Part shown: piece by piece, positions 1-64,000 of the stretch
Layout: each line of letters opens with the position of its first letter
Numbering within the stretch: position 1 is the stretch's first letter
Source: Nitrospira sp.
GTDB taxonomy: Bacteria; Nitrospirota; Nitrospiria; Nitrospirales; Nitrospiraceae
Direction: 5' to 3'
NCBI GenBank assembly: GCA_022226955.1
Contig: CP092079.1
Coordinates: 3,458,282 to 3,522,281, forward strand
Length of the DNA stretch: 64,000 nt
Made by a program: the position numbers and the translations under genes
Notes under the pieces: generated by a model
Databases searched by the model: none
What the model was told of the DNA's origin: nothing
Seen by the model: the letters and a program-made list of their open reading frames with translations, nothing else

Positions 1-1
1 A

Positions 2-124
2 CGAGAGTACAATGAAGAGCGGACGCACAGCTCCATTGGGAATGTGACGCCCATGGAGTTCATTCACAACTATCAAACCGGGGTCCATCTCGCACAGGAG
101 CTCACTTCCTCAGCTTTGGTGTAA
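2..124 (+). CDS. IS3-family transposase (OrfB), C-terminal end, cut by window edge
   Basis: Reading from base 2 gives 40 residues and a stop. They contain the YNEERTHSSIGNVTPMEF segment typical of the C-terminal end of IS3-family integrase-type transposases, where a YN..R.H..L/IG..TP.EF motif follows the last catalytic Glu. The rest of the gene lies left of the window, so whether the element is intact cannot be judged. The transposase would catalyse cut/copy-and-paste of its element. No terminal inverted repeat could be recognised in the 173 bases between its stop and dapB, which hold no other supported gene. Confidence 0.75.
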   Translation, partial: REYNEERTHSSIGNVTPMEFIHNYQTGVHLAQELTSSALV

Positions 125-297
125 TAAACGGGGGAAGGTCACGTCGAACTAGCTCAAGTTTCTCCAGAAAAATTGTCGGTCGCTGTATCCTCTGTCTGAC
201 TGGGCAGCGCCCATACCGTTCACCAAGCGGCTACGCAGGGACAACAACGCGATGTCGTGAAGAAGGGAACCGGTAGGTGGCGGGGACTAGAACTGCG

Positions 298-1101
298 TCA
301 CTTCAGACCTAACACGTCCATCATGTCATAGAGGCCCGGCGGCTGGCGGACTACCCATCGCGCCGCGCGCAACGCACCGCGCGCAAAGGTGTCGCGGCTG
401 CTGGCGCGATGGGTCACCTCGATACGCTCGCCCATTCCACCGAAGAGAACCGTGTGATCGCCCACGATATCGCCGGCCCTGATGGTCTGAATGCCGATTT
501 CCTGTTTCTTCCGCTCTCCAATCAGGCCTTTTCTGGAATAGACGCCAACCTGGTCCAAGTCACGATTGACGGCCTGCGCGAGAACTTCGGCAATCTTCAA
601 GGCCGTGCCGCTCGGCGCGTCTTTTTTCAGATGATGATGCGCCTCGATCACTTCAATATCGTAGTCGTCACCCAAAGTCTTGGCCATTTCCCCGATGACT
701 TTATAGATCAAATTGACGCCCACGCTCATATTGGGAGACAGCACACAAGGCACCTGTTTCGCCAAACTTTTGATCTCTTCAAGTTGGGACGGATTCAGCC
801 CTGTCGTGCCAATGACCATCGCCCGGCGATGCTGGGCGACAATACGAAAATGCTCGAGCGTCGCCTCGGGAGCGGAGAAATCGATCACCACCTCGCCGCG
901 CTCCATCAATGCAGCCAGATCGCTGGTAATCGCCACGCCGGCGCGCCCGGCTCCGGAAGTCTCGCCGGCATCGGTGCCGACGGCCGGATGCCCGCTCCCC
1001 TCAAGCGCTCCAGCCAGCGTCAACGACGCCGAATCCCGCACCAGCGCAACCAACCGGCAACCCATCCGTCCCGCCGCGCCCGCCACCACAACGTTAATCA
1101 T
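298..1101 (-). CDS. dapB: 4-hydroxy-tetrahydrodipicolinate reductase
   Basis: This cytoplasmic enzyme reduces the DapA product with NAD(P)H in the diaminopimelate/lysine pathway. The 267-residue length is normal. An N-terminal Rossmann glycine motif (GAAGRMG, residues 8-14) binds the nucleotide. The signature EAHHHLKKDAPSGTA at 153-167 carries the catalytic His and Lys residues. It is the last gene of the argD-to-dapB run, 29 bases after dapA, so feedback-relevant lysine enzymes are co-transcribed with arginine genes. No clear intrinsic terminator is visible after its stop. Start ATG at 1101 fits the family N-terminus (MINVVVAGAAGRMG). Confidence 0.97.
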   Translation of the reverse strand: MINVVVAGAAGRMGCRLVALVRDSASLTLAGALEGSGHPAVGTDAGETSGAGRAGVAITSDLAALMERGEVVIDFSAPEATLEHFRIVAQHRRAMVIGTTGLNPSQLEEIKSLAKQVPCVLSPNMSVGVNLIYKVIGEMAKTLGDDYDIEVIEAHHHLKKDAPSGTALKIAEVLAQAVNRDLDQVGVYSRKGLIGERKKQEIGIQTIRAGDIVGDHTVLFGGMGERIEVTHRASSRDTFARGALRAARWVVRQPPGLYDMMDVLGLK

Positions 1102-1130
1102 GACCTCGTCTCATCTTTCTCCTGAGCACG

Positions 1131-2003
1131 CTATATAAAGCGCGCCTCTTTCATCGCCTGCATCAACCTGTCTCGATTTTCTTTACCCATCGGGCAGAGC
1201 GGCAAACGAAGTTCGGGATCGATTTTCCCCATCATGCCCAGTGCTTCTTTCACGGGAATCGGATTCGTTTCATAAAACAATGCGGCAAACAAAGGCGACA
1301 GCTGAAAGTGGATGCGTCGAGCCTCCTCAAGGTTTCCGGCCGTAAACGCCTTGACCATGTTCGCCATCTCGGTCGGCGCGATATTGGCCGTCACGGTAAT
1401 CACGCCTCGACCGCCGACCGCCATCATGGGCAAGGTCATCGCATCGTCGCCGGCAAGCACCGCAAGGCGGTCTCCGCAGGTTTGCACAATATCCGACGCC
1501 TGCTGAATCACCCCGCTGCCCTCTTTCACCCCCACGATATTTTGAATCACGGCCAATCTGGCGATCGTCGACGGAAGCATATTCACCCCGGTTCGCCCCG
1601 GGATGTTGTACAGCACCAGCGGCAAATCGACCGCCTCGGCGATCGCCTTGTAATGGCGATACAAACCTTCCTGAGTCGGCTTATTATAGTAAGGCGTAAT
1701 GAGAAGCGCGGCATCGGCCCCAGCTTCCTTCGCATGCTTCGTGAGCGAGATGGCCTCATCCGTGCTATTGGAGCCGGTTCCAGCCGTGACCGGAACTCGG
1801 CGACGGACCACTTCGACCGTCAGCTCAATCACACGGTTATGCTCCTCGTGCGACAAGGTGGCGGACTCTCCGGTGGTGCCGCAGGGAACAATCCCGTTTG
1901 TCCCCTGGGCGATTTGCCATTCGATGAGATCGCCCAGCGCCCGCTCATCGACTTTGCCCTTCCGAAAGGGCGTCACGATTGCGACATGTGAACCGGTAAA
2001 CAT
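1131..2003 (-). CDS. dapA: 4-hydroxy-tetrahydrodipicolinate synthase
   Basis: Condenses pyruvate with aspartate semialdehyde, the first committed step to diaminopimelate and lysine. The protein is a class I aldolase-type TIM barrel of 290 residues, the usual size. Visible motifs are CGTTGES (41-47), the Tyr132 motif YNIPGRTG and the Schiff-base lysine K160 in GVKEGSG. It lies 49 bases after lysA and 29 before dapB on the minus strand, consistent with one transcript for lysine and cell-wall diaminopimelate supply. Confidence 0.97.
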   Translation of the reverse strand: MFTGSHVAIVTPFRKGKVDERALGDLIEWQIAQGTNGIVPCGTTGESATLSHEEHNRVIELTVEVVRRRVPVTAGTGSNSTDEAISLTKHAKEAGADAALLITPYYNKPTQEGLYRHYKAIAEAVDLPLVLYNIPGRTGVNMLPSTIARLAVIQNIVGVKEGSGVIQQASDIVQTCGDRLAVLAGDDAMTLPMMAVGGRGVITVTANIAPTEMANMVKAFTAGNLEEARRIHFQLSPLFAALFYETNPIPVKEALGMMGKIDPELRLPLCPMGKENRDRLMQAMKEARFI

Positions 2004-2052
2004 AGTGGCTCCTTCTCAGCGCACGATAATCTGTGCGCGCTCCGCTCCTGTG

Positions 2053-3315
2053 CTAGGCCAGGAACGCCGGGATCTTTTCGCCCTTCACCAAATCCTCGTA
2101 GGTTTCCCGCTCGCGGATGACGTGGATCTCGCTGCCCTTCACCAACACTTCCGGGACACGAGGGCGGGAATTGTAATTCGAAGCCATCACAAATCCATAG
2201 GCCCCAGCGCTCATGACCGCCATCAATTCTCCCGGCTTCACCGCAGCCAGCAAGCGATCCTTGGCCAGAAAATCTCCCGACTCGCACACAGGGCCGACGA
2301 TATCCACCTGCTGTTTGGCTCGGCGGCCGGCCTCTTCATTGACCGGCTTGATTTCATGATAGGCGCCATACAAGCTGGGGCGAATGAGATCGTTCATCGC
2401 CGCATCGACGATAACAAAGTTCTTGACCTCGCCTTCCTTCAAGTACAACGCCTTGGTCACAAGAATGCCGGCATTCCCGACGATCACACGCCCCGGCTCC
2501 ATCACTAATGTCAGACCGAGATCGGCGATAATCGGTGAAATCGCATCCGACAAGTCTTGAGGCAGCGGAGGCTTTTCCTCGGAATAGGTGATCCCCAGCC
2601 CGCCGCCGATGTTCAGGTATCGAATATTGATCCCCTGTGATTTCAGCGTGCCAATGAGCCCGACGACTTTCTTCAGCGAATCGACAAACGGCGTCACTTC
2701 AGTGAGCTGGGACCCGATATGGGCATGGACACCGACCACGTCGATGTGACTCAACGCCGCTGCCATCTTGTACTCTTCCAGCGCGCGGTCTGCGGCAATC
2801 CCGAACTTGCTCTTCTTCATCCCTGTCGAAATATAGGGATGTGTTTTGGGATCGACATCCGGATTAATCCGCAGCGCGATTCTGGCTTTCTTGCCAATGG
2901 ACGCAGCGACATCGTTGATGGCGCGGATCTCCGCCGAAGACTCGACGTTAAACATGAGAATGCCGGCCTTCAACGCCTCTGCAATTTCACCAGCGTCTTT
3001 CCCCACCCCGGCAAAGACGATTTTGTCCGGCGGCACCCCCGCCTGGAGTGCGCGGAACAATTCACCGCCCGACACAATATCGACTCCGCTCCCTTCCTTG
3101 GCCATCACTCTCAAGATGGCCAGGTTTGAGTTGGCTTTCATGGCGAAGGCCACAATGTGCGGGATGTTCTTAAACGCCCCGTCGTACGCATGGAAGTGCC
3201 GAATCAGCGTCGCATGGCTATAGATGTAGCATGGAGTCCCTACCTCTTTGGCAATGCGGCTTACTGGAACCTGCTCGCAGTAGAATTCACCTTGGCGATA
3301 TTCGAAGTTATGCAT
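2053..3315 (-). CDS. lysA: Diaminopimelate decarboxylase
   Basis: PLP enzyme that decarboxylates meso-diaminopimelate to L-lysine, the last step of the pathway. The 420-residue protein has the PLP lysine K60 in the FAMKANSNL segment, the HIGSQ motif of the alanine-racemase-like barrel, a GGGLGI phosphate-binding loop and the CESGD motif in which Cys contacts the partner active site. It follows the small lipoprotein gene by 46 bases and precedes dapA. Adjacency of lysA to a short CG..G.P lipoprotein gene is a recurring arrangement in diderms. Confidence 0.97.
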   Translation of the reverse strand: MHNFEYRQGEFYCEQVPVSRIAKEVGTPCYIYSHATLIRHFHAYDGAFKNIPHIVAFAMKANSNLAILRVMAKEGSGVDIVSGGELFRALQAGVPPDKIVFAGVGKDAGEIAEALKAGILMFNVESSAEIRAINDVAASIGKKARIALRINPDVDPKTHPYISTGMKKSKFGIAADRALEEYKMAAALSHIDVVGVHAHIGSQLTEVTPFVDSLKKVVGLIGTLKSQGINIRYLNIGGGLGITYSEEKPPLPQDLSDAISPIIADLGLTLVMEPGRVIVGNAGILVTKALYLKEGEVKNFVIVDAAMNDLIRPSLYGAYHEIKPVNEEAGRRAKQQVDIVGPVCESGDFLAKDRLLAAVKPGELMAVMSAGAYGFVMASNYNSRPRVPEVLVKGSEIHVIRERETYEDLVKGEKIPAFLA

Positions 3316-3361
3316 CGAAACAATCCTCGTTCAATAATTTTTGACCGGCTGCCTGCACCCT

Positions 3362-3628
3362 CTATCTGCTCCCGACCGGCCGTAACGGCGGCAATTCTTG
3401 GTCTTGCCCTTTCAGCTCCATCGGCTCTATCGGAACCGGCCCCTCCGAGGCATTGTCTCCCGGCTGCACGGAGCCGGACTTCTGCAACTGCATCTTCTGC
3501 CTGGTGATCGTCGGATTGACCCCCACCTTCTCCGGAGCGACCGGAGAGCCCACAACCCCACAGGCTGTCACCATGGCGACTACGGCCAAACTTACACCGA
3601 TCGACGCAACGCAACTCGCCGGTTTCAT
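3362..3628 (-). CDS. Small LptM-like lipoprotein
   Basis: An 88-residue protein with a hydrophobic signal segment ending in a lipobox, TAC, giving lipidated Cys23. The mature start reads CGVVGSPVAPEK, close to the CG..GP...P pattern of the LptM/YifL family of short lipoproteins that help mature the LPS translocon LptD-LptE. In Pseudomonas and other proteobacteria such a gene sits directly beside lysA, as here. The start overlaps the argH stop by 4 bases (ATGA), so translation is coupled. The proline-rich remainder is longer than in E. coli LptM. The lipoprotein call is firm; the LptM assignment is inference from motif and neighbourhood. Confidence 0.7.
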   Translation of the reverse strand: MKPASCVASIGVSLAVVAMVTACGVVGSPVAPEKVGVNPTITRQKMQLQKSGSVQPGDNASEGPVPIEPMELKGQDQELPPLRPVGSR

Positions 3629-5037
3629 TTCAATAACTTCCCCAGCTCTTTAAGACGGCGAACCACTTGCCCCCTGGCCGTCCCGCCGACTTGCGCCTTC
3701 CGGTCGATAGCGCCGCGCACGGTGAGCCGTTGCAAGACAGACTTCTCGAAGCGAGGAGAAAATACGCACAGTTCCTTCACCGAGAGTTCGGAGAGCTCAC
3801 GCCCGGCATCCAAGGCCCACCGAACGATCCGGCCGGTAATCGCATGCGCTTCTCTGAATGGTACACCCCTCGTAACCAAATAGTCAGCCAGCTCCGTCGC
3901 CAGCATCCCGCCGCCGGTCAAGGCACGGGTCAGCGCGGCCCGGTCCACCTTCAGCCGGCGCATCAGCTCCGTCATGACTTCGACAGAGTCCTGCGTGGTA
4001 TCGAGCGCGTCGAACAGCGCTGGCTTGTCTTCCTGCAAATCGCGGTTGTAACTGAGCGGCAGCGCCTTCAACGTCGTCATCAATCCGATGAGATGGCCAT
4101 AGACACGGCCGGTCTTTCCACGCACCAGTTCGGGCACGTCCGGATTCTTTTTCTGAGGCATCATGCTGCTGCCGGTGCAGAATCCGTCCGGCAGGTCGAC
4201 AAAGTGAAACTCCTGCGTGGCCCAGATAATGAGCTCTTCGCTCATGCGGGACAAATGCATCATAACAACCGCCAGCGCCGCCGTCACTTCGATCATGAAG
4301 TCGCGGTCGGACACTGCATCCAGGCTGTTCTGCGTGACTGCGGGAAAATCCAGCAAGGCCGCGGTATGGAGTCGGTCCACCGGATAATTCGATCCGGCCA
4401 GCGCCCCGGAGCCCAGAGGCATGACATTCACACGAGTCCGCGCGTCCGCGAGGCGCGCCTTATCGCGTATAAACATTTCCACGTAGGCGAGTAAATGATG
4501 CGCCAGCAGCACCGGTTGCGCCCGCTGCAAGTGCGTATAGCCCGGCATCGGCACATCGAGATGTTCCGTCGCCTGCGCCACGAGCACACGCTGAAATTCC
4601 GTGAGCCGCTCAATCAGGATCGTGAGCTGATCGCGCACATACAGCCGCACATCGAGCGCCACTTGATCGTTCCGGCTCCGGCCCGTGTGCAACTTCCCGC
4701 CGACCGGGCCGATTAACTCGGTCAGCCGGCGCTCGATCGCCATATGAATATCTTCGTCTTCCGGCAAAAACTTGAAGCGTTCCCGCTCCAGTTCGCGCTG
4801 CACCAACTGCAAGCCGCGCACAATCGTCGCGGTCTCTCGGCGGCTCAGCACACCGGCCTTCGCCAAGGTCTGGCAATGGGCGATGCTGCCGCGGATATCC
4901 TGCGCATACAGCCGCTTATCCACCGCAATAGACCGCGTGAATGCTTCCACCAGCCGATCGGTAGGCTCGCTAAAGCGTCCGGCCCAGGCCTTAGACGGCG
5001 TTCTACGCGCGGCACTGCCACGTTTCCGGCTGGCCAT
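3625..5037 (-). CDS. argH: Argininosuccinate lyase
   Basis: Splits argininosuccinate to arginine and fumarate, the last arginine step. The 470-residue length is typical of the fumarase/aspartase superfamily member. The superfamily signature GSSMMPQKKNPD is present near residue 285, and TGRSRNDQVALD with the substrate-binding Arg/Asn lies near 120. The N-terminus is Lys/Arg-rich ([12 protein letters not shown]) before the family start KAWAGRF. The start shares one base with the argG stop (TGATG), and its stop overlaps the lipoprotein start by 4 bases, so it sits mid-operon. Confidence 0.97.
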   Translation of the reverse strand: MASRKRGSAARRTPSKAWAGRFSEPTDRLVEAFTRSIAVDKRLYAQDIRGSIAHCQTLAKAGVLSRRETATIVRGLQLVQRELERERFKFLPEDEDIHMAIERRLTELIGPVGGKLHTGRSRNDQVALDVRLYVRDQLTILIERLTEFQRVLVAQATEHLDVPMPGYTHLQRAQPVLLAHHLLAYVEMFIRDKARLADARTRVNVMPLGSGALAGSNYPVDRLHTAALLDFPAVTQNSLDAVSDRDFMIEVTAALAVVMMHLSRMSEELIIWATQEFHFVDLPDGFCTGSSMMPQKKNPDVPELVRGKTGRVYGHLIGLMTTLKALPLSYNRDLQEDKPALFDALDTTQDSVEVMTELMRRLKVDRAALTRALTGGGMLATELADYLVTRGVPFREAHAITGRIVRWALDAGRELSELSVKELCVFSPRFEKSVLQRLTVRGAIDRKAQVGGTARGQVVRRLKELGKLLK

Positions 5038-6251
5038 CAGGAGCGCGCTTTCCGCCGTTGTGCCCGGATTTTCAACCGCAGCGCATTCAAACGGATGAAG
5101 CCCTCGGCATCTTTTTGGTTGTACACATCGTCTTCTTCAAACGTCGCAATATCCAGCCGGTAGAGGGAATTCTTCGACTTCCGGCCGGCGATGGTGCAAC
5201 TGCCTTTATAGAGCTTCACACGCGCAGTCCCCGACACATCCTTCTGCGCTTCGTCGATGGCCACTTGCATCATTTCCCGCTCCGGGCTGAACCAGTATCC
5301 GTTGTAGATCAGGTCGGCAAACCGCGGAATCAGGCTGTCGCGGAAGTGCAGAACCTCTCGATCCATCGTGAGCGATTCAAGTCCGCGATGCGCGACATGC
5401 AGAATCGTTCCGCCTGGCGTTTCATATACACCGCGAGACTTCATTCCAACATAGCGGTTTTCGACCAGATCGACCCGGCCGACGCCATGCGCCCCGCCCA
5501 GCTTGTTCAAATGCGCGAGCAGCTTCGCCGGACTCATCTTCTTGCCGTCGACGGCGACGGGATTGCCCTGCTCGTACTCAATTTCCACTTCCAACGGTTT
5601 GTTCGGCGCCTGTTCGGGAGAAACCGTCATCTGGAAAATTTCATCCGGTGGCGACTTCCAGGGGTCTTCGAGGATGCCACCCTCGTAACTCACATGGAAT
5701 AAATTCAAATCCATGCTATAGGGCTTGGCTTTCGTGGCCGTCACGGGAATGCCGTGCTGATCGGCATATTCGATACATTCCCGCCGGGATCGCAACGTCC
5801 ACTCGCGCCACGGGGCGATAATCTTGAGATTCGGAGCCAGCGCCATATAGGTCAACTCGAACCGGACCTGATCGTTCCCTTTTCCAGTAGCACCGTGAGA
5901 CACAGCCTCCGCCCCTTCCTGGAGCGCGATCTCTGCCTGCCGGCGCGCGATAAGGGGCCTGGCAATCGAGGTGCCCAGCAAGTAGCAGCCTTCGTACATC
6001 GCGTTTCCGCGCAACATCGGGAACACATAGTCCTTCACAAAGGTCTCGCGCAAATCCTCGACGTAGACTTTTTTTACACCGAGCTTCTTCGCTTTGGCTT
6101 TAATCGCTTGCAGATCTTCGCCCTGCCCGAGGTCGGCACAGAAGGCGATGATTTCAGCCTGATACGTTTCCTGCAACCACTTGAGGATGACCGACGTATC
6201 GAGCCCGCCGGAATAGGCCAGCACCACTTTCTTAATGGGTTTTGGTGTCAT
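5037..6251 (-). CDS. argG: Argininosuccinate synthase
   Basis: ATP-dependent ligation of citrulline and aspartate to argininosuccinate. The 404-residue protein opens with the N-type ATP pyrophosphatase P-loop AYSGGLDTS (12-20). Further family motifs such as [13 protein letters not shown] and [11 protein letters not shown] (variant of the usual NLWG.S.EG) are visible. It follows argF by 9 bases and touches argH through a TGATG stop-start, so the two terminal steps of arginine synthesis are translationally coupled. Confidence 0.97.
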
Positions 6252-6260
6252 GATGAACGC

Positions 6261-7238
6261 TTATGCCCTGCCTTTCTTCTGAGTCAGCAACTGAACCAAG
6301 ATCGCTTTCTGCATATGCAACCGGTTTTCCGCTTGATCGATAATGACGGACTGCTTGCCGTCCAGCACCTCGGCGGTGATTTCCTCTCCGCGATGCGCCG
6401 GCAGGCAATGCATGACGATGGCATCGGATTTCGCCTTCTGCAACAACCGCCCATTCACCTGATAGGGCGCCAGCGTCCGCAATCGACGTGCCTGCTCCCG
6501 CTCCCGCCCCATGCTGATCCACACATCGGTGTACAAGACATCGGCATCCTTCACCGCAATCTGCGGATCGATGTCCATCTCGATGACCGATCCGTTGCGA
6601 GCCGCTTCCAAGCGGGCCCGGTCCACCACATGCTGATCCGGCTGATAGCCGACCGGGCATCCCAGCGCGATGTGCATGCCCACCTTGGCCGCCGCCTCAA
6701 TCAACGAATTGGCCACGTTGTTCCCATCGCCGATATAGGCAAGCTTCAGCCCTTTGAGATGCCCCTTCTTTTCCTTGATCGTCAGTAAATCCGACAGCGC
6801 CTGGCAGGGATGGCTCAGATCGGTCAATCCGTTAATCACCGGCATCGTGGCTTCTTCCGCCCACTCCTGCACGATGCCGTGATCGTACGTGCGAATGACG
6901 ATCCCATCGAGGTACCGAGACAGCACACGAGCGGTATCCGCCACGCTCTCGCCCCGCGACAATTGAATCTCCCCCATGGGCAGAACCATCGCATGGCCGC
7001 CCAGCTGGTTCATCCCGGCTTCGAACGAGACGCGGGTCCTGGTCGAGGGCTTCTGAAAGAGCAGCCCGAGCGTCTTTCCTTCCAGCAACGAATGTGGCGT
7101 CCCCCGCCGCAGCTTGGCCTTCAACGCCGCCGCCAGCCGCAACAACGCATCGACCTGACGCCGCGGCATAGCCGCCACATCCAGCAAGTCTTTCGCAAAC
7201 GCGGCGGTCTGTTTTTTCGCTGCCCGTGATGTCGCCAT
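6261..7238 (-). CDS. argF: Ornithine carbamoyltransferase
   Basis: Transfers the carbamoyl group from carbamoyl phosphate to ornithine to form citrulline. The 325-residue protein carries the carbamoyl-phosphate loop STRTR at 65-69, the MGEIQLSRGES segment, HPCQALSDLLTI and the ornithine/Cys motif HCLPAHRGEEI near residue 275. It starts one base after the argD stop and precedes argG by 9 bases. The short basic N-terminal extension (MATSRAAKKQ) looks unstructured. Confidence 0.96.
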   Translation of the reverse strand: MATSRAAKKQTAAFAKDLLDVAAMPRRQVDALLRLAAALKAKLRRGTPHSLLEGKTLGLLFQKPSTRTRVSFEAGMNQLGGHAMVLPMGEIQLSRGESVADTARVLSRYLDGIVIRTYDHGIVQEWAEEATMPVINGLTDLSHPCQALSDLLTIKEKKGHLKGLKLAYIGDGNNVANSLIEAAAKVGMHIALGCPVGYQPDQHVVDRARLEAARNGSVIEMDIDPQIAVKDADVLYTDVWISMGREREQARRLRTLAPYQVNGRLLQKAKSDAIVMHCLPAHRGEEITAEVLDGKQSVIIDQAENRLHMQKAILVQLLTQKKGRA

Positions 7239-7239
7239 A

Positions 7240-8457
7240 TCAGTGGTGTTGATCCTTTTCCGCTATCGTCCGCTGATTGAAAATCGACGACAGCGTCTCC
7301 AGCACGCGGTCGATTTCCGCTTGCGTAATCACCAGCGGCGGGACAAACCGCAGCACCCGCTCGCTGGTGGCGTTCACCAACACCCCTCGGGACAAGCAAT
7401 CCGCAACAACCGCCTTCGCATCGATCGCCACTTCCAAGCCCTGTAATAAGCCCAGCCCCCGAACAGCCCGCACGGCGTGATGCCGGTCTTTGAAGTCGGC
7501 CAGCCCTTTGGACAGATAGTCGCCCATGCGACGGGCCTGTTCAAGCATGCGGCCTTCGATCAAAATCCGGCAGACCGCAAGCCCCGCAGCGCAGGCCAGC
7601 GGATTGCCGCCAAACGTCGAGGCGTGCGACCCGGCGGTGAATGCCGCCGCAACCGCATCCTTCGCCAGGCAGGCTCCGATCGGCATGCCGCCGCCGAGCC
7701 CCTTGGCCAGCGTCATAATGTCGGGCTCCACGCCCAGTTGCTCGTAGGCAAACAAGGTCCCCGTCCGGCCCATGCCCGTTTGAACTTCGTCGAAAATCAG
7801 GAGAATATCTTTCTGTGTACAGAGCTCGCGCAGACTCTTGAGATAGGCCGGCTCGGCGACGTGGACGCCCCCTTCTCCCTGGATCGGCTCCAACATGATC
7901 GCCGCCGTGTTCCCTGTAACCAGCGACTCGACGGCTGCAAAGTCGTTAAAGGGCGCGTAGATAAACCCGGGCACCAGCGGTTCAAAACCTTTTTGCACCT
8001 TCTCCTGGCCGGTGGCCGTGAGCGTCGCCATCGTGCGGCCGTGGAAGGAGTTCTTCATCGTGATAATCTCGAACCGGCCCGGCCCGTGTTTTTCATGCCC
8101 GTAGCGCCGCGCCAGCTTGATCGCCGCTTCATTCGCCTCTGCGCCGCTGTTGCAGAAAAACACCCGGTCGGCGAAGGAATGCTCGACGAGCATGTGCGCG
8201 AGCCGGATCTGCGGCTCGGTGTAATACAGATTCGAGACGTGGATGAGCTGAGCCGCCTGGCGCTGAATCGCTTGCACCAGATCCGGATGGCCGTGGCCCA
8301 GGATATTCACCGCGATGCCACCGACAAAGTCGATGTATTCCCGGCCTTCCATGTCGTACACTTTGGCGCCGCGGCCGCGCACGATTGAAATCGGCTGGCG
8401 CGCGTAGGTTTGCATCAAATACTTGGCGGCAAAATCTTTGATTTCCTCGGTCGGCAT
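7240..8457 (-). CDS. argD: Acetylornithine aminotransferase
   Basis: PLP-dependent class III aminotransferase forming N-acetylornithine from the semialdehyde; in many bacteria it also acts as succinyldiaminopimelate aminotransferase, which would suit an operon with lysine genes. The 405-residue protein shows FCNSGAEANEAA, the FDEVQTGMGRTG motif and the PLP-lysine stretch LAKGLGGGMPIG. It is the first gene of the arg-lys operon; the 219-base gap to the divergent zinc-ribbon gene must hold the operon promoter, but no convincing -35/-10 pair was found. Confidence 0.95.
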   Translation of the reverse strand: MPTEEIKDFAAKYLMQTYARQPISIVRGRGAKVYDMEGREYIDFVGGIAVNILGHGHPDLVQAIQRQAAQLIHVSNLYYTEPQIRLAHMLVEHSFADRVFFCNSGAEANEAAIKLARRYGHEKHGPGRFEIITMKNSFHGRTMATLTATGQEKVQKGFEPLVPGFIYAPFNDFAAVESLVTGNTAAIMLEPIQGEGGVHVAEPAYLKSLRELCTQKDILLIFDEVQTGMGRTGTLFAYEQLGVEPDIMTLAKGLGGGMPIGACLAKDAVAAAFTAGSHASTFGGNPLACAAGLAVCRILIEGRMLEQARRMGDYLSKGLADFKDRHHAVRAVRGLGLLQGLEVAIDAKAVVADCLSRGVLVNATSERVLRFVPPLVITQAEIDRVLETLSSIFNQRTIAEKDQHH

Positions 8458-8676
8458 GGCAGACGTATCCCCTCAAGAAAGAAGGGGAAAGCTAGCATAG
8501 GGTCGAGTCGAAATCAATAACGGCAACACCGGAACAGAGGGATTGTTTTTCGATTTTCCAGCGATACGATCCAGGCAGACTGAGCGTCGCACAGATGCCT
8601 TGACTCGCATCAATACCGAATCAGCTTCGCAATAAGCTCTCAGCCCGGATGCCCAAGTGTGATAAGCTGCCGTGCT

Positions 8677-9348
8677 ATGAAGCTCTGCCCTCAATGCCGG
8701 CAGCAGAATGCTGACGACGCTAAATTTTGCGCCCAATGCGGAACGGCCTTCGCCATGACCCCGCCTGCGGACCCGGCGGAACGCACAACGGCCGAAGCGG
8801 CACCCGAAGTAACTCCCTCTGCGGCTGCGGCGTCGGACCAAGAACTCTGGCGTCAATTTATCGGGCCGAACGCCGACCGCTATCTCGAACAATTCAAAAA
8901 GTTTTCCGCCGATGGCCAGCCAAAATTCGCGCTCAGCTGGAACTGGCCCGCCTTTCTCTTTATCTCATTCCTTTGGTTCCTGTACCGAAAGATGTATATG
9001 CACGCCGCGGTCTACGCCATCGGCCCCATGGCCTCGACCTATATTACCGGCGACATGACCGTCGGCCTCGTGTGGAGCATCATGGCCGGCGCCACGGCGA
9101 ACTACCTGTACTACTGGCACTGCAAGGAAGAGATCGCGGAGATCAAGAAGGCAGGAACGCGCAACCAGGCGGCGCAGGAGGCCGCGCTGAAGGAAGCCGG
9201 TGGAGTCCAGCCTTATGTCATCTATGTGGGGATCGTGCTCTACGTGATTGCGCTGGCCGGTCTCGCGAAGATGGTCGAGGAGGGACAGTTGGACGGAGAT
9301 AAGATCCCGACACGCCCGACAAAGCCTGTTTCAACCGTCTCAACCTAG
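8677..9348 (+). CDS. Zinc-ribbon membrane protein (DUF2628-like)
   Basis: A 223-residue protein starting at MKLCPQC. An N-terminal zinc ribbon uses C4, C7, C18 and C21 (CPQC and CAQC). An Ala/Pro-rich acidic linker follows. Then comes an amphipathic segment, a WNWPAFLFISFLWFLYRKMY stretch and two or three further hydrophobic segments, the layout of DUF2628 proteins. It is probably an inner-membrane protein with a cytoplasmic ribbon. The ATG at 8677 is chosen because the ribbon begins there; no good ribosome-binding site is seen. It is transcribed divergently from argD and convergently with the next gene. Function unknown. Confidence 0.8.
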   Translation: MKLCPQCRQQNADDAKFCAQCGTAFAMTPPADPAERTTAEAAPEVTPSAAAASDQELWRQFIGPNADRYLEQFKKFSADGQPKFALSWNWPAFLFISFLWFLYRKMYMHAAVYAIGPMASTYITGDMTVGLVWSIMAGATANYLYYWHCKEEIAEIKKAGTRNQAAQEAALKEAGGVQPYVIYVGIVLYVIALAGLAKMVEEGQLDGDKIPTRPTKPVSTVST

Positions 9349-9382
9349 CTCCCACGAACAATCTCTCGGGCAGGCGGTTCCG

Positions 9383-10210
9383 TCAATCTCTTCCTTTTTG
9401 CCACTCCAGCCAAGCCTGGAACCATTGAAAGTCCTGTTCGTAGGCGGCGCCACTCGCGTCGGTCGATTCCTGTCGCTGGTCCAGTTGTGTATAAGTGCGC
9501 GGCCAGTTCTTCTGCCACCAGGACTTCAGTTCATCCGGCGGATAGGGCAGGCCATTGGGATTCAGAATGCCGGCGGCCGCGCAGAGCGGGGCTACGAGCG
9601 GCCAATAGCGGTCCTTCCCCAGCCCGAGGCTGCGGAAATGTTCGCGCAACAAAAAGACGACCCAGAGTTCGGCGCTATGTTTTTTGTTGTGCTTGAACGG
9701 CTGGATCTGTCGAAGCGGCACAGGATCGAACGCTTTGACGATCGACGTATAGTCCGGACCGCCATAGGTTCCTGCGGCTTCAGCGATCCCTTCAACGACG
9801 TTCGCCAGCTCAAGTTCCGTAATCGGTGGCGGACTGAGCCCTTTTCCCTGAGATGCTTCGGACAAAGGACCGGGTGCGGTGAGCAACTCGATCAGCGGCT
9901 TGAGCTCCCGCAAACGAACGGCAGCGGCCTTGAGAATATGTTCCGATTCGAGCCAGTAGTCCGGATCGTTCTTGGTCAACCGTTCGCGGCCCGGCGGCGG
10001 CAGCACGGTCGGCACCCAGTAGCGCATCAGCACGAAGAGGACATAGTCGGCTTGTGCGCCGACCTGGCCAATGCGGTCGAAATGATTGTCAGTCTGAACA
10101 GCTTTGAAGAACGCCTGCGCGCGGTCGAGAACCGCCAGGCGCGCGCCCATCCCGCACCACCAGGCTTCAAGCGCGGACCAATTCATATCAGTTGCCGGCG
10201 GGACCGTCAT
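9383..10210 (-). CDS. Hypothetical protein, 275 residues
   Basis: Not recognised. The protein has no signal peptide or membrane segment. It is rich in Trp (for example SALEAWWCGMGARL, KSWWQKNW and FQWFQAWLEW) and predicted mostly helical by eye. Codon use resembles its neighbours, so it is likely a real cytoplasmic gene. An internal ATG at 10186 (MNWSALE) is an alternative start, since neither has a clear ribosome-binding site. It stands alone, convergent with the zinc-ribbon gene and divergent from gpmA. Confidence 0.6.
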   Translation of the reverse strand: MTVPPATDMNWSALEAWWCGMGARLAVLDRAQAFFKAVQTDNHFDRIGQVGAQADYVLFVLMRYWVPTVLPPPGRERLTKNDPDYWLESEHILKAAAVRLRELKPLIELLTAPGPLSEASQGKGLSPPPITELELANVVEGIAEAAGTYGGPDYTSIVKAFDPVPLRQIQPFKHNKKHSAELWVVFLLREHFRSLGLGKDRYWPLVAPLCAAAGILNPNGLPYPPDELKSWWQKNWPRTYTQLDQRQESTDASGAAYEQDFQWFQAWLEWQKGRD

Positions 10211-10279
10211 GGATGGTCTGTCCCTGCGTGGAGTGAATAAAGCGGCATGGTACTGCCCGTTCCGAATGAAAGCAACGGC

Positions 10280-10307
10280 TTGACTTGATCAGCCGATCCA
10301 GTATTCT
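10280..10307 (+). promoter_or_regulatory. Candidate sigma-70 promoter for gpmA
   Basis: TTGACT at 10280-10285 and TATTCT at 10302-10307 are separated by 16 bases. They lie 40 bases before the chosen gpmA start, which has its own AAAGGAGA-like ribosome site. The -35 box is good, the -10 box moderate. Confidence 0.4.
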
Positions 10308-10347
10308 TGCTGACAAATGGCTGGCGTCATACGAAAAGGAGACGATT

Positions 10348-10953
10348 ATGGCTCGCTTGGTCTTGCTGCGTCACGGTGAATCGCAATGGAATCTGGAAAA
10401 TCGGTTCACCGGCTGGGTCGATGTCCCGCTGTCCCCGCGCGGCATTCAAGAAGCCAAGAATGCCGGCGATAAGCTGCGTGGGTTCACCTTCAACCGGGCA
10501 TTTACTTCGGTGCTCACCCGGGCCAATGAGACGCTGCGTCTGGCGCTGGAGGGCATCGGGCAGCCGGCGATTCCCATCGAGAAGGATAAAGCGCTGAACG
10601 AACGGATGTACGGAGAGCTGCAGGGATTGAACAAGGCCGAAACGGCCAAGAAGTATGGCGACGACCAGGTCAAGATCTGGCGCCGGAGTTTCGATGTGCG
10701 TCCGCCTGGGGGAGAAAGCTTGAAGGATACGGCCGAGCGGGTGCTTCCCTACTACGAAAGCAAGATCAAGCCCTATGTCTTGAAAGACGAAACGATTCTG
10801 ATCGCCGCTCATGGGAACAGCCTGCGCGCCCTGGTCATGGAATTGGAGCAGCTCACGAAGGAACAAGTGCTGGAACTCAACATCCCCACCGGCGCGCCAC
10901 TCCTGTATGAACTCGACAAGAACGGGAAGGTGTTGTCGCACCGGTACCTGTAG
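10348..10953 (+). CDS. gpmA: 2,3-bisphosphoglycerate-dependent phosphoglycerate mutase
   Basis: Interconverts 3- and 2-phosphoglycerate. The 201-residue protein begins MARLVLLRHGESQWN, with the phosphohistidine H9 in the RHG motif. NRFTGWVDVPLS, LNERMYGELQGLNKAE (catalytic Glu) and AAHGNSLRAL (second His) follow. The start at 10348 is preferred over an upstream in-frame codon because it follows an AAAGGAG site and opens directly with the family N-terminus. It is shorter than the E. coli enzyme (about 250 residues), as in the compact bacterial forms. Confidence 0.95.
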   Translation: MARLVLLRHGESQWNLENRFTGWVDVPLSPRGIQEAKNAGDKLRGFTFNRAFTSVLTRANETLRLALEGIGQPAIPIEKDKALNERMYGELQGLNKAETAKKYGDDQVKIWRRSFDVRPPGGESLKDTAERVLPYYESKIKPYVLKDETILIAAHGNSLRALVMELEQLTKEQVLELNIPTGAPLLYELDKNGKVLSHRYL

Positions 10954-10974
10954 GAGCGCACTGGAAGCAGAAAC

Positions 10975-11451
10975 TTAGCTGACGTCGTCGAGCAGTGCCG
11001 CATACTGATTGACCGGCGCATAGTCGATGAGAAGCACGAGCAACTTCTGCCGGTCGTCGGACGACACCACGCCCAGGTCTTCCAAAAGCGTGGCCGCCTC
11101 CGCGCTGAGCCCCATGGGATTTAACCGGTCGTCCATCAATCGTGCATAGTGTTCCCGTCGCTCATCGAGTTCTTGCCGATAGCCATCCCAGCGCTCCAGG
11201 CCGAAGGTCTCAGGCGCCCATTGCGAGGTCACGGATTCGAGCAAGCGGCCGCCGATCAACGCCCGATACTTCTGGAGAATGTGCGCATCGACCGCCGCCA
11301 AAATCCAATAGAGGTTCAACGAGAGAATTTCCCGCGCGAGATCGCGGGCCTGAATCTCGGTAACCTCAATCCCATACTCTTGGATCTGATCGGCCGAGAT
11401 CGGTTTCGGCAGCGCGGCAAAGAGGCCGGTCGCAGCGTCGTTCGGTGTCAT
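10975..11451 (-). CDS. Hypothetical helical protein, 158 residues
   Basis: Not recognised. The protein lacks membrane segments and cysteines after the chosen start. It is rich in Leu, Ala, Asp and Glu and looks all-helical. The start ATG at 11451 (MTPNDAATG) is preferred because GGGGGAG lies about 10 bases upstream; an in-frame codon further upstream has no such site and adds a Cys-rich, unlikely N-terminus. It is convergent with gpmA and divergent from the beta-barrel gene. Confidence 0.6.
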   Translation of the reverse strand: MTPNDAATGLFAALPKPISADQIQEYGIEVTEIQARDLAREILSLNLYWILAAVDAHILQKYRALIGGRLLESVTSQWAPETFGLERWDGYRQELDERREHYARLMDDRLNPMGLSAEAATLLEDLGVVSSDDRQKLLVLLIDYAPVNQYAALLDDVS

Positions 11452-11526
11452 AGCAATACATCTCCCCCAGCAGGTCGATGAGAAAAATCCGAGGGTACTG
11501 CACCTGCCTACTGACACTCAAGCGCC

Positions 11527-11555
11527 TTGTTCGAGTCAAAACGCTATGCTAGATT
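11527..11555 (+). promoter_or_regulatory. Candidate promoter close to the start of the beta-barrel gene
   Basis: TTGTTC at 11527-11532 and TAGATT at 11550-11555 are 17 bases apart. The -10 box ends 6 bases before the ATG at 11562, so transcription from it would begin at or next to the start codon. No ribosome-binding site precedes that ATG. Confidence 0.35.
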
Positions 11556-11561
11556 CCCGGC

Positions 11562-12137
11562 ATGCGTTCACCATCCGCCTTTGCGCCGAGCACTCGCCCG
11601 CGCCGCTTTCTCGGACTATTCGCGCTGACCATTCTGATGTGGAGCAGTCTCTTCCCTGGGCACGTCCGCGCAGATGAGAACCGGTGGGGATTTGGGTCGG
11701 ACCTCGGACTGACGACCGGCACCGTGGATGGAACCGTCTTCGCCCTGGGATTCAATATCGACTACTATGCCGACCGGAACTTTTCCTTCGGACCGATGAT
11801 GCAGATCAGCCCCACCGGCAATCTCTTTCAGGTTGCGTTTGCTGGAGTCGGGAAATATCACCTTCGACTGAATAACGGCATCAACCTTGTCCCCTTCACT
11901 GGCATCGGGCTTATCCACGCCGATCTGGACCGCGGCGCCGGCCCCGCGCACATCAATCGAAACGACACCAGTTGGTACATTCCCCTCGGCCTCTCGCTGG
12001 AGTATCAGGTCATTCACAACATCGCGCTATCCTCGACGCTGATGGTGAACCTCCACGATATCAATCTTCAGCCCTCTCTGCCGGAGAAAGACCACACCAG
12101 CATCAGCCTGATGTTTGGCTTCCGTTGGGGACCGTAG
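11562..12137 (+). CDS. Outer-membrane beta-barrel protein
   Basis: A 191-residue secreted protein. A basic N-terminus and hydrophobic stretch end in a signal-peptidase site near VRADENRWG. The mature part shows alternating aromatic/polar strands (GFGSDLGLTTG, FNIDYYADRNFSFGPMM, GKYHLRLNNGINLVPF) and ends in FGFRWGP, as expected for a small barrel of the OmpW/OMP_b-brl type with about eight strands. The terminal aromatic pattern supports BAM-dependent assembly. Substrate and role unknown. Confidence 0.7.
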   Translation: MRSPSAFAPSTRPRRFLGLFALTILMWSSLFPGHVRADENRWGFGSDLGLTTGTVDGTVFALGFNIDYYADRNFSFGPMMQISPTGNLFQVAFAGVGKYHLRLNNGINLVPFTGIGLIHADLDRGAGPAHINRNDTSWYIPLGLSLEYQVIHNIALSSTLMVNLHDINLQPSLPEKDHTSISLMFGFRWGP

Positions 12138-12254
12138 CCGAACCATCACCGCCTCCCTGCACGCACCTCAGCGCGCAGCAATGCCCTCTAGACAAATCAA
12201 CAGGCCAGCGCCTGTTCGCCTTTTCTCAGATTAAGAAAAATTGTCGATGGAGAA

Positions 12255-13277
12255 CTACGCGACTTTGGCGGGCTGCCAGCGCAGGCCGACGCTGAGCAGT
12301 TCCTGAAGCAGATCTTTGTAGCTATAGTCGGCTTTTTCGGCGGAATCGGCAAAATCCTCGGCCTGCGCGATTTGCGGATTGGGATTGGCTTCGAGCACGT
12401 AGATTTTCCCCTCCGCATCCATGCGCACGTCGATTCGCGCATACCCGCTGAGGCCTAATGCCTGATAAACTTGTTTGGCGATATGTTGAATCTCTTCGGC
12501 CTTGCCGGCCGGAAGATTCTTCGCCTCTTCCGATATGATGTCGTACTTCTCCTGATACTTTTGACTCCATTTGACTCGCTGTGTGGCAATCCGCCTGGCA
12601 TCGTCAGGAAGGTTGTCCATGACCAGCTCCCAGACCGGCAACACTTGGATATGGCTATTGCCCATCACCCCGACATAAAATTCCCGCCCCTCGATATACT
12701 GTTCCACCAAGGCGCCGGTCCCAACGCTTTGATGGATGAACGCAACCCGCTCTTTGAACTTGTCATCGTCTTCCACGATCGAGGCCTGGGAAATCCCCAG
12801 CGACGCCTCTTCGCTAATGGATTTGACGATAAGAGGAAACGTTAATTCTTTGGGTCGCTTGGCGACCCGACCGCGCGGCACGACAACGAAGTCGGGATAG
12901 GGAATCTGATGATAGGACAGAACTTTTTTCGTCAGCGCTTTGTCGCGCGCCAACATAAGCCCGCGAGGATTGCACCCGGTATAGGGCACATGCAGCAACT
13001 CAAGGTAGGACACCACATTCTGGTCATACACCGAGACCCCGTCGAATTCCTCCAATAGATTGAAGGCAATGTGCGGACGCCATTCTTCGACGGCTCTCCG
13101 AATCACTCCCAAGTCGCTCTTGACTCCCAGCGGGTGCACTTCGTGCCCCAATTCCCTCAGTGTCGACACCACATCATATTCCGTCTTCCATCCGACCTTG
13201 CTCAGGTCTTGGCCGTTCAGCTCATCCGGCGGCACCAGGTCTTCATGCATCAGCACGAGAATGCGCAGTCTCTTCAT
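12255..13277 (-). CDS. ATP-grasp ligase of the D-Ala-D-Ala ligase type
   Basis: A 340-residue ATP-grasp enzyme. After an N-terminal pre-ATP-grasp domain (NLLEEFDGVSVYDQN, VPYTGCNP), FPLIVKSISEEASLGI contains the ATP-binding lysine region. EQYIEGREFYVGVMG and YARIDVRMDAEGKIYVLEANPNP carry the Mg-binding acidic/Asn residues. Its fold matches D-alanine-D-alanine ligase, but the gene is not near mur/ddl genes. Its start overlaps the stop of the upstream metallopeptidase gene by 4 bases. The start at 13277 (MKRLRILVL) is set by that overlap. It probably joins an amino acid or peptide to a carboxylate; the substrate is unknown. Confidence 0.8.
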   Translation of the reverse strand: MKRLRILVLMHEDLVPPDELNGQDLSKVGWKTEYDVVSTLRELGHEVHPLGVKSDLGVIRRAVEEWRPHIAFNLLEEFDGVSVYDQNVVSYLELLHVPYTGCNPRGLMLARDKALTKKVLSYHQIPYPDFVVVPRGRVAKRPKELTFPLIVKSISEEASLGISQASIVEDDDKFKERVAFIHQSVGTGALVEQYIEGREFYVGVMGNSHIQVLPVWELVMDNLPDDARRIATQRVKWSQKYQEKYDIISEEAKNLPAGKAEEIQHIAKQVYQALGLSGYARIDVRMDAEGKIYVLEANPNPQIAQAEDFADSAEKADYSYKDLLQELLSVGLRWQPAKVA

Positions 13278-14335
13278 AGTGCCACCCGATGACGACCGCT
13301 GCGCAAATAATTCATCGTGTGCACCGTCAACAGGATAGTGAAATCCAGCTTGGCTTGGTCTTCCGCCGCCGACACACGAAGATCCAATTGGCGGCATCGT
13401 TTGATCATATCCTCCAACACCTGGTCGATCGTGTACTGATACTCTCCGGTCCAACTTGCAACTTTACGGCGCACTTCTCGTCGAAACCGGTTGAGAAACG
13501 CCGCGGCACTGGGCTTGCCCGATTGCGCGCCCCCTTCAGAAAACAACCGCTTGAGGTCGGGATCGTAGAGGAGGGAATGTTCCACACCATAATGCGCGCG
13601 TTTCTGCGCGTAATGTTCACGGAGCGTCTTCTTGAGACTGGGAAGCGGATCGATTTCGTCGGTGGTCGAAACGGCCGGCTCAACCTCGGCCAACTCCTGC
13701 ATAATCGCATCGACATAGTTCAACTTTTTCAGCACCGGCCACCCGCGATACCGGTCGTGCCATGTGGAGTCGGGTGTCAACCACACCGCAAACGTCTCCG
13801 CAAAATCTTCGTCCGGATGGCTCTGGGCGTACCACACATCGAGATGCCGGACGAAACTCCGGCTGTACGGCCTGGGGCTGTAATATTTTGGATAGGCCTG
13901 GGACGACTTACCGAAGATCGCTTGTCTTGTGCGGCGGCGGCGGATCCGATAGGCATTTTCAATCGCGTGGCCGGCTTCATGCCGCAAAATACGCAGACAC
14001 CAATCGGGCGTCCCCCCTTCAACTTCAAGCATCTGCGCCAGCTCCAGTTTGGCCAGACGCGGATGCGCCAGATAGAACGGAATTGCAATGCCCGGCACAC
14101 CGTCCGGCGTGAACCATTCATTCGACAGCCAATAGTGCGGGCGAAATCGCAAGCTTCGAGACTCCAATTCACGGTCCAACTCGGCAATCGGCCCCTCCAG
14201 AAAACTGCCCTTGATCTCCAGATTGAGCCGGCCAATCGGTAAATCCAGCAACTGGTCGTCAGACCATCCGACCCACTCAGGGTCAAGCATGTCCCCTGCA
14301 GGATGTTTGGTTATCTCAAGAGCGGATCGATTCAT
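13274..14335 (-). CDS. Putative zinc-binding metallopeptidase
   Basis: A 353-residue protein without a signal peptide. ILRHEAGHAIENAY places an HExxH zinc motif at 119-123. About 50 residues later HPDEDFAETFAVWL supplies Glu176 or Glu180 as probable third ligand, a gluzincin-type layout seen in the 'putative zinc-binding metallopeptidase' families. The ligands needed for catalysis are present. It is translationally coupled (4-base overlap) to the ATP-grasp ligase, so the two may process the same peptide or peptidoglycan-like substrate. The start at 14335 (MNRSALEI) is the best guess; 14353 is an alternative. Confidence 0.75.
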   Translation of the reverse strand: MNRSALEITKHPAGDMLDPEWVGWSDDQLLDLPIGRLNLEIKGSFLEGPIAELDRELESRSLRFRPHYWLSNEWFTPDGVPGIAIPFYLAHPRLAKLELAQMLEVEGGTPDWCLRILRHEAGHAIENAYRIRRRRTRQAIFGKSSQAYPKYYSPRPYSRSFVRHLDVWYAQSHPDEDFAETFAVWLTPDSTWHDRYRGWPVLKKLNYVDAIMQELAEVEPAVSTTDEIDPLPSLKKTLREHYAQKRAHYGVEHSLLYDPDLKRLFSEGGAQSGKPSAAAFLNRFRREVRRKVASWTGEYQYTIDQVLEDMIKRCRQLDLRVSAAEDQAKLDFTILLTVHTMNYLRSGRHRVAL

Positions 14336-14698
14336 CGTGCAACCGTCTCGCATATGCTCATCACCATGCTCGCCGTACTTGAAAAACTATAGCATTCAAA
14401 GCGGAATTCGTCGGCCACTGGGCATGACCTCGCCGGTGCATGACAAAAGAGCGGAATATTTTGTCACTGAACGTACAGGAATGAACCGCGGAGCGAAAGT
14501 CCTGCGTCAAAAATTATAGTAGCGTGGCACTCGTGAGTCACAACTGCGGCAAGATGGACTTGCCTCGGATCTCTGTTTTGTTCCCATTCAAAATGCGCTT
14601 CCTGTCGATCAAGAAGCGATTTCATCGAATGATGCGCCACACCCATCCTCTCTCGAATCCATCGACAGGCGCGCAAGTGAGCGGGTACAATCGCGGCC
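14336..14698. other. Intergenic region between metallopeptidase and ttcA
   Basis: About 360 bases between divergent genes. No supported coding sequence is seen. A minus-strand reading frame across 14464-14715 lacks a ribosome site and family features. The right end holds the candidate ttcA promoter. The left end must hold the promoter of the metallopeptidase/ligase pair, which was not identified. Confidence 0.5.
14662..14691 (+). promoter_or_regulatory. Candidate promoter giving a leaderless ttcA mRNA
   Basis: TCGACA at 14662-14667 (5 of 6 to consensus) and TACAAT at 14686-14691 (5 of 6) are 18 bases apart. Only 7 bases separate the -10 box from the ATG at 14699. There is no ribosome-binding site between them, so the transcript would start at the start codon. 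Confidence 0.5.
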
Positions 14699-15568
14699 AT
14701 GCCGCTCACACCCATTCGCCCAATGCCTCCGGTAAAGCTGGACGAGGAAACCGAAAAACTCCAGACCCGGCTCTGCCACCTGGTCGGTCAAGCCATTGCC
14801 GACTATCGACTGATTGAAGACGGAGACAAGGTCATGGTCTGCCTCTCCGGGGGGAAAGACAGCTATGGCCTCCTCGACATCCTGCTGGTGCTGCAACAGC
14901 GGGCGCCGATCCACTTCGATCTCGTCGCGGTGAACTTGGACCAAAAGCAGCCCGGCTTCCCCGCGCATATCCTTCCCGAATATCTAACCGGCCGGGGCAT
15001 TCCCTTTCACATTGAAACACGCGACACGTACTCCATCGTGAAACGCCTGATCCCGGAAGGCCAGACAACCTGTTCGCTCTGCTCTCGGCTCAGACGAGGG
15101 CACCTCTATCGCATCGCATCCGAGCTGGGCGCCACCAAGATCGCACTCGGCCACCACCGTGACGATATTAATGAAACACTCTTTCTGAATCTCCTGTACG
15201 CGGGCAAGCTCAAAGCCATGCCGCCTAAACTCCGCTCGAAAGACGGCCGCCATCTTGTGATCCGCCCGCTGGCTTTCGTAAAGGAGACAGACCTGGCCAG
15301 ATACGCGGAGCTCCGCGGATTCCCAATCATCCCTTGCGATTTGTGCGGGTCTCAGGAGGATCTGAAGAGAAAGGAGGTGAAGGCGCGGCTCCGTCAGTGG
15401 GAAACACAAGCGCCAGGCTGCTCTGACAGCATTGCGGCGGCAATTGCCAATGTTGCACCGGCGCTCCTCATGGATCAACGTCTCTTCGATTTTCAAACGC
15501 TTCGCACGGCGCAAGAGAGTACCGGCGAAGGCGACATCTGGCTGGATGCAGAGATCCATTCACCGTAG
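14699..15568 (+). CDS. ttcA: tRNA 2-thiocytidine(32) synthetase TtcA
   Basis: ATP-dependent thiolation of cytidine 32 in certain tRNAs, using an oxygen-sensitive Fe-S cluster. The 289-residue protein has the PP-loop [10 protein letters not shown] (SGGKDS 50-55). Two CxxC pairs follow: C125/C128 (TTCSLCSR) and C213/C216 (PCDLCGS). The [10 protein letters not shown] motif is also present. TtcA substrates include arginine tRNAs, and a tRNA-Arg gene lies 4 kb away, although linkage is probably incidental. The start is fixed by alignment with the family N-terminus and by a -10 box placed directly before it. Confidence 0.94.
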
Positions 15569-15584
15569 TAGCTCCACAAAGAGC

Positions 15585-16064
15585 TTGTGCCATTCAGAGG
15601 ACCAACTCGCTTCAGATGGCGCCAAAGGGATAGGCCAATTGCGCGATGCTGACAATGACGAGCGATCCGATCCGCCCCTGTGGACGATGGGATTGGCCGT
15701 CCTCCTCATCCTCGCTGTCCCCTTGGTCCTGTATTCGCTTGCACCGTCAGGTCCCCTGCGCGCAGGAGACACTATTTTCTCTCAGGGGCAGCAGCGCGTA
15801 TACGTTGCTGCTCCTGAGGCAGCGGTAGAACTTCAGCCGCGGGCAACCTGCCTGCTCGATCCCAATGCCCCTCTCATCATTCTCGAATTGCAGGACGAGC
15901 GAGGGAAAGACAATCTGCTTGCTACAGTACAAGGCAATCCTGTTTCTGAATGGCCATTCTGTCCATCCCACACTCGGGTACTCATGAACGCCCATCAGAT
16001 TGTCCAGAAGCCTGATCCATGGGATGCGCCAAAACGCGGACTGGCGTGGGTTTTCGGAAAATGA
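15585..16064 (+). CDS. Hypothetical single-pass membrane or secreted protein
   Basis: Not recognised. The frame has a hydrophobic segment (WTMGLAVLLILAVPLVLYSL) followed by a hydrophilic extracytoplasmic part of about 100 residues with two Cys (TCLLDP, PFCPSH) that could form a disulfide. Two starts are possible: TTG at 15585, 16 bases after ttcA, giving 159 residues with a short cytoplasmic lead; or ATG at 15687, giving 125 residues that start at the membrane segment. Neither has a strong ribosome site. Likely co-transcribed with ttcA. Confidence 0.5.
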   Translation: MCHSEDQLASDGAKGIGQLRDADNDERSDPPLWTMGLAVLLILAVPLVLYSLAPSGPLRAGDTIFSQGQQRVYVAAPEAAVELQPRATCLLDPNAPLIILELQDERGKDNLLATVQGNPVSEWPFCPSHTRVLMNAHQIVQKPDPWDAPKRGLAWVFGK

Positions 16065-16078
16065 CGGGAGGACTCGCG

Positions 16079-16621
16079 TCAGGGCTTCAGCTTTGACACA
16101 AACTGCTTCCGAAACTTAGCGACCTTGGGGCTGACCACAAACTGGCAGTAGCCTTGAAACGGATTTCTGGCAAAGTATTCTTGGTGGTATCGTTCAGCTT
16201 CGTACCACGCTGTCGCAGCAACGATCTCTGTAACGACCGGGTTAGGATATAGCCCTTGGGCTGTAACCGCGGCTCTGACCGCTTCGGCTACCTGCCGCTG
16301 CTCGGGGGAATGGTAGAAAATTGCGGAACGATACTGCGTGCCTTCGTCATTGCCCTGGCGATTCAACGTCGTGGGATCGTGGATCGCAAAAAATATTTCG
16401 ACCAGCTCCCGGCAAGAGATGAGCATCGGATCATAGGTAACACGCACCGCTTCGGCATGGCCTGTCCGTCCACCACACACCGCTTCATACGAAGGATTCT
16501 CAAGAGCGCCGCCGATATAACCGGATTCGACTGAAAGGACACCATTGGTTTGGTCGTACACTGCCTCCAAACACCAAAAGCATCCGCCCGCCAGAGTGAT
16601 GACTTCGGTTACGGGGCTCAT
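16079..16621 (-). CDS. msrA: Peptide-methionine (S)-S-oxide reductase
   Basis: Repairs methionine-S-sulfoxide in proteins. The 180-residue protein carries the catalytic motif GGCFWC with Cys14 near the N-terminus, then the family stretches SGYIGG, TGHAEAVRVTYDP and GTQYRSAIFYHS. No signal peptide is seen, so it acts in the cytoplasm. Resolving cysteines of the C-terminal type are not evident; C17 and the internal Cys residues are the candidates. It is followed downstream by the convergent hypothetical gene at 15585-16064. Confidence 0.96.
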   Translation of the reverse strand: MSPVTEVITLAGGCFWCLEAVYDQTNGVLSVESGYIGGALENPSYEAVCGGRTGHAEAVRVTYDPMLISCRELVEIFFAIHDPTTLNRQGNDEGTQYRSAIFYHSPEQRQVAEAVRAAVTAQGLYPNPVVTEIVAATAWYEAERYHQEYFARNPFQGYCQFVVSPKVAKFRKQFVSKLKP

Positions 16622-16703
16622 CGCGTTGCCATCCTTCCTCCCCGCTCCAATCGTCTGCTTCCGAATCGTTCACTTGCCGTCATGGCATCGGCTCTCCGGC
16701 CTG

Positions 16704-16865
16704 CTAGTCGTCTTCTTCCTCTTCAATATCTTCAATGCCTTCATAGCTCATTTCAGGAAATGCGGCAGCAGCCTTTTCGCAAGCCGTTTCTATCATCTCC
16801 TCAGCATCTTCAGCCGAATCCGCGTTGACCAAAAATTTAACTGTAACCGCATACCGTTGCTCCAC
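16704..16865 (-). CDS. Small acidic protein, 53 residues
   Basis: This short gene starts at GTG (16865) with GAAAGGAG six bases upstream, an ideal ribosome site, and ends with TAG. The product begins with a strand-like VEQRYAVTVKFLVNAD and continues as an amphipathic helix (DSAEDAEEMIETACEKAAAA). It ends in a run of Glu and Asp (IEDIEEEEDD). The pattern beta strand, helix, acidic tail suggests a small folded cytoplasmic protein, perhaps a partner or inhibitor. Family unknown. It lies upstream of msrA on the same strand, 82 bases away, so the two could share a transcript. Confidence 0.65.
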   Translation of the reverse strand: MEQRYAVTVKFLVNADSAEDAEEMIETACEKAAAAFPEMSYEGIEDIEEEEDD

Positions 16866-16971
16866 TCCACGCTCCTTTCGATTCCCTTGAAAAAATGAAA
16901 AGACTGAGAACGAGGGTCACGAAGAGACTCTCCGTTTCATCCTGTCTGTTGCCGGTACTTTGTTACAGCAA

Positions 16972-17001
16972 GAGGGGGCATGTCAATCGGTAGTCCCCCT
17001 C
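16972..17001. terminator. Candidate hairpin downstream of the PilZ gene
   Basis: GAGGGGG at 16972-16978 pairs with CCCCCTC at 16995-17001 over a 16-base loop. On the minus strand it lies 160 bases after the PilZ stop and before the 53-residue gene. There is no clean T-run on either side, so terminator function is uncertain. Confidence 0.3.
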
Positions 17002-17161
17002 ATAATATCTGAACTCCCAACTAGCCGCTTACGCTGACAGGGAACCGCCCCGCGACGGTAGGAGCTCAGCCGAGGGTGTCTGGCCCAGTAGTGAGATGGA
17101 GAAAGAAGGAAAATCCGGCGCGGATTCGCATCGAACTTGATGGATGTCTAACGACGAGCGG

Positions 17162-17623
17162 TCAGACTTGCTGGTCCTGTTCAATCTTGCTGATAATCGC
17201 AGCGATTTTATCCTGCTCTCCTGACCTGATACGTGTGAACGCCAATCCGAAGATCTTTCCATCAACCCAGCGGACGATCGCTTCATCGATCATGACCGGC
17301 CAATCGAGATCAGGAATATGGAGACGACATTCAAACTTATCCCCCAGGCCGACTACCGTTCCACTTTCGATCTTGCACCCCCCGACGGACAGATCGAGCG
17401 TTCGTCCATTTCCTTCATGGAGGCCGCCCGAGAACGTGCTTCGAAACTGCGTGGTAAAGCGCGGTTGATTCCGACGTTCATCGGGATTCGAGCGTTCAGA
17501 TTCCTCTGACTTTTTTCCAGACTTGAACAGCGCGGCCATTTTTTTCATCGCTGGAATTGACATATCGGTAAGCTGCGTGGCGGTTTTACGAAAAGGGCTC
17601 TCTGGCAAGGCGTCCTTCGGCAT
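17162..17623 (-). CDS. PilZ-domain protein
   Basis: A 153-residue cytoplasmic protein. A PilZ domain occupies roughly residues 50-150: the c-di-GMP motif RRNQPRF (RxxxR) is followed by TLDLSVGGCKIES (D/NxSxxG). Both halves of the binding signature are present, so c-di-GMP binding is likely. The N-terminal 45 residues are basic and probably flexible. It starts 43 bases after the Pal gene on the same strand, suggesting co-transcription with an envelope protein. Internal Met codons at residues 21 and 26 are alternative starts. Confidence 0.85.
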   Translation of the reverse strand: MPKDALPESPFRKTATQLTDMSIPAMKKMAALFKSGKKSEESERSNPDERRNQPRFTTQFRSTFSGGLHEGNGRTLDLSVGGCKIESGTVVGLGDKFECRLHIPDLDWPVMIDEAIVRWVDGKIFGLAFTRIRSGEQDKIAAIISKIEQDQQV

Positions 17624-17666
17624 GATTTCAGGAAGGACGCCTCACGATGGTCCTGGCTCAACTCTT

Positions 17667-18359
17667 CTACTGCTTCACTTGAAGCAACATATGCCCACGT
17701 CGATTTTGCTGATGGCACGACTCGGCATGATCGAAACAAAACGGCTGCTCCTTACCGAACGATACGATGGCGACTTGTTGGGGATTAATCCCGGCTTCAT
17801 GAAGGTACATCTTTGCCGCCTTTGCCCGTTTGTCCCCAAGAACCATGTTGTAATCGGTCGTTCCTCGCTCGTCGCAATGTCCTTCGATTTTCAAGACGGC
17901 ACCAGGATGATCTTTTAGCCAACTCGCATCGCGATCCAATGCTTCCATACCGGCATTCGATACGGTCCACTGATCGTAACCGAAGAACACATCCTGAAGC
18001 CCTGCTTCAATGGCCGCCTTCTCTTCCTTCGTCAACTCAGCTCGCCGCCTTACGGTGACATCGGAAGGATTCAGTGAGGCTCGATACCCACTTTGAGCCA
18101 AGCGCTCTTCATTAGGACTTTGAGAAAACCCGCTGAGCTCTCCCGGCTCTCCACCACGCGCCATCCCAGGGAAGTTAGGATTGACGCCTTCCCCATTCCA
18201 ATTCTTCGATTTATCGGCCTGCGACGATGCCGATTTGCCCGACTGCGCCGCGGTAACGTCTCCATCGGACTGGAGCCATTTCATACTGCAACCCTGAACT
18301 GTGATCATGACCAGTCCGAATATAATCGCGCTACCCATGGGCACATTTCTTCCCGTCAT
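17667..18359 (-). CDS. pal: Peptidoglycan-associated lipoprotein Pal (OmpA family)
   Basis: A 230-residue outer-membrane lipoprotein. The signal peptide ends in the lipobox VQGC, lipid site C24. A low-complexity Ser/Gly linker follows. The C-terminal OmpA-like domain contains VFFGYDQWTVS and the peptidoglycan-binding motif GHCDERGTTDYNMVLGDKRA. The start at 18359 is supported by a GAGGAG site in front and by the lipobox position. Partner tolQRAB genes are not in the window. The very C-terminal tail (SFGKEQPFCFDHAESC) has two Cys, as in some delta-type Pal proteins. Confidence 0.92.
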   Translation of the reverse strand: MTGRNVPMGSAIIFGLVMITVQGCSMKWLQSDGDVTAAQSGKSASSQADKSKNWNGEGVNPNFPGMARGGEPGELSGFSQSPNEERLAQSGYRASLNPSDVTVRRRAELTKEEKAAIEAGLQDVFFGYDQWTVSNAGMEALDRDASWLKDHPGAVLKIEGHCDERGTTDYNMVLGDKRAKAAKMYLHEAGINPQQVAIVSFGKEQPFCFDHAESCHQQNRRGHMLLQVKQ

Positions 18360-18780
18360 ACGATTCTCCTCAGTTAATAATTCTCTGCGCAATACGATTG
18401 TCGCAGCCTCTATCGTATCCACGCCTCGAATCTGCATGGATTCATAGCCTGTAAGAGGCCTGAGCTTCATTGCGTGAAGCCGATCCGTGCAAATCGTTAG
18501 ATCAACTATAGCACCGGGCTCAAAATTGTCTTCCTTGGACAAGGCCTCTCTAGGTTGCGTCAAAAAATCTTCCATCGAAAGGACGGCAGGCCTCTACATG
18601 TGACTCAAGACTGCCGAATGGATGTAGGCTGGCAAGCGCGAGAAACCTAATTTACATGAGAAAATACAGCTATTTGAGGAGTATCTCTGCTGAACATGAG
18701 TGCGGACAAGCGAGAAGTAATGCGGAGGGCTACGCGAACGAGGGATCGAACGGCTCTGCCATTTCCGATTGGAGGGACAC
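18360..18780. other. Intergenic region upstream of Pal
   Basis: About 420 bases without a supported gene. The Pal frame stays open to 18575, but the residues before the chosen start resemble no Pal leader. A minus-strand frame at 18594-18848 overlaps the 46-residue gene out of frame and is Arg/Ser-rich, so it was set aside. Pal promoter elements are probably here but no clear pair was found. Confidence 0.5.
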
Positions 18781-18921
18781 TTAATGTGGTGCCCTACGAT
18801 CCGACCATCGAGCCGGTCGCATAATCGTCCCCAATCCGGCAACGGCACAGATTAGGGCCAACATCGCAAGACCGACAGCAAGAAGAAAACCTGCCTTTAC
18901 CTCGTGCAATACAGGGATCAT
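18781..18921 (-). CDS. Small membrane protein, 46 residues
   Basis: A short gene with ATG at 18921 preceded seven bases upstream by GGGAGGGAG, a strong ribosome site. The product has a short N-terminal lead (MIPVLHEVKAG), one transmembrane segment (FLLAVGLAMLALICAVAGLG) and a basic tail (MRPARWSDRR). A basic tail after a single segment predicts N-out/C-in topology. It begins 21 bases after the zinc-ribbon gene at 18943-19110, so the two form a unit. Function unknown. Confidence 0.7.
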   Translation of the reverse strand: MIPVLHEVKAGFLLAVGLAMLALICAVAGLGTIMRPARWSDRRAPH

Positions 18922-18942
18922 CGTTGCTCCCTCCCAATCTAT

Positions 18943-19110
18943 TTACCCACACTGCCATCCGCACTTGCAAGACCAGGCACTCATGGGCTCATCCTTTTGG
19001 AGGATCCGACCACAGCAAGGACAAGAACGAGTCCATCGGTGCCGGACTGATGCTGTAATTCTACCAGGCCACCCTCCCGCGCGTCTTTCTTTTCGGAAAA
19101 AACCGGCCAT
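18943..19110 (-). CDS. Small zinc-ribbon protein, 55 residues
   Basis: ATG at 19110 follows a GATGAGG site eight bases upstream. The product has an Arg-rich half (FRKERRAGGWPGRITASVRHR) and then CPCC and CKCGWQCG clusters: Cys30, 32 and 33, then Cys48, 50 and 54. This is a probable zinc ribbon with extra cysteines. The basic half suggests nucleic-acid or membrane-surface binding. It is the first gene of a two-gene unit with the 46-residue membrane protein. No family recognised. Confidence 0.65.
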   Translation of the reverse strand: MAGFFRKERRAGGWPGRITASVRHRWTRSCPCCGRILQKDEPMSAWSCKCGWQCG

Positions 19111-19290
19111 GGGATAAGCCTCATCTCAATTTCTTCTATTCTAAGAGATAGGTCATGAGAATTCTATTCCTCTTTGGCGGAAGGAAAAACAACGAGCACC
19201 GCGAGCAGGCAAGTCAGAAAAGCCAATCCGCTGCTTATTTTTCAATTATTTATCAACCAGCAAGCCGGCGCGGCAGGCGCTCGCTATCAA

Positions 19291-19367
<77 letters not shown>

Positions 19368-19460
19368 ACAGCAGTAGTTCAATCACTTCTGCGGCAGAAA
19401 TGTCAAGGATGACCGAAGCGCCACCTCTGCCACGGCTAGAAAGATCACGACCTGCCCGAT

Positions 19461-19967
19461 CTACCGCTGGACGGAAGGAAGAATCGTCTCAACGATTTGA
19501 TTGATGGTACATCCATCGGTGGGCACAATATGGTCGGCGGCTTCTCGATATTTTGGCGTGCGCACCGCCAGCACTTCCTCGATTTCCTCAACAAATGATT
19601 TGGCACCTGTCAGCGACGGGCGCTGGGTATCGCGCCCGATGCGCGATGCGATCGTCGCGACAGAAGCGGTCAGCCAAAACAGCCTGCCGTTTTTTTTCAA
19701 ACAGGCCACATTCTCCTGACGAAGAATCGCTCCTCCACCGGTATCGATGATCAATTTATCTTGGGCGGAAAAGTCTCGGCAGACGGTCGATTCAAGATCG
19801 CGAAAATACTCCCAGCCATGTTGCGCGACGATCTCGGGCACGGATTGCTCCGCCCGCCGAACAATTTCCGCATCGGTCGAAACCAGCCGCCAGCCAAGCC
19901 GTGCGGCCAGTACTTTCCCAACCGTGCTTTTCCCTGTCCCGCGATATCCGGTCAGCACAATGTTCAT
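19461..19967 (-). CDS. aroK: Shikimate kinase
   Basis: Phosphorylates shikimate at O3 with ATP. The 168-residue protein has Walker A GYRGTGKST (7-15), the STDAEIVRR segment (DxD-equivalent), the IDTGGGAI glycine motif for shikimate and the RPSLTG lid/adenine region. The start at 19967 overlaps the aroE stop by 4 bases. An in-frame extension upstream covers aroE coding sequence and is rejected. Together with aroE this is a shikimate pair separate from the aroA/aroF cluster near 38-41 kb. Confidence 0.95.
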   Translation of the reverse strand: MNIVLTGYRGTGKSTVGKVLAARLGWRLVSTDAEIVRRAEQSVPEIVAQHGWEYFRDLESTVCRDFSAQDKLIIDTGGGAILRQENVACLKKNGRLFWLTASVATIASRIGRDTQRPSLTGAKSFVEEIEEVLAVRTPKYREAADHIVPTDGCTINQIVETILPSVQR

Positions 19968-20818
19968 CGGAAACGAGACTCCAGGACGGTTCGCATAACA
20001 TCCACCGGAGCCGTCTGATCGGTCCACAACTCGAATTGCGCGGCAGCTTGATGCAGGAACATTTCCAACCCGGGAATCGTGACACATCCTGCCCGCCGAG
20101 CATCCTTCAGCAATTGTGTCTCGCGCGGATTGTAGACAATATCCATCACGGCCAGGCCCGCATGTAACAACGGCGCCGGCACGCAGGTCCCTTCAACCTT
20201 TGGAGACATGCCAATCGGAGTACAGTGAACCAGGATTTGTGCAGTGGGAAGCGTCTTTCCCAGCGCGGCTTCATCGAGATGAGCCTCTTCCACGGAAAGC
20301 GACGTTTTCGAGCGAAGATCTGCAGCCAATCTCGACCGCTCGTTTTCGTCCACGCCAAGCAACGTTACGCCCGCAAGTCCTGGCTCCCCGGCAAGTGCAA
20401 ACGCAATCGCTCGCGCAGCCCCTCCCGATCCCAACAACACAACACGCTTTCCGGCGAGAGGCCCAACTCCTCCACGAAGCGCACGCATCGCGCCAATAGC
20501 ATCGGTGTTGTACCCCACCAGCGCGCCCTGCTTTGCCACAATCGTATTGATAGCTCCGATATGCCTGGCGGTGGAATCCACGTCGTCGAGATAGGGAATC
20601 GACGAAACCTTGTGAGGGATCGTGACGCTGGCACCTCGAAACCCGCCCAGCGCGCGAAGCCCCTTGATCGCGTCGCCGATTGCCTCGACTCGAAACGCGA
20701 GGTACAACAGATTCAACCGGAGTTGCTGGAATGCCGCGTTATGGATGGCGGGAGACAGCGAATGCTCGACGGGATTTCCAATAACTCCGCAGAACCCTGT
20801 ATGCGCGTCAATCTCCAT
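19964..20818 (-). CDS. aroE: Shikimate dehydrogenase
   Basis: NADPH-dependent reduction of 3-dehydroshikimate. The 284-residue protein has the shikimate-binding VEHSLSPAIHN motif near the N-terminus, the catalytic-lysine motif VTIPHK, NTDAIGA and a Rossmann loop LGSGGAARA. The start at 20818 (MEIDAHTG) is chosen because AGGTGA lies seven bases upstream; ATG at 20824 is six bases earlier and too close to that site. Its 4-base overlap with aroK indicates coupled translation. Confidence 0.95.
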   Translation of the reverse strand: MEIDAHTGFCGVIGNPVEHSLSPAIHNAAFQQLRLNLLYLAFRVEAIGDAIKGLRALGGFRGASVTIPHKVSSIPYLDDVDSTARHIGAINTIVAKQGALVGYNTDAIGAMRALRGGVGPLAGKRVVLLGSGGAARAIAFALAGEPGLAGVTLLGVDENERSRLAADLRSKTSLSVEEAHLDEAALGKTLPTAQILVHCTPIGMSPKVEGTCVPAPLLHAGLAVMDIVYNPRETQLLKDARRAGCVTIPGLEMFLHQAAAQFELWTDQTAPVDVMRTVLESRFR

Positions 20819-20856
20819 AGTCATCTCACCTGTTACTCTCGCGCCAGTTGAACTGC

Positions 20857-21612
20857 TCACCACACGGTCATTCCACCGTCAATGCGAAACGTCCCGCCGG
20901 TCACCCATGCCGATTCGTCCGACGCGAGATACAAGACCATACTCGCCACTTCTTCGGGCTTGCCTGGGCGGCGGATTGGATAGTGCGACAAGATCGATCC
21001 GAGCTGATCGGGATTGGCCATCAAGGGAGCGGCCATCGGCGTATCGATCAGGCCTGGATTCACCACATTGCAGCGAATCCCATCGGTGGCGTAATCGATC
21101 GCGATTGATCGAGTGAGCGCGTCGAGTGCGCCTTTGGACGCCGCATATGCAGATAAGAGAGGAATGCCGACCAAGCTGGCGATCGATGAAATATTGACGA
21201 TGGATCCGCCGGCCTGTTTGAGCATTTCGGGAATGACCGCTCGCATCATGCGAAACACGCCAGTCACATTCACATCCAGCACATGCATCCAGGCCGCATC
21301 GTCCATTTCATGAAGGCGCTTTCCGAAATCTCCGACACCGGCATTATTCACCAGCACATCGATTTTTCGAAACGACGCTAACGCCTGCTGAACCACCGTC
21401 CGCGCATGGTCGTCATCCGTCACCGACCCGGCGACCGCGAGCACCTTGCCGCCATGCGCTGAGATTTCACGGACGACCCGGTCGAGTTCGGCTTGGCGGC
21501 GGCCCGTAATCACAATCGCCGCCCCCTCTTCGGCAAACCGTTTAGCAACCGACTCTCCAATGCCGGCATTCCCACCCGTAATTAATGCGACCTTTCCTTC
21601 CAGTCGTTTCAT
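20857..21612 (-). CDS. Short-chain dehydrogenase/reductase (FabG-like)
   Basis: A 251-residue classical SDR. The nucleotide motif is TGGNAGIG near residue 11-18, with NNAG and the catalytic Ser (NISSIAS) and YAASK following. The late NPGLIDTPM and C-terminal GGTFRIDGG are typical. The Arg after the second glycine motif (TGRRQAEL) suggests NADP preference. The substrate is not evident; a 3-oxoacyl-ACP reductase or an alcohol/sugar dehydrogenase are options. The start overlaps the trmI stop by 4 bases. The next gene, aroE, starts 38 bases later. Confidence 0.9.
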   Translation of the reverse strand: MKRLEGKVALITGGNAGIGESVAKRFAEEGAAIVITGRRQAELDRVVREISAHGGKVLAVAGSVTDDDHARTVVQQALASFRKIDVLVNNAGVGDFGKRLHEMDDAAWMHVLDVNVTGVFRMMRAVIPEMLKQAGGSIVNISSIASLVGIPLLSAYAASKGALDALTRSIAIDYATDGIRCNVVNPGLIDTPMAAPLMANPDQLGSILSHYPIRRPGKPEEVASMVLYLASDESAWVTGGTFRIDGGMTVW

Positions 21613-22487
21613 GATGCCGCCCCTTCTATATCGCTGTTCCCGAGGGACTCCGAGACCATCGCCTCCGCAAGCTCCGGCTCGCGACTCATCCCCAGCAAGC
21701 CCGGCTCGACCTTCCTCGCTACCGTGATAAACCCTGAATGAGCCACCATCCGATGGTCGGGGCGAACGCTTCGCCCCAATACCGACCACGTACGGATGAG
21801 TGACTCGAAGGTCTCCACCATGCCGAATACCTTCGCCTGCTCAAGCGCTTCAACTGTCTGAACCACTTGTGGAACCGTCGGCACAAAACTCAGATAGATA
21901 CCGCCAGATCGCAAGGCTTTCGCCGCATGCGGCACGACCTGCCAGGGCTCCGGCAAATCGAGCACGACGCGATCGAACGGAACCCCATCCTCCAAGAGAT
22001 CGATCCCCTCATACGCACTCTTCTTCAATGACACAAGATTCGGCGTCTGCCCTAAATAGCGATTAATATTCTTCAGCGCCGTTGCGGCAAAGTCTTCTCG
22101 CAAGTCGTACGTCACCACGAGGCCCTGCGGCCCGACGAGGCGCAAGAGCGCCATGGTCAGCGCACCGGAACCGGTCCCAGCCTCGAAAACGCGCGCGCCA
22201 GGATACACGTCCGCCCACATTGGAATGAGCGCCAGATCCTTGGGGTACAGCACCTGCGCGCCACGAGGCATTTTCAGAACGTAGTCGCCGAAGGTCGGGC
22301 GCAGCGCCAGCATCTTCTTCCCCCCCGACAATGTCACCACCGTCCCATCGGGACGCCCGATCATGTCGTCATGGGGAATCTTCTGTCCGCTAAACTGATA
22401 CGTCTCTCCCGCCTTGAGCGTCAGCGCGTACTGCCGCCCTTTCTTGTCGACGAGATGGATGCGTTCGCCCGATAAAAGTTGTGACAT
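21609..22487 (-). CDS. trmI: tRNA (adenine-58-N1)-methyltransferase
   Basis: SAM-dependent methylation of A58 in the T-loop of tRNAs. The 292-residue protein has the N-terminal small domain with GDYVLKMPRGAQVLYPKD. The SAM motif is VFEAGTGSGALTMAL. The VVLDLPEPWQVVPHA segment is the family's active-site loop. First gene of the run trmI-SDR-aroE-aroK, with overlapping stop/start to the SDR. Confidence 0.94.
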   Translation of the reverse strand: MSQLLSGERIHLVDKKGRQYALTLKAGETYQFSGQKIPHDDMIGRPDGTVVTLSGGKKMLALRPTFGDYVLKMPRGAQVLYPKDLALIPMWADVYPGARVFEAGTGSGALTMALLRLVGPQGLVVTYDLREDFAATALKNINRYLGQTPNLVSLKKSAYEGIDLLEDGVPFDRVVLDLPEPWQVVPHAAKALRSGGIYLSFVPTVPQVVQTVEALEQAKVFGMVETFESLIRTWSVLGRSVRPDHRMVAHSGFITVARKVEPGLLGMSREPELAEAMVSESLGNSDIEGAAS

Positions 22488-22874
22488 GGGGCGGCATTCT
22501 AGGAGGTTCGTTCTCTTCTTTGCAACCGATGATACGAAGCGCCGTAATTGGCCTCTCCCGACATCACGCCTAAACGCGATCTACTCTTTTCAGTGAGTCG
22601 GGACTGCTTCATCAACTCGAGGGCGACCACAGGGAGAAAAGTGTGGCAGATCAGCTAGCGCGCAGTGCAAATCCTACATAGTTGCCGCATTCGCATCACA
22701 CTTCAGTTTGGATTCTCTCATTAAGCCTCCCTAATCTTGCTGCAATATCTTCAGGATTGCAGACCCGCCTTCTCATATTCAATCCAGCATCACTCTTGCT
22801 TCGTAGATGTACATAAGAAGCAAAAAGACCGATGAATCTTCTTGCTCCCAAACGACTCTAACAGGAGTGCATGG
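22488..22874. other. Intergenic region between trmI and the sigma factor gene
   Basis: About 390 bases between divergent genes with no supported coding sequence. A 7-bp hairpin (CTGCAAT at 22740-22746 with ATTGCAG at 22756-22762) is the only structure noticed. It lies about 110 bases before the sigma gene and has no T-run. Promoters for both flanking genes must be here but none is clear. Confidence 0.5.
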
Positions 22875-24170
22875 ATGCGAAACCAAGAGACCACAAGAGG
22901 TGACGCGATGGAACATGAAGACTTGCGGGTAACAGAAAACGTAGACGACCAGACCATGACAGCCGACCTCGACCGCGACGACGCTGACGCCAGCGATGCG
23001 ATTGAAGCGATCGGCCGAGAAGCGGAAATGGATGCCGAGCCGGCAGAACAAGAGATGGAAGCCGCCACGCTCAAAACAAGCCCTGGCGCAAGCCCCTTCC
23101 TCCTGGAATCGCTCTATTTCCGCTCGTTCGGCGAGCGCGCACTCCTGACACGGGAAGAAGAGATCGCCTTGGCAAAGCGCCTGGACGAAGGCTCACGCCG
23201 CATTCGAACCGCATTGAAGGGGACATTGAAGATTCTGGCGCGCGCAAAGCGCACCCCCATTCTGCTGGAATCGACAAAGGCCCTTCAACTGGCGCGCGGA
23301 CTCAGCGGATTCTCCGCCACCGCGCTCGATAAGGTCGAGCAGGCAATGCTGAATATTCTGAAACCGGTGGACCGGGATACAAAGCCGGCAGCCACCGTCG
23401 CGAAACAGCTCAAGGCTTTGCTCGATGAGATTCGCGCTGCCCGGCTTGTCTTAGAGCGAGGGAAAGACGAGATGGTCCGTTGCAATCTCCGTCTAGTGGT
23501 GGATATCGCAAAACATTACACCCATCGAGGGCTGACCTTGTTAGATCTGGTGCAAGAAGGAAACATCGGATTGATGAAGGCCGCTGAACGGTATCAACAC
23601 CGAAAGGGTTTCAAGTTCAGCACCTATGCGACCTGGTGGATTCGCCAAGGGATCACGCGGGCGCTGGCGGACCAGTCGCGGACAATCCGTATCCCCGTGC
23701 ACCAGACAGAGGCCTCCAGTCGAATTCTCAGAGTCACGCGCCGGCTCGGCCAACAGTTTGGCCGTCCGGCCAAACTGGAAGAAATTGCCAGCGTCCTGCG
23801 AATGAGGCCGGAACGGTTGCAGGAAACCGTGCAGGCCTTTCAAGAGCCCGTCGCACTCGAACGGCCAGTCGGAGACGGGGATACGGAGTTCGGGGAGATG
23901 ATTCCCGATCACCAAATCCCGCCACCCGATGCGCATGTGCATCGTACCGAGATGACGCAACAGCTGGATCGCATCTTAAATACTTTGACGCCAAGAGAGC
24001 AGACGGTCATCCGGCTCCGGTTCGGAATCGGGCACGATGAGCCCTGCACCCTTGAGCAAGTCGGCCAAAATCTGTCGGTGACCCGTGAACGAATCCGGCA
24101 AATCGAGGCCAAAGCCTTAAAGAAGCTCAAGACTCCGGAGATCAAAGAGCTGTTTGCGGCAATCAAGTAA
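22875..24170 (+). CDS. Sigma-70 family RNA polymerase sigma factor (RpoD/RpoS type)
   Basis: A 431-residue primary-type sigma factor. An acidic N-terminal tail of about 60 residues replaces region 1.1. Region 1.2 follows (SPFLLESLYFRSFGERALLTREEE). Region 2 has the hallmark NLRLVVDIAKHY, LDLVQEGNIGLM and FSTYATWWIRQGITRA for -10 melting. Region 4 (LTPREQTVIRLRFGIG, LSVTRERIRQIEAKAL) reads the -35 box. Lack of a full region 1.1 and no dnaG neighbour point to a group 2 alternative factor. Two starts are credible: 22875 (AGGAG seven bases upstream) and 22908 (AGAGGTGA five bases upstream). A strong hairpin terminator follows. Confidence 0.93.
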   Translation: MRNQETTRGDAMEHEDLRVTENVDDQTMTADLDRDDADASDAIEAIGREAEMDAEPAEQEMEAATLKTSPGASPFLLESLYFRSFGERALLTREEEIALAKRLDEGSRRIRTALKGTLKILARAKRTPILLESTKALQLARGLSGFSATALDKVEQAMLNILKPVDRDTKPAATVAKQLKALLDEIRAARLVLERGKDEMVRCNLRLVVDIAKHYTHRGLTLLDLVQEGNIGLMKAAERYQHRKGFKFSTYATWWIRQGITRALADQSRTIRIPVHQTEASSRILRVTRRLGQQFGRPAKLEEIASVLRMRPERLQETVQAFQEPVALERPVGDGDTEFGEMIPDHQIPPPDAHVHRTEMTQQLDRILNTLTPREQTVIRLRFGIGHDEPCTLEQVGQNLSVTRERIRQIEAKALKKLKTPEIKELFAAIK

Positions 24171-24186
24171 TCCTGCCCTCTCCGTC

Positions 24187-24226
24187 AACCGGCGCGCGAG
24201 CTCCCTCGCGCGCCGGTTCCGTCTTT
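24187..24226 (+). terminator. Intrinsic terminator after the sigma factor gene
   Basis: A perfect 14-bp stem, 24187-24200 with 24205-24218, closes a 4-base loop (CTCC) and is followed by CCGTCTTTCC. It begins 17 bases after the stop codon. Confidence 0.85.
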
Positions 24227-24297
24227 CCCCAACCTCTCAGGTATGAGAGAATGCAATCCACGGTAGATTCGCATTTCTTACGTATCGAACAATACCG

Positions 24298-25344
24298 ATG
24301 ACGTTGCCTCAACCATTCACTAAGCTTCTGTTGCCATTGACCGTGAAGATCCTCACCGTCGCAACCCTTGCGACTTTCACATGGCACACTCCCGCAATTG
24401 CTGACGAAAAACCCCTATCCGTACCGGCTGCCGTCGCCAAGGTCCGCCCCTCCGTCGTCACGATTTTGACCCGCGGCATGCCCTCAGCGCCATCCTTGCA
24501 TGGCGCCCAATCTGGCTCCGGCTCTGGCATTGTGCTCGACACCACCGGCTACATTCTGACGAACAACCATCTGGTGGAAGGGGTCACCAGTCTCGTCGTG
24601 GGATTACCAACCGGACGATTGACGCCAGGGCGTGTGACGGCGCGTGACTTTCTCTTGGATCTCGCCTTGGTCAAGATTAACGCGACGGATCTTGCTCCAG
24701 CCACGCTGAAAGCATCCGCAACCTTGGAGATCGGAGAAACTGTCGTCGCGATCGGGAACCCCTTGGCCCTCAAGGGAGGATCGACGGTTACTGTAGGGGT
24801 CGTCAGCGCGCTGGAACGTTCGGTGCTCACCCCGAACGGCGAGACGCTCTACGATCTGATCCAGACGGACGCGGCGATCAACCCCGGCAATAGCGGTGGC
24901 CCGCTCGTGGATTTATCCGGCCAAGTCGTCGGCATCAATGTCGCGATTGCGCCGTCGGCTCAAGCGATCAGTTATGCCATTGCCATTGAAGCCGTCTATC
25001 CTCACATCCGTTCAATGATGCTGCGCGGGACCATCTCTCGGCCTGACTTCGGCTTTACACCGGTCACGGTCACTCCCAGTATCGCCGCCAGTTTTGGGTT
25101 GGAGGCAGAGCGCGGGATTCTCGCGCTGAATGTGGATCCGGCCAAGATCGCCGGCACGGCGGGCTTGCAAACAGGAGATGTCATCACCGCCCTGGATCAA
25201 CGCCAGCTCTACAATATGGGGGACTTCTGGCATAGCGCGATGCAGGAAGACGAGCAGCCCTCTCTTCACATGACCATCCAGGGACGCACCGGCCAGACCA
25301 CCTTGACCATGCCACGGCCAGCGATGCAGAAATTCACGCCATGA
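24298..25344 (+). CDS. HtrA/DegP-like periplasmic serine protease with one PDZ domain
   Basis: A 348-residue exported protease for envelope protein quality control. A signal segment ends near PAIADEK. The trypsin-like domain shows the triad as His in ILTNNHLV, Asp in LLDLALVK and Ser in NPGNSGGPL. A single C-terminal PDZ-like region (GILALNVDPAKIAGTAGLQTGDVI) follows; DegP has two. The loop order and length match DegS/HtrA-type trimers. The stop overlaps the lipB start by 4 bases. Start at 24298 is the only Met before the signal peptide and has no clear ribosome site. Confidence 0.9.
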   Translation: MTLPQPFTKLLLPLTVKILTVATLATFTWHTPAIADEKPLSVPAAVAKVRPSVVTILTRGMPSAPSLHGAQSGSGSGIVLDTTGYILTNNHLVEGVTSLVVGLPTGRLTPGRVTARDFLLDLALVKINATDLAPATLKASATLEIGETVVAIGNPLALKGGSTVTVGVVSALERSVLTPNGETLYDLIQTDAAINPGNSGGPLVDLSGQVVGINVAIAPSAQAISYAIAIEAVYPHIRSMMLRGTISRPDFGFTPVTVTPSIAASFGLEAERGILALNVDPAKIAGTAGLQTGDVITALDQRQLYNMGDFWHSAMQEDEQPSLHMTIQGRTGQTTLTMPRPAMQKFTP

Positions 25345-26102
25345 CAGCACCGGCTACTCTCAACAGATCTACCGTCATCGGCCAATCCAAACCATGCGAG
25401 TCCCACGCTTCGACAGAACTGCTCTGGTTTTCTTCGCCGGTCCGCTACGCGGATGCTTGGGACCTTCAGATGCGGCTGCATCGCGAGCGAGTCAGAAACT
25501 CACGGCCCGATACCATCCTTATCCTCGAACACCAGCCGGTCTATACCGTCGGTCGGCGAACCCTGGTTTCTGACTGGGGAGGCGATCCCACGGCAAGCCA
25601 CAGGGACGGAATCGAAGTCTACCACGTCAACCGGGGAGGCTCTGTGACCTATCATGGACCCGGGCAACTCGTGTTGTACCCAATCCTTCGCCTAACCGAT
25701 CATGTCAGAGGGGTGAGGGCTTATGTGGAGCGCCTCGAAGAAACGGTGGTTCAATGTCTGCGGCAGAACGGGATTGCCGGCCATCGCCAAGCGAAGACCC
25801 CGGGCATATGGGTGACAGGTCTCCACCAAGCCAAGATTGCATCGATCGGCATTCGTGTGGATCGAGGCGTGACCATGCACGGGCTGGCTCTTAATGTAGA
25901 CATGGACCTCTCACCATTTCACAGCATCACTCCCTGCGGCTTGCACGACAGTCATGCGACGTCGATGGCTGAGGTCGCCGGCCAGCCGATGTCCACCGTG
26001 GCCGTGGCACACTCGCTTCTGGATCAACTGAAGCAGACCTTAGCCCTTAGATGGATCCACGCACCGGCGCCCATCGACTTCCATGCTATTGCGCGGCCGT
26101 AG
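25341..26102 (+). CDS. lipB: Lipoyl(octanoyl) transferase
   Basis: Moves octanoyl from acyl carrier protein to lipoyl domains, the first step of lipoate synthesis. The 253-residue protein carries the family motifs GRR (VYTVGRRT), RGGSVTYHGPGQLV, the catalytic lysine in AKIASIGIRV and the Cys motif ITPCGL. An N-terminal extension of about 25 residues precedes the core. Its start overlaps the HtrA-like protease stop (ATGA). lipA is not in the window. Confidence 0.94.
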   Translation: MTAPATLNRSTVIGQSKPCESHASTELLWFSSPVRYADAWDLQMRLHRERVRNSRPDTILILEHQPVYTVGRRTLVSDWGGDPTASHRDGIEVYHVNRGGSVTYHGPGQLVLYPILRLTDHVRGVRAYVERLEETVVQCLRQNGIAGHRQAKTPGIWVTGLHQAKIASIGIRVDRGVTMHGLALNVDMDLSPFHSITPCGLHDSHATSMAEVAGQPMSTVAVAHSLLDQLKQTLALRWIHAPAPIDFHAIARP

Positions 26103-26138
26103 CCGCGACAATCTCTCCAGATACGGAATGAGGACAAG

Positions 26139-27395
26139 ATGAAAGAATTCGACACCCCGACCTTTCGACTGGCCGTCTCTCAGTTTGATCAAGCAGCGGA
26201 AGCCATGCGTCTGGATCACAATCTTCGCGAGCGGCTCAAACAGCCTCAGCGTTCACTTGTGGTCAGCGTTCCCGTCCAGATGGATGACGGTCATGTCGAA
26301 GTCTTCACCGGATATCGGGTACAGCACGACTCCTCGCGCGGCCCGTCCAAAGGCGGTGTCCGCTATCACCCCGACGTCAATCTTGGGGAAGTGGCCGCGC
26401 TCGCCATGTGGATGACGTGGAAATGCGCCCTGGCCGGATTGCCGTACGGCGGGGCCAAAGGAGGCGTGGCCGTCGCGCCCAAACAGTTATCTCACGCGGA
26501 ACTTCAACGGCTGACCAGGCGCTACGCCGCGGAGATCTTCCCGCTGATCGGCCCCGATAAGGATATCCCCGCACCCGACGTTGGAACGGATGCCCAGGTG
26601 ATGGCATGGATGATGGACACCTATAGCCAGCAGGTCGGCTACGCGGTCCCCGGCGTGGTGACCGGGAAACCGCTCTCGCTCGGCGGCAGTTTAGGCCGGG
26701 AAGAAGCCACGGGACGAGGCGTGGCGTATGTCACCGTGGAAGCGCTCCAGCATCTCAACCTTTCCATCGACCGCGCCACGGTCGTAATTCAGGGGCTTGG
26801 AAATGTCGGGGCGCACACTGCCCGCATTTTGGAACAGGAAGGAGCTCATATCATCGCCGTAAGCGACGTCACAGGCGGTCTCTATAACGAGAAGGGGCTC
26901 AATATCCGGGATCTCCTGGACCGCTACAAGACAAAGAACCAGCCCCTCAAGGACATTGCGATGGGCGATTGGATCACGAACGAGGAGCTGCTCCGGCTTC
27001 AATGCACCGTGCTGGTCCCAGCCGCGCTGTCGGAGCAAATTACCGTGCATAATGCCGCCGCGCTTCGGTGCCGAATCCTCGCCGAAGGCGCCAATGGGCC
27101 GACCACCCTTGAAGCCGATCGCATTCTCGAGGATAAGGGCGTCTTCATTATTCCTGACATCCTCGCCAATTCAGGCGGCGTCATTGTGTCCTATTTCGAG
27201 TGGGTCCAAGACCTGCAACGATTCTTCTGGAATGAAACGGACATCCAAAAGCGACTCCAAAACATTATTACGTCGGCATTTCATCAGACCAAGCAGTTCG
27301 CCGCCGAAAAGAGAGTCTCTATGCGGATGGCCGCGCTGATGAACGGGATCGACAAGGTCGCCCAGGCCCATGTGCAGCGAGGTCTATACCCGTGA
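26139..27395 (+). CDS. gdhA: Glutamate dehydrogenase (Glu/Leu/Phe/Val family)
   Basis: Oxidative deamination of glutamate or the reverse assimilation of ammonium. The 418-residue hexamer-type enzyme has SKGGVRYHPD, the catalytic lysine region LPYGGAKGGVAV, APDVGTD and the Rossmann motif VIQGLGNVG. Length and motifs fit the small bacterial/archaeal class. Coenzyme specificity cannot be set. It lies 36 bases after lipB and may share its transcript. Start at 26139 (MKEFDTPTF) has GAGGACA before it. Confidence 0.93.
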   Translation: MKEFDTPTFRLAVSQFDQAAEAMRLDHNLRERLKQPQRSLVVSVPVQMDDGHVEVFTGYRVQHDSSRGPSKGGVRYHPDVNLGEVAALAMWMTWKCALAGLPYGGAKGGVAVAPKQLSHAELQRLTRRYAAEIFPLIGPDKDIPAPDVGTDAQVMAWMMDTYSQQVGYAVPGVVTGKPLSLGGSLGREEATGRGVAYVTVEALQHLNLSIDRATVVIQGLGNVGAHTARILEQEGAHIIAVSDVTGGLYNEKGLNIRDLLDRYKTKNQPLKDIAMGDWITNEELLRLQCTVLVPAALSEQITVHNAAALRCRILAEGANGPTTLEADRILEDKGVFIIPDILANSGGVIVSYFEWVQDLQRFFWNETDIQKRLQNIITSAFHQTKQFAAEKRVSMRMAALMNGIDKVAQAHVQRGLYP

Positions 27396-27438
27396 GCGGA
27401 GCCTCCTTGCCATCGCTCTCTGTTTGCCCCGGCTCATC

Positions 27439-27828
27439 ATGAGGGATTATGCCTTGGCCGCCATCGCGGGAATCTGGCTCGCTGATGGGTGCTCTCTCTT
27501 GCTGGCGCCTCGCTTTATGGTTGAGCGCCTGCGGGAAGTGATCCGTCAACAGCCCGCTATCTGGACTTGGCAGTGGTTGTCGGTCGTCTCGGGGGCGGTC
27601 CTTCTCATCGCAGCCCTTCCGCTCATCTACCAACCTCTATGGATTATGACCGCCCTCGTCATGCTCACCAAAGGAATATTCCTCGCACTCGGGCCGGAGG
27701 CATGGCGGTCGCGCGTGGTGGAATGGTGCTTAACCAGAGAGGATGTGGATTACCGATTTGTCGGCATCGGGTTGTGCGCGCTTGCCGCGCTCCTTCTCCA
27801 TGCGCTAGGGTGGCTGGGACCGTCATAG
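27439..27828 (+). CDS. Small multi-pass membrane protein, 129 residues
   Basis: Not recognised by family name. Three to four hydrophobic segments are visible: MRDYALAAIAGIWLADG, WQWLSVVSGAVLLIAALPLIY, WIMTALVMLTKGIFLAL and VGIGLCALAALLLHALGW. The layout recalls DUF2065-like small membrane proteins. The start at 27439 is chosen because it opens the first segment; the same frame is open upstream into gdhA (to 27370), so translation may be coupled. It is followed 21 bases later by a 99-residue gene with a strong ribosome site. Confidence 0.65.
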   Translation: MRDYALAAIAGIWLADGCSLLLAPRFMVERLREVIRQQPAIWTWQWLSVVSGAVLLIAALPLIYQPLWIMTALVMLTKGIFLALGPEAWRSRVVEWCLTREDVDYRFVGIGLCALAALLLHALGWLGPS

Positions 27829-27849
27829 TTGGAGAGGAGGGAGGGAATC

Positions 27850-28149
27850 ATGACCGCAAATCGTGCCGCCATCGCATCGGCCTGGGAAACACATTGCCTC
27901 GAGGGCTGGCCGGTCTTTGTCAGCCCGAATCAAGGACAGCTAATGACCATCGACACCGTCATCAGCGGCTGCGTCGTGTTTTTCTTGGATAGCCCGGAGG
28001 GATTAGACCCTCAGCGAGTCGAGATTCTGAAAGACTGTCTGACGGACTTAGAAGAAGCGACATCGGAATTGGACACGGATTGCCAACCATACTTTGTACG
28101 CCTGCATCGCCTCGGGGAACTGCTGCTAGACACCACCGTATCTGCCTAA
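27850..28149 (+). CDS. Hypothetical protein, 99 residues
   Basis: The start at 27850 follows GGAGAGGAGGGAGGG, an excellent ribosome site. The product is soluble, begins with WETHCLEGWPVFVSPNQG and ends in a helical, acidic half with two Cys (ILKDCLTDLEEATSELDTDC). No family recognised. Probably the last gene of the protease-lipB-gdhA run, since a new promoter candidate follows. Confidence 0.65.
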   Translation: MTANRAAIASAWETHCLEGWPVFVSPNQGQLMTIDTVISGCVVFFLDSPEGLDPQRVEILKDCLTDLEEATSELDTDCQPYFVRLHRLGELLLDTTVSA

Positions 28150-28260
28150 GACCGCTCCTGTTGTGCCAATTCCCTCATTCACGATCCTTCGCGCTCTCAA
28201 TTGGCCCTTTCTTGCAAGTTCATCCGCCCCCTGGATAAAATGTTCCAAACTACAGTACAC

Positions 28261-28289
28261 TTGTCAATCTTCAGCAGAACTAGAATAAT
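28261..28289 (+). promoter_or_regulatory. Candidate sigma-70 promoter for the 177-residue secreted protein
   Basis: TTGTCA at 28261-28266 and AATAAT at 28284-28289 are separated by 17 bases, 5 of 6 matches in each box. The expected start point near 28296 leaves a leader of about 37 bases with the AAAAGGGGAG ribosome site. Confidence 0.55.
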
Positions 28290-28332
28290 TTCTATGATCG
28301 ACCGGCCGCGGCGATCTGCAAAAGGGGAGACG

Positions 28333-28866
28333 ATGAGGAAGAAATACCAATTGCCTGTGTTAACCATAATGCTCATGGCGATCCTCATCGGTGGAACCTC
28401 GTCGCTGCATGCCGAGCCCTATGAATTAAGCAAAAACGATGTAATGGAGTTGAAGGAGATTTCCAGTGCAACCGTGTCGCTGTTCGGCGTGAAGTTAGGC
28501 GACTCCGAATCCAAAGCCCTGGAGGTCCTGGTCAATGAAAAGATTGCCGGGATCAAAGCGGAGCAGGAAGCGGCCTTTATTTTTCTGATCGACCAACGGA
28601 AGCCCACCGGCCCAATGGCCGGCGTCCGCGTCCAGGATGGGAAAGTCGATCTGATTTTCATTAACAACCGATTCACCCACAAAGCGCGCGGTGTTTTCAG
28701 GAATGTGCTGAATAGCGAGAGCCCCGAGGATATCCGGAAATTGTTGGGCAAAGAAGAGTACGGCGATGAAAACGTGATGGGCGCCGTCATGGCCTATGAC
28801 AAGCAAGGCTTTCAGGTAAATTACCTCGGGAAGGACGTCAACATCGAATTCTCCTCCCCTCGTTAG
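28333..28866 (+). CDS. Secreted hypothetical protein, 177 residues
   Basis: The chosen ATG follows AAAAGGGGAGACG. The N-terminus is a classic signal peptide (MRKKYQLPVLTIMLMAILIGG) with a probable cleavage in SLHA-EPY. The mature part is charged and mixed alpha/beta (VSLFGVKLGDSESKALE). The LGDS-x-x segment resembles periplasmic proteins with one SmpA/BamE-like repeat, but this is not certain. It stands alone between a promoter candidate and a hairpin. Confidence 0.7.
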   Translation: MRKKYQLPVLTIMLMAILIGGTSSLHAEPYELSKNDVMELKEISSATVSLFGVKLGDSESKALEVLVNEKIAGIKAEQEAAFIFLIDQRKPTGPMAGVRVQDGKVDLIFINNRFTHKARGVFRNVLNSESPEDIRKLLGKEEYGDENVMGAVMAYDKQGFQVNYLGKDVNIEFSSPR

Positions 28867-28932
28867 TTCCCTACTGCGTAATGAATCCTTCCGCCCGTAC
28901 CCATCAAACAGCTAGTTTCTACTTGTATACGT

Positions 28933-28956
28933 GCTCAGCTGGACTGGAAGCTGAGC
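28933..28956. terminator. Candidate bidirectional terminator hairpin
   Basis: GCTCAGCT at 28933-28940 pairs perfectly with AGCTGAGC at 28949-28956 over an 8-base loop. It lies between the converging stops of the secreted protein and the D,D-carboxypeptidase. No T-run is present, so the call is tentative. Confidence 0.4.
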
Positions 28957-29065
28957 GCCCTCTAAAGATCTAAGATCCTAACGAGATCGTTCCGCTCAAC
29001 CCAAGCCTAGAGCCAAGATTACCGGCATCGACCGATTTGTGGATAGATAGAAACGAGGAAAGAAC

Positions 29066-29959
29066 TTATCGCGCCGTTGCCGTGGATTTGAGTCCGAAGT
29101 CAATGAGACTCACAGCGGTATTCCAGCGGCGATTGGAGTTTAAGATCACGACCAGCAAATCGCTGCCATTTTGCGAAACTTTCGCGATGAGACAGCGGCC
29201 TGCTTTCGAAGTAAATCCGGTCTTGACGCCTTCCACACCGGGGATGCGGCCGAGCAACCGGTTGGTGCTGTGCAGGACATACGCGCGGTGACCGCTGATC
29301 GGAGTAATAATCTCACGCTCCTCGCGCACCAGCGCGCGAAAGATCGGGTTCTGGAGAGCGACTTCGCTGAGCTTTGCCAGATCTTCAGCCGTTGAATAGT
29401 GCTCAGGGCCATCGAACCCACAACCGTTGCTGAAATGAGTATCGGTCAATCCAAGCGCGGCAGCCTTCGCGTTCATGAGCATGACAAACTGCTCTTCATC
29501 GCCACCGACATGTTCGACCGCAGCCAGGCAGGCATCGTTAGCCGACACAATCAACATGGCTTTCAGCAAGTCTTCAAGCTTAAACACCTCTCCTGGACGA
29601 AGCCGAAGATGCGTTTTAGGAGCCCGCGCGGCATTGCGGCTGATGGTCGCCTGATCGTCCAACTTCCCCTTCTCTAAAATCACCAGCGCAGACATGATTT
29701 TCGTGAGGCTTGCGGGCGAGAGCCGCTTGAGCGATTCGTGCTGGTACAGCACGCGACCGGAGCGAAGCTCCTTCATGAAAATACTATGGGCGGGAGCCAC
29801 GCGCCACGGAAGCCGATCGCCAGACGCGCTCGCGGCTTGAACCTGGCGCTTATGCTTATGACTATACTCGGCGGCCTGGGCGTCGAGAGGAATTCCCACC
29901 GCCACAGTTCCGAATACCGCAGCCAGAACTGTTGCCGTGAGGGTCAATGACTTGACCAA
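29066..29959 (-). CDS. D-alanyl-D-alanine carboxypeptidase (PBP5/6 type, peptidase S11)
   Basis: Trims the terminal D-Ala of peptidoglycan pentapeptides in the periplasm. The 297-residue protein has a signal peptide ending near AQAAEYS. The penicillin-binding motifs are SPASLTK (SxxK), SANDACLA (SxN) and GVKTGFTS (KTG). The C-terminal domain of E. coli PBP5 is absent, so no amphipathic anchor is evident. The start is taken as TTG at 29959 because GGAAGGAG lies eight bases upstream and the signal peptide opens there; longer in-frame options add an unlikely Cys-rich lead. Confidence 0.92.
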   Translation of the reverse strand: MVKSLTLTATVLAAVFGTVAVGIPLDAQAAEYSHKHKRQVQAASASGDRLPWRVAPAHSIFMKELRSGRVLYQHESLKRLSPASLTKIMSALVILEKGKLDDQATISRNAARAPKTHLRLRPGEVFKLEDLLKAMLIVSANDACLAAVEHVGGDEEQFVMLMNAKAAALGLTDTHFSNGCGFDGPEHYSTAEDLAKLSEVALQNPIFRALVREEREIITPISGHRAYVLHSTNRLLGRIPGVEGVKTGFTSKAGRCLIAKVSQNGSDLLVVILNSNRRWNTAVSLIDFGLKSTATAR

Positions 29960-29999
29960 ATGATGTGCTCCTTCCAGAACGGTGCGCGACAGAAATACA

Positions 30000-30188
30000 T
30001 TACAACGGATAAGATTCCCGCACTTTTCCGCCACGAACGCCGCTATCGATGACCTTATGAAAAAACCGCAGCACATCCGCAAGATCGATCCAAAAGCCGC
30101 AATTCAGGCAGCGCGCAAACAGCCGCCGATTCATGAGCGTATAATGCCGCTCGACCATCATAAACCCTTTGCATTTCAAGCAGCGCAT
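30000..30188 (-). CDS. Small zinc-ribbon protein, 62 residues
   Basis: A short protein with two CxxC knuckles, CLKC at residues 3-6 and CLNC at 27-30, spaced as in rubredoxin-like or Zn-ribbon folds. FWIDLADVLRFFHKVIDSG follows as a helix. It is likely cytoplasmic. It lies 40 bases upstream of the carboxypeptidase start and 20 bases downstream of the 71-residue membrane protein on the same strand, so the three may be one unit. Function unknown; the ribosome site is weak. Confidence 0.65.
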   Translation of the reverse strand: MRCLKCKGFMMVERHYTLMNRRLFARCLNCGFWIDLADVLRFFHKVIDSGVRGGKVRESYPL

Positions 30189-30208
30189 GCCATCGGCCTA
30201 CCAGGCCA

Positions 30209-30424
30209 TTACCGAAGTCGATTGAGAACCACCGCTAAGCATCCGGCCAGAAGGCCGCCGCCGAGAATAGTTGTGCCAAACGAAACCGCCGCAGTGGTAC
30301 CTGCGGCAGGCTGGGTTCCTTCCAACAAATCACGAATCCCCCCCTGCACCATGAGGACAGCAAGGGTCAGCACTGAACCCATTGCAAACCACCAAGTAAA
30401 TGTTCTCAGGGGCATTCCGCTCAC
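30209..30424 (-). CDS. Small membrane protein, 71 residues
   Basis: Two hydrophobic segments are visible (WWFAMGSVLTLAVLMVQGG and TTILGGGLLAGCLAVVLNRL) linked by a short polar loop, a two-helix hairpin with both ends inside. The listed start is GTG at 30424; ATG at 30415 is equally possible. Ribosome sites are weak for both. It is followed by the 62-residue zinc-ribbon gene. Function unknown. Confidence 0.5.
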   Translation of the reverse strand: MSGMPLRTFTWWFAMGSVLTLAVLMVQGGIRDLLEGTQPAAGTTAAVSFGTTILGGGLLAGCLAVVLNRLR

Positions 30425-30526
30425 AGGGGCAACGATATATTATTCGATGCATCACACCTGCGGCCACTCTAACGGAGGGTCCAGGACCTGTCAAGAAGTG
30501 CCGGGATTGCGCATCTCACGGAGATA

Positions 30527-31729
30527 TCATCGCTCATTCAAATCAATCGGCACAGGTTTTACCTGCTTCAATCCGCGGTGGAGAAAGATTGAGACCGTCC
30601 CGTTTCCATTATCGGCCGTCACCAGACCCGGCTCTTCGACAGCTGTTGTGGTCACCCAAAATGTCGCCAGTGCAAACGGACCCGCCTTGGCAAGATAATT
30701 TCTAGGTGGATAGTGGAACGTCCCATCGCCTTTGCCAAAGAGAATCGACAGATCGTTGGATTGCAAATTCGCAATGGCGACATCGAGAATTCGATCGCCA
30801 TCGAAATCGCGAGTGACCCCTGAAATAGGGCCGGCATCGGCGCCAGAATCCGTTCCCGGCCGAAATGTGCCATTACCATTGCCAAGATAGGTTGTGAAAC
30901 TATCCCGCTCGCCATTGATCACGAGCAGATCGCGCTGGCGGTCATTGTTGAAATCGGCAAATATCGCGGAGAGCGGACGCTTGCCGGTCCGATAGTCTTG
31001 AGGTTTGCGAAACGTCCCATCCCCATTGCCAAGCCAGATGGAGACCGCGTTCGACATGGGTCCGCCGTTGGTCACGACCATATCGATTTTCCCATCACCA
31101 TTCAGATCCGACAACGCGACAGATGTGGGCGTATCGCCATACGTGTATTGCGCCCCATGGCGAAACTCCGGCGTGCCGGTTCCCAGAAATATTTGAATCT
31201 TGTCGTTTCGCAGCGCAACGACAACGTCGAAATGGCCATCGCCATTCAGGTCCTCCGTGGCCAGAGCGACCGGTGTTCGATGAACAGGGTAGTGCGGTCC
31301 TTCTTCAAACTTGCCGTTTCCTCGCCCCATCAAAAATGCGACTTCATCGCCGCCGGAACAGGCCAGCGCGATATCCGCATGAGTATCATGGTTAAAATCC
31401 GCCATGACCAAGGTCCGTGGCTCCTGGCACACTTTGACTTGGGTTTGCTCGCTGAAACTTCCATCGCCATTGCCCAGTAAGATCGAAAGCGTATTGCTGG
31501 AAATATTCGTCGTGATGAGATCCGTAAACGTATCGTGATTGAAATCGCCTGTCGTAATCGTTGTGGGATTTTTCCCAACCTTATAGCTCGCATAGTAATA
31601 AAAGAGATCGGGGGGCTGATAGGGATCGACCTTGGTGCAGGACCATATTCCAGCGGCCAACACGAAGCACATCGCGATTTTCGCGGGGTGTATCTTTTGA
31701 TACAAGGCACAAAGAGAAACTGGTTTCAC
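30527..31729 (-). CDS. FG-GAP/VCBS-repeat lipoprotein
   Basis: A 400-residue exported protein. The signal peptide ends in the lipobox AGIWSC. The rest is about seven FG-GAP-type blades with repeating calcium-loop motifs such as DFNHDTFTDL, DLNGDGHFDV, DLNGDGKIDM and DFDGDRILDV, each followed by a LGNGDGTF-like strand. This predicts a calcium-bound seven-bladed beta-propeller anchored to a membrane, as in integrin-alpha-like bacterial proteins. Its partner is unknown. It starts at GTG (31729) with AGGA five bases upstream. The C-terminal blade is less regular. Confidence 0.85.
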   Translation of the reverse strand: MKPVSLCALYQKIHPAKIAMCFVLAAGIWSCTKVDPYQPPDLFYYYASYKVGKNPTTITTGDFNHDTFTDLITTNISSNTLSILLGNGDGSFSEQTQVKVCQEPRTLVMADFNHDTHADIALACSGGDEVAFLMGRGNGKFEEGPHYPVHRTPVALATEDLNGDGHFDVVVALRNDKIQIFLGTGTPEFRHGAQYTYGDTPTSVALSDLNGDGKIDMVVTNGGPMSNAVSIWLGNGDGTFRKPQDYRTGKRPLSAIFADFNNDRQRDLLVINGERDSFTTYLGNGNGTFRPGTDSGADAGPISGVTRDFDGDRILDVAIANLQSNDLSILFGKGDGTFHYPPRNYLAKAGPFALATFWVTTTAVEEPGLVTADNGNGTVSIFLHRGLKQVKPVPIDLNER

Positions 31730-31877
31730 AGCGTTCCTATTTAGAGATAGGCCGATAGGCCTACCACCACTTGACCTATCGCCCTAGACATAAAAAACAT
31801 TGATCCATCGGAGTATACAGAGGGCTTGTTTCACCATGCAATCGACGGGATTTCTTCCTGCAATAGGCGAATCGGCC

Positions 31878-31907
31878 TTGTTGATCTCACAAGACTTGCG
31901 TTAGAAT
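31878..31907 (+). promoter_or_regulatory. Candidate sigma-70 promoter for the 105-residue gene
   Basis: TTGTTG at 31878-31883 and TAGAAT at 31902-31907 are 18 bases apart. The -10 box matches 5 of 6. A GAGGAGG ribosome site and the ATG at 31932 follow directly. Confidence 0.45.
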
Positions 31908-31931
31908 GGGGCTCACTTTGAGGAGGATGCA

Positions 31932-32249
31932 ATGAGTAAACACGTGAAAGTGGATATCACCATGTATGGGATCGCGGAGGTCCTGACTTGGTGTCATGAT
32001 CGAAACAAAGGCCGCATTGATGGGGTTGATACCGAAGGCTTTCAGAAAATGAAAGCGTTACTGACCGAGAAGCCGCAATCGGCAGACTACTTCACGCTCG
32101 ATCAGTTCTGGAAAAAGAAAGTCACTATCGATTTGACAGAAGATGAAATCTCGACCATTGATCGATGCCTCTACGATATTCCAAATTTCGACAACGAACC
32201 GCTTCCGCAGATCCGTCATAAATTCTGGCCCCAAGCGGTCGGCGTCTAA
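31932..32249 (+). CDS. Hypothetical protein, 105 residues
   Basis: The start has a near-perfect GAGGAGGATG site. The product is soluble and hydrophilic (KHVKVDITMYGIAEVLTW, KKKVTIDLTEDEISTIDRCL) with a C-terminal Trp. It is probably a small alpha/beta cytoplasmic protein. No family recognised. Monocistronic, framed by a promoter candidate and a clear terminator. Confidence 0.7.
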   Translation: MSKHVKVDITMYGIAEVLTWCHDRNKGRIDGVDTEGFQKMKALLTEKPQSADYFTLDQFWKKKVTIDLTEDEISTIDRCLYDIPNFDNEPLPQIRHKFWPQAVGV

Positions 32250-32261
32250 TCCGAGACTTCT

Positions 32262-32298
32262 CCCTGGAATCGCTCAGGCGGTTCCAGGGTTCTTCTCT
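32262..32298 (+). terminator. Intrinsic terminator
   Basis: A 12-bp stem (32262-32273 with 32278-32289, one G-T pair) closes the loop TCAG and is followed by TTCTTCTCTTC. It lies 13 bases after the stop of the 105-residue gene. Confidence 0.8.
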
Positions 32299-32396
32299 TC
32301 ATTCAGACACACTGACATTGCATCGCAAGACAGCGCATCAGCGTAGCCGTGGTTTCATGGTGAGGTTGAGGCGAGAGGAACCGGCATGCGGGAAGA

Positions 32397-33398
32397 CTAG
32401 AGCGTCTCTTCGCCCTTGAGATAGCGGCGGAACCGGCCCATGAGATCGGCCCCCAGCGTGCCTCCCTCAGGCTTTTTCGCGTTGGGGTCGGAAAAATGCC
32501 CGCGAATTTCCTGCAAGCGCTTCTCGGCCTGATCGTTCCCCTGAAGCCGCTTCGTCTTGGTCAACGCCGTATCGAATGCGTCGAACGTCAGCTCGTTGTA
32601 GCCGAATGATCGAATGCGTTTCACGGCTTTCATCATCGCCTGATTGCGAAATGTCGTGAGCGAATCCGAGTCGATCTCGGACAAGCCCAGCTTTCTGGCG
32701 CGGCGCTCAGCGGCTTTTCGAATACCGCTCCTGACGAAATCGGGCGAGGTCTGGAGCCGCTTCCACGCTTCATCCGACCAGGCCACCTTCTGCTGAGGCG
32801 CCTCCCACAGTTGCGCGACATTCGTTTCATCGATAGCCGTCAACCCTTTTTCCCTGGCCGCCTCTTCCGTATCGTGCCGGATCATGTCGCTGACAAACTC
32901 CAGCGCGATCGGCGGCGAATCTTTTATTTTCATCTGCAGCAGCGCCAACGCGCCCTCGCTCCATGCCAGCGGAGGCAACTCTCGTTCACGGGCATCGGCC
33001 ATCGACTCGACTCGGTCGAGCAAATCGATATTGACTTCCATGTGGCCGCCGTCCCGAGCCATCTCTTCGGCGATCTGTTTGATCATGCCGCGCATGAAAT
33101 CGGGCACCGCATCGAGCCGCGCCTTGGCTGCAGCTGTCCAAGGCAACTGCCCTTTCTCCATCGCTTCGGCCGCCGACGCCATGCCGGTCGCGCCCCCCAT
33201 CGAGCCCATCATCTGGCCCTTGAATTGGTCCAGCTTGATTTCGTCGATCTCCTCGTAGCCGAGTTCTCGCGCTTTTTTTTCAGCCAGCCGTCGAACCATG
33301 CCGCGCAGAAAGACTGGCGCACGTTCCATGCGCTTCAGCGCGCCGTCGGTCCAGCGAATCTCCGCGCCGGAAGACTCAGCAGAATCTGAGGATGACAT
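32397..33398 (-). CDS. Four-repeat PCP_red-domain protein
   Basis: A 333-residue soluble protein made of about four copies of a 45-residue unit. Each opens with W(T/S) and a small helix, then a PxFxRxxxR-like turn and a helix ending in a strand: W16 to F59, W87 to about 130, W146 to about 196, W207 to about 250. The pattern (WTDGALKRMERAPVFLRGMVRR; WSDEAWKRLQTSPDFVRSGI) matches the PCP_red domain known from the C-terminus of protochlorophyllide reductase subunit B. No photosynthesis genes are near. It follows the IHF/HU gene by 19 bases and probably ends the pheA-to-IHF run. Role unknown. Confidence 0.8.
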   Translation of the reverse strand: MSSSDSAESSGAEIRWTDGALKRMERAPVFLRGMVRRLAEKKARELGYEEIDEIKLDQFKGQMMGSMGGATGMASAAEAMEKGQLPWTAAAKARLDAVPDFMRGMIKQIAEEMARDGGHMEVNIDLLDRVESMADARERELPPLAWSEGALALLQMKIKDSPPIALEFVSDMIRHDTEEAAREKGLTAIDETNVAQLWEAPQQKVAWSDEAWKRLQTSPDFVRSGIRKAAERRARKLGLSEIDSDSLTTFRNQAMMKAVKRIRSFGYNELTFDAFDTALTKTKRLQGNDQAEKRLQEIRGHFSDPNAKKPEGGTLGADLMGRFRRYLKGEETL

Positions 33399-33417
33399 GG
33401 GAGCTCCTTCTCACTCG

Positions 33418-33696
33418 CTATTGGTTCAGTAATTCCTTGAGTTCTTTGCCGGCCTTAAAAAACGGGACCCGTTTCGCCGGCACCGCAACCGTCGCGCCGG
33501 TTTTCGGATTGCGCCCTTCTTTCATGCGGCGCGCCCGCAACCGAAAGCTTCCAAACCCACGGATTTCGGTCTTGTCTCCGTTCTTCAGAGAATCCCGAAT
33601 GCAGTCGAAAATAGTATTCACGACGACTTCGGCCTGCCGCTTAGTCAACGTGGTGACCTTCTCCGACATCTGCTCAATGATCTGCGCTTTCGTCAT
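33418..33696 (-). CDS. HU/IHF-family DNA-binding protein, IHF-beta-like
   Basis: A 92-residue architectural protein. The motif GFGSFRLRARRMKEGRNPKTG, the DNA-contacting beta-arm region, and PAKRVPFFKAGKELKELLN at the end are typical of IHF beta chains. It would bend DNA as a homo- or heterodimer. In many bacteria the IHF-beta gene lies after rpsA, as here (sppA intervenes). A second HU-type gene is at 57756-58028. Confidence 0.9.
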   Translation of the reverse strand: MTKAQIIEQMSEKVTTLTKRQAEVVVNTIFDCIRDSLKNGDKTEIRGFGSFRLRARRMKEGRNPKTGATVAVPAKRVPFFKAGKELKELLNQ

Positions 33697-33754
33697 GTCC
33701 GCCCCCTTTCAAACCGTTGATGGACAGGTGCCGTTGCACGCCATGGCCGCGCGA

Positions 33755-34654
33755 TTAATAGGCCATGAGATATTTCAGATTCACCCCAGGGTGGAAATCG
33801 AATTTCGGCAAGACCGACGACAGTTTCGACTCCAGCAACTCGCGAATCGAAAATCGGCGGCGCGGCTCAATGACTCTTGGGTCGCCTTCGATTCCTGCAA
33901 CATCGGCCGCCAGCTGAATCGCGTCGTCCAAGTCGCCGAGCTCATCGACCAGCTTGGCGTCTTTTGCCTGCCGGCCAGTAAAAATCCTCCCATCGGCCAA
34001 GGCCTGTACCTCTGGCACTTCGAGCGAGCGCCCTTCGGCGACGGCTTCAATGAACTGCTTGTGCACATCATCCATCACGGTTTGCAGCAACCCGCGCTCT
34101 TCATCGCTCATTTTTCTCAGCGGAGAGCCGACGTCTTTGTACTTCCCGCTTTTTATCACGACGCCCTCGACGCCGATCTTCTGGAGCAGGCCCTCGACGT
34201 TGGCCATCTCCATGATTACTCCGATGCTCCCGGTCAAGGTCCCAGGGTTCGCCACAATACGGTCGGTCGCGGCGGCAATGTAGTAACCACCCGACGCCGC
34301 CACGCTTCCCATTGAAGCAATGACGGCTTTATTGCTCTTCGTCCGCACCCGGCGCACCGCATCGTAGATCTCTTGCGAGGGAACCACCCCTCCGCCAGGA
34401 CTGTCGATCCGAAGAACGATCGCCTTGACGGAAGGATTCTCTCCAAACTTTTTTAGTTCGCCAAGCGTTTCCTGGGAATCCATAATGACACCCTCAATGC
34501 GGATCAGCGCAATGCGATCCTCGCTAGAGAGGTCGAGGTCGGGAAATACCACATTAACCAAGAACAGCAATCCCAGCACACCCCCCACGGCCCAAAATAA
34601 CTTGCGCAGCAGGGAGCGCTTGGGACTGCGTTCTATCGGTTGGTCGTCAGCCAT
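33755..34654 (-). CDS. sppA: Signal peptide peptidase SppA
   Basis: Degrades cleaved signal peptides at the inner membrane. The 299-residue short form has a single N-terminal anchor (LFWAVGGVLGLLFLVNVVF) and one protease domain. SMGSVAASGGYYIA contains the nucleophilic Ser. VVIKSGKYKDVGSPLR holds the general-base Lys. The ClpP-like SPGGGV segment follows the usual order. E. coli SppA has two domains, while this matches the tetramer/octamer short type. It sits between rpsA and the IHF gene. Confidence 0.93.
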   Translation of the reverse strand: MADDQPIERSPKRSLLRKLFWAVGGVLGLLFLVNVVFPDLDLSSEDRIALIRIEGVIMDSQETLGELKKFGENPSVKAIVLRIDSPGGGVVPSQEIYDAVRRVRTKSNKAVIASMGSVAASGGYYIAAATDRIVANPGTLTGSIGVIMEMANVEGLLQKIGVEGVVIKSGKYKDVGSPLRKMSDEERGLLQTVMDDVHKQFIEAVAEGRSLEVPEVQALADGRIFTGRQAKDAKLVDELGDLDDAIQLAADVAGIEGDPRVIEPRRRFSIRELLESKLSSVLPKFDFHPGVNLKYLMAY

Positions 34655-34693
34655 GAGGCCGTACCCCTGTGACAGTCCAACAAGGCGCGGACA

Positions 34694-36403
34694 TTAGTCG
34701 TCCGCCTGCGACTTCTTGCGGCTCTGCTTCGCGGCGCGGCCGAGGCTTTGATCGAGCGCGCCCTGCGACGAGTGATACTCGTCCACCTGCCGCCGATCCG
34801 AGTCCGACTGATGCTCCCGCAAGCTGAGCGCGATTTTCCGCTCCTCGCGGTCCACCTTAATGATCTTTGCCGTCACATCGTCTTGCAGCTTAAACTTCTC
34901 TTCCAGCTTCGCCGCGCCGTCCAATCCGGCTTCGCTGATGTGAATCAACCCCTCGACGCCGCCCTCCAGTTCGATGAAGATCCCAAAGTCGGCAACCTTG
35001 CTGACCTTTCCAGTCACCGAATCGCCGACATGGTACCGCGCCGGAATCTCATCGTCCCACGGATCGCGCGAGAGCTGCTTGAACCCGAGCGACAACCGCT
35101 CTTTTTCTTTGTCGATCCGCAACACCACCGCATCGACCTTCTGCGCTTTCTTGAACAGCTCCGATGGATGCTTGATGTGCTTGGTCCAGGACATATCGGA
35201 AATATGGATCAAGCCGTCGATGCCCTCTTCCAAGCCGATGAAGGCTCCGAAATCGGTCAGGCTCTTCACCTTTCCTTCGATCTTCGTCCCAATCGGGTAC
35301 TTGCTCTCGATCATGTCCCAGGGATTGGGCGCCGTCTGCTTCATGCCCAGCGAAATCTTGCGGCTGGCCGGATCCACGTTCAACACGGCGGCTTCGACCT
35401 GATCGCCCACCGTCACGACACGCGACGGATGACGCACTTCGTGGGTCCAGGACATTTCCGACACATGGACCAATCCTTCGACGCCCGGCTCGAGCTCGAT
35501 AAACGCACCGTAATCCGTCAAGCTCACCACCCGGCCGCGCACCCGCGTGCCGATCGGATACTTGCCGGCCACATTGGTCCAAGGATCGGCCGACTTCTGC
35601 TTCAGTCCGAGCGAGATACGGCCGGTCTCCCGATCGTACTTCAACACGTTGACTTCCACGCGATCGCCGACGGTGAACATTTCAGATGGGTGGCCGACAC
35701 GGCCCCACGACATATCCGTGATATGGAGCAAGCCGTCGATTCCACCGAGGTCGATAAACGCCCCGTAATCGGTGATGTTCTTGACCATGCCCTGAATCAG
35801 CTGGCCTTCCTTCAAATTCGCCAGTGTCGTCTGACGCTTCTTGTCGCGCGTTTCCTCCAGAAGCACCCGGCGGGACACCACCACATTGCCGCGGCGATGG
35901 TTGATCTTGATGATCTTCAGCGGGAAGGTCTTGCCGACGAGGCCATCCAAATCGCGCACGGGATGCAGATCGATCTGCGAGCCAGGCAAGAACGCCTTGA
36001 CGCCGATGTCCACCATCATGCCGCCCTTGATCCGCGAAATGATTTTCCCGTCGATGCTCTTTTCCTCGTTGAAAAGCTTTTCGAGCTCTTCCCAAATCTT
36101 CATCTTGTCGGCTTTTTCCTTGGACAGAACCAAGTTGCCGTCGTCGTCTTCACATTCTTCGATGTAGACTTGAAGGCTGTCGCCAACCTTGAGGGCCTGA
36201 AGATCGTCCGGCGAGAATTGATCGCTCGGGATCATGCCTTCGGACTTGTAGCCGATATCGACGACGACTTTGTCCTTCGTCAAGGCCACCACGCGGCCTT
36301 CGGTAATCGTGCCTTCCTCAAGATTGCGGAAGGTCTCCTCGTAGAGGGCGGCCAGCGCGGCGCGGTCTAACTTCGGTTCATTGCCTGTTGATGCGGTGCT
36401 CAT
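34694..36403 (-). CDS. rpsA: 30S ribosomal protein S1
   Basis: Binds mRNA upstream of the start codon on the 30S subunit. The 569-residue protein has six S1 (OB-fold) repeats, each with a V.G.V....dyGaFi.l.G..GL.H.S pattern. The first two are divergent ribosome-binding repeats. Repeats 3-6 are strong: DYGAFIDLGGIDGLLH, DYGAFIELEPGVEGLVH, DFGAFIGLEEGIDGLIH and DFGIFIELEGGVEGLIH. The basic tail (SLGRAAKQSRKKSQADD) is normal. The cmk-plsC-rpsA order recalls the conserved cmk-rpsA neighbourhood of many bacteria. Confidence 0.97.
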   Translation of the reverse strand: MSTASTGNEPKLDRAALAALYEETFRNLEEGTITEGRVVALTKDKVVVDIGYKSEGMIPSDQFSPDDLQALKVGDSLQVYIEECEDDDGNLVLSKEKADKMKIWEELEKLFNEEKSIDGKIISRIKGGMMVDIGVKAFLPGSQIDLHPVRDLDGLVGKTFPLKIIKINHRRGNVVVSRRVLLEETRDKKRQTTLANLKEGQLIQGMVKNITDYGAFIDLGGIDGLLHITDMSWGRVGHPSEMFTVGDRVEVNVLKYDRETGRISLGLKQKSADPWTNVAGKYPIGTRVRGRVVSLTDYGAFIELEPGVEGLVHVSEMSWTHEVRHPSRVVTVGDQVEAAVLNVDPASRKISLGMKQTAPNPWDMIESKYPIGTKIEGKVKSLTDFGAFIGLEEGIDGLIHISDMSWTKHIKHPSELFKKAQKVDAVVLRIDKEKERLSLGFKQLSRDPWDDEIPARYHVGDSVTGKVSKVADFGIFIELEGGVEGLIHISEAGLDGAAKLEEKFKLQDDVTAKIIKVDREERKIALSLREHQSDSDRRQVDEYHSSQGALDQSLGRAAKQSRKKSQADD

Positions 36404-36460
36404 GGACAGATCCTATATCCTCCGGCCTAGGCCGGGTGCTGATGGTGAAAAAAACCGAGC

Positions 36461-37159
36461 TCACTCAGCCTTGCGAGCTCCGGTGGTCGGCGGCTCAGAT
36501 GTCGCTCGCTCGCCTTCATGTCCCGCCATGGGAGGCGGCACATTTCCGAGGGCAGCGATATGCGTCATTACCGTGCGGCTGACCTGTTGATAAAACCGTT
36601 TGGCATCTCCCTTATCCTGCTCTTTGGAATGACCGCTCTCGAACGTCAGCGGATCTCCCAGCTTCACTGTCACCTGCCGAAACCTTAGCCATTTAGCTCC
36701 GGTCGGCAGCACATCGAACGTGCCTTTCAGATAGGCCGGCACCACTGGACAGCCGGTCTGCGACACAATGACACCAATGCCGGATTTCGGCTGCCGCAAA
36801 TGGCCATCGTGACTACGTCCGCCTTCCGGGAAAATCACAACCACCTTGCCGGCCTGAATCAGGCTGACCGCTTTCCCAAAAGCCTCCCGGTCTAACCGGC
36901 CCGGCCGGAGAGGGATCCAGCCCAACCGCTGCAATATCCCGTTCAACACCGGCACGGGAAACAAGTCGTTACGCCCGAGATACCAGGCCCGCCGCGTCAT
37001 TCCGCATCCCAAGAGCGGAATATCCACATAGCTGGCGTGATTGGCCGCCACCAGCACGCCCCCGGTCTTGGGCAGCGTTCCTTCGACCCGGTACCGAAAC
37101 AACAACGCTGCGGAGACGCGCACCAATCCCCACAGAATCCCGTAAACCCATCCGCTCAC
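36461..37159 (-). CDS. plsC: 1-acyl-sn-glycerol-3-phosphate acyltransferase
   Basis: Acylates lysophosphatidate to phosphatidate at the inner membrane. The 232-residue protein has an N-terminal hydrophobic segment (GILWGLVRVSAALLF), the HX4D catalytic motif NHASYVD and the substrate motif FPEGGRSHDG. A proline/Glu-rich tail (NVPPPMAGHEGERATSEPP) is extra. Its start overlaps the cmk stop by 4 bases, and rpsA starts 57 bases after its stop. Confidence 0.93.
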   Translation of the reverse strand: MSGWVYGILWGLVRVSAALLFRYRVEGTLPKTGGVLVAANHASYVDIPLLGCGMTRRAWYLGRNDLFPVPVLNGILQRLGWIPLRPGRLDREAFGKAVSLIQAGKVVVIFPEGGRSHDGHLRQPKSGIGVIVSQTGCPVVPAYLKGTFDVLPTGAKWLRFRQVTVKLGDPLTFESGHSKEQDKGDAKRFYQQVSRTVMTHIAALGNVPPPMAGHEGERATSEPPTTGARKAE

Positions 37160-37815
37160 GAGACGGCCGCGACCGCCGCCAGCATCTGCTCCACCACATC
37201 GTCAATTTGCAAGGACGACGTATCGATTAGTCGCGCATCGGCCGCTGGCACCAGCGGAGCGACGGCGCGTGTGCGATCCCGTTCGTCGCGGCTAGACAGG
37301 TCTTGATGGGTTTTCTCCATCGACCCGCTATGCCCAGCCGTCACCAGCTCGCGATGACGCCGCTCGGCCCGTACGGTCGCGTCCGCCTCAAGGAAAAACT
37401 TTACCGGCGCGCCAGGAAACACCTTGGTGCCAATGTCTCGCCCCTCGGCCACCACCGATCCGCGCTGCCCGATCTGGCGCTGCACTGGCAAGAGCCATTC
37501 GCGGACGGCGGGAATCGCCGACACAACCGACGCCGCGGTCGTCACGTCTGGTGTGCGCAGCTCGTTCGTGACATCCACATCGTTTACCAACACCAACATC
37601 GCCCCGTTTTGAAACAGCATCTGGATCGACAGCGAAGGAAGCAGCGCCGCTACCTGTTCTCGATCGGCCGGATCAATCCCGCTCCGCAGCGTCTTCCAAG
37701 CCACCGCCCGATAGAGCGCGCCCGTATCGAGATAGAGGTAGCCCAGCCGCGATGCCAGCAACCTGGCAACCGTACTCTTTCCTACTCCGGCTGGCCCATC
37801 TATCGCAATAATCAC
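37156..37815 (-). CDS. cmk: Cytidylate kinase
   Basis: Phosphorylates CMP and dCMP. The 219-residue protein has Walker A GPAGVGKSTVAR at the N-terminus, LYLDTGALYRA and the CMP-specific insert containing RQIGQRGSVVAEGRDIGTKVFP. Length is normal for the bacterial enzyme. It follows aroA by 46 bases and overlaps plsC by 4. The aroA-cmk-rpsA neighbourhood is conserved in many bacteria. Confidence 0.95.
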   Translation of the reverse strand: MIIAIDGPAGVGKSTVARLLASRLGYLYLDTGALYRAVAWKTLRSGIDPADREQVAALLPSLSIQMLFQNGAMLVLVNDVDVTNELRTPDVTTAASVVSAIPAVREWLLPVQRQIGQRGSVVAEGRDIGTKVFPGAPVKFFLEADATVRAERRHRELVTAGHSGSMEKTHQDLSSRDERDRTRAVAPLVPAADARLIDTSSLQIDDVVEQMLAAVAAVS

Positions 37816-37861
37816 TGCCTCTACCTTCCGCCTTACATCAAAAAGAGCCGTATTATAGTCC

Positions 37862-39184
37862 TCAAGCCGATGCCGTCAACAATGTCGCCAGGACCTGCTC
37901 GAAATTCGGAAACGAGGTATCCACGCAACCGGTATCCGCCACGGCTGTGGGAGTGTCGGCCGTGAGCCCGCCGATGGCCAGCGACATCGCCACGCGATGG
38001 TCGCCATGGCTTTGCCCCTTCAGCGTACCGGCTAACCGGCCATTCTTTCCTGCCTGCCCCAGTCCTCGGATCACCATCCCATCCGGCTTTTCCGTAATCT
38101 GAGCGCCCATCGCTTTCAACTCGGCGCTCATGGTGGCAATGCGATCGCTTTCCTTGACACGAAGCTCTTCGGCGCCGGTGATGACCGTCTCACCCTCCGC
38201 CACCGCCGCCGCGACGCACAGGATTGGGAATTCATCGATGGTCTGTGGAATCAGTTCATGACCGACCGTCACACCCTTCAACGCCGCCGACCTGACGCGG
38301 AGATCCGCGACTGGTTCACCGGCCTCATCGCGCCGATTGAGCACATCGATCTTGGCTCCCATGGCTGTCAACACATCGATCAGCCCGGTTCTCGTCGGAT
38401 TGATCCCGACATTCTGAATCGTGACATCCGATCCAGGCACGATGCTCGCGCCCACGAGAAAAAATGCCGCAGCCGAAAAATCCCCTGGAATCACAATCGC
38501 GCGGCCGGTCCAGCCGGACAAGGGACGCCCTTCCAATACCAATGTGCCCGCCTCTTGCCGCAACGGAATCCCGAACGACTGAAACATCCGCTCCGTATGA
38601 TCTCGGGACAAGCGCGGCTCGCGAAACCGCATGGTGCCTTCGGCGAAAAGCCCTGCGAACAAAAGCGACGACTTGATCTGCGCGCTGGCCACCGGCGAGG
38701 TATAGTCAATCCCCCGCAGCCTGGTGCCGGTGATGGCCAGCGGAGCCAGCTCACCGCCTTTGCGCCCAGCAACCACCGCGCCCATCTCGCGCAGAGGTTT
38801 CACCACACGTCCCATCGGTCGGCGGCGAATCGACTCGTCCCCAGTCAAAATCGTGAAGAAATCCTGCCCAGCCAAGAGTCCGGTCAACAAGCGGGTCCCG
38901 GTTCCGGAATTGCCGCAATCGATCGGCTCGCCAGCCTCGCGCAAACCCCACATGCCTTTGCCATGCACGAGAAGCGTCTCGGGCTGCTCATCGATCTGAA
39001 TCCCAAGCGTCTGAAACGCGCGCATCGTGTTCAAGCAATCTTCCCCGCGGCAGTAACTGGACAGCCGGCTTTCGCCTTCAGCCAGCGACGTGAGGATAAT
39101 CGCGCGGTGCGTGATGGACTTGTCGCCGGGCACCATAACGGTCCCCGTAAGTGCGCGGCCTGGAGTGATCGTCAATGAAGCCAT
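37862..39184 (-). CDS. aroA: 3-phosphoshikimate 1-carboxyvinyltransferase (EPSP synthase)
   Basis: Condenses shikimate-3-phosphate with phosphoenolpyruvate. The 440-residue protein has VPGDKSITHRA, CGNSGTGTRLL, PGDFSAAAFFLV and LRVKESDRI, all active-site motifs of the inside-out alpha/beta barrel pair. The glycine of GNSGT is present, with the N/S/G/T pattern of class II-like sequences. It starts 7 bases after the tyrA stop, so the step that supplies chorismate is co-transcribed with its phenylalanine/tyrosine branch enzymes. Confidence 0.96.
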   Translation of the reverse strand: MASLTITPGRALTGTVMVPGDKSITHRAIILTSLAEGESRLSSYCRGEDCLNTMRAFQTLGIQIDEQPETLLVHGKGMWGLREAGEPIDCGNSGTGTRLLTGLLAGQDFFTILTGDESIRRRPMGRVVKPLREMGAVVAGRKGGELAPLAITGTRLRGIDYTSPVASAQIKSSLLFAGLFAEGTMRFREPRLSRDHTERMFQSFGIPLRQEAGTLVLEGRPLSGWTGRAIVIPGDFSAAAFFLVGASIVPGSDVTIQNVGINPTRTGLIDVLTAMGAKIDVLNRRDEAGEPVADLRVRSAALKGVTVGHELIPQTIDEFPILCVAAAVAEGETVITGAEELRVKESDRIATMSAELKAMGAQITEKPDGMVIRGLGQAGKNGRLAGTLKGQSHGDHRVAMSLAIGGLTADTPTAVADTGCVDTSFPNFEQVLATLLTASA

Positions 39185-39191
39185 CGTTCAG

Positions 39192-40085
39192 TTACACCGT
39201 CACAGTAGGGCGAGCGTTCAATTTCTCACGCTCTGATTTGGCCCGCTCAAGCGCCTTTTCAATCCCGGCTCCGTCGCCGGCTTGAATCAAGCGGCGGAAT
39301 TCCTGGAGCGACTCCTGATACGCATCAATGAAATGCACCACATTCTCGCGATTCCAGAGGAAAATATCCCGCCACATCTCAGGAGAACTCGCCGCAATCC
39401 TGGTGGTATCCCTCAATCCGCCGCCGGAGTGCGCCGCCAAATCGAGCGCAGTAATTTCACCGTCCCGAAGATTCGCCAACGCCGTGATCAAGGCAAAGGC
39501 CGCAACATGCGGCAAATGACTCACGGCACCCAAGATCTGATCGTGTACATGCGGATCCATCGTCAGCACGATCGAGCCCGTCTCCTGCCACAACGCACGC
39601 ACACGCTCCAAGGCTTGCGCGTTGGTTTTAGCAGTAGGAGTCACGATACAACGCGCGCCTTGAAACAGCTGATCGGTTCCCGCAGCCACGCCGGTCTTCT
39701 CTTTTCCGGCAATCGGGTGCGCTCCGACGAAATAGACCCCGGGCGGCATGCTGGCTTCCGACTGTTCGACCAGCGCACCTTTCACACTTCCAACATCGCT
39801 CACGATAGCCCCTGGGGAAAGACACGAAGCCCAGCCCTTTAGGTGCCAGTCGTAGGTATCGACCGGTGTGGCCAGGATTACGAGATCGGCGTCACGCACA
39901 CCTTCCTTAGGATCGGCGACATAACGATCGATCGCGCCCAGCTCAACGGCCGTCTTCAGATTCTCCACCCGCCGGCCGACGCCGACCACCTGATCGGCCA
40001 GTCCTTTACGGCGCAAGATCATCCCGAGCGATCCGCCGATCAGGCCTACCCCGATAATCGCAACCTGTTTGAAATGAACCGCCAT
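39192..40085 (-). CDS. tyrA: Prephenate dehydrogenase
   Basis: NAD-dependent oxidative decarboxylation of prephenate or arogenate on the way to tyrosine. The 297-residue protein has the Rossmann motif GVGLIGGSLGM, a VDTYDWHL segment, the GAHPIAGKEKTG active-site loop with His, and the late LPHVAAFAL and SGGLRDTTRIA motifs. No chorismate mutase or ACT domain is attached; the mutase is instead on the PheA protein encoded upstream. It lies 43 bases after aroF. Confidence 0.94.
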   Translation of the reverse strand: MAVHFKQVAIIGVGLIGGSLGMILRRKGLADQVVGVGRRVENLKTAVELGAIDRYVADPKEGVRDADLVILATPVDTYDWHLKGWASCLSPGAIVSDVGSVKGALVEQSEASMPPGVYFVGAHPIAGKEKTGVAAGTDQLFQGARCIVTPTAKTNAQALERVRALWQETGSIVLTMDPHVHDQILGAVSHLPHVAAFALITALANLRDGEITALDLAAHSGGGLRDTTRIAASSPEMWRDIFLWNRENVVHFIDAYQESLQEFRRLIQAGDGAGIEKALERAKSEREKLNARPTVTV

Positions 40086-40128
40086 CGCTGTCCTAATCTC
40101 TTCGCCGCTGAACGAAATTCTTCACCGT

Positions 40129-41142
40129 CTAGATTTCCCGCCCGACGGCTCGGCCGATATTGCCAAGATCGTGCATCAGCTCTTTGAACTTCGACGGCTT
40201 GATCGATTCCTCTCCGTCGCACAAGGCGCATTCTGGATTGGAATGCACTTCGATCAGCAACCCATCGGCGCCGGCGGCAATCGCCGCTTTGGACATGGGC
40301 GCCACCAGTTGCCACTTTCCTGTCGCGTGGCTGGGGTCGACGATGACGGGAAGGTGCGACAGTTCTTTCAGCGTCGGAATCGCCGCCAAATCCAGCGTAT
40401 TGCGATACTGAGTTTCAAACGTCCGGATCCCGCGCTCGCAGAGCATCACATTGCGATTGCCGCGCGACATGATGTATTCCGCCGAGAGGAGAAACTCCTT
40501 GATGGTCGCCGACAATCCGCGCTTCAACAGCACCGGCTTGTCATAGGCGCCAACTTCTTTCAGGAGTTCGAAGTTCTGCATGTTGCGAGCGCCGATCTGA
40601 ATGATGTCGGCCTTCTCCAGAAACAGTTCAATGTCTCTTGTGTCCAAAATTTCGCTGACGACCGGCAAGCCCGTTTGTTTCTTCGCCTCAAGCAGATAGT
40701 CCAGCCCTTCACGCCCCAGGCCTTGAAAGGAATAGGGAGACGTTCTGGGCTTGTAGGCTCCGCCACGGAGCACTGAAGCTCCGGCGGCTTTTACGTCATG
40801 GGCAATTCCCACCGTGAGCTCAAGACGCTCGACCGCACAGGGTCCCGCCATGATGACCAGCTTCTTCCCGCCGATCTTCACCCCGCCCACATCGATAATG
40901 GTCGGGTCTTTCTTGAATTCCCGGCTGACCAGCTTCCAGGGAGCGAGAATCGGCAAGACGCTTTCCACGCCAGGCAGCGCCGTCAACGGCTGATTGTGCA
41001 AAATCCGGTCGTCGCCGATCACCCCGATGATGGTGCGCTCCTGACCGGTGGAAATTTGCGATTTCAAGCCCAGCTCTCGCAGCCGATCGATAATATGATC
41101 GACTTCGCGTTCAGATGCGTCAGGTCTCAAGACGATAATCAT
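40129..41142 (-). CDS. aroF: 3-deoxy-7-phosphoheptulonate synthase (type I-beta, with regulatory domain)
   Basis: First step of aromatic amino acid synthesis, from phosphoenolpyruvate and erythrose-4-phosphate. The 337-residue protein has an N-terminal ferredoxin-like domain of about 70 residues ([20 protein letters not shown]), then the KDO8P-like barrel with [23 protein letters not shown] and DPSHATGKW. This Thermotoga-like architecture lets the N-domain gate access when tyrosine binds. It starts 18 bases after hisC. It is thus regulated within the branch-gene cluster it feeds. Confidence 0.95.
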
Positions 41143-41160
41143 GGTGCCCTCTCTGTTGCT

Positions 41161-42243
41161 TCACGTCGACTGCAAGACCTTCTTCAACGAAACCAGGAAC
41201 GCGTCATTCTCGTCCGGCTGCCCAATCGTCACGCGCAGCATCGTGCCTTCAATATGCCGCACAATCACGCCCTCGCGCAGCAAGGCATCGAACACCGGCC
41301 GGCCAGCGCGCTTGACGTCGAAATAGACGAAATTCGCCTGGCTGGGAATCGCGGCAAATCCCAGCGCGCGCAAGCCGTTTTCGATTTGCTGCATCCCGGC
41401 CGCATTCACCGCTCGACTCTTCGCCACATGGTCGTCGTCGCCCAGCGCGGCCAGCGCCGCGCGCTGCGCCAGCGTGTTGGCGTTGAACGGTGGCCGCACG
41501 CGGTTCAGGCAGTTGGTGATCTCCGGAGTCGTAATCCCATAGCCGATTCTTAATCCGGCCAACCCATAAATCTTTGAAAATGTTCTCAGCACAATCGCGT
41601 TCCGCCCCTGCATCACATACTGCAAACTGTCCGGGAAATGCGGATCGCGCACATATTCGAGATAGGCTTCGTCGAACACCACGACCACATCCTCTGGAAC
41701 TTTCGCCATGAACCGGGCAACGGCATCGGCGGCCACCATGGTCCCGGTAGGATTATTGGGGTTGCAGAGGAAGACGAGCCTGGTCTTGGGCGTAATGGCT
41801 TTCGCCATGCCGTCAAGATCGTGCGTCCAATTGATCAACGGAACGATCACGGCCTTACCGTGCGCCGCCGTGACTTCCATCTTGTAGATCACGAAGGTCT
41901 GATCGGCCATTACCGCTTCATCGCCTGGCGCCAGAAACGTCCGGGCCAGCAGGCCGAGCACTTCATCCGACCCATTGCCGAGGATGATGCGATCGAGACT
42001 GACCTTCCAGCGATCGGCCAACGCCTGGCGCAGGCGATAGGCCCCGCCATCCGGATACCGATGCAAACTGTCATGCCCCCCAGCCAGCGCGGCCAGCGCT
42101 TTGGGCGAGGGCCCCAGCGGATTCTCATTCGAGGCCAGCTTAATCACGCGAGCCAAGCCCAGCTCGCGCTGCAATTCCTCAATCGGCTTGCCCGGGACAT
42201 ACGGGTTGAGCGAGGCAATATCTGGATGAATATGCAGTGCCAT
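41161..42243 (-). CDS. hisC: Histidinol-phosphate / aromatic aminotransferase
   Basis: PLP class I/II aminotransferase of 360 residues. The N-terminal KLASNENPLGPS, the FLCNPNNPTG motif, and the PLP-lysine motif RTFSKIYGLAGLRIGYG are visible. By sequence it is HisC-like, but its place between pheA and aroF suggests it also (or chiefly) transaminates phenylpyruvate and hydroxyphenylpyruvate. No histidine genes are near. It lies four bases after the pheA stop. Confidence 0.92.
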   Translation of the reverse strand: MALHIHPDIASLNPYVPGKPIEELQRELGLARVIKLASNENPLGPSPKALAALAGGHDSLHRYPDGGAYRLRQALADRWKVSLDRIILGNGSDEVLGLLARTFLAPGDEAVMADQTFVIYKMEVTAAHGKAVIVPLINWTHDLDGMAKAITPKTRLVFLCNPNNPTGTMVAADAVARFMAKVPEDVVVVFDEAYLEYVRDPHFPDSLQYVMQGRNAIVLRTFSKIYGLAGLRIGYGITTPEITNCLNRVRPPFNANTLAQRAALAALGDDDHVAKSRAVNAAGMQQIENGLRALGFAAIPSQANFVYFDVKRAGRPVFDALLREGVIVRHIEGTMLRVTIGQPDENDAFLVSLKKVLQST

Positions 42244-42247
42244 AGGT

Positions 42248-43324
42248 CTAATTGTGCGCCGGGTATGACCCCAGGATCTTCATAAAGAGGCAGCGGCCTT
42301 TGACCTCTTCGATAGCCCGGCTCACGCGCTCTTCTTCCATGTGGCCTTCCACATCGACAAAGAAAATATATTCCCACGCCTTCCGCCGGGAAGGCCGCGA
42401 CTCGATCTTCGTCATGCTGATGCCATTTGACGCAAACGGCCTGAGAAGATCGTACAGCGCGCCGACTTTGTCTTTAATCGACAGCATTAGCGAGGTCTTG
42501 TCTTTCCCGGTGCGCTGCGGCGGTTTCTGCGACAGGACCAGGAAACGGGTGAAGTTGTTCAAGTTGTCTTCGATCCGCGCCTTCATCACTTTGAGTCCGT
42601 AGAGCTGGGCCGCCAGTTCCGATGCGATGGCGGCAATGGTCACATCCTCCTGGCACAGCTCCGCGGCGCGGGCCGTGCTGGCGACTTCCGACACCAGCAC
42701 ATGCGGCATATGCGTTTCGATCCAATTACGGCATTGCGCGATGGCCTGCGGGTGCGAGCAAATCTTCTTGACCTCGTCCATCGCCCCGGACTTGGACATC
42801 AGATGGTGCGAGACCTCTTGAAGCACCTCTCCGTAGATCAGCAAATTCGAATCGATGAACATATCGAGCGTATGGTTCACAACACCTTCCGTGGTGTTTT
42901 CGATCGGCACGACGCCGAAATTCGCGCGGCCTCGTTCCACTTCGTTGAATACTTCCTTGATACTGTGAACCGGAATGTATTGAGCCGACGACCCAAACTT
43001 CTGCATGCAGGCCATGTGCGTGAACGTCGCGCGCGGGCCCAGATAGGCCACCTTCTGCGGACCTTCCAGCGAGAGAGAGGCCGACATGATTTCCCGGTAT
43101 ACGGGACGGATGGCTTCCGAGGGGAAAGGACCGGTATTTTGACCGACTAATCGCTCAATAATGGCGGCTTCGCGAGCCGGAGTATGCAGATTGGCGGCCG
43201 CGTCCTGAGCTTTCTTGATATGACCGATCTCGATGACGCTCTTCGACCGCTCATTGAGCAGACGAAGAATCTCATCGTCGATACGATCAATCTCCTTCCG
43301 ATAGTCGGAAAGGTCACCAGACAT
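42248..43324 (-). CDS. pheA: Bifunctional chorismate mutase / prephenate dehydratase (P-protein)
   Basis: Converts chorismate to prephenate and then phenylpyruvate. The 358-residue protein has an N-terminal AroQ helix bundle (LSDYRKEIDRIDDEILRLL, residues 4-85). A dehydratase domain follows (GPRATFTHMAC, VPIENTTEGVVN with the catalytic TRF-type region FTRFLVLS). The C-terminal ACT domain has KTSLMLSIKDKVGALYDLL and the ESRPS motif that binds phenylalanine for feedback. It is the first gene of the long aromatic-to-PCP_red run. Confidence 0.96.
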   Translation of the reverse strand: MSGDLSDYRKEIDRIDDEILRLLNERSKSVIEIGHIKKAQDAAANLHTPAREAAIIERLVGQNTGPFPSEAIRPVYREIMSASLSLEGPQKVAYLGPRATFTHMACMQKFGSSAQYIPVHSIKEVFNEVERGRANFGVVPIENTTEGVVNHTLDMFIDSNLLIYGEVLQEVSHHLMSKSGAMDEVKKICSHPQAIAQCRNWIETHMPHVLVSEVASTARAAELCQEDVTIAAIASELAAQLYGLKVMKARIEDNLNNFTRFLVLSQKPPQRTGKDKTSLMLSIKDKVGALYDLLRPFASNGISMTKIESRPSRRKAWEYIFFVDVEGHMEEERVSRAIEEVKGRCLFMKILGSYPAHN

Positions 43325-43483
43325 GCACGGACCCCCTCCACCCGTGCCTCATGAGTTGGACGACTGTCCAGAGGCAGATCGAGTGCGAGTAAGCAAGAGA
43401 TACTACAGGAATCGAATCGCCTATTGCAAGGAGAGTCCCTGGTCTTTCAAGCGCTTGTGCCGATCAGGCAAGACACGATTATC

Positions 43484-44488
43484 CTAAAACAGTTGATCGG
43501 TCGGCTTGCTGAAATGATCGAAGGCGAGCTTCGTCGCCTGGCGGCCGCGGCCGGTCCGATCGAGATAGCCGGCTTGAATGAGATAGGGCTCATACACATC
43601 TTCCAGCGTCCCTTTCTCTTCTTGTACCGCGGCAGCCAGCGATTCCACTCCAACCGGTCCGCCGTTGAACTTTTCGATAATGGTTGTCAGGATTTTCCGA
43701 TCCATGTCATCGAACCCGGCACTATCGACTCCCAGCCAAGCCAGAGCCTCCTGAGCGACCTGTTGGGTGATATGTCCTTCGGCTTTAATCTGCGCATAGT
43801 CTCGGACGCGCCGGATCAAGCGATTCACGATGCGCGGCGTGCCCCGGGCTCTTCTCGCAATCTCTGCCGCGCCGGCCGGATCGATGGAGGTGCCTAACAC
43901 GCGAGCCGACCGCATCACGATGCGCTCCAGATCGGCCGGCGCGTAAAAGTCCAGCCGGTACACGAGTCCAAACCGGTCGCGGAGCGGTGAGGTCAGCGCG
44001 CCGGCCTTCGTCGTGGCTCCCACCAACGTAAATTGCGGAAGATCCAACTTAACCGTTCTGGCGGCAGGCCCTTGCCCAACCACGAGATCGAGTTGATAGT
44101 CCTCCATCGCCGGATAGAGCGCCTCTTCGACGGAGGCCGGCAAGCGGTGAATCTCATCGATGAAGAGAACATCGTGCTCTTGGAGATTCGTGAGGATCGC
44201 CGCCAGATCTCCGGCATGAGTGAGCACGAGGCCGGAAGTCGAACGCAACGACGCTTCCATTTCCTTGGCGATAATGTGCGCAATCGTCGTCTTTCCCAGG
44301 CCGGGAGGACCGTAGAAAATGGTGTGATCGAGCGCTTCGCCTCGCTGCATTGCCGCATCGATGCAGATGCGCAACGACTCTTTCATCCGCTCTTGCCCGA
44401 CGTAGTCATTGAACGACTGCGGCCGCAGGACGTTTTCTATGCTGCGGTCATCGTCGGTGGTGCGCTGTGCGAGAAGCCGTTCCGTCAT
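43484..44488 (-). CDS. ruvB: Holliday junction branch-migration ATPase RuvB
   Basis: AAA+ motor that drives branch migration with RuvA. The 334-residue protein has Walker [11 protein letters not shown], Walker [10 protein letters not shown], the sensor [18 protein letters not shown] and a C-terminal winged helix ([24 protein letters not shown]). Length is usual. It lies 19 bases after the Cys-rich protein gene, which separates it from ruvA. Confidence 0.97.
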
Positions 44489-44507
44489 ACAAGTTCATAC
44501 CACAATA

Positions 44508-44987
44508 TTATTTATTGTCCGGCGCCGGCTGAAACCGCGGGACTGGCGGCAAGGCCCCTTGGCCAGGTTGAGCAGCACTCCCGCAATATGGGGGACAAGT
44601 CTTGACGCCTTGTGTGGGATCGGGAAGATTTTGCTCCATCTTTTGCAGCTGGCATTGCGACAGCCGCCCACCATCTGTATTGCCGCAACGAGAGGGAACC
44701 GACGAACGACCGATCTCCACATAGCCATCGGGACAAGATCCGCACACCGGCAGCAGGTTGGCCCCCAGCGGCACACACTGGACCAGCGTCGGATCCCCGT
44801 CTTTACAGACTGACGGAGCCTGGGTCGTTCCGGTAGTGGCATAGCCCTCCGGACAGGTCCCGCAAGTCATGCGGATGCTTTTCTGCTCGCCGGCATCCTG
44901 CGCCCATCCGGCAAAGGGAAATCCCAAGAGGGCTCCCACAACCACACCGTACTGGACCATCGCTCGTGCGCGCGTAAACTGACTCAT
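44508..44987 (-). CDS. Secreted Cys-rich repeat protein
   Basis: A 159-residue protein with a signal peptide (VVVGALLGFPFAGWAQ, cleavage near WAQ-DAG). The mature part has about ten cysteines arranged as two near-repeats, CGTCPEGYATTG...VCKDGDPTLVQCVP and CGSCPDGYVEIG...RCGNTDGGRLSQCQ, plus a CPPYC near the end and a proline-rich tail. The repeats suggest two small disulfide-bonded modules in the periplasm or outside. It has 3 bases to ruvA and 19 to ruvB, an odd place for an exported protein. Family unknown. Confidence 0.7.
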   Translation of the reverse strand: MSQFTRARAMVQYGVVVGALLGFPFAGWAQDAGEQKSIRMTCGTCPEGYATTGTTQAPSVCKDGDPTLVQCVPLGANLLPVCGSCPDGYVEIGRSSVPSRCGNTDGGRLSQCQLQKMEQNLPDPTQGVKTCPPYCGSAAQPGQGALPPVPRFQPAPDNK

Positions 44988-44990
44988 CGT

Positions 44991-45599
44991 TTACCCCCTC
45001 GCCAGTTCTTTCAACCCTTCACGAATCAATTCCTTGAGACCGGCCTGACTCTCGACCGCCTTGGAAACTCGCTTCAACGCATCTTTGACATCTTGCGGGC
45101 GATACCCAAGATTGACAAGGGCCGAAAGCGCATCGTCATAGGGACCCGTCGGGACCGCTGGCTCTTCAATCGTGACGGAAGCCCCCCCGGAATGGATCTT
45201 CACGATCTTCTCTTTGAGTTCGAGCGCGATGCGCGCCGCCGTCTTCTTTCCGATCCCCGGAATCGTAGCGAGCTTTTCGACATCTTCGGATTGAATGGCG
45301 CGGACGAGCTCGTTCAGCGGAAGCCCGGACAAAACACCGAGCGCCAGTCTCGGACCGATGCCGGACACCGTCGTGAGCAGCAAAAAGGCTTCTTTCTCGC
45401 TCTGCGCAAGAAAGCCGAACAGCTGAATCGCGTCTTCGCGCAGATGGGTATGGATATGGAGCGCCGCGACGTCGTCGAGATTGGGCAGCGCGTAGTATGT
45501 GCTCAGGGGAATATGAACTTCATAGCCCACACCCTGCACATCCAGCGTAAGATGCGTCGGCGCCTTAAAAGCCAGCCGCCCCGTTAGAAAGGCGATCAT
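44991..45599 (-). CDS. ruvA: Holliday junction binding protein RuvA
   Basis: Tetrameric protein that binds four-way junctions and recruits RuvB. The 202-residue protein has the N-terminal OB-fold (MIAFLTGRLAFKAPTHLTLDVQGVGYEVHIP). Two helix-hairpin-helix motifs follow (LLTTVSGIGPRLALGVLSGLP and LATIPGIGKKTAARIALELK). The C-terminal domain III (DDALSALVNLGYRPQDVKDAL) binds RuvB. It lies 46 bases after yebC. Confidence 0.97.
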   Translation of the reverse strand: MIAFLTGRLAFKAPTHLTLDVQGVGYEVHIPLSTYYALPNLDDVAALHIHTHLREDAIQLFGFLAQSEKEAFLLLTTVSGIGPRLALGVLSGLPLNELVRAIQSEDVEKLATIPGIGKKTAARIALELKEKIVKIHSGGASVTIEEPAVPTGPYDDALSALVNLGYRPQDVKDALKRVSKAVESQAGLKELIREGLKELARG

Positions 45600-45645
45600 T
45601 GAGGCTCGCGTATCGAGTGGAAGACGTAGCCGGATAGCTGGACAC

Positions 45646-46404
45646 TTATCCTGCCGCAGCGGCGGCCACCTTCTCCATCACTTCTTCCGAGATGTCGAAA
45701 TTGGCATGGACCTTCTGAACGTCATCGTGCTCGTCCATCGCCTCCATCAACTTGAGCATCTGCTCGGCGGCTTTTTCTTCGAGGCGAATCGTGTTCTGGG
45801 GAATAAACGTGATTTCGGCCAGCGCCGTCTCGATCTTGGCGTCCGCCAAGGCTTTCTTGACGGCTTCGAATTCATGCGTGCCGCTAATCACTTCGAAGGT
45901 TTTGTCCCCCACCTTCACATCCTCTGCGCCGGCCTCGAGAGCCAGCGTGAGCAACTGATCTTCGTCAGCCTTTCCCTTCTCGATTGTCAGGAGGCCCTTC
46001 TTATGAAACTGCCAGGCCACCGCTCCGGCTTCCGCCATGTTGCCATGGTTCTTCGTGAAGAGATTGCGGATTTCCGCCACGGTGCGATTGCGGTTGTCGC
46101 TGGTGATTTCCAGCAAGACCGCAGTGCCACCGGGCCCATAGCCTTCCAACGCATACTCCTCGTACGCCACGCCGGGCAGCTCTCCTGTTCCGCGCTGGAT
46201 GGCTTTTTTAATCGTGTCGCCGGGCATGTTGGCTTCTTTGGCCTTTGCGATCGACAAGCGCAGACGAGGATTGCTGTCGGGATCGCCACCGGTGCGAGCG
46301 GCAATGGCGATTTCGCGGATAATCCTGGTGAAAACTTTTCCGCGCTTGACGTCCTGCGCGCCCTTATACCGCTTGATTGTCGCCCAATGACTATGTCCAC
46401 CCAT
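45646..46404 (-). CDS. yebC: YebC/TACO1-family protein
   Basis: Members act as transcriptional or translational regulators; recent work links the family to relief of ribosome stalling at proline runs. The 252-residue protein starts GGHSHWATIKRYKGAQDVKRGKVF and shows the three-domain pattern, with SNPRLRLSIAKAKEANMPGDTI and YEEYALEGYGPGGTAVLLE. The start at 46404 is fixed by the family N-terminus; an in-frame extension upstream has no support. It leads the yebC-ruvA-ruvB run, a widespread association. Confidence 0.95.
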   Translation of the reverse strand: MGGHSHWATIKRYKGAQDVKRGKVFTRIIREIAIAARTGGDPDSNPRLRLSIAKAKEANMPGDTIKKAIQRGTGELPGVAYEEYALEGYGPGGTAVLLEITSDNRNRTVAEIRNLFTKNHGNMAEAGAVAWQFHKKGLLTIEKGKADEDQLLTLALEAGAEDVKVGDKTFEVISGTHEFEAVKKALADAKIETALAEITFIPQNTIRLEEKAAEQMLKLMEAMDEHDDVQKVHANFDISEEVMEKVAAAAAG

Positions 46405-46525
46405 AGATCCCTCGTCTACGTCTGTGAAACGCGTACCCGATGCGAGGCCGCTGCCAACGGCGTAGACGTAGCATAGGCCTTTGAAAGGTGTCAATCAATC
46501 GAGAGCCGCGCAAAAATGGCCGGGA

Positions 46526-47398
46526 CTATTCCGCGTAGACCAGAAGCTGGAGACCGATGAGAAGAATGAGGCCTGCCCAGATCGTCTCCCAGCGGGAGCG
46601 AGACCAGCCCATCAAGACGCCCCGTCCAGCTGAAACAAGCTTGGTGGAACCGGCCGACAACGCCAACGTGCCCATGACGGCATGGTGCATCGCAATTTTC
46701 TCGGCGGCAGGATGAGCGCCGTGGGAATGCGCAAACAACATGAGCCCGCCGACCATCGCAAACAGCGGAAGCGGGACCAGCCAGCCGGCGTGGTCCAGCA
46801 GGCCAAGACGCCGAGACCACTCAATGAGCCCGACGGTCAAAGCCAGAAGACCATACATCTTATGCTGGAGAATTTCATGATCGTTTCCGAAAAACGTCTC
46901 CGCAAAACTCATTGGCCCGATGGGCCAGGCCTGATGATCGCTCCAGATCAGCAGAAACGCGGCCATGCCCAGTAATGCCGCTGGCAGAAGCATTCTCGCC
47001 CAGCCGAGAGAGGAAGACCGCGTCGCCTGCGCCATCTCAGAACAACCGATCAGAAGTACAAATAGTCCGGCGAGATGATGATTGAACTCCGAGTAGGCTA
47101 TGCCAGCCTTCGACCCTTCCCAGCTGTCAGGAGAAAGAGTGAGCGCATGATGATCGTGACCATGCTCCGCGGAACCCACCGAAGCCGCCTCGTGACTAGG
47201 CTCGCCATGCTGAGCGAAGAGCACCGCGCCATCTAGGCCAAGCAGCAGGGCGACCAGGACAATAAGAGAGCAGCATAGCGCCCACATTCTGGCGGGATTT
47301 TCCCTGAAGAACGCTCCGAACGTCGGCATTAAAGGAAAGGCCCATCCGATATTCCGGATGGGCCTCTGGAGACCCTGCAACATGAAATTCCCACTCAC
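46526..47398 (-). CDS. Histidine-rich multi-pass membrane protein
   Basis: A 290-residue protein with about seven hydrophobic segments (for example MWALCCSLIVLVALLLGLDG, LAGLFVLLIG, MLLPAALLGMAAFLLIW, TIWAGLILLIGLQLLVYAE). Its loops hold many His residues: EHGHDHHALTL, FNHHLAG, FGNDHEILQHK, HSHGAHP and MHHAV. These suggest metal or heme binding; CopD-like copper proteins look similar, but no firm family was recognised. It starts at GTG sharing one base with the stop of the zinc-ribbon/PCP_red gene (TAGTG), so the two are translated together. Confidence 0.75.
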   Translation of the reverse strand: MSGNFMLQGLQRPIRNIGWAFPLMPTFGAFFRENPARMWALCCSLIVLVALLLGLDGAVLFAQHGEPSHEAASVGSAEHGHDHHALTLSPDSWEGSKAGIAYSEFNHHLAGLFVLLIGCSEMAQATRSSSLGWARMLLPAALLGMAAFLLIWSDHQAWPIGPMSFAETFFGNDHEILQHKMYGLLALTVGLIEWSRRLGLLDHAGWLVPLPLFAMVGGLMLFAHSHGAHPAAEKIAMHHAVMGTLALSAGSTKLVSAGRGVLMGWSRSRWETIWAGLILLIGLQLLVYAE

Positions 47399-48150
47399 TA
47401 CATAAACTTCATAAACTTATCTTTGGCATCGTCCATGACTTGCGCCGTGATGGTCGCCAGGCCACGTTCTTTGGCGACCCGCTCAATCTCTTTTCGCGCC
47501 ATGGGCCGAATGAAGTCAGGGATGTTCTCCAGCCGCTGCTCGGCTTCCCTCGACCAGGTCATCCCGTTCGGCGAATCGGTCTTGGAGTCATCCATAACTT
47601 GCAACGTGATGGACTTGAATCCATTCTTCCGCGCATAGGCTTCGACACTGCTCTGCACCATCGGCTTCACGAAGGCCGGCAGGCGATCGAGCTTTTCCTT
47701 GGCATCGGCCGTCCAGGTGAAGTCTGAAGATACGGGGGCCGTTCCGTTGCCCGGCTTTCCGGTGCCCGTCAATCCCATTTCTGCGACCATCGCGGAGAAG
47801 GGACAACCGCCACTCGCTTTTTCTCCGGCTTTTTCGGGAGCCGCTACCGCCGCCACCGGTTGCCCGCCCTGAATCTTCTCATTCAAGTAGGCGCCCATCT
47901 GACCCGCACCGGCCATCGCCTCGTCTTTCAATGTGCCCCGGGTCATTTCAAACGGCTCGGCCGCCACCGTGCGCCCGCCCAGCTTGACGCCGAGAGAGCT
48001 GACCATCTGCGTTTCGCCTGGATTCGTCACCATCGAGAACTTGGCGTTGCACGATGGACAGCCGAAGAAGACCCCGAGCGATCCCTCGCCGGGCTTTTCG
48101 ACTTTTTCAAAATTCATATAGGTTTCGCAATTGAGACACACAAATTTCAT
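47398..48150 (-). CDS. Zinc-ribbon protein with two PCP_red repeats
   Basis: A 250-residue soluble protein. The N-terminal zinc ribbon uses C5, C8, C31 and C34 (CLNC, CPSC). A linker with a CPFSAM motif follows. Two C-terminal PCP_red units are W146 to about 188 and W199 to about 240 (WTADAKEKLDRLPAFVKPMV; WSREAEQRLENIPDFIRPMA). Start at 48150 has GAGAGGAG upstream. It starts 25 bases after the mrp stop and overlaps the membrane protein by one base. It shares its repeat with the protein at 32397-33398. Function unknown; linkage to Mrp hints at Fe-S or cofactor chemistry. Confidence 0.8.
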   Translation of the reverse strand: MKFVCLNCETYMNFEKVEKPGEGSLGVFFGCPSCNAKFSMVTNPGETQMVSSLGVKLGGRTVAAEPFEMTRGTLKDEAMAGAGQMGAYLNEKIQGGQPVAAVAAPEKAGEKASGGCPFSAMVAEMGLTGTGKPGNGTAPVSSDFTWTADAKEKLDRLPAFVKPMVQSSVEAYARKNGFKSITLQVMDDSKTDSPNGMTWSREAEQRLENIPDFIRPMARKEIERVAKERGLATITAQVMDDAKDKFMKFM

Positions 48151-48175
48151 AGCAGCTCCTCTCGCATCTCTCGTG

Positions 48176-49096
48176 TCACAGCTTATCCGCCAGCACCTTC
48201 TTATAATCGAGCAACGTGCGGATACGCCCGGCAATTTCCTGGTACCGTTGAATCGTCGGATAGGTTTCGTCGAGCAGCGGCTGCCCCTTATCGAAGGTCT
48301 TGGCGAGTTTCCGGTCGAACGGCACTCTCCCGAGAAGCGGCAGATCGAGGGCCTCGCACATCGCTTCCGTATTGCCTTCGAACAGCTCGTTGACGTCGCC
48401 GCAGGATGGGCAGCGGTATTCGCTCATATTTTCGACGATGCCCAGCACCTTGATACCCATGTCGCGCGCGTAGGTCACCGATTTCTGCACCACATCGGAC
48501 GCCACTTCCGACGGAGTCGTGACCACGATGGCGCCAGCCAGGTCCGGAATAAATCCGGCGATCACCGGCGGTTTATCGGCAGCTGCGCCGGGCGGCAGAT
48601 CGGCTAGCAGATAATCCAACTCGCCCCACATCACATCGGAAAGAAATTCCCGAATCACATTCATTTCCATCAGCCCGAGCCAGACGGGACTGACATCCAT
48701 CGGTCCCTTCCACCGGACGGGCGAGGCATCGTCGAGGAAAAAATCCATCGACGCCACAGCGACCCCGAGCGGACCGACCGGAGGAATCGCCCCTTGCGGC
48801 GTCATCTTCAACGATTGCCCATGCAAGCCGAGCATGCGCGGCACGCAGGGACCGTTCAAATCCACGTCGAGCAGCCCGACTTTCGCGCCTTGCCTGGCAA
48901 ACGCCAGAGCCAGATTGACGGTCGTCATGCTCTTGCCGACGCCGCCCTTCCCGCTCATGACGGCCAGCTTGTACTTAATGCCGGCCATGCGGGCGTGAAC
49001 CTGCTTCGTCTGCTCGGTAATTTGCTGAACCACCTTGGCGTCGTCCGAGTACTTCAGCTTGCCAAGAATGGCTTTGAGATCTTTATCAGCCGCCAT
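48176..49096 (-). CDS. mrp: Mrp/NBP35-family iron-sulfur cluster carrier ATPase
   Basis: A P-loop carrier that transfers Fe-S clusters to apoproteins. The 306-residue protein has the deviant Walker A SGKGGVGKSMT, the DVDLNGPCVPRMLG segment, Walker B-type LLADLPPG and the cluster-binding CPSC (YRCPSCGDVN). Start at 49096 (MAADKDLK) is preferred; the GTG at 49114 has no ribosome site. It follows cysNC by 142 bases on the same strand. Sulfite reductase and APS reductase upstream are Fe-S enzymes, so a functional link is plausible. Confidence 0.92.
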   Translation of the reverse strand: MAADKDLKAILGKLKYSDDAKVVQQITEQTKQVHARMAGIKYKLAVMSGKGGVGKSMTTVNLALAFARQGAKVGLLDVDLNGPCVPRMLGLHGQSLKMTPQGAIPPVGPLGVAVASMDFFLDDASPVRWKGPMDVSPVWLGLMEMNVIREFLSDVMWGELDYLLADLPPGAAADKPPVIAGFIPDLAGAIVVTTPSEVASDVVQKSVTYARDMGIKVLGIVENMSEYRCPSCGDVNELFEGNTEAMCEALDLPLLGRVPFDRKLAKTFDKGQPLLDETYPTIQRYQEIAGRIRTLLDYKKVLADKL

Positions 49097-49238
49097 ACAA
49101 GTCTTTCTATCCACAGGCTAAACGATGCAGGACGGTACGGTAACACAGGGGTTTCTGGGGAGTCAAACCACACGAATGGTGGAGGTCCCACAAGGAAAAC
49201 GAACTCTGTTGGCCCTCTCCCAGCTTATTCCGCACGAG

Positions 49239-51083
49239 CTAGATCGAGTATTGGAACGTCGGCTTGGCGCCGATCGCCTCGGCCAGCACCCCACGACTCT
49301 TAAGCTCGTCCATAATTTGCTTCGTGGCGTGATCGAGATCCGTCGGGCCGCTCAAGACAATGTCCGTATTCGGCGGCGGCTCTTCGCTGGTTTTGCTCAT
49401 GTGCACCGCAATGACCGGCGCCGGATGGACAAGCGTCCGGATCGCCTGCACCGCTTCTTTATAATGCACTCCGAATGGATTGGTGGTGGACACCACGATC
49501 AACCCGGTGTCGATCAGCAATCGGGCGACTTCTCCATACCGCCGAGCCATTTCATCGGTCTGCCCGCGCTCCTCGTCAGTCAAATCGGCATCGAGTCCGC
49601 GGCGAAGATTCTCTCCGTCCAGCAGATAGGCATGCCGCCCATCGGCTACAAGACGTCCTTCCAACTGCCTGGCCAGCAGCGACTTGCCCGTATGCCGCCC
49701 ACCCGTAAACAAGACGATGGCCGCGCGATGCCCATACTGCCGCGCGCGATCCTCCACGCCGACTTCGCCCTTGACCCAGGCGAAATCGCGACGACGGGCT
49801 TCTTCGCGCAGAAACTCCTGGTCGTCATGAATGAGTTCGGTAATGATGCCGCCGCCAGCAATGTCGTATTCGTCGACCAACACGAAACGACCGGTGGCCT
49901 CGAACGAAGCAGATAGGTCGAAGGCGACCGGCGTCTTCGTCCGCAAGGTCAATTCCGCCACCTGGTTCTTGTTCACGGTCATGCTGCCTTGCTGCTGCGC
50001 CAAATCCATCGTGTCGATGATCCGATGGATGGTTGCCACTTCGCAGTCGACTTCCTTGTTAGCCACACGCAACTGATATTTGCGGCCGCGCTCCAGCGGG
50101 CGTTTCCCCAGCCAGAAAATATTGGCTCGGAACGCCGTCGAGACAGACGGCAGATGCTTCTGATGCGTGGCGATCTCTCCGCGCTCCACAAAGATCTGTT
50201 CATCGAGCGTGACGCCAATCGATTGCCCGGCATAGCCTTCCGTCGGAGGCGGATCGATATTAAACGCTTCGACGGATCGGACATTGGCCCGTTTATTCGA
50301 CGGGGAAAAGACCAGATGGTCGCCGACTTTCAGCTTTCCGGCGGTAATACGGCCGGCAATGATGCGGCGGGCATCGAACTTATAGACATCCTGAACCGGA
50401 AAGCGTAGCGGCTGTTCGGAGCGCGCGACTTCCTTCCTGAAAAGACTCAAGGTATCCAGCACCGTCGGGCCGGTGTACCAGGGCATGGTCGTGCTGCGGT
50501 TGGCGATATTGTCGCCGAGCTTGGCGCTGACCGGGATAATGCGCTCGGGCACGGCTTTGAACTGGCCGAGAAACTCGCGATATTCCTTCTCGATGCCATC
50601 GAAGACATCCTGCCGATAGCCGACCAGGTCCATCTTGTTGACGACCACCGCAAACTGGCGGACCCCCAACAGCGACAGCAAGTAACCGTGCTTCTTGGAT
50701 TGTTCCTTCACCCCTTCCAACGCATCGATCAGCAGCAGCGCGGCTTCCGCCCGCGCCGCGCCCGAAATCATATTCTTGAGAAATTCCTTGTGGCCTGGGG
50801 CATCGATAATGATGTACTGGCGGCCTTTCCAGCCGAAGAAAGTGCGCGCCGTATCGATCGTGATCCCTTGTTCTTGTTCTTCGAGAAAGGCATCGAACAA
50901 GAAGGCGTACTCAAACTCTTTGCCTTGCTGACGGCAGATCGCCTGCACTTTTTCCAACTTGCCGTCGGGCAACGATCCCGTATCGGCGTAGAGGCGCCCG
51001 AGTAAGGTGGACTTGCCGTGATCGACATGCCCAACGATGACGATGTTCAAATTCTCTGATGGCTTCTGAGTTGGATTATCCAT
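49239..51083 (-). CDS. cysN: Sulfate adenylyltransferase GTPase subunit fused to a divergent APS-kinase-like domain
   Basis: A 614-residue protein. Residues 10-430 are the CysN GTPase that powers ATP sulfurylase: GHVDHGKST (18-26), DAPGH (94-98), NKMD (149-152) and EF-Tu-like beta domains. Residues 450-614 resemble CysC, with a P-loop GGRHTGKS (461-468; canonical APS kinases have GLSGSGKST) and DGENLRRGL (489-497). The canonical FISP(Y/F)R segment reads [10 protein letters not shown], and the late ERD.KGLY-type APS motif is not seen. So kinase activity is doubtful. It is separated from cysD by a 125-base palindromic element. Confidence 0.9.
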
Positions 51084-51100
51084 AGTCGCCTTGTTTTATT

Positions 51101-51225
51101 GAGAATGATCAAAACGGTTATCCAACAAGGCCCGAGGCGAGTCGAAACCGGAGGCGTACCCTCTGAGGTACGTTGAGGATTTCGATGAGCCGAGAACGAT
51201 GTTGGGAACCGTTTTCATCATTCTC
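51101..51225. repeat. 125-nt imperfect palindromic intergenic element
   Basis: The element starts GAGAATGATCAAAACGGTT and ends with the near-complement AACCGTTTTCATCATTCTC, so the whole 125 bases can fold into one long hairpin. Further matching parts are GGCCCGAGGCGAGTCGAAA with TTTCGATGAGCCGAGAACGA, and GGCGTACC with GGTACG at the tip (CTCTGA loop). It begins directly after the cysD stop and ends 17 bases before cysN. This looks like a dispersed MITE/REP-type element; I recall similar ones from Nitrospira genomes but could not search. It may slow or process the polycistronic mRNA. Confidence 0.75.
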
Positions 51226-51226
51226 G

Positions 51227-52024
51227 TTACATGTAGCCGTCTTTGCGTAAGAGCTCCATCCCGCGCCCTTCATCCTGCGCACGGCCGGCTCGTTCCGCCA
51301 CCGTTGTCTGGCGCAATTCAGCAATGATCTCATCGACCGTCTTGGCGGTCGATTTGATCGGCGTCGTGCAGGGCGCGCAGCCGAGACTGCGGTACCTGGT
51401 CCCATCGCCCTTGTCGAGATACAAATCCATGAAGGGAATATTTTCGTGCTTGATGTATTCCCAAATATTGATCTCCGTCCAATCCAGCAACGGATGGATG
51501 CGAATATGCGTGCCAGGCGGAAAGGTCGTCTTGAACTGATCCCAGAGCTCGGGCGGCTGATCTCGGAAATCCCAGTCGCCATGCTTGTCGCGGGGCGAAA
51601 AATACCGCTCTTTCGCCCTCGTCCCCTCTTCGTCCGCGCGCACACCGAGGATGATGCCGGTGTAGCCTTTCTGTTCGATCAGCTGCTTCAGCCCATTCGT
51701 CTTGAGCGCGGTGCAACAGGCGACGCGGCCCATCGTATGATTCATGCCAGCGGCCAAGGCTTCTTTGTTTTGGCCCACCACCAAATCTAAGCGCCATTCA
51801 CGCGCGATCCGGTCGCGATATTCGATCATCGCGGGAATCTTGTAGCTGGTATCAACGTGCAGCAACGGAAAGGGCACCTGCCCGAAGAAGGCCTTGCGCG
51901 CCAGCCAGAGCAAGACGGTGGAGTCTTTGCCCATGGACCAGAGCATGCCCAGGTTGTCGAAATTCTTGTAGGCCTCGCGAAGAATGTAGACGCTTTGATC
52001 TTCCAACTGACGAAGGTGTTTCAC
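51227..52024 (-). CDS. cysD: Sulfate adenylyltransferase small subunit
   Basis: Catalytic subunit of ATP sulfurylase, forming adenylyl sulfate (APS) with CysN. The 265-residue protein has the PP-loop [17 protein letters not shown] (canonical SxGKDS), [15 protein letters not shown] and the late [10 protein letters not shown]. coli CysD is about 300 residues; this shorter form still covers the core. It starts 32 bases after the TrpD-like gene, and its stop abuts the palindromic element. Confidence 0.94.
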
Positions 52025-52056
52025 AACCGACGACCTTTCCCTTAACAGGCTGTTCG

Positions 52057-53109
52057 CTATCCCCGTTTACCGGCCGCAAGAGGCGCCTGCGCCAGCTCAT
52101 CCAACTTGCGAGCCGCGGCGCCGTTTTCAAGCGCGGCTCGCGCCATCGGCAGACAGGCTGGCGCTGTTGCTCCCTTTCCCGCCGCATACAGCAACAACGC
52201 TGCATTCATCAGCACCCAATCCTTGGGGCCGCCCGGCACCTGATTCTGCAAAATCTTCCGCAACAACGCCGCTTCCTTCTCCTGCTGGCCCGGGGGAAAC
52301 CCAGCCATGTCGCGAGATGTGCCGAGCGCCAAGCCGAAATCCTTCGGCGAAATTCCCAGCGGAGCGATCCGCTCATCCCGCAACTCCAGCACCCGGGTTG
52401 CCGCTGTGACGGAGAGCTCCGGATCGCCTTCCACGCCACGAATCACCAAGGCGCGTGGACAGCCCAACATCCGCAACACCTCCGCCGTTTTTTCGAAATG
52501 CGGCGGATGGGACAAGCCCACCACTTGCGCCGCCGCCCGCGACGGGTTCAGCAGCCGGGCGATCGGATGGAAGAGATTGCGCACCCCGATTTCCTGGCGC
52601 ATTTCCAGAAAGCGATAGAGCGGCGGATGGTACATGCCGATATCGAGATAGACGAATCCTTTTTTCGTCACCTCCTCGCCGGCCATTTTCGGATCCAGAT
52701 CGATCGGAACCCCGAGGGCTTTCAACACACCCGCCGCACCAGGACGCCCGGGAATGCCGTCATAGCCATGCATCACGATCGCCGCGCCCGCCGATGCTGC
52801 GACGATCGCCCCAGCAATCAGGCTGTGAAAGGTCTCGGACTTGCCGGCATAACTCGGCACATCCACGACCGCCAGCTCTTTTGAGATCGACAGCGGCGCG
52901 ACATATTGCCGGGCGGTGGCCGTAAAGGCCGCCAACTCCGACACCGATTCCATCTTGAATCGCATCGCCATCAGAAAAGCCGCGATCTGCGCCTGCGTGG
53001 CTTGCCCTTCGATCAACAATTTCATGACCTGCTTGGATTCATCCCAGGTCAGATCTTTGGAGGCTTTCGGACCCTTGGCAATTTTCGCAATGAAGTCTTG
53101 GATAGGCAT
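52057..53109 (-). CDS. TrpD-like (anthranilate phosphoribosyltransferase-like) protein, YbiB type
   Basis: A 350-residue nucleoside phosphorylase/TrpD-fold protein. The N-terminal helical domain ([38 protein letters not shown]) is canonical. The phosphoribosyl loop that reads GTGGD in true TrpD is replaced by SYAGKSET. The KHGNR motif reads MHGYDGIPG. These changes place it nearer E. coli YbiB/TrpD2, which binds nucleic acid and lacks TrpD activity. It is embedded in the sulfate-assimilation operon, one base after cysH and 32 before cysD. Not a tryptophan gene; function unknown. Confidence 0.82.
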
Positions 53110-53110
53110 A

Positions 53111-53827
53111 TTAGGATTTGTGGAGCCCACACTCGGTCTTGGTAAATGTTTTCCAACGTCCGGCGCGCGGATCTTCACCCGGCGCCACCGGAGCGGTGCA
53201 ATAGGTGCACCCGATACTCGGATAATTCTGATCGTGCAAGGGATTGTAAGGGACTTCATAGACCTTGATATAAGTCCACACATCGGACCAGGTCCAGCGC
53301 GCCAACGGATTCACTTTGACCAGCTGGAACTTGCTATCCCATTCAATCAACCCCGCGTTGGCTCTGGTCGGCGACTGATCGCGGCGAATGCCGGTGATCC
53401 AGGCGTCATATCCTTTCAACACACGCGTCAGCGGCTCCACCTTCCGCAACTGACAGCAGCGATCCGGTTCCGTCGACCAGAGCGCCGGACCATGTTGCGC
53501 CGCCTGTTGTTCCGGAGTCAGCAACGACTGCACCTGAATGACTTGCGCCGGCTTCAGCGCATACTGCTGAATGATGCGATCGCGGGTCGCATAGGTTTCA
53601 GGAAACAGAAAGTCCGTGTCCAAATAGAACAACGGGATCGAAGGGTCGATGCGATGCACCATATCGACCAGCACCACATCTTCCGCCCCGAAACTGCAGG
53701 CGACGACTATCTTTGGAGCGAACCGCTTGATCGCGTCCTTCAGTACATCCTGCGGCTGCTGAGACTCGAACGCCTCGCTCGCGCGTTTCAATTCAGCGAC
53801 CATCTCTGGACTTCCACCGTTGGTCAT
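53111..53827 (-). CDS. cysH: Adenylyl-sulfate reductase (APS-type CysH)
   Basis: Reduces APS (or PAPS) to sulfite with thioredoxin. The 238-residue protein has the PP-loop-like ACSFGAEDVVLVDM, the [4Fe-4S] cysteine motifs DRCCQLRKVEP and IGCTYCTAP, and the catalytic ECGLH tail. Having both Cys pairs is the mark of the cluster-containing form that uses APS directly, seen in plants and many non-enteric bacteria. It lies 17 bases after the sulfite reductase gene. Fits with the degenerate kinase domain on CysN. Confidence 0.94.
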   Translation of the reverse strand: MTNGGSPEMVAELKRASEAFESQQPQDVLKDAIKRFAPKIVVACSFGAEDVVLVDMVHRIDPSIPLFYLDTDFLFPETYATRDRIIQQYALKPAQVIQVQSLLTPEQQAAQHGPALWSTEPDRCCQLRKVEPLTRVLKGYDAWITGIRRDQSPTRANAGLIEWDSKFQLVKVNPLARWTWSDVWTYIKVYEVPYNPLHDQNYPSIGCTYCTAPVAPGEDPRAGRWKTFTKTECGLHKS

Positions 53828-53844
53828 AACCCTTCCCGACTCCC

Positions 53845-56337
53845 TTAGCCTTCGACCTTTTCCACGAGGACGCGATAATGCGCGGCCTCCGGCTCCAGCG
53901 CTTCCTGGAGGAGGACAAGATGACCATCGTTCTTCAAACTCATCGGCACGTTCTTAATCGGTTCGCCGGCGTCCAGCCAGACTTCCAGTTTCTCACCCGC
54001 ATCCATCATTTCGAGTTTGAGCTTCGTCTTCACATAATTCATCGGACAGGCAACGCCGCGAAGATCGTAGACCGGCGCGCCCGTTGGCGCAGGAGCGGCT
54101 GGCGCAACCGGTGCGGCCACGACCGTTTCCTTCGCCGAAACCGCCGGTTCCTGGACCGGCGCGAGCTTGAGATCTTTCCCCATCTGGTCGGTCGCCGCGC
54201 GACAGGCATCGACGAACCCCTTTGCAAACGCCATCTTTTCACGGGCCGATTCCGCGGTTGTATCCTTCGGCCCGAGATCGCCCACTTTTTTAGTGAGATC
54301 TCTGTACTGCGCGGGAACGACGCCCTTCTTGGCAATCCGACTATCGAACTCCATAAATGTTTCTGCGTCGGTCGAGGGTTCGAGCCCCTCTGTCACCAGC
54401 ATCGCTTTAGCTGCCGCCAATACTGCGCGATAGGATTTGTTCACCGACACGGAGTACTGATGGTTCTCGACGAGCAACTTGGCCTGATAGAGCTCCTGGT
54501 CCGCTTCGAGAATGCCGTTTTCGATCATCTCCAACGCGCCGCCGGCGCACTCGCCGGGGCCCAAATCCTCGAGAATGAATTCGGCCTCGCCTTCCCAGTC
54601 GTAATAGAAAGTGGGATCGTCTTGATAAGCCGGAACAATGGTATAGGGGATCAGTTCGTCCTTGAGCTTGCTTTTGCCCGCGCGCGCAATAAACGCCGAC
54701 AGGTTTTCTTTCGGCAATCGATCCCGCCGGTACACCTCGACGAGATGCGAGAGTGCGGCCGGCACTGCCTTCGCCGGCAATTTGACCGTCATCTGCCCGA
54801 TCTTCGGGGTGCCATCGACTTGTCCGCCCAGATGCAACTCATAATGGGGCGCGACGTGTTCGCCCAACCGTTTCCCGACGCCATGCAACCCGATCGTCGA
54901 GATATGGTGTTGCGCACAGGAATTATGGCAGCCGCTGATCTTCACGCTCACATCCGACAGGTCTTCGGGAACCCGGCCGGCCGGAAAGACTTCGGCCAAG
55001 GCCCGGGCCAGCCCCTTTGATGAGGTGATCCCCAAGCCGCAGGTATCGGTCCCTGGGCAGGCGATAATATCTTCCACCAACTCTGCACCTGGATCGGACA
55101 GGCCAGCGACCGACAACTCATTGTAAAGCGATTCGACCTGCGACTCGGGAATCCACCGGATCACCATGTTCTGATTGATGGTGGTGCGAATATTCCCGTT
55201 GGCATACCGTTCGGCAAGATCCGATACGCAAAGCATCTGTTCAGAAGTCAGATCGCCCATGAAGAGCTTGATCGCCGCCGTGACATAGCCGGGCTGTCTC
55301 TGCTTGACGACATTCGTCCGCCTCCACATTTCAAACGGCGTTTCATGCCCGATGCCGTGATTGACCCCGTTACCGTTTGACGATGAGTGCCCGGAACCGT
55401 TGCGTGTCGGCATGATCAGTGGAGTCGGCTCGTCCGCATAGGTGAGCAGCGCGAGCGGCTCATGCGACGGTTTCGCATAGCCCATCGACTCATAGGCGGC
55501 TTCCCAGCGGCGCTTGAATTCATCGAACCCCAGCTTCTCGATCACAAACTTCATGCGAGCTTTGTTCCGGTTCTTCCGGTTCCCCAGCGTATCGAACACC
55601 TTAATGACGGCCTCAATACTCGGCAGCAATTCTTCCATCGGCGTAAATTCACGCAGGACCTGCGCCATACGCGGGGCCGAACCCAAGCCGCCACCCGCCA
55701 CCATGCGAAACCCAATGGTGCCATCGGCCCGCTTGGCTGCGAGCAGTCCGATGTCATGGATCGGAGTCAGCGCGCAATCCTGCTTGCAGCCGGAAAGCGC
55801 GATCTTGAATTTTCTCGGCAGACTTTGATTCAAGGGATTCCGCAGCAAGTGATAGGCGACGGTCTTCGCATAGGGCGTCACGTCGAAGACTTCGCCCTGG
55901 CAGACTCCGGCCAGATGGCAGGCTGTCACATTGCGGACGGTATTGGCGCAGGCTTCCCGCGTGGTAAGCCCCACCTCGGCCAGGCCGCGCATGATGGCCG
56001 GCACGTCTTTCAATTCCACAAAGTGCAGCTGGATATCCTGGCGTGTGGTCACATGCCCGACCGCAGTGGCATGGCGATCTGCCAGCTCCGCGACTCGCCG
56101 AAGCTGATTGGCCGAGATGCCTCCGAACGGAATCTTGATCCGGACCATCTGCACGCCTGGCTGACGCTGGCCATAGATGCCATATTGCAGCCGGAATGGT
56201 CTGAACAGGTCAGTTGACACTTCTCCTGCCATCGTGCGCAGAGCTTCCGCTTCAAACGTTTCTATTTCCTCAAGCAGTGCCGGAGGAATCGGCGATGTTT
56301 TAATTTCCGGCACGATCAGCTGATCTTGGGGACTCAT
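53845..56337 (-). CDS. Siroheme sulfite (nitrite) reductase fused to HEPN-like and TusA-like domains
   Basis: An 830-residue protein. Residues 1-560 are the two-half ferredoxin-type sulfite/nitrite reductase: the second half has the siroheme/[4Fe-4S] cysteines C427 and C433 (ACPGTDTC) and C470 and C474 (SGCHNSC). The first half also has a full set, C140 and C146 (ACHLAGVC) and C184 and C188 (SGCKQDC), which classic SiR lacks. About 580-715 is helical and HEPN-like. A Pro/Ala linker leads to a TusA-like domain with RGVACPMNYVK (C764, CPxN instead of CPxP). Start at 56337 follows GGGAGGA. Operon context favours sulfite as substrate. Confidence 0.88.
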   Translation of the reverse strand: MSPQDQLIVPEIKTSPIPPALLEEIETFEAEALRTMAGEVSTDLFRPFRLQYGIYGQRQPGVQMVRIKIPFGGISANQLRRVAELADRHATAVGHVTTRQDIQLHFVELKDVPAIMRGLAEVGLTTREACANTVRNVTACHLAGVCQGEVFDVTPYAKTVAYHLLRNPLNQSLPRKFKIALSGCKQDCALTPIHDIGLLAAKRADGTIGFRMVAGGGLGSAPRMAQVLREFTPMEELLPSIEAVIKVFDTLGNRKNRNKARMKFVIEKLGFDEFKRRWEAAYESMGYAKPSHEPLALLTYADEPTPLIMPTRNGSGHSSSNGNGVNHGIGHETPFEMWRRTNVVKQRQPGYVTAAIKLFMGDLTSEQMLCVSDLAERYANGNIRTTINQNMVIRWIPESQVESLYNELSVAGLSDPGAELVEDIIACPGTDTCGLGITSSKGLARALAEVFPAGRVPEDLSDVSVKISGCHNSCAQHHISTIGLHGVGKRLGEHVAPHYELHLGGQVDGTPKIGQMTVKLPAKAVPAALSHLVEVYRRDRLPKENLSAFIARAGKSKLKDELIPYTIVPAYQDDPTFYYDWEGEAEFILEDLGPGECAGGALEMIENGILEADQELYQAKLLVENHQYSVSVNKSYRAVLAAAKAMLVTEGLEPSTDAETFMEFDSRIAKKGVVPAQYRDLTKKVGDLGPKDTTAESAREKMAFAKGFVDACRAATDQMGKDLKLAPVQEPAVSAKETVVAAPVAPAAPAPTGAPVYDLRGVACPMNYVKTKLKLEMMDAGEKLEVWLDAGEPIKNVPMSLKNDGHLVLLQEALEPEAAHYRVLVEKVEG

Positions 56338-56397
56338 ACATATCCTCCCTGGCCGTGACGACCACACGACTCTGACACCAAAACCTTCTCATGGCTC

Positions 56398-56847
56398 TTA
56401 GATGTGATACATGGGATTCCGCTGCTGATCGAGCGCTCGTTGGCGTTCAACCAGTTGGTCTATCGTAATCGCTTCGAGCACATTCCGCTCGGCCTGATGC
56501 ACCTTCTCCCACACGCTTCCGAGTAAGAGTTGCTCTCTCGTGTCGCGCCGATTCGGCCCGGTACCATTGTGCGAAGCATCATGAAACACCGGCCCATCGA
56601 GCGCCTCCAGCAGATCAGCCACGGACAGTTCAGCGGGCGAACGCAAGAGAAGATAGCCTCCCTGCGCCCCCCGTGTGCTATCGACCAGACCGGCTTTCTT
56701 CATGGCATGCAGCACTTGCTCAAGAAACCGCACAGGGATCGCTTGCCGCCTCGCAATAGCCCGCGCCTGAATGGGGACTTCCTTCCCATTCATGGCGAGG
56801 TCAACGGCAGCCATTATTCCATACGTTGCGCGATGCGATACTTTCAT
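56398..56847 (-). CDS. Rrf2-family transcriptional regulator
   Basis: A 149-residue winged-helix regulator. MKVSHRATYGIMAAVDLA and ARAIARRQAIPVRFLEQVLHAMKKAGLVDSTRGAQGGYLL are the Rrf2 helix-turn-helix and wing. The three cysteines that bind a cluster in IscR and NsrR are absent; the protein has no Cys at all, so it resembles CymR, which senses cysteine status through CysK. First gene of the sulfur operon, 60 bases before the sulfite reductase. A palindrome lies 8 bases upstream of its start, suggesting autoregulation. Confidence 0.92.
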   Translation of the reverse strand: MKVSHRATYGIMAAVDLAMNGKEVPIQARAIARRQAIPVRFLEQVLHAMKKAGLVDSTRGAQGGYLLLRSPAELSVADLLEALDGPVFHDASHNGTGPNRRDTREQLLLGSVWEKVHQAERNVLEAITIDQLVERQRALDQQRNPMYHI

Positions 56848-56854
56848 TCTTGAT

Positions 56855-56870
56855 AATTCCGGTAGGAATT
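56855..56870. promoter_or_regulatory. Candidate Rrf2 operator
   Basis: AATTCC-GGTA-GGAATT is a perfect inverted repeat with a 4-base centre; the flanks GAT and ATC extend it with one shift. It lies between the -10 box and the Rrf2 start codon, about +6 to +21 of the predicted transcript. GGAATT half-sites also occur in CymR boxes of Firmicutes. Binding here would block the whole sulfur operon. Confidence 0.65.
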
Positions 56871-56881
56871 AATCTCGCCAT

Positions 56882-56911
56882 GATATACAGTCCGCCGATC
56901 CAAGCTGTCAA
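56882..56911 (-). promoter_or_regulatory. Candidate promoter of the Rrf2-sulfur operon
   Basis: On the minus strand TTGACA (56911-56906) and TATATC (56887-56882) are 18 bases apart. The -35 box is perfect and the -10 box matches 4 of 6. Transcription would start near 56875, directly in front of the palindrome. Confidence 0.65.
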
Positions 56912-57013
56912 GCAGCGCAAATACACCGCGTAAAAATCATCCGATGGATCGAGTGAAGCATTCTTCATAGCTATGCTCACCTCATTCATCCGCTTTCCGG
57001 TGGAAATATCCAA

Positions 57014-57042
57014 TTGACATCAAGTTAGCCCTGGGCAATAAT
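57014..57042 (+). promoter_or_regulatory. Candidate promoter of the Fis-like regulator gene
   Basis: TTGACA at 57014-57019 and AATAAT at 57037-57042 are 17 bases apart, a perfect -35 and 5 of 6 in the -10. The expected start point near 57049 gives a leader of about 20 bases. It points away from the Rrf2 promoter. Confidence 0.65.
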
Positions 57043-57070
57043 TCTGCCCTCTTCTTCGGATGGTGCCTGC

Positions 57071-57664
57071 ATGTCCGTTCCCTCATCGGTTATCTCTATC
57101 TTGCTGCTGACTGCGGACACCGACGTCCACATTCAGTTTAAGGCTATGTTCAAAGACGCCGTTGTGACCATCGCTCACGACGCAGCCTCATTGCCACATG
57201 ATCTCCCTAAACGCCCGTTCGATATAGTCGTTCTAGAATCCCTCGCTGGACAGGAACACGCTCTCCAAAACCTTTCGACACAGATCAATCTCTCCCATGC
57301 GTTACTGATCACGGGGCCACGTAGCATCCTCAAGCAAGCACCGGCCATGATTCATATGCTGAGTCAGCACCGTGAGCCTCCTCCAAAAAGCAACGGATAC
57401 GATCTTTCGTTGGAAGACTTTCTCGACCAGAAAATGGGCGACTTTGTAAAGGGAATGCATACCGGCGCTGCAAAAAATCTCCACCCCATGCTGATTTCCG
57501 CCGTGGAGCGCCCGCTGATCTCATCCGCTCTGCGGGAAACCCAAGGGAACCAAATCCAAGCGGCAGAGTTATTGGGGCTGAACCGGAATACCTTGAGGAA
57601 GAAAATTACCGATCTGCACATTCCCCTGAAACGGAGTCGCACAAAGGCCGCGCGCACCTTGTAA
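57071..57664 (+). CDS. Fis-type DNA-binding regulator with degenerate receiver-like N-domain
   Basis: A 197-residue protein. The N-terminal 110 residues have the beta-alpha rhythm of a response-regulator receiver (ISILLLTADTDVHIQFKAMF, FDIVVLESL) but lack the clear acidic pocket, phospho-Asp and Lys pattern. A helical linker (LSLEDFLDQKMGDFVKGM) follows. The Fis helix-turn-helix lies at the end (ETQGNQIQAAELLGLNRNTLRKKITDL), as at the C-terminus of NtrC-type activators. There is no AAA+ domain, so it cannot drive sigma-54 directly. It stands divergently from the Rrf2-sulfur operon; targets unknown. Confidence 0.8.
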   Translation: MSVPSSVISILLLTADTDVHIQFKAMFKDAVVTIAHDAASLPHDLPKRPFDIVVLESLAGQEHALQNLSTQINLSHALLITGPRSILKQAPAMIHMLSQHREPPPKSNGYDLSLEDFLDQKMGDFVKGMHTGAAKNLHPMLISAVERPLISSALRETQGNQIQAAELLGLNRNTLRKKITDLHIPLKRSRTKAARTL

Positions 57665-57755
57665 CTCGGCAGTACATCGAGAAGCACCGTTTCTGCGCTA
57701 CGGGAGTAGGACTTCAGGTGTTTGGCATCCTTATTCATAACCAAGGAGGGGACTG

Positions 57756-58028
57756 ATGACGAAGGAAGAGCTGATTGCGAAGATGGCAGCCTCCGCAGGA
57801 ATTACGAAAGTCGCAGCGGGAACAGCGCTGGAAGCCTTCACCGGAGCCGTCACGACCTCGCTGAAGAAAGGCCAGCGAGTCTCCCTGGTCAACTTCGGCA
57901 CATTTACGATTTCCAAGCGGAAGGCTCGGATGGGCAGAAATCCACGCACCGGAGAATCGTTAAAGATTCCTGCCGCCAAGGTCCCGAAGTTCTCTGCAGG
58001 GAAAGAGTTGCGCTCCGCCGTCAAGTAA
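57756..58028 (+). CDS. HU-family DNA-binding protein
   Basis: A 90-residue nucleoid protein with TKEELIAKMAASAGITK, the motif VNFGTFTISKRKARMGRNPRTGE and the terminal PKFSAGKELRSAVK. These are the HU dimer and beta-arm regions; the sequence is closer to HU than the IHF-beta-like gene at 33418-33696. It has an AAGGAGG ribosome site and is followed by a terminator, so it is probably monocistronic or follows the Fis-like gene. Confidence 0.93.
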   Translation: MTKEELIAKMAASAGITKVAAGTALEAFTGAVTTSLKKGQRVSLVNFGTFTISKRKARMGRNPRTGESLKIPAAKVPKFSAGKELRSAVK

Positions 58029-58057
58029 CGGCGCCCGCTCCTTGCCCGTACAACAGA

Positions 58058-58116
58058 GAGAAGGCGGCACCTTCCTGAAGCAGTAGGAAGAGGCCGCCTT
58101 CTCCATCGCTTTTCTT
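58058..58116 (+). terminator. Intrinsic terminator after HU
   Basis: GAGAAGGCGGC at 58058-58068 pairs with GCCGCCTTCTC at 58093-58103. An inner CTTCCT/AGGAAG pairing extends the hairpin. CATCGCTTTTCTT follows. It starts 30 bases after the HU stop. Confidence 0.8.
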
Positions 58117-58159
58117 GACAGTGCAGGCAAGGCTCTATTATCATGCGCACCCGGACAAT

Positions 58160-58234
58160 AGGCGCGTAGCTCAGGGGGAGAGCGTTACCTTGACACGGTA
58201 AAGGTCGACGGTTCAAGACCGTCCGCGCCTACCA
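58160..58234 (+). tRNA. tRNA-Val (anticodon GAC)
   Basis: Complete cloverleaf: acceptor AGGCGCG with CGCGCCT, D-arm GCTC/GAGC, anticodon stem TTACC/GGTAA with loop TTGACAC (anticodon GAC), T-arm GACGG-TTCAAGA-CCGTC, discriminator A and encoded CCA, 75 nt. It reads GTC and GTT codons. Confidence 0.97.
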
Positions 58235-58245
58235 TTCCGGCTAGA

Positions 58246-58294
58246 GGCATCCGTTTGCCTTGGGGCATCGGAATGCCTTTGTTGTTTTTGTTTG
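58246..58294 (+). terminator. Hairpin with T-rich tail between tRNA-Val and thrS
   Basis: GGCATCCG at 58246-58253 pairs with CGGAATGCC at 58269-58277, with one bulged A. A T-rich tract TTTGTTGTTTTTGTTT follows. It could end the tRNA transcript or attenuate read-through into thrS, whose ATG is 15 bases beyond. Confidence 0.6.
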
Positions 58295-58308
58295 GCCAAT
58301 TGGAACGA

Positions 58309-60240
58309 ATGAAGATCGCTCTTAAAGACGGGAACAGCCAAGTCCTCGAAAAAGGCCAGACTGCAGGAGTGGCTCTACAGGCCCTCGGCTTATCGGTCGG
58401 ACCAGACATTCTGGCCGCCAAGGTCAACGGACTCGTCGTCGATCTATCCCGCCCGCTGACTGAAGATGCTGTCATCGAGCCGGTCCGATTCGACACGGCA
58501 GAAGGACGAGAAGTCTACCGGCATAGCAGCACTCACATCATGGCGCAGGCCGTGAAAGAAGTCTTTCCCACCGCGCAAGTCACCATCGGGCCGGCTCTTG
58601 AAGACAGCTTCTTTTACGATTTTGCATTTGAACGACCGTTCACACCTGAGGATCTTGAGAAAATCGAGGCCCGCGCCCGTGAAATCATCAAGCGGAAACT
58701 GCCGGTCACGCGGAAAGAGCTATCGAAGCAGGAAGCCATCGAGTTCTTCAAGTCTCGTGGGGAAGCTTACAAGGTTGAACTCATCCAAGGATTCCCTGAA
58801 GGGGAGCCCATTTCGGCTTATAGCCAAGGCGAATTTATCGATCTCTGCCGCGGCCCTCACCTCCCAACCACCGGCCATGTCGGCGCTTTTAAGCTCCTGA
58901 CGACCGCTGGCGCCTACTGGCGCGGAGATGAGCGCAACCCGATGTTGCAACGGATTTACGGGACGTCCTTTCCGACTCAGGCAGAGCTGGATGCCCATCT
59001 GGCGCGCCTTGAAGAAATCAAGCGCCGCGACCATCGCAAGGTCGGGAAAGAACTCGACCTCATTTCCGTCCAGGACGAAATCGGGCCCGGTTTGGTCCTC
59101 TGGCATCCCAAAGGCGCTCTAGTTCGGCTGTTGATTGAGAATTTCTGGCGCGAACAGCACATTAAAGATGGCTACGACCTGGTGTATTCGCCCCATATCG
59201 CCCGGCTTAATCTGTGGAAGACCAGCGGCCACGTCGACTACTATCGGGACAATATGTTCGCTCCGATGGAGCTGGAAGGCAGCGAGTATCAGCTCAAGCC
59301 GATGAACTGCCCGTACCACATCATGATCTACAAGTCCCACCTGCGCAGCTATCGCGACTTGCCCATCCGCTACGGCGAGCTGGGCACCGTATATCGATAT
59401 GAGCGAACCGGGGTCCTGCATGGCCTGCTTCGCGTTCGTGGATTTACCCAGGACGATGCGCACATTTTTTGCCGTCCGGATCAGATTCAAGAGGAAGTCA
59501 GCCGCGTGCTCGACTTCACCTTCTTCATTTTGAAATCGTTCGGCTTTGTCGATTTTGAGATCTTCTTGTCGACCCGACCCGAACAGTCGGTTGGGTCGGA
59601 CGACAACTGGACCCTGGCTACCGATTCGCTAGAAGGCGCGCTTAAGGGCCGCGGACTGGCGTTCCATCTGGATGAAGGCGGCGGCGCTTTCTACGGACCG
59701 AAGATCGATATTAAGATCAAGGATGCCTTGGGCCGGTCTTGGCAATGCTCGACCATTCAAGTCGACTTCAATAATCCTGAACGCTTCGAGCTCAGTTACA
59801 TCGGCGAGGATGGAAAATCCCACCAGCCCATCATGATCCATCGAGCCTTGATGGGATCGATCGAACGCTTCTTCGGCATTCTCGTCGAGCACTTTGGCGG
59901 CGCGTTCCCAACCTGGCTGGCGCCGGTCCAAGCCGTCGTCATGGCCATCACCGACAATCAGCGCGAGTATGTGAATTCCGTCGTCGCCCAACTGAGAGCC
60001 GCGGGCTTTCGAGCCGACGCGGATCTCCGCAACGAAAAAATCGGCTTTAAAATCCGCGAGGCGGAAAAAGCCAAGGTCCCTTATATGCTCGTTGCAGGGG
60101 ATCGTGAAGTCCAAAGCGGCATGCTTTCCGTCCGTGGGCGGAGCGGCGCGAATCTCGGCAATATGACAGGGGCTGCAGTGATCGATCTTCTCAGGAATGA
60201 CGTCACGCGCGCGCAGCCGGAGCTACAACCAACACACTAA
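58309..60240 (+). CDS. thrS: Threonyl-tRNA synthetase
   Basis: Charges tRNA-Thr and edits misacylated Ser. The 643-residue protein has an N-terminal TGS domain (MKIALKDG onward), the editing domain with YRHSSTHIMAQAV, and the class II catalytic core with RPMNCPYH-type segment LKPMNCPYHIMIYKSH, motif 2 RYERTGVLHGLLRVRGF and motif 3 HRALMGSIERF. The anticodon-binding domain closes the protein. The start at 58309 is set by the TGS domain; an in-frame extension to 58255 would run through the hairpin. The stop is ten bases before infC. Confidence 0.97.
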   Translation: MKIALKDGNSQVLEKGQTAGVALQALGLSVGPDILAAKVNGLVVDLSRPLTEDAVIEPVRFDTAEGREVYRHSSTHIMAQAVKEVFPTAQVTIGPALEDSFFYDFAFERPFTPEDLEKIEARAREIIKRKLPVTRKELSKQEAIEFFKSRGEAYKVELIQGFPEGEPISAYSQGEFIDLCRGPHLPTTGHVGAFKLLTTAGAYWRGDERNPMLQRIYGTSFPTQAELDAHLARLEEIKRRDHRKVGKELDLISVQDEIGPGLVLWHPKGALVRLLIENFWREQHIKDGYDLVYSPHIARLNLWKTSGHVDYYRDNMFAPMELEGSEYQLKPMNCPYHIMIYKSHLRSYRDLPIRYGELGTVYRYERTGVLHGLLRVRGFTQDDAHIFCRPDQIQEEVSRVLDFTFFILKSFGFVDFEIFLSTRPEQSVGSDDNWTLATDSLEGALKGRGLAFHLDEGGGAFYGPKIDIKIKDALGRSWQCSTIQVDFNNPERFELSYIGEDGKSHQPIMIHRALMGSIERFFGILVEHFGGAFPTWLAPVQAVVMAITDNQREYVNSVVAQLRAAGFRADADLRNEKIGFKIREAEKAKVPYMLVAGDREVQSGMLSVRGRSGANLGNMTGAAVIDLLRNDVTRAQPELQPTH

Positions 60241-60250
60241 GAGGTGGGTT

Positions 60251-60760
60251 ATCGTCCCCAAACTGCGCGTGAACCGCGAAATCAGAGTGCGAGAGGTTCG
60301 AGTCATCGGCCCCGAAGGAGAGCAACTGGGGATTCTTCCAACGCCTGATGCGTTGCGCCAAGCCCAAGAGGGGGGATACGACCTGGTTGAGGTCGCCCCC
60401 ACCGCTGCGCCGCCTGTTTGCCGGATCATGGATTACGGCAAATACAAATTCGAGCTCAGCAAGAAGGACCACCAGAATCGGCGCCATCAAAAGTCGACCC
60501 AGGTGAAGGAAATCAAGCTCCGGCCGCGCACCGACAAGCACGACCTGGGCATCAAGATCCGTCAGATCAAGGAATTCTTGGCGGATGGGAACAAGACGAA
60601 AGTCACCTTGACGTTTCGCGGCCGTGAAATGGCCAATCAGGAAATGGGCCGCACGCTCATGAATATGGTGATTGCCGAAATGACTGAGACAGGCACCATT
60701 GAATATGCCCCACGCATGGAAGGCCGCAGCCTCATCATGATCGTGGCACCAAAGAATTAA
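60251..60760 (+). CDS. infC: Translation initiation factor IF-3, apparent ATC start
   Basis: Prevents 50S association and proofreads initiation. The 169-residue protein has RVNREIRVREVRVIGPEGEQLG, the N-domain, then VKEIKLRPRTDKHDLGIKIRQI and LTFRGREMANQEMG of the C-domain. The family N-terminus begins VPKLRVNREI; in frame before it there is ATC at 60251, with AGAGGTGG four bases upstream, and no ATG, GTG or TTG between the thrS stop and the core. A rare ATN start codon is how infC autoregulates in E. coli (AUU). Confidence 0.93.
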   Translation: MVPKLRVNREIRVREVRVIGPEGEQLGILPTPDALRQAQEGGYDLVEVAPTAAPPVCRIMDYGKYKFELSKKDHQNRRHQKSTQVKEIKLRPRTDKHDLGIKIRQIKEFLADGNKTKVTLTFRGREMANQEMGRTLMNMVIAEMTETGTIEYAPRMEGRSLIMIVAPKN

Positions 60761-60799
60761 TAGACTATCAGTTGCTTACAAACCAAGAGGATGGATGAG

Positions 60800-61000
60800 A
60801 TGAAAACGAAAGCCAAGACACACAAAGGGGCCAAAAAGCGATTTTCCCGTACTGGGAGTGGGAAAATTGTCAGGCGGAAAGCCGGAAAACGCCATCTCTT
60901 GAGCCATAAGAAGAGCGATCAAAAGCGGCGGTTGAGCGGCACCGCTGTGGTGGATCCCACTTCCACCTTGTCTTTGAACCGCCTCTTGCCGTATAACTAA
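60800..61000 (+). CDS. rpmI: 50S ribosomal protein L35
   Basis: A 66-residue very basic protein, MKTKAKTHKGAKKRFSRTG, with GKIVRRKAGKRHLLSHK typical of L35. The start at 60800 is fixed by the conserved N-terminus; an in-frame ATG at 60791 adds three residues but no better ribosome site. It lies 39 bases after infC and 43 before rplT, the canonical infC-rpmI-rplT order. Confidence 0.97.
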   Translation: MKTKAKTHKGAKKRFSRTGSGKIVRRKAGKRHLLSHKKSDQKRRLSGTAVVDPTSTLSLNRLLPYN

Positions 61001-61043
61001 GCTCTCGAAGAGCGACCCTCACGGATAAAAGGAGTATTGAGTC

Positions 61044-61412
61044 ATGCCCCGCGCAAAAGGTGGACCGAAAACAAGAGCGAGACGGAAAAAGCGGCTGAAG
61101 CTAGCGAAGGGACAGTACGGCGCCAAGAGCCGGTTGTTCCGCTCGGCCACAGAATCGGTTGATAAAGGACAGCAGTATGCCTATGACGGACGGAAGAATC
61201 GGAAACGGGACTTCCGCCGCTTGTGGATCGCGCGTATCAGCGCCGCCGTCCGGGCTCAGGGACTAACCTACGGCCGGTTCATCAACGCCCTCAAAAAAGC
61301 GGAGATCCTCTTGGATCGCAAAGTCCTTTCCGATATGGCAATCAAGGACGCCGCTGGCTTCGAGAAGCTGTGCGGCCTGGCCAAGCAACACATGACGCCA
61401 GTCGCGGCATAA
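61044..61412 (+). CDS. rplT: 50S ribosomal protein L20
   Basis: A 122-residue ribosomal protein that also represses its own operon in several bacteria. The sequence MPRAKGGPKTRARRKKRLKLA, AKSRLFRSATESV and RDFRRLWIARISAAVRAQG is characteristic. AAAGGAG precedes the start. Last gene of the thrS-infC-rpmI-rplT operon, followed by a strong terminator. Confidence 0.97.
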   Translation: MPRAKGGPKTRARRKKRLKLAKGQYGAKSRLFRSATESVDKGQQYAYDGRKNRKRDFRRLWIARISAAVRAQGLTYGRFINALKKAEILLDRKVLSDMAIKDAAGFEKLCGLAKQHMTPVAA

Positions 61413-61450
61413 GCTCTGAAACTCGACACAGAATAGCTCATGACATATGA

Positions 61451-61492
61451 AAGGGGGGGCAACAACTAGGTTGTTGCCCCCCCTTTTTATTT
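61451..61492 (+). terminator. Strong intrinsic terminator after rplT
   Basis: A perfect 14-bp stem, 61453-61466 with 61470-61483, closes the loop TAG and is followed by TTTTTATTT. It is the clearest terminator in the window. Confidence 0.95.
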
Positions 61493-62127
61493 GAGCCAGC
61501 TACTTATCTCTATCTTCTACCTCGACTCCGATTCGTACGCGACCAGGACCTATCACCACAAAGCTAACCGTCAATTTATCATCATACCTCTGCAACCAGA
61601 CCAGTTACAGTTTGTGGCAATGCCGTCCTCACATGTGCAGCCTCGCATACCGCATCGATGTGGCCACTTCTCCAATATCGCACATCGGTACAGAGGTACT
61701 CTAGTCGGCATCACTCTCTCAAATTCAGCTCCCGTTATCTTTTGAGAAGAGACCGGTGGAGACGATGAGAGGTGGGACATGCGATCAGATAAGAGCACAT
61801 ACAGGTAGGCGCGCAGAGGGTTATTGAAGAGCCAGCGGCAGCTCGAACAGAAATCAATAGATCCGTCCATCCGCTCGAAGCATGGTCCGGTGGTCTGCCG
61901 AGCGACCGCCACCAGCAAAAAAATCCCGACCCATTTGATTTGCTCGAAGCCCGGCCCAATATCGCACACAACAAGCAGCCCAGGTGGCTTGATTTCTGGG
62001 GGACACTACAACCGTCCTACCCTACATGGAATTAGAACCATTGCTCAGTAATCCATCACTCCCTCCTGCAAATCAATAGCACTTTGTGACTCCTTAGCTC
62101 CGTAGATAGGCCCTCTAAAGCAGGTGT
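61493..62127. other. Gene-poor, lower-GC stretch with an uncertain minus-strand frame
   Basis: About 630 bases without a confident gene. On the minus strand a 132-residue frame (61571-61969, GTG start) is rich in Cys (FCSSCRWLF, RCGMRGCTCEDG, NCNWSGCRG) and lacks a ribosome site or known family. It may be a decayed gene, or chance. Base composition is visibly lower in GC than the operons to the left. A GGGGGACACT sequence near 61998 resembles an insertion-element end, without a detected partner. Confidence 0.35.
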
Positions 62128-63807
62128 TTAGGCCAGGAGCATGACTGTAACTAGAACGACCGTCAAAATAGTTGTGACCATCACCGTCATTGTCGAGGTG
62201 AAGCCAGCTGTAGCAATTGAGATGTAAGCCGCAACCGCGATGGCCACCAGAACTAAGGTAAGAAATCGATAAAAATAGCGACGTAGGCGACGAGGCTTCG
62301 AGCTAAGTGGCTTCGTTGCTTGCCACGACTCCCCCGTGAGTACGAACTCTGCAATCTCCACGTGATGTTTAGGATTGAGTGCGGATGAATGATCCCCATC
62401 GTGAAACTGGTTGTTTATAACCTTGTAGGAGCCGAGTCGTGGGCTGCGGACTAACGGCCCAGAGAACCCACTGACTCCGGCTGTCCCAAGATCTCCGCGA
62501 TAGAATACAGGGACAAGACTAAGCCACCAACACAGAGCTCCAACTGGCCAATCCCTACTCGCACAGTCATTCCGCACCTTTTCAAACTGAGATGAGATAT
62601 CTTGCCAAGGGAAATTAGAGTTGCGAACACACCCTGCCAAGTAAATGTTTTTCCAGCACAGAAATGGATTCTTCTGCATCGCCCACGTTAATGCATACGT
62701 ACCATTGCTATGCGCTATGGCAGAGAATATAGCTTCTGGATATCGGACTTTGTATTGAACGTATTGATCAAGGATCGCTCGACCACATCTCCTACGTGCC
62801 ACTGGGAACAAAAATTGTAGTGCCGTAAAGTAGCCGTACGAAATCGAGACCACTTCAACAGAGGACCTGCCGTGGCTTGCCTTCTCAAGGATCGTCCGCG
62901 CTAGATCTTCGTGCCACTCTGCAAAATCTCGTATTCCATGAACTAAAAAAACCAGGTGTTTTGGTGCATTAGCAGCAGTTGGGGGAAGCGGAGGTGCTGG
63001 CTGCCGAACAGCCTTTTGAAGTGCAGTCAGTAGTTCTGGCCGAATCTCAGCCACTCGCTTGGACCTGAGGAGAGCTATTTCGCTATGACCAAGACCACTC
63101 ATCTGGATAACATCAGATTTTCGTGAGTAGGTTATGTCCACGCTATCATGCGGTCCAACTAGTCCGTCTTGTGTTCCCCGAATTTGAATGGTGAGAGGCA
63201 GATCAAGTGGTGGCGTGCCTTGCGTGACCCATTCCATCCGTAAATTTGTGACCCAAACAGAACCTCGTAGGCCTGCTAATCCAAGGTGACCCGGGCGAAT
63301 TCTTCTAGGAAGCCATTGCCAGAAACCAAGAAATCCAGCAATATATTTGTACCCTCGCTTGTGCGGTTCAAATCCACGATTCGCCCCTGCCAAGAGGATT
63401 GCTCGATCAACGCGGTCCACCCATGGGACCTTACGCGCAGGTCTGGTATTCATGAGGAGGGCCTGTCGCAGGAGTAATGCTCCAAAACTATGTCCGACCA
63501 AGTAGATTGACTTTCCAGTTTTGTCTCCTTTAATTCTTTTGCCAATTTCCTCCTCAAGCTCACTGGAGATTTCCTCGGGATCTTCGCTCGACCAATAGGT
63601 TCCCACATAAGAAAATGTAAATAGTTCGCATTGGGGGAAAACATCTCTCAACAGACTCTCTATCGGTTCATAGTGCCGGGGATTTCTCCATAATGGGTGG
63701 AGACCTGGAACGAAAACGACAAGATCGTTTGGTTTTGGTCCGGAGGATATTGCGGCAGCAATCTGTTCGGACGACTGCTCCGTTGTTGTCGTACTCAGGT
63801 CATCCAT
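62128..63807 (-). CDS. Tandem alpha/beta-hydrolase protein with C-terminal membrane segments
   Basis: A 559-residue protein. The first hydrolase domain (about 25-270) has VPGLHPLW, the nucleophile elbow GHSFG (Ser107), Asp214 in GTQDGLVG and His241 in GLGHSE, a complete triad. The second (about 283-490) opens with VFLVHGIRDFAEWH, has the elbow AHSNG (Ser367) and a late HDGDH. Two transmembrane segments lie at 516-536 and 541-559. Start at 63807 (MDDLSTTTTE) follows GGAG eight bases upstream; the open frame continues to the edge, but the extra 64 residues look non-coding. Substrate unknown; lipid or ester cleavage at the membrane is likely. Confidence 0.75.
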   Translation of the reverse strand: MDDLSTTTTEQSSEQIAAAISSGPKPNDLVVFVPGLHPLWRNPRHYEPIESLLRDVFPQCELFTFSYVGTYWSSEDPEEISSELEEEIGKRIKGDKTGKSIYLVGHSFGALLLRQALLMNTRPARKVPWVDRVDRAILLAGANRGFEPHKRGYKYIAGFLGFWQWLPRRIRPGHLGLAGLRGSVWVTNLRMEWVTQGTPPLDLPLTIQIRGTQDGLVGPHDSVDITYSRKSDVIQMSGLGHSEIALLRSKRVAEIRPELLTALQKAVRQPAPPLPPTAANAPKHLVFLVHGIRDFAEWHEDLARTILEKASHGRSSVEVVSISYGYFTALQFLFPVARRRCGRAILDQYVQYKVRYPEAIFSAIAHSNGTYALTWAMQKNPFLCWKNIYLAGCVRNSNFPWQDISSQFEKVRNDCASRDWPVGALCWWLSLVPVFYRGDLGTAGVSGFSGPLVRSPRLGSYKVINNQFHDGDHSSALNPKHHVEIAEFVLTGESWQATKPLSSKPRRLRRYFYRFLTLVLVAIAVAAYISIATAGFTSTMTVMVTTILTVVLVTVMLLA

Positions 63808-64000
63808 AGCTGGTTCTCCGTCACCTCGGAATGTGATCAAAAGAAAGCTCTTCCCTTCTAACTTGCTGCTTCTGCCATTTAAGCCGTGGTAGCGGTAAAA
63901 GCATGGAGTATTCAGGCAGACACATTGCAGTTGCCCTTGCGACTCATGCTGGCAATGACGCCGCGACGCGCTAACAGCGTCTGATGCAGACTCACTCAAT

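Follow-up and report, generated by a model that had tools for sequence, protein, structure and literature searches.

According to the accepted scheme, assimilatory sulfite reductases (SiRs) arose by fusion of duplicated genes, and the cluster motif of the first half was subsequently lost (PMC10229431). Within the window, the 64,000-nucleotide stretch of Nitrospira DNA that was analysed, one gene encodes a SiR that carries this motif in both halves and ends in a TusA sulfur carrier domain, which raises the question of what the additional motif does and in what form reduced sulfur leaves the enzyme. The gene occupies positions 53845..56337 of the minus strand, on which all features of the window described here lie; its open reading frame begins with ATG, has a GGAGG-type ribosome site upstream and encodes an 830-residue protein, P0001. 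Pfam matches comprise NIR_SIR_ferr and NIR_SIR (two copies each), HEPN and TusA, and the cysteines of the protein stand at positions 130, 140, 146, 184, 188, 370, 427, 433, 470, 474, 597, 712 and 764. An initial annotation of this DNA had given the same coordinates, the Cx5C and Cx3C of the first half and the CPMN motif, and each agrees with the reading frame and alignments obtained here; the HEPN-like and TusA-like domains that it proposed were borne out by Pfam and by structure searches.

Pfam matches and mapping onto E. coli CysI delimit the first SiR half (residues 45-285; 55483..56205) and, together with a half-to-half profile comparison, the second (residues 338-560; 54658..55326). The second half contains the catalytic siroheme/[4Fe-4S] motif C427-x5-C433 ... 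C470-x3-C474 (54916..55059), which aligns with C434, C440, C479 and C483 of E. coli CysI, and N472 likewise agrees with that enzyme. In the first half, R66, R99, R135, K176 and K178 correspond to CysI residues R83, R117, R153, K215 and K217, and the sulfite and siroheme-carboxylate ligands of the functional site (R66, R99, Q103, R135, R175, K176 and K178) are invariant in all 28 distant members of the family. P0001 thus has the two halves, the second-half cluster motif and the sulfite-binding Arg/Lys set that are shared by assimilatory siroheme reductases such as E. coli CysI, plant SiR/NiR and M. tuberculosis NirA. A full-length AlphaFold model, for which the alignment input was 44 Nitrospira sequences, matches solved SiR/NiR structures in a Foldseek search; its pLDDT of 63.8, with active-site segments below 50, is too low for distances to be read from it. 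Two other identities were considered and rejected. Assignment as DsrAB is contradicted by the NCBIfam equivalog scores (74.6 against a cut-off of 341.5 for dsrB, 30.3 against 392.85 for dsrA), and no Fer4-type Pfam match in P0001 indicates the inserted ferredoxin domain that is a trait of DsrAB. Assignment as NirA is disfavoured by scores of 286 versus 523 bits (NF007126) and 243 versus 594 bits (NF007125), as well as by a lysine rather than an asparagine at the CysI K217 position; this sulfite-type residue, K178, is invariant in the family, whereas the separate NirA encoded by the same genome has an asparagine there. At the level of sequence, homology and operon context show P0001 to be an assimilatory siroheme sulfite reductase of Nitrospira. 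It differs from the characterised assimilatory enzymes in that they have no cluster motif in the first half, whereas in P0001 C140, C146, C184 and C188 are conserved.

The first-half motif, C140-x5-C146 ... C184-x3-C188 (55774..55920), was identified by alignment and by profile comparison. When the profile of residues 45-285 is aligned with that of residues 338-560 (212 columns, probability 99.5, E 2.1e-23), the four cysteines register exactly on C427, C433, C470 and C474, in the shared contexts AC-x5-C and SGC-x3-C. Of 117 Nitrospira-type loci, 116 encode all four and the other is a fragment; of 28 distant relatives within Nitrospirota, 26 have the full set. The cysteines are conserved among relatives down to ~41% identity. 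Because the cysteines are both in register and conserved across relatives, a chance occurrence can be dismissed, and the cysteine set noticed in the initial annotation is a genuine, conserved duplicate of the cluster motif. The two exceptions among the distant relatives (L122 and L123) have the set C-S-C-H; as they are missing two of the four cysteines, the first-half cluster is not indispensable. The same partial set occurs, apparently independently, in a Thermus homologue (L159), and it may denote a Ser/His-ligated or smaller cluster. These C-S-C-H variants are also what one would cite for the idea that the cysteines of the first half are zinc ligands or disulfide partners unrelated to iron-sulfur chemistry, an idea that we regard as very improbable given their exact register with the second-half cluster motif, including the SGCxxxC context.

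The distribution of the first-half cysteines beyond Nitrospirota bears on their origin. First-half counterparts from the sampled outside phyla and E. coli CysI retain none to three of the four: there are none in the sampled proteins of Proteobacteria, Bacteroidota, Chloroflexota and Streptomyces, and E. coli CysI has N-L-P-D at the four positions, whereas partial sets are found in Thermus L159 (C-S-C-H), in the NirA of the Nitrospira genome itself (C-N-C-C), in haloarchaea (C-D-C-C) and in NirB-like proteins (two cysteines). The view that classic reductases carry a single cysteine set, from which the initial annotation started, is therefore accurate for the sampled E. coli, plant and mycobacterial enzymes, which are without first-half cysteines, but does not extend to the NirA, NirB-like, haloarchaeal and Thermus relatives, which keep two or three. 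The NirB-like proteins (L142-L149; ~1080 residues, with Pyr_redox and Fer2_BFD domains) have two full SiR halves. In the tree, proteins with partial sets fall into distinct deep clades. C140 and C184 turn up repeatedly among these clades, but C146 was seen only in Nitrospirota. Such a pattern would fit decay from a four-cysteine ancestor; given the C146 distribution and the low support (36-37) of the deep nodes that join Thermus, Bacteroidota and Nitrospirota, retention of the full set from that ancestor is likely rather than proven.

To judge what the first-half site might bind, we considered the positions in the second half that are pseudo-equivalent to the functional siroheme and sulfite ligands (355, 388, 392, 422, 461, 462 and 464). 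They are variable and mostly not basic, although 17 of 28 members have a basic residue at 464. The four cysteines are kept while these pseudo-equivalents vary, which suggests that the cluster motif has been selected without a catalytic or tetrapyrrole-binding part, and the first-half site is probably non-catalytic. The most probable occupant of this site is a second [4Fe-4S] cluster that lacks a catalytic siroheme; its non-catalytic role is predicted because the basic siroheme and sulfite ligands have no counterparts there. A different arrangement is known from DsrAB, which has one functional and one structural siroheme centre (PMC10229431). P0001 resembles the DsrAB-DsrC system in having two cluster sites per pseudo-symmetric unit and a protein sulfur carrier that would take the product, yet it is a single chain without a matched ferredoxin insert, its carrier is a covalently attached TusA and its operon is assimilatory. 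With this precedent, and with CX5CXnCX3C motifs in register in both halves, P0001 could be imagined as a single-chain counterpart of DsrA-DsrB with a siroheme-[4Fe-4S] centre in each half, of which one siroheme would be active and the other structural; we consider this improbable, since the second-half pseudo-equivalents of R99, Q103, R175, R66, R135 and K176 are not conserved and Pfam matches no ferredoxin insert. The coenzyme F420-dependent enzyme Fsr also shares the canonical CX5CXnCX3C and an assimilatory-type active site with P0001, but has a single SiR half that acts as a homodimer and is fused to an F420H2 oxidase (PMC10229431).

The SiR core is followed immediately by a GxGEC(A/S)G arm (54541..54561) that carries C597, a conserved cysteine overlooked in the initial annotation. 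The motif is invariant in the query and in all 28 distant members, and in Thermus L159, which reads GRGECAV-stop, it forms the very end of the protein. It is present as GxGEC or VGEC in the nitrite/sulfite reductases of Thermus (L159) and Bacteroidota (L160 and L161), and the alignment of the latter two to P0001 extends over the following helical region, to about residue 714. Unlike P0001, neither group has a TusA domain, and the first-half cysteines are gone in the Bacteroidota proteins and half gone in the Thermus protein. GxGEC was also found on one contig of a viral collection; this IMG/VR contig (L168, 3001-4851) terminates in a Bacteroidota-like SiR and is probably host DNA. A search of viral contigs for diverse homologues recovered a single relative. 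A cysteine on a C-terminal arm recalls how DsrC and CysH present theirs. C597 may act as the first sulfur acceptor, or its role may instead be structural.

The arm leads into a helical domain with a HEPN fold (residues ~599-720; 54178..54543). Its Pfam match (residues 610-656, E 7.8e-6) is over the cut-off but weak, and only 3 of 15 members give one. A structure search with a model of residues 564-830 returned the Archaeoglobus HEPN protein 2hsb (Z 15.6, rmsd 2.7, 119 residues aligned), and the chains ranked next are likewise HEPN proteins or closely related to them. A ribonuclease or toxin function was considered and dropped, because the catalytic RX4-6H motif is missing: it is absent from residues 561-760 of P0001, and of 139 fused members only 9 show even a loose match. 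Beyond this domain, an Ala/Pro-rich segment (residues 724-755; 54073..54168), with pLDDT values of 27-41 and 43% Ala+Pro across the family, forms a flexible linker to the TusA domain.

The TusA domain (53851..54072) is matched by Pfam at residues 757-827 (E 3.8e-16), and the C-terminal model resembles the TusA-type structure 8k1r (Z 10.6) and E. coli TusA (3lvj; Z 9.2, rmsd 2.2, 74 residues aligned). Its carrier cysteine, C764, lies in a CPMN motif, and CPxN rather than CPxP is found in all 140 motif-bearing proteins counted. A free TusA paralogue has a similar CPYN, and the canonical TusA of the same genome, located beside a DsrE-like gene, has CPMP. TusA is fused to SiR in Nitrospira loci and most deeper relatives. 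In one family (f7; L137-L141) the SiR protein stops behind its HEPN domain, and TusA, with CPMN, is encoded by a gene of its own immediately downstream (spacing -29 to +45 bp). This is a natural fission of the SiR-TusA fusion, and the occurrence of the pair in fused and split form argues for a shared job of the two proteins. A long reading frame at another locus (L135; 1234 residues) was considered as a further fusion and is taken instead as an open upstream frame. Siroheme reductases joined to sulfurtransferases have a precedent in the haloarchaeal rhodanese-fused SiR/NirA (L177; PMC11237513), which keeps three of the four first-half cysteines (C-D-C-C) and has two N-terminal rhodanese domains, as against the C-terminal HEPN and TusA of P0001. 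On the Halomontanus rarus plasmid that encodes it (L177, 2104-4644), the gene with two rhodanese domains and SiR adjoins an F420 dehydrogenase-type gene.

The P0001 gene lies in a sulfate assimilation operon. Upstream is a gene for a CymR/IscR-like regulator of the Rrf2 family (56398..56847), and downstream are genes for the APS/PAPS reductase CysH (53111..53827), a TrpD2-like protein of the glycosyltransferase family (52057..53109), the small subunit of sulfate adenylyltransferase, CysD (51227..52024), and its large subunit with an APS-kinase-like end, CysNC (49239..51083), as assigned by Pfam, NCBIfam and neighbourhood. The start of the TrpD2-like gene was placed at MPIQDF, as the listed reading frame begins at 53283, inside cysH. 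The order Rrf2-SiR-cysH-trpD2-cysD-cysNC is kept in most of 80 Nitrospira loci, some of which are cut by contig ends; the regulator accompanies SiR in all 80, cysH in 77, trpD2 in 76, cysD in 70 and cysNC in 67. The TrpD2-like gene is thus locked into a sulfate assimilation operon. CysH shows the CC...CxxC pattern typical of APS reductases, and the APS-kinase part of CysNC, which may be degenerate, aligns with the 152-position Pfam profile from position 2 to 108 only. After the operon (47398-49114) come an Mrp/ApbC-type Fe-S carrier ATPase (48176..49114) and a protein with two PCP_red domains, whose usual home is protochlorophyllide reductase. In deeper Nitrospirota the upstream enzyme varies and SiR-TusA is constant: the gene is downstream of aprA and aprB at two loci (L124, 3556-8462; L126, 5998-10820), and at a third (L130, 4805-10595) it is flanked by an aprA-type gene with Rrf2 on one side and by ATP sulfurylase on the other. 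At these three loci a dissimilatory-type APS reductase occurs in a seemingly assimilatory setting.

These observations bear on the fate of the reduced sulfur. The genome encodes CysK and the CPMP-type TusA, and cysteine synthesis from sulfide in the ordinary way may therefore be enough. P0001 might accordingly be an ordinary sulfide-releasing SiR whose first-half cluster is a structural relic and whose TusA, fused only through co-expression, has a separate housekeeping job in persulfide storage or buffering, tRNA thiolation or Moco supply. The close TusA-less homologues annotated in Thermus and Bacteroidota operons, and the separate TusA gene of L137-L141, speak in the same direction as CysK, yet we think this account rather unlikely: throughout the phylum, almost every member examined has TusA either fused to SiR or encoded right beside it, its motif is always CPxN and so set apart from the canonical CPMP copy, and C597 is invariant. 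The initial annotation had suggested that the sulfide or persulfide formed goes straight to C764; for sulfide itself, loading of a TusA cysteine would require an oxidant, whereas a zero-valent or persulfide product could charge it.

The reading that we prefer, and to which we would give an even chance, is that of an assimilatory SiR whose own TusA receives the reduced sulfur by way of C597 and whose first half has a second, non-catalytic cluster. Sulfite supplied by CysH, or by AprBA in deeper members, is reduced at the single siroheme-[4Fe-4S] centre on C427, C433, C470 and C474, to which the first half, as homology shows, contributes sulfite-binding arginines and lysines. The first-half cluster might serve stability or as an entry point for electrons. 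Sulfur would depart as sulfide or zero-valent sulfur, and at least part of it would pass onto the C597 arm and then to C764 of TusA. This domain could swing on the Ala/Pro linker and deliver protein-bound sulfur to acceptors such as cysteine synthase or enzymes of thiolation, although sulfide may also exit in free form. The HEPN domain, placed between SiR core and TusA arm, would be a scaffold without catalytic function. A bolder form of this proposal, which we advance tentatively and hold to be possible but doubtful, is that the single-chain enzyme retains both ancestral cluster sites, one with the catalytic siroheme and one as a siroheme-free relay, and that its product is a protein persulfide passed from C597 to C764, so that TusA would be a built-in counterpart of DsrC in the sulfate assimilation of a branch of the phylum. 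For other assimilatory SiRs, S0 was claimed as the direct product in a 2026 paper (PMC13188885). The parts of P0001 are known, and no SiR with TusA or HEPN was found described in the open-licence literature searched; the same holds for the combination of both cluster motifs, the GxGEC arm, HEPN and a CPxN TusA.

The family is widespread in the phylum. The source genome, a single contig of 3.6 Mb, has its closest matches in Nitrospira (94-96% identity), and all 80 Nitrospira-type loci kept encode this SiR. Within the order, nearly all sampled genomes have it, as do many Nitrospirota outside the order; identity is ~41-60% in the more distant families. The whole-genome search covered Nitrospirota, and the relatives from other phyla are plasmid-borne sequences. 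Of 61 Nitrospirota genomes checked, 26 have dsrA and none of these 26 has this SiR, a pattern that runs across clades and is not a count of independent cases.

A living family with both motifs makes the intermediate of the duplication-and-loss scheme testable. With its fused TusA and conserved cysteine arm, the enzyme also offers a clean system for the question of free sulfide versus carrier-bound zero-valent sulfur, which was reopened in 2026 (PMC13188885). The enzyme is present throughout the sampled genomes of Nitrospira, a genus of key nitrifiers, and the design of the family, as read from its sequences, suggests that reduced sulfur is passed on in protein-bound form and is not solely freed as hydrogen sulfide.
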